38,934 bases of DNA from assembly GCA_016870275.1 (NCBI GenBank), contig VGBZ01000023.1:1-38934 (forward strand). The letters run 5' to 3'. Of the stretch, positions 1 through 38,934 are shown piece by piece. This stretch comes from Actinomycetota bacterium (lineage in GTDB: Bacteria; Actinomycetota; Acidimicrobiia; Acidimicrobiales; Microtrichaceae). Below the pieces are notes generated by a model, which had not been told where the DNA came from, ran no database searches, and saw only the letters and a program-made list of their open reading frames with translations. The position numbers were made by a program, and so were the translations under genes. Each line of letters begins with the position of its first letter. The stretch's first letter is position 1.

Positions 1-1210
1 CTCACTTGAGGATCTTGGTGACCCGGCCCGCACCCACGGTCCGGCCACCCTCACGGATCGCGAACCGCAGACCCTCGTCCATCGCGATCGGAGCGATGAG
101 TTCCACCGTCATCTCCGTGTTGTCCCCCGGCATGCACATCTCCGTGCCATCCGGCAACGACACCGACCCCGTCACATCCGTCGTCCGGAAATAGAACTGC
201 GGCCGATAGTTCGAGAAGAACGGCTTGTGACGGCCACCCTCCTCCTTGGTCAACACATACACATTCGCCTCGAAATCAGTGTGCGGCGTGATCGAACCCG
301 GCTTCGCCAACACCTGACCCCGCTGCACATCATCCTTGTCGATCCCACGCAGCAACGCACCGATGTTGTCCCCAGCCTGGCCCTCATCGAGCAGCTTCCG
401 GAACATCTCCACACCCGTACACGTCGTCTTCTGCGTCGCTTTCAACCCGATGATCTCAATCTCATCACCAGTGTGGATCACACCCTGCTCCACCTTCCCC
501 GTCACCACCGTCCCACGACCCGTGATCGTGAACACATCCTCGATCGGCATCAAGAACGGCTTGTCCAGATCACGCTCCGGCTCCGGCACATACTCATCCA
601 CCGCCGCCATCAGCGCCATCACCTGATCCTGCGCATCCGAATCACCCTCCAACGCCTTCAACGCAGACACCGGAATCACCGGACAATCATCACCATCGAA
701 CTCGTACTCCGAGAGCAACTCCCGAACCTCGAGCTCCACCAACTCCAACAACTCCTCATCATCGACCATGTCGACCTTGTTCAACGCCACCACGATCGCC
801 GGCACACCCACCTGACGCGCCAACACCACATGCTCACGCGTCTGCGGCATCGGCCCATCCGTCGCCGCCACCACCAGAATCGCCCCATCCACCTGAGCCG
901 CACCCGTGATCATGTTCTTGATGTAATCAGCGTGCCCCGGCATGTCCACATGCGCGTAATGACGGTTCCCCGTCTCATACTCCACATGCGACACATTGAT
1001 CGTGATCCCACGCTCCCGCTCCTCAGGAGCCTTGTCGATGTTCTCGAACTCCGTGAACGAGTTCCCAGGCACCCGATCCGCAAGCGTCTTCGTGATCGCC
1101 GCCGTGAGCGTCGTCTTCCCATGATCGATGTGACCCATCGTCCCCACATTCACGTGCGGCTTGTTCCGCTCGAACTTCTCCTTCGACATGGGAAACCCTT
1201 TCTTGGATGG
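1..1210 (-). repeat. Long direct repeat containing tuf, copy A
   Basis: Bases 1-1210 match 17161-18370 without any difference that I could find by eye. The match covers all of tuf plus 21 bp upstream of its ATG, then stops abruptly (CTCTGGACTC here, TGGCTTCGGG in the other copy). The left end may continue outside the window. Perfect identity including synonymous sites points to gene conversion or a very recent duplication. Confidence 0.93.
2..1189 (-). CDS. tuf: Elongation factor Tu, copy 1
   Basis: EF-Tu is the GTPase that carries aminoacyl-tRNA to the ribosomal A site. The 395-residue protein is full length and shows the GTP-binding motifs GHIDHGKT (19-26), DMPGH (82-86) and NKVD (137-140), followed by the two beta-barrel domains. 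It is the last gene of the str cluster, 70 bp after fusA, and the TGA stop is at 2-4. A purine-rich ribosome site (AAGAAAGGG) lies just before ATG. The protein is identical to the copy at 17162-18349. Codon use is unusual for this window: it prefers GTG, GCG, ACG, GGG, TTG, GAT and CAT, while fusA and the ribosomal genes prefer C-ending codons (GGC, ACC, ATC, GAC). Identification is certain. Confidence 0.98.
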
Positions 1211-1259
1211 CTCTGGACTCAGAGTGACTGATTGATGGTGGACACGTGTTGCGCTGCGG

Positions 1260-3356
<2,097 letters not shown>

Positions 3357-3398
3357 TGTCGTATGCCTCGGGGGGTCAGTTCGGCCGGAGCCAATGGG

Positions 3399-3869
3399 TC
3401 ACCAGCGGTAGTGGGCAAAGGCCTTGTTGGACTCGGCCATCTTGTGGAGGTCCTCCTTGCGCTTCATGGACGCACCGACACCGCTGCTCGCATCGAGCAG
3501 CTCATTGGCGAGGCGCTCGGCCATGGTCCGCTCACGCCGCTGCCGGGCGAAGCCGACCAGCCAGCGAATGGCGAGTGTGTTGGCACGACGTGGGCGAACC
3601 TCGACCGGCACCTGGTAGGTGGCGCCTCCGACCCGGCGGCTACGAACCTCGAGTTGCGGGCGCACGTTGTCGACCGCGCGCTTGAGCGTGGTGATGGGGT
3701 CGTCGCCGGTCTTGGTCTCGATCGCGGAGAGGGCGTCGTAGACGATGCGCTCCGCAGTCGAACGCTTGCCCCGTTGGAGGACCTTGTTGACGAACTGGGT
3801 GACGAGCAGCGACCTGTAGATCGGGTCGGGCAGCAGGTCGCGACGGGGAGCGGGCCCTTTGCGTGGCAT
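3399..3869 (-). CDS. rpsG: 30S ribosomal protein S7
   Basis: S7 nucleates assembly of the 3' domain of 16S rRNA and lines the mRNA exit region of the small subunit. The protein is 156 residues, the normal length, beginning [10 protein letters not shown] and ending AHYRW. The open frame extends 17 codons further upstream into rpsL, but the ATG at 3867-3869 gives the conserved N-terminus and sits one base after the rpsL stop, so the two are probably translationally coupled. Second gene of the str cluster. Confidence 0.97.
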
Positions 3870-3870
3870 G

Positions 3871-4242
<372 letters not shown>

Positions 4243-4291
4243 GCTGCAACCTTCCTGGATCTACGAAGCGAACTGACACCGGTGCGAGTCC

Positions 4292-4368
4292 GACCGGACT
4301 CCGGTCACGGCCGTTGGGGCGGACGCGCGCCGCACCCCGAGCCGACGGCGAATCGTACGAGGCTCGGG
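4292..4368 (-). promoter_or_regulatory. rpsL leader with two possible hairpins
   Basis: The 153-bp space between the lipoprotein stop and rpsL holds two inverted repeats: GACCGG/CCGGTC at 4292-4297 and 4301-4306 with a 3-base loop, and CCCGAGCC/GGCTCGGG at 4336-4343 and 4361-4368 with a 17-base loop. Neither is followed by a T-run. They could belong to a leader of the str operon or to a weak terminator for the rpoBC transcript. I found no convincing -10/-35 pair here. Confidence 0.3.
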
Positions 4369-4395
4369 CTCCGGAGGCAAACCACGGGGTCCGGG

Positions 4396-5055
4396 TCAGA
4401 GTCCGGTGACGTTCACCGTCATGGTGCCGACCACTTCTCCGCCGAGCTCCGCCGAACGGCTTCCGGTGAATGTTCCCCGACCACCCGAGGCAGCGGCGTA
4501 GGTACCTGAACCACCGATGAGGGTCAGTTCAGCCTGGAACGACGAGTCGGCCGAGTTCCCGGCGCCCGGCGGCTGGGACGCCTGTCCGTCCATGCGGAAC
4601 GCCAGGACGTTCTCCGGGGAGAACTCGAGCGTAACGAAACCGAAGAATGGTCCCGTTCCGAGGTTGTAGTCGACGTTGCCCAACATCTGGACCACGGCGG
4701 GACTCCCGTCGACCGTGGTCGGGCCGACGAGTTCGTTCCAGCCGTAGTTGAATGCGCCATCCGGACCCACCTGCCGGAGGATCCTCTGGGCGGACGTGAG
4801 CGAGACCTCCCAGGTCAGCTCTGTGCCGTCGACCGGCCCGTTCGTTGCGCCATTCCCCACCGTGCTGGAAGGAGCACCGCTGGAAGGAGCGCCGGGCGAG
4901 GAGGTGCTCGAAGGAGCGCCGGGCGAGGAGGTGCTCGAAGGAGCACCTGAGTCCGACGACACCTCATCTCCCGACGAGCAGGCTCCGACACCCAGGGCGA
5001 GGGCCACGATGGTCGGGAGAACGACGGTGCAGCGGCGAGCGGACCAGCGGCTCAT
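4396..5055 (-). CDS. Predicted lipoprotein between rpoC and rpsL
   Basis: Function unknown. The 219-residue product has a basic N-terminus, a hydrophobic stretch and a lipobox (GVGAC, Cys about residue 26), so it is probably exported and lipidated. Next comes a low-complexity linker rich in Ser, Pro, Gly and Ala (about 35-65) made of repeated SSTSSPGAP units. The C-terminal domain (about 75-219) has segments such as GGSGTYAAASGGRGTF that resemble beta-barrel proteins of the allene oxide cyclase/dirigent type; this is weak inference. It starts 6 bp after the rpoC stop with no good ribosome site, suggesting coupling to rpoC. A secreted lipoprotein is out of place in this cluster. Confidence 0.8.
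   Translation of the reverse strand: MSRWSARRCTVVLPTIVALALGVGACSSGDEVSSDSGAPSSTSSPGAPSSTSSPGAPSSGAPSSTVGNGATNGPVDGTELTWEVSLTSAQRILRQVGPDGAFNYGWNELVGPTTVDGSPAVVQMLGNVDYNLGTGPFFGFVTLEFSPENVLAFRMDGQASQPPGAGNSADSSFQAELTLIGGSGTYAAASGGRGTFTGSRSAELGGEVVGTMTVNVTGL
4886..4939 (-). repeat. 27-bp in-frame tandem repeat in the lipoprotein gene
   Basis: Two perfect 27-bp units (4886-4912 and 4913-4939), with partial related units on both sides, encode the Ser/Pro/Gly/Ala linker after the lipobox. Perfect DNA identity suggests recent slippage or unequal crossover that kept the frame. Confidence 0.85.
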
Positions 5056-5061
5056 TGTCGC

Positions 5062-8000
5062 TCAGGAATCGGAGTCTGCCGACTGGTCGCTCGACCCGGG
5101 GAACTCGATGACTTCAGCGACCCCTGCGGTGTCGATTGCGACCGGTTCGACCACGGCATCGGTGATGCCGGGATCGGTTCCGGTGTCAGCGAGCACTGCG
5201 ACGTCGTCGAGTTGCTCGGACTGCCGCTCGGCGAGCCACCGGGCCGGGTCGACCTCGTCGCCGCTGGAGTACTCATCCGGCAGGGTCGCTGGAACAAAGT
5301 CCGGAACGTACGCCCGGATCTCCTGGTAGCGCTCCATGCCGGTTCCGGCGGGGATGAGCTTGCCGATGATGATGTTCTCCTTGAGCCCGACCAGGTCGTC
5401 GGACTTGCCATCGATCGCCGCTTCGGTCAGCACCCGGGTGGTTTCCTGGAACGAGGCCGCAGAGAGCCACGACTCCGTCGCCAGTGACGCCTTGGTGATG
5501 CCCATGAGGACGGGACGACCCTCGGCCGGCTTCTTGCCCTCCTGCACCAACTGGCGGTTGCGCTCGTTGAACTCTCGCTGATCCCGGTTCTCGCCGGGAA
5601 GGAACTCCGAGTCACCCGACTCCTGGATGGCGACCCGGCGGGTCATCTGGCGAACGATCAGTTCGATGTGCTTGTCGTGGATCGACACGCCCTGATCGCG
5701 GTACACCCGCTGAACCTCGTCGACGAGGTACTGCTGAACCGCCCGCACTCCCTTGATGTCGAGAAGTTCCTTGGGGTCCCAGGCGCCCTCGATGAGCGGA
5801 TCACCGGCGATGATCTCCTGGCCGTCGGTCACGAGGAGCTTCTGCTCCTGCTCGATGGAATGGGACTGCTCGGTCCCATCGTCAGCGACGATCACGACGT
5901 TGCGACCGGTCACGGTGCCGGACTCATCGGCCTCGTCGATCCGCACCACACCGGAGGACGCAGCGAGGATCGCCTTGTTCTTCGGGGTCCGCGCCTCGAA
6001 CAACTCCACCACCCGGGGCAGACCGCCGGTGATGTCGGCGACGTTGGCGACGCCACCGGTGTGGAACGTCCGCATGGTCAACTGCGTGCCCGGCTCACCG
6101 ATTGACTGGGCGGCGATGACGCCGACGGCCTCACCGGGCTCGATGAGATAGCCGGTGGCCAACGACACGCCGTAGGAGGCCGCCGAGATACCGAACTCGC
6201 TCTCGTCGGTCAGCGGCGAGAGTACGCGCACCGAAGTCACCGACTCGTCGTCTCGGAGTGCTGCGAGCTCGTCGTCGCCGACGAGGGTTCCCCGCTCGAG
6301 GACCCGACCATCGGAGAGGGCCACGTCCTCGGCCAGCGACCGGCTGGCGAGGCGACTCTCGAGGTGGAAACGCTGGTCACCGCGGTCGGGACGCACGTCA
6401 TCGATCACGATGCTGCGGATCGGCCCGCCCTCGGCGAACGGATCCCGATCGTTGATGATGAGTTCCTGGGCCACGTCGACGAGGCGTCGCGTGAGGTAGC
6501 CGGAGTCGGCTGTCCGCAGCGCCGTGTCGACCAGACCCTTCCGGGCGCCCGGCGTGGCGATGAAGTACTCGAGCACCGAGAGGCCCTCTCGGAAGTTCGA
6601 CTTGATCGGGTGGGGAATCAGGTCGCCACGGGGGTTGGACACGAGCCCCCGCATCCCTGCGATCTGCTTGACCTGCGACATGCTGCCGCGGGCTCCCGAG
6701 CCGACCATCATCTCCACGGGGTTGAACTGGTCCTGGCTCATGGCCAGGCGAGTCGCCTCGGTGATCTCCTCGGTGGCCTTGGTCCACAGGTCGATCTCGA
6801 GCTGCTTGCGCTCGCTGTCGGCGATGATTCCCCGGGCGAACTGCTTCTCGTGCTTGTCCGCATCGCTCTCGAAGGGCGCCAGGATCTCGTACTTGTTCGA
6901 CGGGGTGTGGACGTCGGAGATCGCAATGGTCAGCCCCGACCGCATGGCGTACTCGAAGCAGAGCCCCTTGATGGCGTCGAGGGACTCCGAGGCCACGGCC
7001 TTGGGGAACTCGATGGCGAGCCGGTCGACGATGCGGCCCATGTCGCTCTTGCGGACCACCCCGTTGACGTAGGTGAAGCCTTCAGGGAGCGCCCGGTTGA
7101 ACAGGAGCCGCCCAGCGGTGGTGGAGTGGTACTGGGTCGCCGATCCGTTGGCCGGGGCGGCGATCAGGTCGGGGAACTCAGAGCCGCGGTACTGAATCGA
7201 AGCGTGCACGCTCAGAACGCCGGCGTCGAGGTCACGTTCGACCTGGTCGAGCCGACCGTAGGCCCGGCCGGCACCAGTGGCGTCGGCCACCTCGGAGGTG
7301 AGGTAGTACGCACCGATGATCATGTCCTGCGTGGGCGTGACGAGAGGCTTGCCGTGGGCGGGGCTGAGCATGTTGTTGGCGCTCAGCATGAGGACCCGAG
7401 CCTCGGCCTGGGCCTCGGCCGACAGCGGCAGGTGGACCGCCATCTGATCGCCGTCGAAATCGGCGTTGAAGGCCGTGCAGACCAGCGGGTGGATCTGAAT
7501 GGCCTTGCCCTCGACCAGCACAGGCTCGAAGGCCTGGATCCCGAGTCGGTGCAGCGTCGGTGCCCGGTTCAACAGGACGGGGTGCTCCTTGATGACCTCT
7601 TCGAGCACGTCCCAGACCAACGGGTGCCGACGTTCCACCATCCGCTTGGCCGACTTGATGTTCAGGGCGAGTTCGCGGTCGACGAGCGCCTTCATGACGA
7701 ACGGCTTGAAAAGCTCGAGTGCCATGAGCTTGGGGAGGCCGCACTGGTGCAGCTTGAGCGTCGGGCCGACCACGATGACCGAACGGCCCGAGTAGTCGAC
7801 TCGCTTGCCGAGCAGGTTCTGACGGAAGCGTCCCTGCTTGCCCTTGAGCATGTCGGAGAGAGACTTGAGCGGGCGGTTGCCCACCCCGCTCACGGGACGA
7901 CCACGACGGCCGTTGTCGAACAGTGCGTCGACGGCCTCCTGGAGCATCCGCTTCTCGTTGTTGACGATGATCTCCGGCGCACCGAGGTCGAGGAGCCGCT

Positions 8001-9120
8001 TGAGGCGGTTGTTGCGGTTGATCACCCGGCGGTAGAGGTCGTTCAGGTCAGAGGTGGCGAATCGGCCGCCGTCGAGCTGAACCATCGGCCGGAGCTCCGG
8101 GGGGATCACCGGCACGACGTCGAGGATCATGGCTCGCGGGTCGTTCTCCCGGTGGCCCTGCTCGTTGCGACGGTTGAACGCCGCAACGATCTTGAGACGC
8201 TTGATCGCCTTCTGCTTGCGCTGCACCGACAGGGCCTTCTGACCTTCCGGCGGATCGATCGCCACGCGGAGGTTGATCTCCTCGTCGTCGAAGTCGATCC
8301 GATCGATCAACGCCTTGATCGCGCTGGCGCCCATGCCGCCCTCGAAGTAGTCGGCGTAGCGGTCCTCGAGTTCACGCCAGAGGATCTCATCATCGATGAT
8401 CTGCCGGGGGAAGAGGTTGCGGAACTCGTCCCAGGTGCGCTGGAGCAGGTCGAGTTCGGCCTCGTAGGTCTCACGGATCGCTGCGAGGTCCTTGTCCGCT
8501 GCGTTTCGACGGCTCTTGAGCTCCGACTCCTTGGCCCCGTCGGCCTCGAGCGACTCGAGTTCCTTCTCGAGTTCCTCGAGCCGGTTGGCGAGTTCGAGCT
8601 CGCGCTCCTTCTCAATGGCGTCGCGCTCTCCGAGCATCTCGGCCTCGAGCGTGGAGGTATCGGCGTGGCGCTTGTCCTCGTCGACCCAGGTGACCAGGTT
8701 CGCTGCGAAGTAGATGACCTTCTCGAGCTGCTTGGCCTTGAGCTCCTCCTTGGGCTCGAGGCCGGACAGCAGGTAGGCCAACCACGAGCGGGTTCCCCGC
8801 AGGTACCAGATGTGCACCGCCGGTGCGGCGAGTTCGATGTGGCCCATGCGTTCACGACGGACCTTGGACCGGGTGACCTCCACGCCGCAGCGCTCGCAGA
8901 TGATCCCGCGGAAGCGAACCCGCTTGTACTTGCCGCAGTAGCACTCCCAGTCCTTGGTCGGACCGAAGATCTTCTCGCAGAAGAGTCCGTCCTTCTCGGG
9001 CTTGAGCGTCCGGTAGTTGATGGTCTCAGGCTTCTTGACCTCGCCGTTGGACCACGTGCGGATCGAGTCCGCCGTGGCGAGACCGATCCGGATCTGTTCG
9101 AAGACGTTGACGTCGAGCAT
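5062..9120 (-). CDS. rpoC: RNA polymerase subunit beta'
   Basis: Largest core RNA polymerase subunit, holding the catalytic magnesium. The protein is 1352 residues. The N-terminal zinc site is Cys60, Cys62, Cys75 and Cys78, and the catalytic loop NADFDGDQM begins at residue 552 (Asp554, 556, 558). A charged coiled region (about 150-220) and the trigger-loop region follow, and the tail is acidic. It starts 11 bp after the rpoB stop, so the two are co-transcribed. The length is close to that of actinobacterial homologues. No anomaly apart from the lipoprotein gene attached downstream. Confidence 0.98.
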
Positions 9121-9131
9121 GTATGCCTCTC

Positions 9132-12100
9132 TCAGCGACGCTCCGCCTCACGGCGGGCGTCCTCTTCATCAGAACCGCGCTCGGGCCGGGACAGGTCGAT
9201 GCCGAGTTCCTCGGCCGTGCGGTAGAACTCGTCGTCCATGTCGCGGAGCTTGATCTCCTCGCCGGTCTCACCGAGGATCTCGACGTTCAAGCAGAGCGAC
9301 TGCATCTCCTTGATGAGCACCTTGAAGCTCTCGGGGATACCAGGCTCCGGGATGTTGTCACCCTTGACGATCGCCTCGTAGACCTTGACGCGACCGAGGG
9401 TGTCATCGGACTTGATCGTGAGCAGTTCCTGGAGGCAGTACGCAGCGCCGTAAGCCTCGAGCGCCCAGACCTCCATCTCGCCGAACCGCTGACCACCGAA
9501 CTGCGCCTTCCCGCCGAGCGGCTGCTGGGTGATCATTGAGTACGGGCCGGTGGACCGGGCGTGGATCTTGTCGTCGACGAGGTGGGCGAGCTTCAGGATG
9601 TACGCGTAGCCGACCGTGATCGGGTTGTCGTACGGCTCACCGGTCCGTCCGTTGTAGAGCGTCGTCTTGCCGTCGGAACGGATCAGACGACCGTTGTCGC
9701 CGTAGTCGGGGTTGGCCGACTCGGGCTGGATGTGCGCGAAGATCCTCTCGATCGTGGGGTGACGGCCGGCGAGTTCGATCTCGTCGAACTTGGCACCGTC
9801 GAACACCGGGGTGGCGATCAGCGTCGCCGGGCGGGTGGTCGGCCGGGTCTTGGACTCGGTCCCACGAACCGGCTCCTCCCCGACCTGGTTGCCGTCGTCG
9901 TTCCAACCCCACCGGGCGGCGTAGCCGAGGTGGGTCTCGAGGACCTGACCGACGTTCATCCGCGAGGGGACGCCGAGCGGGTTGAGAACCACGTCGACCG
10001 GCGTGCCATCGGCGAGGAACGGCATGTCCTCGATGGGGAGGATCCGGCTGATCACGCCCTTGTTGCCGTGACGGCCGGCGAGCTTGTCCCCGACGGAGAT
10101 CTTCCGCTTCTGGGCGACGTAGACCCGGACCAACTGGTTGACACCGGGCGGCAACTCATGATCGTCACTGCGGCTGAACACCTTGACGTCGATCACCTTG
10201 CCGGTCTCGCCGTGGGGCACCTTGAGCGAGGTGTCCCGCACCTCACGGGCCTTCTCGCCGAAGATGGCACGGAGCAGGCGCTCCTCCGGGGTGAGCTCGG
10301 TCTCACCCTTGGGGGTGACCTTGCCGACGAGCACGTCGCCGGGGCCGACCTCTGCGCCGACCCGGATGATCCCCCGCTCGTCGAGGTCGGCGAGGATGTC
10401 GTCGGAGAGGTTCGGGATGTCCCGGGTGATCTCCTCGGGGCCGAGCTTGGTGTCCCGGGCGTCGACCTCGTGCTCGTGGATGTGGATCGATGTGAGCACA
10501 TCGTCCTTCACGAGACGCTCGGACAGGATGATTGCGTCCTCGAAGTTGTAGCCCTCCCACGGCATGAAGGCGACGAGCAGGTTCTTCCCGAGCGCCAGTT
10601 CGCCGTTGTCGGTGGACGGGCCCTCGGCGAGGACGTCGCCCTTGTAGATCCGATCGCCCTCGGCGACCTGGATCCGCTGGTTGATCGAGGTGTCCTGGTT
10701 GGATCGCTCGAACTTGAGGAGGCGATATGTGGTGCGGCCGGCCTTCTTGTAGTCGACGGTGATCGAGCGGCCGTCGACCTCGGTGACCGTCCCGTCCTCG
10801 GTGGCGATGATCATGTCGGCCGCATCCCGAGCCGCACGAGCCTCGATGCCTGTGCCGATGAACGGCGCCTCGGCTCGGAGGAGTGGGACCGCCTGACGCT
10901 GCATGTTGGCGCCCATCAGCGCACGGTTGGCGTCGTCGTGCTCGAGGAACGGGATGAGCGCCGTGGCCACCGAGACGATCTGTTTGGGCGAGATGTCCAT
11001 GAGCTGGACCTCGTTCGGGGCCACGGTGGTGATCTCCGTGGTCGAACCGAGGAACTCGCCAAGGTCGAGTTGGTTCTTCAGATCCTGCAGCGACGCCGCC
11101 TGGGGTGAGCGACGAACGAGCACCCGGTTCTCGGCGAAGGACCCGTCGGGCCCGATCGGCGTGTTGGCCTGGGCGACGATGTACTCCTCCTCTTCGTCAG
11201 CGGACAGGAAGACCACCTCGTCGGTGACCTTGCCGTTGCGGACGGTTCGGTAGGGCGTCTCGATGAAACCGAAGTTGTTGACCCGGGCGTACGTCGACAA
11301 CGCCCCGATCAGTCCGATGTTGGGGCCCTCGGGCGTCTCGATGGGGCACATCCGGCCGTAGTGGCTGAAGTGGACGTCACGAACGTCGAAGCCGGCCCGC
11401 TCGCGGGAGAGACCGCCCGGACCGAGCGCCGAGAGGCGCCGACGATGGGTCAGCCCGGAGAGCGGGTTGACCTGGTCCATGAACTGCGACAGCTGGGACG
11501 TCCCGAAGAACTCCTTGATCGCTGCGGTCACCGGTCGGATGTTGATGAGGGTGTTGGGCGTGATGGCCTCGACGTCCTGGGTCGTCATGCGCTCCCGGAC
11601 CACCCGCTCCATGCGGGACAGGCCGATGCGGACCTGGTTCTGGATCAACTCCCCCACCGACCGGATCCGCCGGTTGGCGAAGTGGTCCTGGTCGTCGAGG
11701 CGGTAGCCGTGGGTGTGCGCTGCGAGGTTGAGCAGGTAGGTCGTGGCTGCGAGCACCTCGCAGCGGCTCAACACCGACTGGTCGGGATCGGGTCGATCGA
11801 GCAGCGGCGCCACCTGAGGGAACAACTCCGAGATCCGATCGATCTCCGGGCCGAGCTTCCGGTTGAGCTTGTAGCGGCCGACCCGGGACAGGTCGTAGCG
11901 ACGGGACTCGAAGAAGGCGTTGTTGAAGTAGTTGCGGGCGCCGTCCGGCGTGGCCGGCTCGCCGGGCCGGGCCCGGCGGTAGATCTCGATCAGCGACTCC
12001 TCCTGGGTGGGCGCCAGTTCGGCATCCTTCTCCCACTGACCCTCGAGGAAGTCGAAGTGCCGGACGAAGGCCTCGAGGAAGCCCGGTGCGTGCTCTTCGT

Positions 12101-12734
12101 CGTAACCGAGAGCCCGGAGCAGGACGAACAGCGACAGGCGGCGCTTCCGGGCGACCCTGGTGCCGGCGGTCGGATCCTTGCCGGGCTTGTGCTCCACATC
12201 GAACTCGATCCACTCACCCCGGGATGGGTGGATGGTGCCCTTGACGAGTTCGTGCTTGGAGAGGTTCCGCAGGCGGAAACGCTCACCCGGCTGGAAGATC
12301 ACGCCCGGGGAGCGAACGAGCTGGGACACGACGACCCGCTCGGTGCCGTTGATGATGAACGTCCCCTTGTCGGTCATCATCGGGAAGTCCCCCATGAAGA
12401 CGACCTGCTCCTTGATCTCGCCCGTGTTGGCGTTGATGAAGCGAGCCTTGGCGAAGATCGGAGCGGAGAAGGTCATGTCCTTCTCCCTGCACTCCTCGAT
12501 GGTGAACTTGGGTGGAGGGCGCAGGAACGGGTCGGTCGGATCGAACTCGAGCTCGAGGCTCAGGGTCTCGGTGAAGTCCCGGATCGGGCTGATGTCCCGG
12601 AAGGCGTCGGCGAGGCCGTGATCGACGAACCACTGGAACGACTCACGCTGGACGGCGATGAGATCGGGGAGATCGAGAATCTCGTCGATGTTCGCGAACG
12701 AGTAACGATCCCGAAGGGCGGCGCGAGCTGGCAC
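9132..12734 (-). CDS. rpoB: RNA polymerase subunit beta
   Basis: Core RNA polymerase beta subunit, 1200 residues. The rifampicin-binding region is clear ([15 protein letters not shown], then [13 protein letters not shown]). Compared with Escherichia coli, Asn518 is Val (Val422 here) and Lys527 is Arg, while Asp516, His526, Arg529 and Ser531 equivalents are retained. The start is GTG at 12732-12734 with the ribosome site GAGGAG at 12741-12746. It lies 262 bp downstream of rplL, and that gap holds a good promoter, so rpoBC can be transcribed apart from the ribosomal genes. Confidence 0.98.
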
Positions 12735-12851
12735 AGGGGTCTCCTCAGGAGCAGTAACGGACGGCCGGAGCGGCGGGGGGCGCCATCAGGACGCGCCCGT
12801 ACCGAGGAAATTCCACTCGGGAGCGGGAACGACGCAGCACGGCAATCGGGG

Positions 12852-12880
12852 ATGCTACAACACCACCGAAAACAGGTCAA
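12852..12880 (-). promoter_or_regulatory. Predicted sigma-70-type promoter for rpoBC
   Basis: On the minus strand a -35 box TTGACC (12875-12880) and a -10 box TAGCAT (12852-12857) are separated by exactly 17 bp. Transcription would begin near 12845, leaving a leader of about 110 bases before the rpoB GTG. It is the best promoter match I saw in the window. Confidence 0.65.
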
Positions 12881-12970
12881 TTCGCAGGTGCGACCGGCGA
12901 TCCGGACGACCCGTGGTCCCGAGGGACTCGGTGAGCGTAGGTATTGAGCGGGGCGAGGTCAAGGACCGGA

Positions 12971-12991
12971 GGCGGTGGAGTCCCCACCGCC
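12971..12991 (-). terminator. Hairpin after rplL, possible attenuator
   Basis: An 8-bp stem GGCGGTGG/CCACCGCC (12971-12978 and 12984-12991) with a 5-base loop begins 6 bp after the rplL stop. There is no T-run after it, so partial termination or RNA processing between rplJL and rpoBC is more likely than full termination. In other bacteria an attenuator in this gap lowers rpoBC expression relative to the ribosomal genes. Confidence 0.4.
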
Positions 12992-12996
12992 CGAGG

Positions 12997-13386
12997 TCAC
13001 TTGATCTCGCCAGTTCCGCCGGCTTCCTCGATCTGCTTGAGGGCATCCTCGGCGGCGTCCTTGGAGACCCCCTCGAGCACCGGCTTGGGTGCGCCCTCGA
13101 CGAGCGCCTTGGCCTCGGCGAGACCCAGGCTCGTCAGGGCGCGAACGGCCTTGATGACCTGGATCTTCTTGGCGCCCTCACCGGTGAGGATCACGTCGAA
13201 GGAGGTCTTCTCCTCCTCGTCGCCACCGGCGTCGCCCCCGCCCCCGGCAGGCGCCACGGCAACGGCGGCCACCGGCGCAGCGGCAGTCACACCGAACCGC
13301 TCCTCGAACGCCGTGAGCAGCTCGGAGAGCTCGAGCACGGTGAGTCCGGCGATGGCATCCAAGATGTCTTCGGTGGTGGTGGTCAT
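12997..13386 (-). CDS. rplL: 50S ribosomal protein L7/L12
   Basis: The multicopy stalk protein that recruits and activates translational GTPases. The 129 residues show an N-terminal dimerisation segment, a flexible Ala/Gly/Glu-rich hinge (about 35-60) and the globular domain with KTSFDVIL and KIQVIKAVR. It follows rplJ by 101 bp in the conserved L10-L7/L12 order. Start is ATG at 13384-13386. Confidence 0.97.
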
Positions 13387-13487
13387 GTCATTTGCTCCTC
13401 GTGTTTCGGACTGTTCGTTGGGACTGTGATCTCGGAATCGGGTTGGGGAACCGGGCTGGTGGAACCGAGGTGCTCAGCGGAGCAACC

Positions 13488-14144
13488 TCAGTCGGTCGAC
13501 TCCTCTTCGTCGCTCGCTACTGGCTCGTCGCTCGCTACTGGCTCGTCGCTCGCTACTGGCTCGTCGCTCGCTACTGGCTCGGAACCAGCATCGGCATCGG
13601 GAACCCCGCCGCCCTGTTCGATGAGGGCCTGCAGCCCGTAGGCGAACTTCTGCGGCACGGCCTGGAGCAGTCCGGCGAGGTTGCGCATCGGCGCCGCCAA
13701 CCCACCGGCGATGCGGGCGAGCAGTTCCTCCCGGGGCGGCACGTCTGCGAGACGGAGCACCTCGGCGGCGTCGAGGGGTGCGCTGCCGAGAAGGCCACCC
13801 TTGAGCACCAGGTTGGCGTTCGTCTTGGAGAAGGCCTTCAGTTCCTTGGCGACCGTCACGGCATCGCCGGGCGAGCCGTCGGGGGTCGTCTTGACGAAGG
13901 CAATGGCGGTCGGGCCGACGAGGATGCCCTCGAGATCGGCGTCGAGATCGGCAGTCGCTCGGCGAACAAGCGTGTTCTTGTAGATGCGATACTCGCCGCC
14001 GGCAGCCCGCAGCCGACCACGGAGGTCCTGCAGGTCCCGGACGCTCAGGCCGCGATACTCGGTGAAGACAACGGCGTCGGACGCAGCGAACTGCTCGCGG
14101 ACCTCGTCGACGACGGCGACCTTCTCTGGTCTCGGGTTGTCCAT
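13488..14144 (-). CDS. rplJ: 50S ribosomal protein L10 with repeated acidic tail
   Basis: L10 anchors the L7/L12 stalk to 23S rRNA and usually represses its own operon by binding the leader RNA. With ATG at 14142-14144 the protein is 218 residues, about 40 more than usual. The excess is a C-terminal acidic tail made of repeated SDEPVA units ending EEESTD. The core matches L10 (FTEYRGLSVRDLQDLR, YKNTLVRRA). An in-frame GTG 18 bp upstream is an alternative start. A 331-bp gap separates it from rplA. Confidence 0.95.
   Translation of the reverse strand: MDNPRPEKVAVVDEVREQFAASDAVVFTEYRGLSVRDLQDLRGRLRAAGGEYRIYKNTLVRRATADLDADLEGILVGPTAIAFVKTTPDGSPGDAVTVAKELKAFSKTNANLVLKGGLLGSAPLDAAEVLRLADVPPREELLARIAGGLAAPMRNLAGLLQAVPQKFAYGLQALIEQGGGVPDADAGSEPVASDEPVASDEPVASDEPVASDEEESTD
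13507..13578 (-). repeat. 18-bp tandem repeat, four perfect copies, in rplJ
   Basis: The plus-strand unit is TCGTCGCTCGCTACTGGC, at 13507, 13525, 13543 and 13561. It encodes the hexapeptide SDEPVA in the L10 tail. The copies are identical at every synonymous site, which implies recent expansion. Confidence 0.93.
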
Positions 14145-14475
14145 GGTCTCGGCCTCAGTCACTCGTGGCCCACCCGACACGGGGCCGGGGGACGCTGACT
14201 CGTGGCTCTCTCTGCGGGAGGCCCGGTGGCGCAGCGGCCACGGCCTCCACCGCATCACAGGACGCAGCGAGGCTCAGTCCGCCTACCCAGGTGGGCCCGC
14301 AGGCCCGTTACGCACGAAGTGCACCGGGGGTCTCCGGCAACGAGAGCTCGTTCGGTTGTTGATCTGCTCCAGCGACGCAGCGGTCACCCGAGCGCCCGAG
14401 ATGCTACGGGACTCCGGGCGGGCGACGCCAGTTGACGACAGCAGGCGGCGAAATCGAGCAGACCGCTTGCTCCGC
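14145..14475 (-). promoter_or_regulatory. 331-bp gap before rplJ, probable L10 leader region
   Basis: No protein gene is supported here. The position, directly upstream of rplJ-rplL, is where the L10 autoregulatory leader RNA normally lies. I see a compact hairpin GGGCC/GGCCC at 14293-14297 and 14302-14306 with a 4-base loop, and other GC-rich pairing around 14290-14345. I could not align it reliably to the known L10 leader consensus, so assignment rests mainly on position. Confidence 0.4.
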
Positions 14476-15171
14476 TCAGCCCTCGGCCCGAGAGAGGTCG
14501 AGTCGTACACCCGGCCCCATGGTCGAGGACAACGTCGCCTTGCGGAAGTAACGACCCTTCGCCGATGCCGGCTTGACCTTGGCGAGCTCGTCGATGATCG
14601 CCTTGAGGTTGGCCTCGAGCGCAGCGGGGTCGAAGCTCGCTTTGCCGACCATCACGTGGACGTTGCCGTTGCGATCGGTGCGGTACTCGACCTTTCCGCC
14701 CTTGAACTCCTCGACCGCCTTGGCCGGGTCGGGGGTGACCGTCCCGGTCTTGGGGTTGGGCATGAGGCCACGGGGACCGAGTACCCGACCGAGGCGACCG
14801 ACGACCGGCATGAGATCGGGGGTGGCGATCGTCACGTCGAAGTCGAGCATGCCGCCCTCGATCTGCGCTGCGAGGTCGTCGGCTCCGACGAACTCGGCGC
14901 CGGCAGCCTGAGCGGCAGTGGCGGCGTCTCCCTGGGCGAACACCGCCACCCGCACGTCCTTGCCGGTGCCGGACGGCAACGCAACCGTGCCCCGGACCAT
15001 CTGATCGGCCTTGCGTGGGTCGACACCGAGGCGGATGCACGCCTCGACGGTTTCGTCGAACTTGGCGGTGGCGAGACGCTGGACGATCCCGATCGCGTCG
15101 GCCGCCTCGTAGATCTGCTCACGATCGAAGCTCGCAGCGGCGTCGTCGTAGCGCTTTCCTGCTCGTGTCAT
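14476..15171 (-). CDS. rplA: 50S ribosomal protein L1
   Basis: L1 forms the mobile stalk at the ribosomal E site and can repress translation of the rplK-rplA mRNA. The 231-residue protein has the L1 signatures (GSGKDVRV-like segment written here as [28 protein letters not shown], and GKASFD). It follows rplK by 111 bp. Start is ATG at 15169-15171, and the normal N-terminus MTRAGKRY supports it. Confidence 0.97.
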
Positions 15172-15282
15172 GTGACTACCCTCCTGGGGTCTCCCTCTGA
15201 TTCACCGAACTCCCGGTCGAGGTTCCCCCGGGATGGTGCCGGTGCGGGTGCACCGGTGGCCGCCGGCAGGGCGGCGATTCGC

Positions 15283-15711
15283 TCAGGCGACGACCTCGAT
15301 CCCCATGGATCGAGCGGTGCCGGCGATCTGGAGCTTGGCGGCGTCGAGGTCGTCGGTGTTGAGGTCGGGCAGCTTCACCTGGGCGATCTCGGCGACCTGG
15401 GCGTCGGTGATACTCCCGACGAACCCACGCCCCGGGGTCTGCGATCCCTTGTCCAGGCGGGCGGCCTCACGGATGAGCACCGGCGCCGGCGGGGTCTTGG
15501 TGACGAAACTGAAGGTCCGGTCCTCGTAGATCGAGATCTCGACGGGGATGATCGTGCCCCGCTTGTCCTCGGTCTTGGCGTTGTACTCCTTGCAGAAGTC
15601 CATGATCGCAATGCCGTGCGGGCCGAGCGCCGTGCCGACGGGCGGTGCCGGCGAGGCCTGACCGGCCGGGATCTGGATCTTGACGAGGGCGACGACGTTC
15701 TTCTTGGCCAT
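15283..15711 (-). CDS. rplK: 50S ribosomal protein L11
   Basis: L11 binds the GTPase-associated centre of 23S rRNA and is needed for RelA-type stringent control. The 142-residue protein starts [11 protein letters not shown] and has the proline-rich [14 protein letters not shown] motif. The next segment reads [13 protein letters not shown], with Pro where Gln is common. The reading frame continues 16 codons upstream, but the ATG at 15709-15711 gives the conserved start. It lies 143 bp after nusG, and that space has a candidate promoter and a hairpin. Confidence 0.97.
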
Positions 15712-15757
15712 GAGGCTCTCCCTGTGGCGCCGATGCGCCGCAGCTCGGGGACAGATC

Positions 15758-15787
15758 ATTGTGCTCGCCGGAACACCCGACGGGCAA
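15758..15787 (-). promoter_or_regulatory. Candidate promoter for rplKAJL
   Basis: Minus-strand -35 TTGCCC (15782-15787) and -10 CACAAT (15758-15763) are 18 bp apart, upstream of rplK. The match is moderate and the -10 lacks the usual first T, so this is tentative. A promoter before rplK is common in other bacteria. Confidence 0.3.
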
Positions 15788-15812
15788 ACACACGTGAACC
15801 CCTGCGACTCCG

Positions 15813-15844
15813 ACGGGTTCCGAACCGCTCGGCCCAGAACCCGT
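15813..15844 (-). terminator. Hairpin after nusG
   Basis: Arms ACGGGTTC (15813-15820) and GAACCCGT (15837-15844) form an 8-bp stem, with a smaller hairpin possible inside the loop. It begins 10 bp after the nusG stop. There is no T-run. It could separate secE-nusG from rplKAJL transcripts. Confidence 0.4.
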
Positions 15845-15854
15845 GCGAGCCAGC

Positions 15855-16595
15855 TCAGATCTTGGCGACCTGGGCGAAGTTGAGTTCGAGCGGAGTCTCA
15901 CGGCCGAAGATGTTGACGAGGACCTTCAACTTGAGGTGATCCTCGTTGATCTCGGTGACGAGCCCATCGAAGTCGGCGAACGGACCGTCCTTGACCCGGA
16001 CCGGATCGCCGACGTCGAACTCGATCTTGAGCTTCTTGGGGCCACCCTTGCCCGCCGTCTCGGCTCCGGCCTCCTCGACCTCGCCGGTGCCGAGGAAGTC
16101 CTCAACCTCGCGGCGACGCAGGTGGAGCGGCTTGTTGCCGGGCCCGGCGAACCCGGTGACACCCGGAGTGTTGCGGATCACCGACCAGCTCTCGTCGTCG
16201 AGCTGGCAGCGGACGAGCAGGTAGCCGGGGAACACCTTCTTCTGGACGACGACCTTCTTGCCCTGCTTGAGCTCGACCTGGTCCTGCATCGGAATCACGA
16301 CCTCGTGGACCTTGGCCTCGATGTTCATGGACCGAATACGCGCCTCGATGTTCTGGCGGACCTTGTTCTCGTAGCCGGACTGGGTGTGCAACACGTACCA
16401 CTTGCCCGGGCGGTCGAAGGGCGATTCCGGCTTCGGCGGGGCCGGCTCACTGAGCGACTCCTCGATCACGTCGACGAAGCCGTCGTCGGCAGCATCGGCG
16501 GTCACGTCGTCGGCAGCATCGGCGGTCACGTCGTCGGCAGCATCGGCGGTCACGTCGTCGTGGACCGCATCGGTCACCTGATCAGCATCTGTCAT
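15855..16595 (-). CDS. nusG: Transcription elongation/antitermination factor NusG
   Basis: NusG binds the RNA polymerase clamp through its NGN domain and links it to Rho or the ribosome through its KOW domain. The 246-residue protein has an NGN domain at about 65-155 ([24 protein letters not shown]) and a KOW motif near the C-terminus ([15 protein letters not shown]). Residues 1-60 are an acidic extension with three perfect DDVTADAA repeats, longer than in most bacteria though N-terminal extensions occur in actinobacteria. It starts 12 bp after secE. Confidence 0.96.
16482..16553 (-). repeat. 24-bp tandem repeat, three perfect copies, in nusG
   Basis: Units at 16482-16505, 16506-16529 and 16530-16553 are identical and encode DDVTADAA in the acidic N-terminal extension of NusG. 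Partial units continue on both sides. It parallels the acidic repeat in rplJ. Confidence 0.92.
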
Positions 16596-16607
16596 GAGGT
16601 CACTCTC

Positions 16608-16961
16608 CTAGAACGAACCGACGGCGGCTGCAGCGGCGGACCCGAGAGCAGTGGCGTTGCCCGGATCGAGCAGGATCCGGAACAACTCGCCGAAGAGGAA
16701 GTCGATGACGAACACGAAAATCGTGAACACGAGCAGCGCCACCAGGACGATCGTCGAGTAGCGGATGACCTCCTCGCGGGTGGGCCAGGCGACCTTGCGG
16801 AGCTCGGCTCGCACCTCACGGGCGAACTCGACCGGGCCGGTCCGGTCAGACTTGTGGCGCGGAGCCGGCGGGCGCCGTTCCCGGGTCGTCGTCGGGGAGC
16901 CGTCCGCAGCGACCTGCCCGGCCTTCTGCGCCGCTCGCTTCTGCTCTCGGTTCATCGACAT
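16608..16961 (-). CDS. secE: Preprotein translocase subunit SecE
   Basis: SecE is the small essential membrane subunit that clamps SecY in the Sec translocon. The 117-residue protein has a basic, disordered N-terminus, the conserved amphipathic segment VRAELRKVAWPTREEV (about 50-65) and one membrane helix at about 69-90. It is the single-span form. An Ala-rich tail follows. The start is ATG at 16959-16961, preceded by GAGGTG; a second ATG two codons on is possible. It is 25 bp after tRNA-Trp. Confidence 0.95.
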   Translation of the reverse strand: MSMNREQKRAAQKAGQVAADGSPTTTRERRPPAPRHKSDRTGPVEFAREVRAELRKVAWPTREEVIRYSTIVLVALLVFTIFVFVIDFLFGELFRILLDPGNATALGSAAAAAVGSF

Positions 16962-16986
16962 CTGGACACCTCGTGTGCGTTCTGCG

Positions 16987-17059
16987 CAGGGCAGGAGGGA
17001 CTCGAACCCCCAACCGCCGGTTTTGGAGACCGGTGCTCTACCAATTGAGCCACTGCCCT
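16987..17059 (-). tRNA. tRNA-Trp (CCA)
   Basis: A 73-base cloverleaf with acceptor AGGGCAG/CTGCCCT, anticodon stem CCGGT/ACCGG, loop CTCCAAA giving anticodon CCA, T-arm GGTTCGAGTCC and discriminator G. The 3' CCA is not encoded. It lies just upstream of secE, a common position for this tRNA, and may be processed from the same transcript. Confidence 0.96.
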
Positions 17060-17108
17060 CGGTGGGTTCCCCGGCGTGGAGCGCTCCGATGAGCCGCCGG
17101 CCGCGGCA

Positions 17109-17137
17109 AGGTTAGACCGCTCGGAGCCGCAGGGCGA
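17109..17137 (-). promoter_or_regulatory. Weak candidate promoter before tRNA-Trp and secE
   Basis: Minus-strand -10 TAACCT (17109-17114) and a poor -35 TCGCCC (17132-17137) are 17 bp apart, in the 102-bp gap between tuf and tRNA-Trp. Only the -10 is a good match. Confidence 0.25.
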
Positions 17138-17160
17138 TCCGGGTGCGTTGATCAGGTCAG

Positions 17161-18370
17161 CTCACTTGAGGATCTTGGTGACCCGGCCCGCACCCACGGT
17201 CCGGCCACCCTCACGGATCGCGAACCGCAGACCCTCGTCCATCGCGATCGGAGCGATGAGTTCCACCGTCATCTCCGTGTTGTCCCCCGGCATGCACATC
17301 TCCGTGCCATCCGGCAACGACACCGACCCCGTCACATCCGTCGTCCGGAAATAGAACTGCGGCCGATAGTTCGAGAAGAACGGCTTGTGACGGCCACCCT
17401 CCTCCTTGGTCAACACATACACATTCGCCTCGAAATCAGTGTGCGGCGTGATCGAACCCGGCTTCGCCAACACCTGACCCCGCTGCACATCATCCTTGTC
17501 GATCCCACGCAGCAACGCACCGATGTTGTCCCCAGCCTGGCCCTCATCGAGCAGCTTCCGGAACATCTCCACACCCGTACACGTCGTCTTCTGCGTCGCT
17601 TTCAACCCGATGATCTCAATCTCATCACCAGTGTGGATCACACCCTGCTCCACCTTCCCCGTCACCACCGTCCCACGACCCGTGATCGTGAACACATCCT
17701 CGATCGGCATCAAGAACGGCTTGTCCAGATCACGCTCCGGCTCCGGCACATACTCATCCACCGCCGCCATCAGCGCCATCACCTGATCCTGCGCATCCGA
17801 ATCACCCTCCAACGCCTTCAACGCAGACACCGGAATCACCGGACAATCATCACCATCGAACTCGTACTCCGAGAGCAACTCCCGAACCTCGAGCTCCACC
17901 AACTCCAACAACTCCTCATCATCGACCATGTCGACCTTGTTCAACGCCACCACGATCGCCGGCACACCCACCTGACGCGCCAACACCACATGCTCACGCG
18001 TCTGCGGCATCGGCCCATCCGTCGCCGCCACCACCAGAATCGCCCCATCCACCTGAGCCGCACCCGTGATCATGTTCTTGATGTAATCAGCGTGCCCCGG
18101 CATGTCCACATGCGCGTAATGACGGTTCCCCGTCTCATACTCCACATGCGACACATTGATCGTGATCCCACGCTCCCGCTCCTCAGGAGCCTTGTCGATG
18201 TTCTCGAACTCCGTGAACGAGTTCCCAGGCACCCGATCCGCAAGCGTCTTCGTGATCGCCGCCGTGAGCGTCGTCTTCCCATGATCGATGTGACCCATCG
18301 TCCCCACATTCACGTGCGGCTTGTTCCGCTCGAACTTCTCCTTCGACATGGGAAACCCTTTCTTGGATGG
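17161..18370 (-). repeat. Long direct repeat containing tuf, copy B
   Basis: Partner of bases 1-1210, in the same orientation and 17160 bp away. Recombination between the two copies would delete or duplicate the rif-str block between them, so the pair is also a potential rearrangement hotspot. Confidence 0.93.
17162..18349 (-). CDS. tuf: Elongation factor Tu, copy 2
   Basis: Identical 395-residue protein to the gene at 2-1189, with the same GTPase motifs (GHIDHGKT 19-26, DMPGH 82-86, NKVD 137-140). This copy sits between tRNA-Met and tRNA-Trp, upstream of secE-nusG, the same setting as tufB in Escherichia coli. Its synonymous codons and the 21 bp before ATG are also identical to copy 1, so the two are kept the same by conversion or are a recent duplicate. 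It shares the G- and T-ending codon style that differs from all neighbours. Confidence 0.98.
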
Positions 18371-18414
18371 TGGCTTCGGGAGCCTTGGTCTGGTGCCGCT
18401 GGAGCGGCGGTGGG

Positions 18415-18488
18415 TAGCGGCGGTCGGACTCGAACCGACGACCCCTCGATTATGAGCCGAGTGCTCTCACCAACTGAGCTACGCCGCC
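18415..18488 (-). tRNA. tRNA-Met (CAT), elongator type
   Basis: A 74-base cloverleaf with acceptor GGCGGCG/CGCCGCT (one G-U pair), anticodon stem CTCGG/TCGAG, loop CTCATAA giving CAT, T-arm GGTTCGAGTCC and discriminator A. It lacks the initiator features (1-72 mismatch and GGG/CCC anticodon stem). A CAT tRNA-Ile, read after lysidine modification, cannot be fully excluded by eye. The 3' CCA is not encoded. Confidence 0.88.
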
Positions 18489-18514
18489 GGTGACGGCCAC
18501 CGGAGTGACCGCAG

Positions 18515-18587
18515 AGCCCCCTGTCAGAATCGAACTGACGACCTTTTCCTTACCATGGAAACGCTCTGCCGACTGAGCTAAGGGGGC
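18515..18587 (-). tRNA. tRNA-Thr (GGT)
   Basis: A 73-base cloverleaf with acceptor GCCCCCT/AGGGGGC, anticodon stem TTTCC/GGAAA, loop ATGGTAA giving GGT, and T-arm AGTTCGATTCT. The 3' CCA is not encoded. First gene of the tRNA-Thr, tRNA-Met, tuf group. Confidence 0.95.
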
Positions 18588-18620
18588 CGGCCCGGTGGAC
18601 CGGCCGCCGGGCGAGCACGC

Positions 18621-18650
18621 ACTCTAGCGACGGGCGGGGAAGCCCCACAA
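18621..18650 (-). promoter_or_regulatory. Predicted promoter for tRNA-Thr, tRNA-Met and tuf
   Basis: Minus-strand -35 TTGTGG (18645-18650) and -10 TAGAGT (18621-18626) are 18 bp apart, placing the start near 18613, about 25 bases before tRNA-Thr. The location, between divergent genes, is what a promoter would need. Confidence 0.45.
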
Positions 18651-18717
18651 ACAGCGGGGTTGAGCGACTTCCTCAACTCTTCCTCAAGGGGTGCAGTCGG
18701 TCAGACGATGAGGGCTG

Positions 18718-20007
18718 GTGCGCTTCGACCGACTCGTCATGTCCGACCTCTCCGACTCCGGCCGCCAGGTAGTGCTCGACCTCCACCCCGAGTTGACCGT
18801 CGTCACCGGCCTCAGCGACGTCGAGCGGGCCGGTCTCGTCAACGAGTTCATCGGCTCACTCGGCCCGTCCCGGCCCGGCGTCCACGTCGAATTGCGCTCG
18901 GATGAGGGACGGCGCTTTGCGATCTACCGGCCCGCGACCGGAGCGCACCGCGTGATCGACGTCGACGGACGGATCGACGTCACCGAGGACTTCACCGACG
19001 GACCCAACGGAATCGATCTGCTCGCTCGGGCCGGCGTCGACGAACGAGCGGCCCGACGCATCCTGTGCATCGACGCCGAAGATCTCGCCGGGCAGGCGGC
19101 CGACACCGAGCGGATCCACCGCCTCGCCACCATCGACCCGGAGGTGCTGTGGCCGGCGGCAGCCGATGTGGTCAGGAACGGCGAGCAGCTCGAACAGGTC
19201 GCCGCCGAAGTCGGCGGTTGCGTCGAGGACGCCGCGGTCATTGCGAGCATCGAGGAACGTCATGACCACTTCGAACGGACACAGGCGGAGTCGGAGCACG
19301 TTCGACGCGTCACGTTCCTGATTGCCGGAATCGCCGCGCTGTTGACCTTCCCGCTGGTGCGTCTCGTCGGCGACCTGATCGTCATCCCGTTGGCCACGAT
19401 CGCAGCAATCGCCGTCGTGGCGTCCTTCGTCACCTGGCGCCGCTCGGAGCGCGCCCGGCGAGCAGAGAGCGAGGCACTCGAGGTCGCTGGTGCCACCAGC
19501 TACCTGGGCTTCCACCTGCAACGGGTGAACAGCCTGTTGGGGTCGGACCTCGGCCGGCAACGCTTCCTGGCAGCAGCGCAGGCGCACCGTGATGCGCTCG
19601 CACGGTGGCGTGACCTGGTCGACGAGATTCCCGCCGAGTGGGCACTCGATCGTCGTCGAGCAGTGGAGGCGGCGTCGTTCGCCACCACGCAGACTCGGAG
19701 CTTCTCCGCAGGAGGTACCACGACCGGGCGGGCGGCGGAGGCAACTGCTGCGCTCGTGGAACGCCTCGAGGAACTCCGACGGGTCGGGCCGATCTCCGAG
19801 TGTTTCCCGGCTCTGCTCGACGAACCGTTCGCCGACATGGCAGACGCCGACCTGTCGACCGTGCTCGAGGCGCTCGGTCACGCCGCCCGGCAACAACAGA
19901 TCGTGGTGCTCACCGGTGACGAGCGGATCGAGACGTGGGCGCAGGCGGAGACGATCACCGGCGGCCTGGCGGTGCGTGAGCTCCAGCCGATGACACAGCA
20001 CAGTTGA
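18718..20007 (+). CDS. Membrane protein with degenerate ABC/SMC-type ATPase fold
   Basis: No named family recognised. The 429-residue protein begins like RecF/SMC N-termini (VVLDLHPELTVVTG, 18-31), but the Walker A position reads GLSDVERA and lacks the GK[ST]. Residues 197-239 are strongly hydrophobic, likely two membrane helices, followed by a basic stretch RRSERARR. The C-terminal part has a Walker B/D-loop-like LLDEPFADM (367-375 region) and QIVVLTGD resembling the H-loop strand. So it looks like a split ATPase domain with a membrane hairpin where a coiled coil would be, and probably cannot bind ATP normally. Start GTG at 18718 has GAGGG upstream; ATG at 18739 is possible. Divergent from the tRNA-tuf group. 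Confidence 0.8.
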   Translation: MRFDRLVMSDLSDSGRQVVLDLHPELTVVTGLSDVERAGLVNEFIGSLGPSRPGVHVELRSDEGRRFAIYRPATGAHRVIDVDGRIDVTEDFTDGPNGIDLLARAGVDERAARRILCIDAEDLAGQAADTERIHRLATIDPEVLWPAAADVVRNGEQLEQVAAEVGGCVEDAAVIASIEERHDHFERTQAESEHVRRVTFLIAGIAALLTFPLVRLVGDLIVIPLATIAAIAVVASFVTWRRSERARRAESEALEVAGATSYLGFHLQRVNSLLGSDLGRQRFLAAAQAHRDALARWRDLVDEIPAEWALDRRRAVEAASFATTQTRSFSAGGTTTGRAAEATAALVERLEELRRVGPISECFPALLDEPFADMADADLSTVLEALGHAARQQQIVVLTGDERIETWAQAETITGGLAVRELQPMTQHS

Positions 20008-20127
20008 ACGCCGCCACGGTCAGCAGCGGCGCACCCGCTCACTCCGACGCCGACGTCGTTCCGGCGGCGGGAGCGGCCGGTGGAAACGTTCCCCGGGCCA
20101 AGCAGGTCCGGACGGTAGCGTCGCAGC

Positions 20128-20628
20128 GTGATCATCCGGCCGGCCACGGTCGAGGACGCCCCTGCAGTGCTCGCCATCTACAACCACGAGGTCGAACACT
20201 CCGTCGTCACTTTCGACCTGGTGCCACGCTCGCTCGAGGAGCAGCGTTCGTGGATCGCCGATCGCTCCGGCGCACACGCAGCGATCGTGGCCGACCGGGC
20301 CGCTCCGGCCTCGGCTCCCGAGGTGGTCGGCTTCGCCTCGTTGTCGCCCTATCGGGACCGCCCGGCGTACGCCACCACCGCTGAGACATCGGTGTACGTC
20401 GCTGCCGATGCCCGTGGTCAGGGAGTCGGGCGGGCCCTGCTCGAGGGGATCGTCGACACGGCCCGGGCGCACGGCTTCCATGCCCTCGTTGCGCGGATCG
20501 TCGGCGGCCACGAGGCGTCGATCCGTCTGCACGAGTCGGCCGGGTTCGAAGTCGTCGGACACGAACGGGAGGTCGGCCGGAAGTTCGGCCGCTGGCTCGA
20601 CGTCACCGTTGCGGAACTCCTGCTCTGA
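20128..20628 (+). CDS. GNAT N-acetyltransferase, phosphinothricin-acetyltransferase-like
   Basis: Transfers acetyl from acetyl-CoA to an amino group of a small substrate. The 166-residue protein starts MIIRPATVEDAPAVLAIYNH, as in the PAT/MnaT subfamily, and has the acetyl-CoA loop RGQGVGRA at 96-103 after the strand TSVYVA. The C-terminal segment LHESAGFEVVG and the basic VGRKFGRWLDV also fit that subfamily. Methionine analogues or phosphinothricin-type substrates are known for relatives, but the substrate here is not shown. GTG start at 20128. A strong hairpin follows the stop. Confidence 0.87.
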   Translation: MIIRPATVEDAPAVLAIYNHEVEHSVVTFDLVPRSLEEQRSWIADRSGAHAAIVADRAAPASAPEVVGFASLSPYRDRPAYATTAETSVYVAADARGQGVGRALLEGIVDTARAHGFHALVARIVGGHEASIRLHESAGFEVVGHEREVGRKFGRWLDVTVAELLL

Positions 20629-20661
20629 GGTCCGCTGAGGAGTCCCGAGCCCGAATTCGAC

Positions 20662-20687
20662 AGGACCCCCGCCGCAGCGGGGGTCCT
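20662..20687. terminator. Bidirectional hairpin terminator
   Basis: An 11-bp perfect stem AGGACCCCCGC/GCGGGGGTCCT (20662-20672 and 20677-20687) with a 4-base loop lies between the plus-strand acetyltransferase stop and the 3' end of the minus-strand tRNA-Tyr. It can serve both. The T-run is short on either side. Confidence 0.75.
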
Positions 20688-20693
20688 TCAGCG

Positions 20694-20776
20694 TGGGCCG
20701 GGAAGGATTCGAACCTTCGAAGGCATGAACCGGCAGATTTACAGTCTGCTCCCTTTGGCCGCTCGGGCACCGACCC
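20694..20776 (-). tRNA. tRNA-Tyr (GTA)
   Basis: An 83-base class II tRNA with a long variable arm. Acceptor GGGTCGG/CCGGCCC (one U-G pair), anticodon stem GCAGA/TCTGC, loop CTGTAAA giving GTA, T-arm GGTTCGAATCC, discriminator A. The 3' CCA is not encoded. It is alone on the minus strand, divergent from yajQ. Confidence 0.95.
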
Positions 20777-20838
20777 GCTGGATCGGTCACGATAGCGTCC
20801 GCCATCGAGCGGTTGGAACTCAGTCACGAGGAGGACAC

Positions 20839-21327
20839 GTGCCCACATTCGACATCACCTCGGAAGTCGATATGCAGGAAGTGCGCAACGCCGTCGACCA
20901 AGCGGCCCGAGAGGTGGCCAACCGATTCGACTTCAAGAACACCGACTCCTCGATCGAACTCGGTGATGCCGGGATCACGCTCCGGTCATCGACCGAGGAT
21001 CGACTCCGAGCCGTGCGCCAGGTCGTCGAGGAGAAGTTCGTCAAGCGGGGCCTGTCCATGAAGGCGCTCGACTGGGGCCAGGTCGAGGAGGCGTCGGGAG
21101 CCACGGTTCGCCAACTCGGGAAACTGATCGCCGGGATCGACAGCGACAAGGCCAAACAGCTCAACAAGTTCATCAAGGAGTTGAGCCTCAAGGGCGTCCA
21201 GTCGCAGACCCAGGGGGAACAGGTTCGGGTGACGGGCAAGAAGCGCGACGACCTGCAGGCCGTGATCGCCGCCTGCAAGGAGCACGAGTTCGACTTCCCG
21301 CTCCAGTACGGCAACTTCCGGGACTGA
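20839..21327 (+). CDS. yajQ: YajQ family nucleotide-binding protein
   Basis: YajQ proteins (UPF0234/DUF520) bind nucleotides; some members bind cyclic di-GMP and act with transcription factors. The 162-residue protein is normal in length and starts PTFDITSEVDMQEVRNAV, with the typical FDFKNTDS and KALDWGQVEEA segments and the C-terminus DFPLQYGNFRD. The frame is open further upstream through tRNA-Tyr, but GTG at 20839-20841 with AGGAGG just upstream gives the family N-terminus. Its own promoter must be in the 62-bp gap before it. Confidence 0.93.
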   Translation: MPTFDITSEVDMQEVRNAVDQAAREVANRFDFKNTDSSIELGDAGITLRSSTEDRLRAVRQVVEEKFVKRGLSMKALDWGQVEEASGATVRQLGKLIAGIDSDKAKQLNKFIKELSLKGVQSQTQGEQVRVTGKKRDDLQAVIAACKEHEFDFPLQYGNFRD

Positions 21328-21350
21328 CCGGCACCCCACCCACCGGCTCT

Positions 21351-21390
21351 GTGGTGCGAGCTACACCAATATCCATGTAGCTCGCACCAC
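21351..21390. repeat. Intergenic palindrome, copy 1
   Basis: Arms GTGGTGCGAGCTACA (21351-21365) and TGTAGCTCGCACCAC (21376-21390) are a perfect 15-bp inverted repeat around a 10-base centre. Pairing can extend outward through GCTC/GAGC and a C-rich left, G-rich right flank. It lies between the converging yajQ and htpX and matches the palindrome at 26802-26851. It could act as a bidirectional terminator or be a REP-like element. Confidence 0.85.
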
Positions 21391-21417
21391 GGAGCGGGGT
21401 GGGCGCGAGGACGGACC

Positions 21418-22257
21418 TCAGACCCAGGCGCCGGATCGCAGGCGAGCGATCCGTTCGGCCGCCGGCGGGTGGGTCGAGAACAGGTTGCCCAGGCTGCGAC
21501 CTCGCAACGGGTTGACGATGTAGGCCGAGGCCTCGGCGGGATTCACGTGCGACGGGATCCGCTGGGCCGATGCCTCGAGTGTCTGGAGTGCCCGGGCGAG
21601 CGGCTCACCGGTGCCGAGCAGGCGAGCCGCTGAGGCGTCCGCCTCGAACTCCCGGCTCCGACTGATGGCGGCCTGGATCAGGCCCGCAGCGAGCGGCGCC
21701 AGGATGATCATCAGCAGCGCCGCAAACGGGTTCTCGCGGTCATCGGACCGTCCACCGCCGAAGATCAACGCCCACTGGGCCATGTTCGCCAGGAACGTGA
21801 TGCCCATGGCGACCGCTGCGGCGACCGACCCAATGAGGATGTCGCGGTTGCGGACGTGGGCGAGCTCGTGAGCGAGCACCCCTTGGATCTGGTCCCAGTC
21901 GAGCGTCATCAGCAGGCCCTCGGTGACACACACTGCGGCGTTGGCCGGATTGCGACCAGTGGCGAAGGCGTTGGGCTGCTGCTCCGGCGAGACGTAGAGC
22001 CGGGGCACGGGCAGGTCGGCCCGTTCGCAGAGTTCGGAGATGATCCGGTGGTACTGCGGCATCTGCTCCGCTGTGACCTCCATGGCCCGGGCCGAGCGGA
22101 TCGCCAGACGATCCGAGAACCAGTACGACCCGCCGCAGAACACCAGCCCGATGAGCAGGCCGACGACGACGCCGCCCTGCCCCCAGAACGACCCGATGAA
22201 CATGCACAGCCCACCGAGGCCGGCGAGCAGAACGGCGGTCCTAGCGTTGTTACCCAT
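21418..22257 (-). CDS. htpX: Membrane zinc metalloprotease HtpX
   Basis: HtpX (M48 family) degrades misfolded membrane proteins. The 279-residue protein has two N-terminal membrane helices (about 7-24 and 27-45), the zinc motif HELAH at 130-134, the further ligand segment SREFEADASA (Glu203), and a second hydrophobic pair at about 143-165 and 178-198. Length and order match the family. ATG start at 22255-22257. It lies between the palindrome and a HAD phosphatase gene, 125 bp away. Confidence 0.94.
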   Translation of the reverse strand: MGNNARTAVLLAGLGGLCMFIGSFWGQGGVVVGLLIGLVFCGGSYWFSDRLAIRSARAMEVTAEQMPQYHRIISELCERADLPVPRLYVSPEQQPNAFATGRNPANAAVCVTEGLLMTLDWDQIQGVLAHELAHVRNRDILIGSVAAAVAMGITFLANMAQWALIFGGGRSDDRENPFAALLMIILAPLAAGLIQAAISRSREFEADASAARLLGTGEPLARALQTLEASAQRIPSHVNPAEASAYIVNPLRGRSLGNLFSTHPPAAERIARLRSGAWV

Positions 22258-22382
22258 TGGCGCGAACCTCCTGAGATCCGAACACCTGACATCGACAACC
22301 TACGTTCGTTGTGACGAAGCCGATCCGCAGGTCCGCCCCGGGCTGAGCGGCGCTTCAGTCCCGCTGGCCGGGACCGGCCGGG

Positions 22383-22880
22383 TCACTCGTAGTAACCGGA
22401 GTGGATGTAGATGCACGGAACGCCCTGCGTGTGGAACATGTGGACGTTGCGCGGGTCGTCCTCGAATGCCAGTCGCAGGTCGTACTCCCGGCTCCGCAAC
22501 TCCGTCACCGTCCGCTGCTTGAAGCTCCGGGCCGCCATGTAGTCGCCGTACTCCCGCATGATGAGCAGGTCCCAGCGCAACTGGTAGCGGTCGAGCCAGC
22601 CCAGGGTCTGCGGGCGCACCCTGATCGGGCGGGCGGTGAGCAGCACCACCTGCAGGTCGGACTCGAGCACGTCGAGCAGTCGGGCGACCTCGGCGATCAG
22701 ATCGTCGTCACCACAGGCATGGAAGAACGCCTCCCAGTCGCGGAACGGGTACTCGAGGTAGTGCTGCCGGGTGCTCGCATCCGACAGCACGCCGTCCATG
22801 TCGAACACGACCGCAGCGGCCCCGGGCATGGGCTCGGTACGCCACAACCAGTTCTCGAACCGATGATCCTCGACGGGCAC
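22383..22880 (-). CDS. HAD-superfamily hydrolase, polynucleotide-kinase-phosphatase-like
   Basis: A phosphohydrolase of the HAD fold. With GTG at 22878-22880 the protein is 165 residues. Motif I is FDMDGVLSD (nucleophile Asp27, acid Asp29), motif II is VVLLTARP (Thr82), the motif III lysine is probably Lys121, and motif IV is AFEDDPRNV (Asp141, Asp142). The C-terminus NVHMFHTQGVPCIYIHSGYYE-like pattern resembles the phosphatase half of T4 polynucleotide kinase, so a nucleic-acid 3'-phosphate substrate is possible but unproven. The frame runs upstream into the lipoprotein gene, so the start is uncertain; ATG at 22829 is an alternative. Confidence 0.83.
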   Translation of the reverse strand: MPVEDHRFENWLWRTEPMPGAAAVVFDMDGVLSDASTRQHYLEYPFRDWEAFFHACGDDDLIAEVARLLDVLESDLQVVLLTARPIRVRPQTLGWLDRYQLRWDLLIMREYGDYMAARSFKQRTVTELRSREYDLRLAFEDDPRNVHMFHTQGVPCIYIHSGYYE

Positions 22881-22935
22881 GGCGTGCAGGCTACCGGGCT
22901 CGGGCCGGATGCCTCCACGACCGAGGCTGCGGCGC

Positions 22936-23406
22936 TCAGCTCCGGGCCGGACCAGCCGCAGGATTCTCCGAGACGATGGAGACCGCCGCATCGACGCCCA
23001 TCGAGCGGAGCTCGTCACGCACCACGAGCAATGCGCCCAGGTCGGCGACCTCGAAGCGGGCGACGTGCAGCCCCAAGCGGTCAGCGGAGAACACGATCTC
23101 TCCGCCGGAAGCGGTGACCGCCGCCAGGTCCGGGCCGGTGATCGCGCCGGTGGACTTGATCACCAGCTCGTCCGGGCTGACGGTGGCGGGATCGATCTCT
23201 GCCGGACCCGGGTCGAGGGGCTCGCCCTGGCGGCGTTCGGGAGTGGTCGGTTGCGCCCCGACGTCGACCGGCTCGGAATCTCCCGGGGGCGTCGTCGTCT
23301 CGTCCCCACAGGCTGCGAGTGCGAGGAACGGGAGGGCGAGGAGCATCGCTGCGATGCGCCCGACGGGGCGACCCCCCGACGCGTTGGTTCGGTCGCGTGC
23401 GTTCAT
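22936..23406 (-). CDS. Predicted lipoprotein with S8-propeptide-like tail
   Basis: Function unknown. The 156-residue product has a basic start, a hydrophobic stretch and the lipobox LAAC (Cys about 33), then a Pro/Glu/Thr-rich linker. The remainder (about 78-145: DELVIKS, LGLHVARFEV, LVVRDELRSMGVDAAVS) resembles the inhibitor-I9/subtilisin propeptide fold, but no protease domain follows. The ribosome site GGAGGTGA overlaps the stop of the VWA-like remnant 7 bp upstream, so it was probably co-transcribed with that gene when intact. Confidence 0.75.
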   Translation of the reverse strand: MNARDRTNASGGRPVGRIAAMLLALPFLALAACGDETTTPPGDSEPVDVGAQPTTPERRQGEPLDPGPAEIDPATVSPDELVIKSTGAITGPDLAAVTASGGEIVFSADRLGLHVARFEVADLGALLVVRDELRSMGVDAAVSIVSENPAAGPARS

Positions 23407-23413
23407 CTTGGAC

Positions 23414-23624
23414 TCACCTCCGGATCAACGAGAGCAGCTCGACGACCACGTCGGTGAGTGTACGGTCGCCGCTGAGGCGGGTGTAGGCCCCTCCGGTCAT
23501 CGATGTCCAGTATCGCCAGTACGGCTCGGTGCTGGTAACCGTGGCCGAATCGACGTGCAACAGGCGCGTGTCGGTCGCCATCAGTGCGGCGAGGGCATCG
23601 TCCTGGAAATCGATGTCGTCGCCT
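23414..23624 (-). pseudogene. 3' remnant of a von Willebrand A-like gene
   Basis: About 68 codons are readable: DFQDDALAALMATDTRLLHV, then YWRYWTSMTGGAY, then LTDVVVELLSLIRR and TGA at 23414-23416. The TGGAY segment followed by a short helix fits the end of a VWA domain. No start codon or upstream VWA sequence is present: the frame runs straight into the glutamate-synthase-like remnant near 23610-23630. So only the C-terminal end survives. The VWA assignment is moderate because so little is left. Confidence 0.55.
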
Positions 23625-24482
23625 CCGCCACCTCCTCGACGAAGTCGACGAGTCCGTCGACGTCGTCGAACGCCGAGTGCCGCGCCGGACTCCGGCAGTC
23701 CTCCCCGACGGGGATCCCGCAGGCCCGAGCGATCTCGGGGGTGACCTTCACACCAAGCAGCAGTCCGCCGAGTCACGGTCTTGCGCCCTGGGAGAGCTTC
23801 ACCTCGATGGCCCGCACGGGTGCACCGGCGACCTCGTCGACGAGCCGGGGCAACGAGAACGGCCCGTCGGCCTCCCGGCAACCGACGTACCCGGTGCCCA
23901 CCTGCACCACGAGATCGCCGCCGTGGCGGTGGTGCAGCGAGATCCCGCCCTCGCCGGTGTTCTGGTGGCAGTCGATGAGCGCAGCGGCCCGGTTGAGCGA
24001 CTCGACCGCAGCGCCGGAGAGCGACCCAAACTCATGCCGGAGATGTTCACCAGCGACGACGGCCGGAACGCACCCGCCCGGCGGACCCCGCCGACGACCT
24101 TGGCGCACGGGACCGGGAAGCTCCACTCCGGTCCTGCCGGCTCCGCCGGATTCGGCAGCTCGGGGAACGCCGCCCGGACCACGATCAGGTAGTCCGGGGT
24201 GGTGTCGAGGTGGTTGTCGGTACCGAACCCGAAGGTGTTGTCACGTCGGTAGGCAGAGGTGTAGATCCACCGACGCTGGTCCCGACTGAACGGCTTCTCC
24301 TCGTCGTTGCTGGTCAGGATGTACTGGCGCAACTCGGGACCGAACGACTCGAGTGCGTGGCGGAAGTGGCCGATCACCGGGTAGCTGCGGAGGATCGCGT
24401 GGCGGCGCTGGGTGACGTCGTACACGGCGACGCCGAGGACCGCGAGCACCGCCAGTCCGATGACGCCGATTGCCCAACCCAC
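23625..24482 (-). pseudogene. Truncated FMN-type glutamate-synthase-like gene
   Basis: The family (GltB-domain-2-like, FMN-binding, about 500 residues with an N-terminal membrane helix) is clear: a helix, then TQRRHAILRSYPVIGHFRHA, GPELRQYILTSNDEEKPFSR, FGFGTDN, CAKVVGG, NTGEGGIS, GTGYVGCR and AIEVKLSQGA. Three lesions are visible. One base is missing in a T-run (AAA on the plus strand, 24028-24030), after NISGMS. An in-frame TGA at 23773-23775 replaces an expected Gly codon after LSQGARP. After about residue 285 (DFVEEVAEAT) homology stops and VWA-like sequence begins, so the FMN-binding half is gone. GTG start at 24480-24482. Confidence 0.85.
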
Positions 24483-24494
24483 GTCGCGCGCGCA

Positions 24495-24640
24495 ACCGGT
24501 GCCCGCACCGGTGCCCGCACCGGGATCGGGCCGGGTTCAAGTCGGGATCAAGCCGGGGCCGGGATCGGGCCGGGATCAAGCCGGGGCCGGGATCGGGCCG
24601 GGTTCAAGTCGGGATCAAGCCGGGGCCGGGATCGGGCCGG
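24495..24640. repeat. GC-rich tandem repeats between acs and the pseudogene
   Basis: First, 12-bp units ACCGGTGCCCGC at 24495 and 24507. Then longer units at 24521-24559 (39 bp), 24560-24587 (28 bp, an internally shortened copy), 24588-24626 (39 bp, identical to the first) and a partial unit from 24627. The plus strand has closely spaced G-runs (GGG ATC GGG CC GGG) compatible with G-quadruplex formation. This fills the 219-bp gap; no gene is supported there. Confidence 0.88.
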
Positions 24641-24701
24641 CGGTCCGGACGACTCGGGCGTGGGTTGCCGAGCCGAGACCCGTGTCGGCGCCCGCAGACG
24701 G

Positions 24702-26699
<1,998 letters not shown>

Positions 26700-26771
26700 T
26701 GCTGACCCCCTGCTGTCCGGCGCTCGATGGTAGATCGGCGACGGTGCGCAAACCCGGCCCCATTCCGCCCC

Positions 26772-26798
26772 GCCCCCCGCCCCCCGCCCCCCGCCCCC
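26772..26798. repeat. C-rich heptamer repeat beside palindrome copy 2
   Basis: GCCCCCC occurs three times in a row (26772, 26779, 26786), followed by GCCCCC. On the other side of the palindrome is a G-rich run (26857-26880), so the two flanks could pair and extend the hairpin. Confidence 0.85.
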
Positions 26799-26801
26799 GC
26801 C

Positions 26802-26851
26802 GCTTTGTGGTGCGAGCGACATGCATATGCATGTCGCTCGCACCACAAAGC
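26802..26851. repeat. Perfect 50-bp intergenic palindrome, copy 2
   Basis: GCTTT, the arm GTGGTGCGAGCGACA, the centre TGCATATGCA and the mirror arms form a perfect 50-bp palindrome. The arm is the same as at 21351 apart from one base (G for T), and the opposite arm carries the matching change (C for A). It lies between midA and acs, both minus strand, and could end the nuo-midA transcript. Confidence 0.92.
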
Positions 26852-26880
26852 TGGCTGGGGGGGGCAGGGGTGGAGGGGCG

Positions 26881-28008
26881 TCAGGGTTGGTGCCACTCGA
26901 GCACGCGGAACGCACCGAGTCCTGTCGGATCGGTGAGCGCCTCGGCCTCGGCGACACGGCTCCGGGCCCGCAGTGCGGCCAGGTCACCCACTCCAGCACG
27001 GCCCTCCCACTCCCGACGACCCTCGTCGAGGAGTTCGGCCATGCCGTTGGCGTCGAGCCACTCCGCCTGGGCCAGATCGACCTGAGGGGCCCCGACTGCG
27101 ACGAGTTGATCGACAGCGACCTCGACGGTGACGTCCTGTCGCCCGGGCCACTCCAACGGCGTGCCCCCTCGACCGTGCGCAACGTAGGTGCGGACCCACT
27201 CGCCCCACGGGCGCCGTCCGAGCGATGCGGTCGTGCTGCTCGCATAGTCGAACACCACCACCGCGCCCCGGTCGACGATCTCCCGGGCGCTGCGCAGCCA
27301 GTCGACCGCTGAGTCCTGAAGGGGGATCCGCTCACCGACGGTGGCGTCGGGCGCGAGGGCTGCGGCCCGCTCAGCGGTGGTCGCATCGGTCGGGACGAGC
27401 AACTCGACGAGGGAGTCGCTCCGGCCGGTGACGCGCACCTCGGACCAGTCGGAGTCGGTGCGTTCGAGGAGGCGGAACGCCAGGTTGTCGAGCAGTTCGT
27501 TGGCGATCACCACGCCCGTCACCGGCTCTGCAGGCAGGTCGGGCAACGACACGACGAACGGACCAGCGGCGGCGGGCAGGGGCTCGTCGGCCACGTCGTC
27601 GTGCTCCCGGCTCGCCCCGAGCACGACGAACGGCTCGGCGAGCGACAGGTGCTCACCCTGTCGGGCCCGGAGCGCCGGTGAGCGTTCGACGAGGACGTAA
27701 CGCAACGCTCCGGAACACGCCGGTTCAGCGGCGAGCACCGCCAACGCCAACGCTCCACGACCAGCACCGGCCTCCACCACCACGAACTCCTCGGGGCGAC
27801 CCAGTCGGGCCCACGTGGCGTCGAGGTACCGGGCGACGACGGTGCCGAAGAGCGGCCCGACCTCCGGACTGGTCAGGAAGTCCGCACCGGACCGTCCGGC
27901 TCCCCCGCCGCTGGCGTAGAACCCCCCGGAGCCGTAGAGCGCCAGGTCGACGAACTCGTCGAAGCGAACCGATCCCTGTCGATCGATGCGCTCGTCGAGC
28001 GCCTCCAC
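26881..28008 (-). CDS. midA: MidA/NDUFAF7-family SAM-dependent methyltransferase
   Basis: Class I methyltransferase of the DUF185 family. Eukaryotic members (NDUFAF7/MidA) dimethylate an arginine in the 49-kDa subunit of complex I and are needed for its assembly. The 375-residue protein has the family segments FDEFVDLALYGSGGFY and DFLTSPEVGPLFG, and SAM motif I VVVEAGAGRG (79-84 core). GTG start at 28006-28008 is 13 bp after the nuoN stop, so it is probably the last gene of the nuo operon. The target would be NuoD Arg69 (see nuoD); that step is inferred from the family and position. Confidence 0.9.
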   Translation of the reverse strand: MEALDERIDRQGSVRFDEFVDLALYGSGGFYASGGGAGRSGADFLTSPEVGPLFGTVVARYLDATWARLGRPEEFVVVEAGAGRGALALAVLAAEPACSGALRYVLVERSPALRARQGEHLSLAEPFVVLGASREHDDVADEPLPAAAGPFVVSLPDLPAEPVTGVVIANELLDNLAFRLLERTDSDWSEVRVTGRSDSLVELLVPTDATTAERAAALAPDATVGERIPLQDSAVDWLRSAREIVDRGAVVVFDYASSTTASLGRRPWGEWVRTYVAHGRGGTPLEWPGRQDVTVEVAVDQLVAVGAPQVDLAQAEWLDANGMAELLDEGRREWEGRAGVGDLAALRARSRVAEAEALTDPTGLGAFRVLEWHQP

Positions 28009-28021
28009 GTGCCGGCGTCGA

Positions 28022-29536
28022 TCAGGGGCCGCCGACGGCGAGCGGCCCGTACTCGGTGACGTTGGTGATCAGGCCCGGGAGCACCCCGAGCACGAGTGTC
28101 ACGACCAGCGACAACACCACAGCGGCGCTCAGCGAGGCCGGCACCGGCACCGGGGCGACGTCGCCGTCAGGAGCGTCGTCGAACCACATCGCCTTGGCGA
28201 CCTTCAGGTAGTAGTACGCAGCAATCGCAGTGTTGACGGCCATGAAGATCGCCGTGACGAAGCCGAGGACCGTCTCGGCCTCCACCAGCACGGAGAACAC
28301 ACCGAACTTGGCGTACCAGCCGCCGAGCGGCGGGATGCCGATCAGCGACGCCAGGAACAACGTGAGTGCCACGGCCATCCCCGGCATGTAGGAGAAGAGG
28401 CCGCCGAAGGAGTCGATCTCCGCCGAGCGGGTCTTGCGGGCGACGGCGATCACGACGGCGAAGGCACCGAGGTTCATGGCGGCGTAGATGACCAGGTAGA
28501 TCACGATCGCCTGACGGGACTGGACGGGCAGTTCGTCGGCGACGACGAACGGAGCGAGCATGAATCCGGCCTGTGCGATGCCCGAGTAGGCGAGCATGCG
28601 GACGACGTTGGTCTGCCGCAGAGCGATCAGATTCCCGACGGTCATGGACAGGATCGACAGGACGAAGAACACCGGCTGGATCACATCCGGGCGGACGATG
28701 AAGCAGAAGTAGACGATCTGGATGAGGGCCACGAACCCGGCCGCCTTGGACGCCACGGCCAAGAACGCAGTCACGGGTGTGGGAGCACCCTCGTAGGTGT
28801 CGGGCGCCCACACGTGGAACGGCACCGCCGAGACCTTGAAGGCGAAGCCGACGATCGTGAGCAGGATGGCCAGTGTGATGACCGGGATGCCCTCGCTGCC
28901 GACCTCGACCAGACGGGCGGCGATGTTGTCGAGCCGGGTGGACCCACCCACGCCGTAGACGAGTGACAGCCCGTAGAGCAGTACCGCCGAGGCGAACACC
29001 CCCATCAGGTAGTACTTGAGTCCGGCCTCGTTGGACCGGACGTCGCCCTTGCGCCATCCGGCGAGCATGTACGCCGGAATCGACAGCAGCTCGAGCGCCA
29101 CGAAGATGCCGACGAGGTCGCGGCTCGACGCCATGACCACCATGCCCAGCACGCTGCAGGCGAGCAGCGAGTAGTACTCGCTCTCCCAGTAGTCGCCCTC
29201 GGCCATGTAGTTGGTCGACAGCAGCACCACGACGTAGGCCGAGAGCACGAAGAGCGCCTTGAGGATGAGCGACATCGAGTCGACGACGTAGGACCCGCCG
29301 AAGAGGACCCGGTCGCCGCCCTCGGCGGCCACGGCGATGATCGGGATGAGCGCCAGGATGAATCCGAGGTTCGCCACGGCCGGGATGGCTGCCCGGGCCC
29401 GATCGAGCTTGATCGAGTCGAGCAGTACGAGCACGACGAACAGTGCCACGAGGACCACTTCCGGTCCGAGCGCGAGCCAGTCGATCGTCGGGGCCGTGAA
29501 CGGACCCGGGAGCAACTGGGCGAACAACGACAGCAC
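28022..29536 (-). CDS. nuoN: Complex I subunit N
   Basis: Antiporter-like membrane subunit of respiratory complex I, thought to form one of the proton channels. The 504-residue protein has about 14 predicted helices and the typical segments LLSIPAYMLAGW, YLLMGVFASAVLLYG-like (YYLMGVFASAVLLYG) and FHVWAPDTYEGAPTPVTAF. The key Glu of ALELLSIP and the Lys of VSAVPFH-type helix are present. GTG start at 29534-29536 is 6 bp after nuoM. Confidence 0.95.
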   Translation of the reverse strand: MLSLFAQLLPGPFTAPTIDWLALGPEVVLVALFVVLVLLDSIKLDRARAAIPAVANLGFILALIPIIAVAAEGGDRVLFGGSYVVDSMSLILKALFVLSAYVVVLLSTNYMAEGDYWESEYYSLLACSVLGMVVMASSRDLVGIFVALELLSIPAYMLAGWRKGDVRSNEAGLKYYLMGVFASAVLLYGLSLVYGVGGSTRLDNIAARLVEVGSEGIPVITLAILLTIVGFAFKVSAVPFHVWAPDTYEGAPTPVTAFLAVASKAAGFVALIQIVYFCFIVRPDVIQPVFFVLSILSMTVGNLIALRQTNVVRMLAYSGIAQAGFMLAPFVVADELPVQSRQAIVIYLVIYAAMNLGAFAVVIAVARKTRSAEIDSFGGLFSYMPGMAVALTLFLASLIGIPPLGGWYAKFGVFSVLVEAETVLGFVTAIFMAVNTAIAAYYYLKVAKAMWFDDAPDGDVAPVPVPASLSAAVVLSLVVTLVLGVLPGLITNVTEYGPLAVGGP

Positions 29537-29542
29537 CGTTGA

Positions 29543-31072
29543 TCAGCCCCCGACCGACGCAGCGATCGACTCGACCGCAGGGTTGACGACGTTGAAGATG
29601 AGACCCGGCACGAAGCCCAGCACGACGATGAGGATGAGCATCGGGGTCCAGGCGATCCACTCGGGCCGTTCGACGTCGTGGATGTGGTCGTCGCCGGCGA
29701 ACTCCTCGGTCGGCGTGCCGAACGCAGTCCGCTGGTACAGCCACAGCAGGTAGCCGGCGGCGAGCACGGTCCCGATCGCTGCGATGATCATCAGCGTGCG
29801 GAACAGCGGCACGCTGAGCCCGACCGCCGGGTTGTACGCCGCCAGGATCGCCGGGAACTCACCCCAGAAACCCGCCAGGCCGGGCAGCCCGAGTGACGCC
29901 ATGACCGACAGGCCCAGAATCCAACCCATCTTGGGCGCCTGGACCAGCAGTCCACCGAGTCGCTTGATCTCCAGAGTGTGGTACCGCTCCTTGATCGACC
30001 CGGCCAGGAAGAACAACATCCCGGTGATCAGGCCGTGGGCCACCATGCCGAACACCGCGGCGTTGAACCCGAGGTTGCTGAGCGTGGCAATCGCGAGCAT
30101 GACATAGCCCATGTGAGCCACCGATGAGAACGCAATGAGGCGCTTCATGTCGGTCTGGGCCAGACAGGCCAGTGCGCCGTAGATGATGCCGATCGTGGCG
30201 AGCACGCCGATGACCGGCGCCCACTGGCGGGCACCGATCGGCAGCAGCGGGATGGCGATGCGCAGGAACCCGTAGGTGCCCAGCTTCAACAGCACCGCTG
30301 CGAGGATCACCGAACCCTGCGTCGGCGCCTGGGTGTGGGCGTCCGGAAGCCATGTGTGGAACGGGAACATGGGGACCTTGATCCCGAACCCGAGGAACAT
30401 GCCGCCGAAGATGAGGATCTGAGCGGTCCTCGTCAGACCGGCGCCCCCGAACTCACGGAGTTCCGGGATGGAGAACGTCTGCTCGACCGACAGGTAGCTG
30501 ATCGCAATGAACGCCACGATCATCAGCGCCGAGCCGAACAGCGTGTAGAGGAAAAATTTGATCGATGCGTACTTTCGCTCGGGTCCACCCCAGACACCGA
30601 TCATGAAAAACATCGGCAGGAGCACGACCTCGAAGAACACGAAGAACAAAATGAGGTCCTGAGCGAGGAACGAGCCGATCATCCCCGTCTCGAGGACGAG
30701 CATGAGGATGAAGAACGCCTTCGGGTTGCCCGGCGCTGGAACGTGGTTCCAGGAGTAGATGAATACCAACGGCATGATCCCGACAGTGAGGATCAGCAGC
30801 GGCAGCGACATCCCGTCGAGCCCCATGATGAACCCCGAGTTGATGACCGAGATCCACTCGTAGTCGACGAAGAACTGCAACGACCCGGAGGCGTCGTAGT
30901 CGAAGTTGGCCATCAAGAGGATGCCGAACACGAGTGTCACGACCGACGTCACCAGCGCCAGCAGCTTGTGGGTGTCCTCGGATTCCTTGGGCACCAACAA
31001 CATCACGAGGGCGCCGACGAGCGGCACGAACGTGATGAGGATCAGGCCCCAGTCGTTCAGGAACTCTTTCAT
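29543..31072 (-). CDS. nuoM: Complex I subunit M
   Basis: Antiporter-like proton-channel subunit, 509 residues with about 14 helices. Signatures are GLDGMSLPLLILT, FFVFFEVVLLPMFFMIG (channel Glu in FFEVVLLP), FHTWLPDAHTQAPT and the conserved GYVMLAIATL region. ATG start at 31070-31072, 23 bp after nuoL and 6 bp before nuoN. Normal length and order. Confidence 0.96.
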   Translation of the reverse strand: MKEFLNDWGLILITFVPLVGALVMLLVPKESEDTHKLLALVTSVVTLVFGILLMANFDYDASGSLQFFVDYEWISVINSGFIMGLDGMSLPLLILTVGIMPLVFIYSWNHVPAPGNPKAFFILMLVLETGMIGSFLAQDLILFFVFFEVVLLPMFFMIGVWGGPERKYASIKFFLYTLFGSALMIVAFIAISYLSVEQTFSIPELREFGGAGLTRTAQILIFGGMFLGFGIKVPMFPFHTWLPDAHTQAPTQGSVILAAVLLKLGTYGFLRIAIPLLPIGARQWAPVIGVLATIGIIYGALACLAQTDMKRLIAFSSVAHMGYVMLAIATLSNLGFNAAVFGMVAHGLITGMLFFLAGSIKERYHTLEIKRLGGLLVQAPKMGWILGLSVMASLGLPGLAGFWGEFPAILAAYNPAVGLSVPLFRTLMIIAAIGTVLAAGYLLWLYQRTAFGTPTEEFAGDDHIHDVERPEWIAWTPMLILIVVLGFVPGLIFNVVNPAVESIAASVGG

Positions 31073-31095
31073 GGGAACGTCGATCTCCTACTCGA

Positions 31096-33426
<2,331 letters not shown>

Positions 33427-33436
33427 GCTGTGTGCC

Positions 33437-33733
33437 TCAGCCCTTCAGCTCATCGAGCTGGTCGATGTCGACCGAGCGCCGGTTGCGGTAGATGAGCAGG
33501 ACGATCGCCAGACCCACGCCGACCTCTGCGGCGGCCACAGCGATCACGAACAGGGCGAACACCTGGCCACCGAGGCCCCAGTAGGTACTGAACGCAATCA
33601 GGTTGATGTTCACGGCGTTGAGGATGAGTTCGACCGACATGAGCACCAACACGCCGTTCTTGCGCACGATCACGCCGTACACGCCGACGGAGAACAGGAT
33701 CGCGGCGAGCAGGAGGAACTGGTTCAACAACAT
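33437..33733 (-). CDS. nuoK: Complex I subunit K
   Basis: Small membrane subunit that forms part of the E-channel. The 98 residues make three helices. The conserved glutamates are visible in LVLMSVELILNAVNI (helix 2) and AAAEVGVGLAIV (helix 3). ATG start at 33731-33733, 4 bp after nuoJ and 10 bp before nuoL. Confidence 0.96.
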   Translation of the reverse strand: MLLNQFLLLAAILFSVGVYGVIVRKNGVLVLMSVELILNAVNINLIAFSTYWGLGGQVFALFVIAVAAAEVGVGLAIVLLIYRNRRSVDIDQLDELKG

Positions 33734-33737
33734 GGCG

Positions 33738-34325
33738 TCAGTCCCTCCTGGCCAGGACGATCGCGCCGATGAGGGCTCCGGTGAGCAGGACCGACACCAC
33801 TTCGAACGGAATCAGGTAGTCGGCGAAGATCTCGTTCGCGAGCGCCTGGGTCCGGCCGTTGCCCGAGCCGCCGATCTGAACCGAGGTGCCGGTGACACCG
33901 CTGACCTGCGGCAGGTCGTAGGCGGCGAAGTCGAGGCGGTCGGTGCCCCAGGACCGGGTCAACGAGAAGCCGATGACCACCAGCAGGAGGACACCGACGA
34001 CCGCACCGATCCAGCGCTGGTTGTTGTCGAGGTCGTCGGACTTCCCGAGGGGGGCTCTGGTCAACATGATGCCGAACAGGAACAACACGATGATGGCGCC
34101 GATGTAGACGAGCAGTTGGGTGAGCGCCAGGAACTCAGCCTGGAGAATCAGGTAGACGACGGCGTTGCCGCCGAGCACGACCACGAGCCACAGGGCGGCG
34201 TGCACGATGTTGCGGGTTGTCACCACTCGGATGGCCGCCACGACCATGAGCACGGCGAGCACCGCAAAGGCCACGTTCCCGGGAACGTCGAACGTGGTCT
34301 CCGTTGCGAGCACCAGTCCGCTCAC
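33738..34325 (-). CDS. nuoJ: Complex I subunit J
   Basis: Membrane subunit J, 195 residues with about five helices. Conserved segments are [37 protein letters not shown] (helix 3 with its pi-bulge region) and the C-terminal [20 protein letters not shown] at 34323-34325 overlaps the nuoI stop by four bases (GTGA), implying coupled translation. The frame is open further upstream inside nuoI but has no family similarity there. Confidence 0.94.
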
Positions 34326-34894
34326 CGCGGCACCTTCTTGACCTTGACCTCCGAGCCGGCCTCGAGCGCCTCGAAGTCGGGGACGGTCTCGAACCACTCG
34401 CCGAGGCGTTCCTTGTCGTGGAGCAGATCGGCGATCCGGGGTTCGGAGTATTCGTACTCGGGGCTCCAGAACAGCGCCTCGAACGGGCACACCTCCACGC
34501 AGATGCCGCAGTACATGCACAGCGAGTAGTCGATGTCGAACCGGTCGAGGGCGTTCACCTGACGGGGCTTGCCACCCTCGCGGCGTGGCGGTGCGAGCGT
34601 CTTGTGCGCCTCGATGTAGATGCACCAGTCCGGGCACTCACGGGCGCACAGCATGCACGCCGTGCAGTTGTCCTCGACGAGCGTGATGACGCCACGGGCC
34701 CGGGGGGCGGGCTCCTCCTTCTCGTGGGGGTACTGCACGGTGGCTGCACCACGAGAGGGAGCCGGTGGCCGGAGCAGGCCGTCGGGGAACATGGTCTCCT
34801 TGGCCGTGCGGAGCGTCACCCCGAGACCCTTGAGGACACCGGGGAGTTGCGGCTTGGGGAGCTTCGGCCGGGGAGACGACGGGGTGTCAGACAT
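34322..34894 (-). CDS. nuoI: Complex I subunit I, two 4Fe-4S clusters
   Basis: Carries clusters N6a and N6b between the peripheral arm and N2. The 190-residue protein has the two motifs [12 protein letters not shown] and [12 protein letters not shown], each followed by the fourth cysteine in CP. The Pro-rich N-terminus is longer than usual. ATG at 34892-34894 overlaps the nuoH TGA by one base. Confidence 0.96.
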
Positions 34895-35934
34895 CAGAAC
34901 GCCACCTTGAACACGGCGGTCACGAGGATGTTCGCCAGTGCGATCGGAATGAGGACCTTCCAAGCGAGCTTCTGCAGTTGGTCCTCACGGAAACGGGGGA
35001 ACGAGAAGCGGACCCAGAACACGACGCCGACGAGCAGCACGGCCTTGGTGGCGACCACCAGCGGGCCGACGACATTCATGACACCGGCGGACAGGCCCCA
35101 ACTGGTGGGCAGCGCCCAGCCGCCCAGGAAGAGCGTCGACGCCACGGCGGCGAAGGCCACGGCGGTGGCGAACTCGGAGATGAAGTAGACGAGGAACCGG
35201 ATACCGGAGTACTCCACCTGGTAGCCCGCCACCAGCTCGGACTCGGCGATCGGCATGTCGAACGGGGTCTGGGTGAGCTCGGCCTGCACGGCGATCATGA
35301 ACACGGCGAAGGCGACGAACTGCGTGAGGACGTAGGGGTTGCCGATCCCGGAGAACCCGAAGATCTCACCGCCCGCCTGCGCAGCGACGATGTCCTGCAG
35401 GTTGAGCGAGCCGGCCATGATCACGACGCCGAGCACGGCGAGGACCATGGGGAGCTCGTAGGCGATCAACTGGCCGCCGGCGCGCAACGCCCCCATGAGC
35501 GCGTACTTGTTGGCCGACGCCCATCCGGCCATGAGGATGCCGAGCACCGACAGCGCCGAGACGGCGAGCACGTAGTAGACGCCGGTGCCCAGGTTGGCGA
35601 TCACCAGGTCGGGGCCGGCGGGGATGACGACGAACATGAGGAACGTCGAACTGAGCACGACCGCCGGGGCGAGTCCGAACACCAGCCGATCGCTGTCCTC
35701 GGTGTGGATGTCCTCCTTCTGCAACCACTTGCCGACCTCGGCGAGCAACTGCAGGGAACCGTAGGGGCCGGCCTCCATCGGGCCGAGGCGACTCTGCATG
35801 AACGACACGAACTTGAACAGGTACAGGTAGACGACCCCGCCGGTCAGCAGGAGGACCGCCACCAGTCCGGCGACGACCCGGATCAGGGTCGACTGCCAGT
35901 AGGCGAGCTCGATTCCGAGGACCGCCGCACTCAC
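34894..35934 (-). CDS. nuoH: Complex I subunit H
   Basis: Membrane subunit at the junction with the peripheral arm, forming part of the quinone chamber. The 346-residue protein has about 8-9 helices and the conserved [55 protein letters not shown] and YSGIRF segments. GTG at 35932-35934 overlaps the nuoD stop by four bases (GTGA). The frame is open 67 codons further upstream, but the GTG gives the normal N-terminus. No nuoE, nuoF or nuoG lies between nuoD and nuoH. Confidence 0.95.
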
Positions 35935-37103
35935 CGGTCGATGTCCCCGAGGATGAAGTAGAGCGAGGCGAGGATCGTCACGATGTCGGGAACGTAGACA
36001 CCGCGGAGCAGCCACGGGGTGATGGAGATGTTGTTGAAGCTCGCCGAGCGGATCTTCAGCCGGAACGGCGTGAGGTCGCCCTGGCTGACCACGTAGTAGC
36101 CCATCTCGCCGAGCGGGTTCTCCGTGGAGATCCACGCCTCGCCGGCGGGAACCTTGATGATGCGGGGAACCTTGGCCATGATCGGGCCGCTGGGCACGCC
36201 GTCGGCGAGCTGGTCGATGATCCGGGAGGCCTCCCGGACCTCCTGCAGTCGCACCCAGAACCGGGCGAAGGAATCACCGTCCGGGTGGGTCCAGACCTTC
36301 CAGTCGACCTCTGGGTAGGCCAGCCCGATGCAGTTGTCCCGGCGGAGGTCCCAATCGATACCGGACGCACGGGCGTTGGCACCGGAGAGCCCGTACTGCA
36401 GCGCCACGTCGGGCGGGATGATGCCGATGCCCCGGGTCCGCTGCTGGAAGACCTCGGATCCCATGAGCAGGTCCTCGATCTCGTCGCAGAACGAACGGAC
36501 CTTCTCCATCACGGCCTTGGTGTCCTCGAGCCAACCCTTGGGCAGGTCGTCCTTGACGCCGCCGATCCGGTCGAAGTTGGGATGGAACCGGCCTCCGGTC
36601 ACCCGTTCGATCTGGTCGAGCACATACTCACGGTCACGGAACGCAAAGAACACCGGCGTGATGGCCCCGAGCTGCACACCCATGTCGCCGAGGAACAGGA
36701 TCAGGTTCGCAATCCGGGACATCTCGAAGAGGATCGTCCGGATCCACATGGCCCGAGGCGGGGCCTCGACCTCCATGAGTCGCTCGGCAGCGAGGATGAA
36801 CGGCACCTCGTTGGCGAAACTCCCCAACCAGTCGATGCGGTTCACGAGCGTGGTGACCTGCGCGTAGGTGCGGACCTCGGCGATCTTCTCGTAGCCGCGG
36901 TGCATGTAGCCGGCGACCGGCTCGGCGGCGATGACCTGCTCGCCGTCGAGGCGGGCGACGATACGCAGCGTCCCGTGTGTGGCGGGGTGCTGCGGCCCGA
37001 TGTTGAGGGTCATGCCCTCGGTCTCGAGCTCCACGTTGACCCGAGCGTCCGCAGCACGCGCCGTGATGTACTGCAGCTTCTGGCGATCGGTCACTGCGGT
37101 CAC
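35931..37103 (-). CDS. nuoD: Complex I subunit D (49-kDa homologue)
   Basis: Quinone-site subunit that meets cluster N2. The 390-residue protein has NIGPQHPATHGTLRI and the conserved block GYMHRGYEKIAEVRTY. Arg69 in this HRG aligns with the arginine dimethylated by NDUFAF7 in eukaryotes (Yarrowia Arg121), and the second conserved arginine is 20 residues later in NRIDW (Arg89). The C-terminus [10 protein letters not shown] is intact. GTG start at 37101-37103 overlaps the nuoC stop by four bases. The overlapping gene downstream is nuoH. Confidence 0.96.
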   Translation of the reverse strand: MTAVTDRQKLQYITARAADARVNVELETEGMTLNIGPQHPATHGTLRIVARLDGEQVIAAEPVAGYMHRGYEKIAEVRTYAQVTTLVNRIDWLGSFANEVPFILAAERLMEVEAPPRAMWIRTILFEMSRIANLILFLGDMGVQLGAITPVFFAFRDREYVLDQIERVTGGRFHPNFDRIGGVKDDLPKGWLEDTKAVMEKVRSFCDEIEDLLMGSEVFQQRTRGIGIIPPDVALQYGLSGANARASGIDWDLRRDNCIGLAYPEVDWKVWTHPDGDSFARFWVRLQEVREASRIIDQLADGVPSGPIMAKVPRIIKVPAGEAWISTENPLGEMGYYVVSQGDLTPFRLKIRSASFNNISITPWLLRGVYVPDIVTILASLYFILGDIDR

Positions 37104-37858
37104 GACTCAGCCTCCTCGCTGGTGGTGCCACTGCCGTCGGCATCTCCGGCAGCGTCGCCGGCGTCGTCCTCGCCGGGCATCGGTTCGACGTCGACGATCC
37201 CCGGCCACGGCTTCACCATGCGGGCCAGTAGCGGGAACCGCTTGCGCATCGGGTGGCCCTCGAAGTCCGACGGCAGGTACATGTGCCGCAGGCCGGGGTG
37301 ACCGGCGAAGGTGACTCCGAACATCTCCCACGCCTCACGCTCGTGCCAGTCGGCCCCGGCGTAGACCGGGACCCACGAGTCGATCGTCAGGCTGTCGTCG
37401 ACGTCGGCCTTGAGCGTGACACCCCAGAACCCGCCGGGGGTCCCGACGTCGGCCACACGGGCGAGCAGCTGGAACTGCGTCTCCCCACCGGCGACGCCGT
37501 GGGCCAACTCCGTGCTGGGCGGCGCAGGCTCCTCACCGGCGAGTCGAGCGAGCTCGAGATCGACCGAAGCGTCCATGGACCGGCCGTAGGGCGACGGGAG
37601 CCAGTCGATCACCGACAGGAAGCAGAAGTAGCGCGCTCCGAGTGCGTTGCGCGCGACCTCGGCGGCGTTGCGCCAGGCATCGCTGCGGACCCGGACCCAC
37701 ACGTCCTGTCCGGGCTGCACCTCGGCGTCGACCACGGCGTCACCGAGATGCTCCCGGAAGGACTCGACGATGACGTTGCGGTTCTCGTCGACGGGCGCGG
37801 CCGCAGGCTCCTCGGCGTCGCCTGCGGGATCGGCGGTGTCGGTCTGCTCGTCGGCCAC
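37100..37858 (-). CDS. nuoC: Complex I subunit C (30-kDa homologue)
   Basis: Peripheral-arm scaffold subunit, separate from nuoD (fused in some bacteria). The 252-residue protein has the C-terminal signature ADWHEREAWEMFGVTFAGHP followed by LRHMYLPSDFEGHPMRKRFPL. Both ends are acidic low-complexity extensions (Asp, Glu, Ala rich). GTG start at 37856-37858, 3 bp after nuoB; the 3' end overlaps nuoD by four bases. Confidence 0.95.
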   Translation of the reverse strand: MADEQTDTADPAGDAEEPAAAPVDENRNVIVESFREHLGDAVVDAEVQPGQDVWVRVRSDAWRNAAEVARNALGARYFCFLSVIDWLPSPYGRSMDASVDLELARLAGEEPAPPSTELAHGVAGGETQFQLLARVADVGTPGGFWGVTLKADVDDSLTIDSWVPVYAGADWHEREAWEMFGVTFAGHPGLRHMYLPSDFEGHPMRKRFPLLARMVKPWPGIVDVEPMPGEDDAGDAAGDADGSGTTSEEAES

Positions 37859-37861
37859 CCG

Positions 37862-38368
37862 TCACTCCACCACGATCGGCTCGCCGGTCCAGCGAGCCGC
37901 CATGTCCTCGTTCTGGATGCGCTCCTGGAGGAGCACCACGCCCTCGAGCAACGCCTCAGGACGGGGCGGACAGCCGGGCACGTAGACGTCGACGGGGATG
38001 ATCTGGTCGATGCCCTTGGTCACCGAGTAGCTGTCCCAGTACGGGCCCCCACAGTTGGCACACGATCCCATGGAGATCACGTACTTCGGGTCCGGCATCT
38101 GCTCCCAGAGGCGTCGGATGGCGGGAGCCATCTTGTCGGTCACGGTTCCCGAGATCACGACGAGGTCGGCCTGGCGGGGGCTGGCGGGCAGCGGGATGAC
38201 CCCGAGCCGCATGACGTCGTAGCGGGGAGAGCCGAACGCAGCGCCCATCTCGATGGCGCAGCACGCCAGGCCCCACTGGTACACCCACAGCGAGTACTTG
38301 CGCGAGAGGTTGAGGAGCTTCGTGAGCGGAGCGGGCATCTTGCCGCTCTCGACGAGTCCTAGGCCCAC
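37862..38368 (-). CDS. nuoB: Complex I subunit B, cluster N2
   Basis: Carries the terminal 4Fe-4S cluster N2, which passes electrons to quinone. With GTG at 38366-38368 the protein is 168 residues. The N2 ligands are Cys36-Cys37 (LACCAIEM), Cys103 (MGSCANCGG) and Cys133 (VPGCPPRPE). The start overlaps the end of nuoA by 10 bases and has the ribosome site AAGGGGG upstream; ATG at 38338 is an alternative. Codon use is normal for the window. Confidence 0.95.
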
Positions 38369-38736
38369 TTGAGCACCCCCTTGCGCCAGGCGTAGACGAG
38401 GCCGAGGAGCAGGATGAAGATGAACAGGGTCATCTCGATCAGCCCGAACCAGCCGAACACCTCGAGCTGGGTCGCCCACGGGAAGATGAACACGGCTTCG
38501 ACGTCGAACATCACGAACAACAGGGCGAAGATGTAGTAGCGGACCTGGGTCTGGGACCACATGTCGCCGATCGGGTCCACCCCGGACTCGTACGCGATGT
38601 ACTTCTGCGCCTGCCGACGGTCCGGCCGGATCAGCCACGCGATGAACAACAGCAGGCCCACGAGGACGAACCCCAGCGAGCCGAAGATGCCGACCGTGAG
38701 GTAGTCGCGGAGGAAAGCGCTCAGCGGATTGGACAT
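38359..38736 (-). CDS. nuoA: Complex I subunit A
   Basis: Small membrane subunit near the quinone site, first gene of the operon. The 125-residue protein has three helices and the conserved loop [23 protein letters not shown] followed by [18 protein letters not shown], with the loop Cys of many homologues replaced by Ser or Val. ATG start at 38734-38736. Confidence 0.95.
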
Positions 38737-38869
38737 CGGTTCCGAGACTACTCAGGGCGGACAGGGGGGCCAAAGTTCCTCGCTCGCCTACGGCCGGTGG
38801 TGTTCTGGATCAGAGAGGTACCCTTTTCCTGATTGTGGATTCTCAACCGGACGACACAGGGGCAGGTTC
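38737..38869. promoter_or_regulatory. Divergent intergenic region upstream of nuoA
   Basis: 133 bp between the minus-strand nuo operon and the plus-strand gene at the right edge, so promoters for both must lie here or nearby. A minus-strand TTGAGA near 38850 has no good -10 partner at the right distance, and a plus-strand TACCCT near 38819 has no good -35. I cannot assign either promoter. Confidence 0.35.
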
Positions 38870-38934
38870 GTGGCAGACGACGTGATCAGATTCTCCGAGC
38901 CCGACGTTGGTGAAGATGAGGTGGCGGCCGCAGG
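38870..38934 (+). CDS. Start of a DegT/DnrJ/EryC1/StrS aminotransferase, cut by the window
   Basis: Only 21 full codons are present: VADDVIRFSEPDVGEDEVAA. The pattern IRFSEPDVGEDEVAA is typical of the N-terminus of PLP-dependent sugar aminotransferases, which make amino sugars for cell-surface polysaccharides or natural products. GTG at 38870 or GTG at 38882 could be the start. Divergent from nuoA. The call rests on a short stretch. Confidence 0.55.
   Translation, partial: MADDVIRFSEPDVGEDEVAAA

What the first reader, a model, noticed from the sequence alone, without database searches (positions are those of the whole stretch)
35931..35934. Complex I operon without nuoE, nuoF and nuoG
nuoD and nuoH overlap by four bases (GTGA), so the NADH-oxidising module normally found between them in actinobacteria is missing from the operon, not merely displaced by an insertion. 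The remaining 11 genes match the composition of complexes that take electrons from ferredoxin or another donor. Either the genes are elsewhere or this organism's complex I does not use NADH directly.
Basis: partly seen in the sequence, partly recalled or inferred. Interest (0 to 1): 0.55.

Follow-up and report, generated by a model that had tools for sequence, protein, structure and literature searches.

The report
Second complex I lacking NADH module
This actinobacterium carries two versions of the respiratory proton pump complex I, and the one seen here lacks the NADH-reading part and has an unusual quinone site and its own likely helper methyltransferase, so it probably runs on another electron donor; that such second copies exist was already known.

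Summary
In detail: nuoD and nuoH overlap in GTGA at 35931-35934 and the operon is nuoABCDHIJKLMN, 11 genes. The organism-level inference is wrong: contig C27 of the same genome has a second operon, nuoA to nuoM with nuoE, nuoF, nuoG, and the start of nuoN. Truncated second nuo clusters are in print for Streptomyces and Ca. Actinomarinales. Not found in my paper searches is what marks this clade ('nuo2'): (1) the 'strictly conserved' quinone-binding Tyr of NuoD (Thermus Tyr87) is Trp in all 65 nuo2-type NuoD examined and Tyr in the 38 others; (2) NuoI has the short spacing of ferredoxin-fed NDH-1 before cluster N6a (9 residues in 53/53; 14 in 32/34 nuo1 NuoI); (3) NuoD2 carries the Arg that NDUFAF7 dimethylates in human mitochondria and NuoB2 a Thr (nuo1 has the reverse, Thermus-type pair), and a MidA/NDUFAF7-family gene follows nuoN2 here and co-occurs with nuoD2 (122/127 against 1/22 genomes). 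Best reading: an N-module-less, proton-pumping quinone reductase fed by a small low-potential carrier, with a rebuilt quinone site. The donor is not identified; PF01855 ferredoxin oxidoreductases were not found in this genome.

The parts
38359..38736 (-). nuoA2 (125 aa, ATG)
   Evidence: PF00507; PRK07756 NuoA below cut-off; start read
37862..38338 (-). nuoB2; ATG at 38336-38338 is the likely start (the 163-residue reading used began 15 bases upstream at a GTC). Four N2-cluster Cys present
   Evidence: PRK06411/TIGR01957 above cut-off; CC...C...C pattern
37100..37858 (-). nuoC2
   Evidence: PF00329
35931..37103 (-). nuoD2 (390 aa, GTG)
   Evidence: PF00346; PRK06075 above cut-off
36828..36830 (-). 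TGG codon, NuoD2 Trp92 = Thermus Nqo4 Tyr87 (quinone ligand)
   Evidence: HMMER alignment; W in 65/65 nuo2-type NuoD and 80/80 named loci; codon read
36897..36899 (-). CGC codon, NuoD2 Arg69 = bovine 49-kDa Arg-85 (dimethylated)
   Evidence: R in 65/65 nuo2, T in 22/22 nuo1; HRGXE context
36672..36674 (-). CAG codon, NuoD2 Gln144 = Thermus Asp139 position
   Evidence: E 35 / Q 30 in nuo2; D 30, E 6, N 2 in others
35931..35934 (-). nuoD stop / nuoH start overlap GTGA
34894..35934 (-). nuoH2
   Evidence: PF00146
34322..34894 (-). nuoI2 (ATG at 34892-34894), two 4Fe-4S motifs
   Evidence: TIGR01971 below cut-off; Fer4 families; start read
34664..34693 (-). NuoI2 [10 protein letters not shown]: short spacing before the N6a cluster
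33738..34325 (-). nuoJ2 (start approximate)
   Evidence: PF00499
33437..33733 (-). nuoK2
   Evidence: PF00420
31096..33426 (-). nuoL2
   Evidence: TIGR01974 above cut-off
29543..31072 (-). nuoM2
   Evidence: TIGR01972 above cut-off
28022..29536 (-). nuoN2
   Evidence: PF00361
26881..28008 (-). MidA/NDUFAF7-family methyltransferase gene, 13 bases after nuoN2
   Evidence: PF02636; PDB 5ztz NDUFAF7 homologue E 1.8e-14; no NCBIfam hit

Best explanation
The window holds 'nuo2', a second, N-module-less complex I (NuoABCDHIJKLMN) that the organism keeps beside a complex I of NADH type. Electrons enter at NuoI2 cluster N6a from a small low-potential carrier (most likely ferredoxin), pass N6b and N2, and reduce a quinone (presumably menaquinone), driving the conserved antiporter-type pump. 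Its quinone site departs from the standard one: the conserved Tyr of NuoD is Trp, the neighbouring Asp is Glu/Gln, and NuoH has lost the Arg of the ERK motif and the first Glu of the PEAE motif. Around N2 it is of the mitochondrial type (Arg from NuoD, Thr from NuoB), and the MidA/NDUFAF7-like enzyme of the operon is predicted to dimethylate NuoD2 Arg69 during assembly. Shown: gene content, residue patterns, co-occurrence. Inferred: donor, acceptor, methylation, proton pumping.
For: No E, F or G hit between D and H in 40 of 40 class loci. NuoI2: 9 residues from the RxxG glycine to the first N6a Cys in 53/53, against 14 in 32/34 nuo1 NuoI; chloroplast and cyanobacterial NdhI, fed by ferredoxin (PMC7021789, PMC6992706), have the same 9. 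Both NuoI2 4Fe-4S motifs in 53/53. Columns conserved within both groups but different between nuo1 and nuo2: I 13/37, B 15/59, D 12/79, H 5/39, A 2/15, against C 1/13, J 1/14, M 4/82, L 2/82, N 1/46, K 0/17: the change sits mostly at the electron-entry and quinone end. Of 58 charged residues invariant in nuo1 NuoK, L, M, N, 48 are kept in nuo2 (my count). Trp in 65/65, one side of a branch, SH-aLRT 90. MidA (PF02636): 122/127 nuoD2+ genomes against 1/22 nuoD2-; next to nuoN2 in 27 of 40 loci; within 5 kb of the lone nuoD2 in 9 of 10 loci where nuoD2 stands apart, all nine over the PF02636 cut-off. NuoD2 Arg69/NuoB2 Thr70 (65/65, 55/55) against NuoD1 Thr/NuoB1 Arg (22/22, 22/22) matches the published Thermus/Yarrowia switch (PMC8042128).
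Against: The donor is not found: no PF01855 in this genome, and across the class PF01855 is not tied to nuoD2 (113/127 against 17/22, p = 0.16). No ferredoxin gene was searched for. A non-Trp NuoI from a locus without a nuoF hit (L219) has the same short spacing and others of that kind have quite different ones, so the spacing is not a sure mark of a ferredoxin donor. The hairpin between the NuoI clusters, where NdhI binds ferredoxin with Lys residues, is only mildly more basic (median 7 against 4 K/R; net charge 0 against -1). Ten of the 58 charged positions of K, L, M, N are not kept. The NuoD Arg is not special to nuo2: 15 of the 16 other Tyr-type NuoD have it too. Loss of the Tyr could also mean loss of ordinary quinone reduction. 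MidA and nuoD2 mostly lie in one cluster, so some co-losses could be single deletions or missing contigs; five nuoD2+ genomes show no MidA; the Fisher test is not corrected for kinship. No expression or biochemistry is available.
Confidence: 0.6

Rival explanations
1. F420H2-fed complex: an FpoF/FrhB-like protein encoded elsewhere docks on NuoI2 and passes electrons from F420H2, as in the methanogen Fpo enzyme. Use of F420 was suggested in print for the truncated cluster of Ca. Actinomarinales (PMC7771536).
For: This genome has one PF04432 gene on C1 with an N-terminal 4Fe-4S dicluster domain, hit by FrhB and FpoF models below cut-off. 124 of 127 nuoD2+ genomes have PF01855 or PF04432 (my count).
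Against: PF04432 is if anything commoner without nuoD2 (19/22 against 74/127, p = 0.016). All 8 genomes of family f22 (about 1 Mb) in the sample have nuoD2 but none has PF04432. The gene is not next to nuo2.
Confidence: 0.17
2. Nuo2 borrows the NADH module (NuoEFG) made from the nuo1 operon, giving two NADH-type isoenzymes.
For: nuo1 and nuo2 are often neighbours on one strand (nuoN1 end within 4 kb of nuoA2 in 21 of 40 class loci and in 10 of the 14 other loci with A2, B2 and D2 close together), so they may be co-expressed.
Against: NuoI has the highest share of diverged conserved columns, and the stretch before N6a is five residues shorter with GRH changed to GVI. That this stretch faces NuoG is my inference; no interface was modelled.
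Confidence: 0.08
3. Nuo2 subunits are alternative parts of one mixed complex I rather than a separate enzyme (proposed for Streptomyces NuoL2/NuoM2, PMC3765725, PMC8388888).
For: The Streptomyces nuo2 lists in print do not name nuoC2, and nuoD2 stands apart.
Against: In this class the set including C2 and D2 is kept as one block (A2, B2, C2, D2, H2, I2, J2 in 40 of 40 loci); NuoD2/NuoB2 and NuoD1/NuoB1 carry reciprocal Arg/Thr pairs, which argues for matched partners.
Confidence: 0.07
4. The complex does not reduce quinone at the usual deep site; it reduces another acceptor, or runs backwards (quinol and proton-motive force to low-potential carrier).
For: Tyr87 to Trp, Asp139 to Glu/Gln, NuoH Arg to hydrophobic/His and PEAE Glu to Val/Ile.
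Against: The His38 position is His in 65/65, the N2 Cys pattern is present in the sequences shown, most charged pump residues are kept; the rest of the tunnel was not examined.
Confidence: 0.12

Closest known systems
Streptomyces nuo2 cluster (nuoA2, B2, D2, H2-N2)
   Same: Second nuo set without EFG in an actinobacterium that also has the 14-gene operon (PMC3765725, PMC8388888, passages read). Large genomes of the sample that look like Streptomyces by size and lone nuoD2 (L205, L227; unnamed, so this is a guess) have the same Trp and a MidA gene beside nuoD2.
   Different: There nuoD2 is away from the operon; here it is in place and nuoC2 is present.
Truncated nuo paralogue of Ca. Actinomarinales (PMC7771536, passages read)
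   Same: 11-gene nuo without EFG beside a complete one; probably the same class as the window (inferred).
   Different: There heliorhodopsin and iron genes lie between the two; the passages read do not mention Trp or MidA.
[quoted passage not shown])
   Same: nuoABCDHIJKLMN, proposed ferredoxin feed, donor not proven.
   Different: Strict anaerobe; its NuoD residue was not examined here.
Cyanobacterial/chloroplast NDH-1
   Same: 11 core subunits, short NuoI/NdhI spacing before N6a.
   Different: NdhH keeps the Tyr in the two alignments shown; the NDH-1-specific extra subunits were not searched for.
Mitochondrial complex I with NDUFAF7
   Same: HRGXE Arg in the 49-kDa subunit, Thr in the 20-kDa subunit, PF02636-type methyltransferase.
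   Different: No N-module here; Trp in place of Tyr144 (Yarrowia numbering).

Membership tests
11-subunit (N-module-less) complex I-like enzymes | nuoABCDHIJKLMN without E, F, G in the operon | tested here: met
11-subunit (N-module-less) complex I-like enzymes | electron donor other than NADH | not testable with these tools
   only indirect: NuoI2 spacing
14-subunit NADH:quinone oxidoreductase | NuoE, NuoF, NuoG belonging to this operon | tested here: not met
   the only PF01512 protein found in the genome lies in the other nuo operon
Quinone-reducing complex I (all kinds) | conserved quinone-binding Tyr of NuoD/NDUFS2 ('strictly conserved', PMC8119997) | tested here: not met
   Trp
Quinone-reducing complex I (all kinds) | partner His of NuoD (Thermus His38) and the four N2 Cys of NuoB | tested here: met
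   His 65/65; tandem CC 55/55 and CC-C-C pattern in the 4 nuo2 sequences shown
Membrane-bound hydrogenases (Mbh, Fhl) | Ni-Fe ligand CxxC pairs in the NuoD-like subunit (recalled) | tested here: not met
   NuoD2 sequence has no CxxC (read); Fhl and Mbh chains are the two weakest of 54 PDB hits
F420H2 dehydrogenase (Fpo) | FpoF partner | tested here: inconclusive
   an FpoF/FrhB-like gene exists but below model cut-offs, unlinked and not co-distributed
NDUFAF7/MidA methyltransferases | PF02636 domain | tested here: met
   E 4.9e-34, PDB 5ztz NDUFAF7 homologue E 1.8e-14
NDUFAF7/MidA methyltransferases | symmetric dimethylation of the HRGXE Arg of the 49-kDa subunit | not testable with these tools
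   target Arg present in 65/65 NuoD2; needs mass spectrometry

The most novel reading that the evidence does not exclude
Nuo2 is a widespread actinobacterial class of complex I that pumps protons without the tyrosine held essential for quinone binding and reduction: a Trp-based quinone site, with N2 tuned by a dedicated MidA-catalysed dimethyl-Arg, fed by a soluble low-potential carrier. If it is an active quinone reductase, nature has already made the Tyr-to-Trp exchange and rebuilt the site around it, and tyrosinate-based coupling models cannot be universal.
Probability: 0.35. Interest if true: 0.75.

Novelty: new variant of a known kind. Interest (0 to 1): 0.55.

Why it matters
How quinone reduction drives complex I is still argued over, and models described in the passages I read use proton transfer from this Tyr, or its anionic form held by the nearby Arg (PMC8119997, PMC8042128). 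A clade in which the Tyr is Trp, in cells that also make a Tyr-bearing complex, is a ready-made natural experiment. The NuoD2-MidA pairing gives a simple bacterial test of what the NDUFAF7 methylation does, a step needed for assembly of human complex I (PMC3829151).

Tried and rejected
Own-genome lack of NADH-type complex I: rejected. Ferredoxin oxidoreductase as fixed partner: PF01855 not found here and not associated. FpoF/FrhB-like partner as fixed: not associated. nuo2 directly downstream of nuo1 in this genome: I first took the C27 end (inside nuoN1) and the window end for neighbours, then dropped it: they share no end sequence, the 198 bases upstream of nuoA2 do not, by eye, read as the end of NuoN, and no NuoM1 hit lies in the 5.1-6.4 kb held upstream of nuoA2 in the close relatives L084-L086 (NuoN1 itself was searched only with its first 112 residues); in G136 (one contig) nuo1 and nuo2 lie about 60 kb apart. 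An earlier count said 10 of 17 other tandem loci; the recount is 10 of 14. Paper searches for a report of the Trp or of a NuoD2-MidA pairing; none of the listings (the top rows only) or passages I saw reported either, but two key papers (Moparthi and Hagerhall 2011; Spero 2015) are not held and were not read. Hits of other loci to the long ORF L078|780 were not counted as MidA.

Rows dropped and choices: NuoD frames of 300 aa or less; subunit rows under 0.7 of the reference length, B and C of nuo1 excepted. The 40 class loci were chosen among genomes with a nuo2-type NuoD. nuoD2+ or - in the 149 genomes was set by hand (best E at or below about 1e-99, or a partial hit of at least 55% identity, counts as +: 127 and 22); the negatives that searches did not list (36 and 6) were taken by subtraction. 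Exceptions: G024, G038, G092, G135, G147 have nuoD2 and no MidA hit; G091 lacks nuoD2 but has MidA, and is a 470-contig assembly. G050 is the one genome of 149 without a PF01512 hit.

Full report
WHAT IS THERE. The minus strand from 38736 down to 28022 encodes NuoA, B, C, D, H, I, J, K, L, M and N. nuoD and nuoH share GTGA at 35931-35934, and nuoE, nuoF, nuoG are not in the operon. A PF02636 gene (MidA/NDUFAF7 family) follows nuoN after 13 bases, then an acetyl-CoA-synthetase-like gene. The contig C23 is the window itself and ends about 200 bases upstream of nuoA.

THE GENOME. G000 has 3.2 Mb in 137 contigs, 96% complete. It has one PF01512 (NuoF) hit, two NuoD and two NuoH loci. The second set, on C27, reads nuoA-B-C-D-E-F-G-H-I-J-K-L-M and the start of nuoN, where that contig ends. 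Named relatives of NuoD2 at 84-97% identity are MAGs titled uncultured actinobacterium, Actinomycetota or Microthrixaceae (one is titled Bifidobacterium breve, surely a mislabel) and the record Actinobacteria bacterium IMCC26207; from 81% down most titles say Acidimicrobiales, Acidimicrobiia or their families. I take the class to be Acidimicrobiia.

HOW WIDESPREAD. In 149 genomes drawn from the class, 127 have a nuo2-type NuoD (my reading) and 148 a PF01512 protein. In 40 loci that I chose among the 127, A2, B2, C2, D2, H2, I2 and J2 are present in 40, K2, L2, M2 in 39, N2 in 36 (some stretches are cut), with no E, F or G hit between D2 and H2 in 40 of 40. In 21 of the 40 the end of nuoN1 lies within 4 kb upstream of nuoA2 on the same strand, and in 10 of 14 loci outside the class with A2, B2 and D2 close together; L074 shows nuo1 whole and nuo2 up to J2 in one row. 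In the window's own genus this neighbourhood was not seen: no NuoM1 hit in the 5.1-6.4 kb upstream of nuoA2 in L084-L086, and in G136, a single contig, the two operons are about 60 kb apart.

THE QUINONE SITE. HMMER aligns NuoD2 Trp92 with Tyr87 of Thermus Nqo4, the residue that a review calls strictly conserved and that binds the quinone head group (PMC8119997, passages). Of 103 NuoD proteins over 300 aa from the class and phylum loci, 65 have Trp and 38 Tyr. All Trp rows form one side of a branch (SH-aLRT 90; quick tree, no bootstrap) and need one change. They include lone nuoD2 genes of large genomes. All 80 named loci also have Trp (some are the same genomes, and all are close relatives). 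The Tyr rows are the 22 nuo1 NuoD of this class and 16 others, of which 13 have no nuoF hit within 4 kb; so Trp marks this clade, not the lack of the NADH module as such. His38 is His in all 103. The Asp139 position is Glu (35) or Gln (30) in the clade, Asp (30), Glu (6) or Asn (2) elsewhere. In NuoH the ERK-motif Arg is Leu, Phe, His, Met or Val in 54 of 54 nuo2 rows (Arg in 20 of 20 nuo1 rows with a letter there, 5 gaps) and the first Glu of PEAE is Val or Ile in 51 of 54 (Glu in 25 of 25 nuo1). The motif names ERK and PEAE and their place in the quinone tunnel are recalled. By contrast, few columns conserved in both groups differ in NuoK, L, M and N (0/17, 2/82, 4/82, 1/46).

WHERE ELECTRONS ENTER. 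NuoI2 keeps both 4Fe-4S motifs (53/53). Before the first it is five residues shorter than nuo1 NuoI (9 against 14 residues from glycine to cysteine; 53/53 and 32/34) and has the spacing of chloroplast and cyanobacterial NdhI, which take electrons from ferredoxin (PMC7021789, PMC6992706, passages). I read this as loss of the docking surface for NuoG and an open N6a; no structure was modelled. It does not name the donor. PF01855 oxidoreductases were not found in this genome and are not tied to nuoD2. One FpoF/FrhB-like gene exists, but that family is not tied to nuoD2 either. Three nuoD2+ genomes (G009, G067, G147) show neither family.

THE METHYLTRANSFERASE. NuoD2 has Arg69 in the HRGXE motif (65/65) where NuoD1 has Thr (22/22); 15 of the 16 other Tyr-type NuoD have Arg as well. 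NuoB2 has Thr70 (55/55) where NuoB1 has Arg (22/22) (T65 if counted from the ATG at 38338). This is the intersubunit Arg/Thr switch described between Yarrowia and Thermus (PMC8042128, passages), here inside one genome. In mitochondria that NuoD Arg is symmetrically dimethylated (PMC3750175, passages), in humans by NDUFAF7 (PMC3829151, start of abstract in listing and passages). PF02636 occurs in 123 of 149 genomes: 122 of 127 with nuoD2 and 1 of 22 without (Fisher p = 7e-20, not corrected for kinship). PF01855 (p = 0.16) and PF04432 (p = 0.016 in the opposite sense) serve as comparisons. The gene follows nuoN2 in 27 of 40 loci, and in 9 of 10 loci where nuoD2 stands alone a PF02636 gene lies within about 5 kb (the tenth, L231, is cut short near nuoD2). 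The simplest reading is that MidA serves NuoD2 and not NuoD1.

WHAT IS KNOWN. A second, EFG-less nuo set is in print for Streptomyces (PMC3765725, PMC8388888, passages) and for Ca. Actinomarinales, where F420 was suggested as donor (PMC7771536, passages); 11-subunit enzymes with unproven donors are known elsewhere (PMC11238625, passages). I found no report of the Trp, the NuoI spacing in this clade or the NuoD2-MidA pairing in the listings or in the passages that I read; two central papers were not held.

VERDICT. The clade's rebuilt quinone site and its likely dedicated methyltransferase are the interesting part.

Noticed in passing
window 2-1189 and 17162-18349: Two tuf (EF-Tu) genes identical over all 1188 bases, one at the contig edge; the assembly may have broken at this repeat.
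   Followed up: partly
window 38870-38934 (+): Start of a divergent plus-strand frame reading VADDVIRFSEPDVGEDEVAAA, reminiscent of a DegT-type aminotransferase N-terminus (recalled, no search made); in G136 (L060) the ORF upstream of nuoA2 looks to me like a polysaccharide chain-length/kinase protein.
   Followed up: no
L237 (G000 C1:126000-140000) 6232-7398 +: FpoF/FrhB-like protein with an N-terminal 4Fe-4S dicluster domain in an actinobacterium without any PF01855 hit.
   Followed up: partly
L195, L205, L206, L207, L208, L209, L210, L227, L233: Lone nuoD2 genes with no other nuo gene hit on the stretch held, each with a PF02636 (MidA-family) gene within about 5 kb.
   Followed up: partly
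G050: Only genome of the 149-genome sample without a NuoF hit; it has nuoD2 (95% complete); could be an assembly gap.
   Followed up: no
window 22383-23018 (-): Protein with a HAD/PNKP-type phosphatase domain (PF25109) beside an HtpX-like protease gene at 21418-22257.
   Followed up: no
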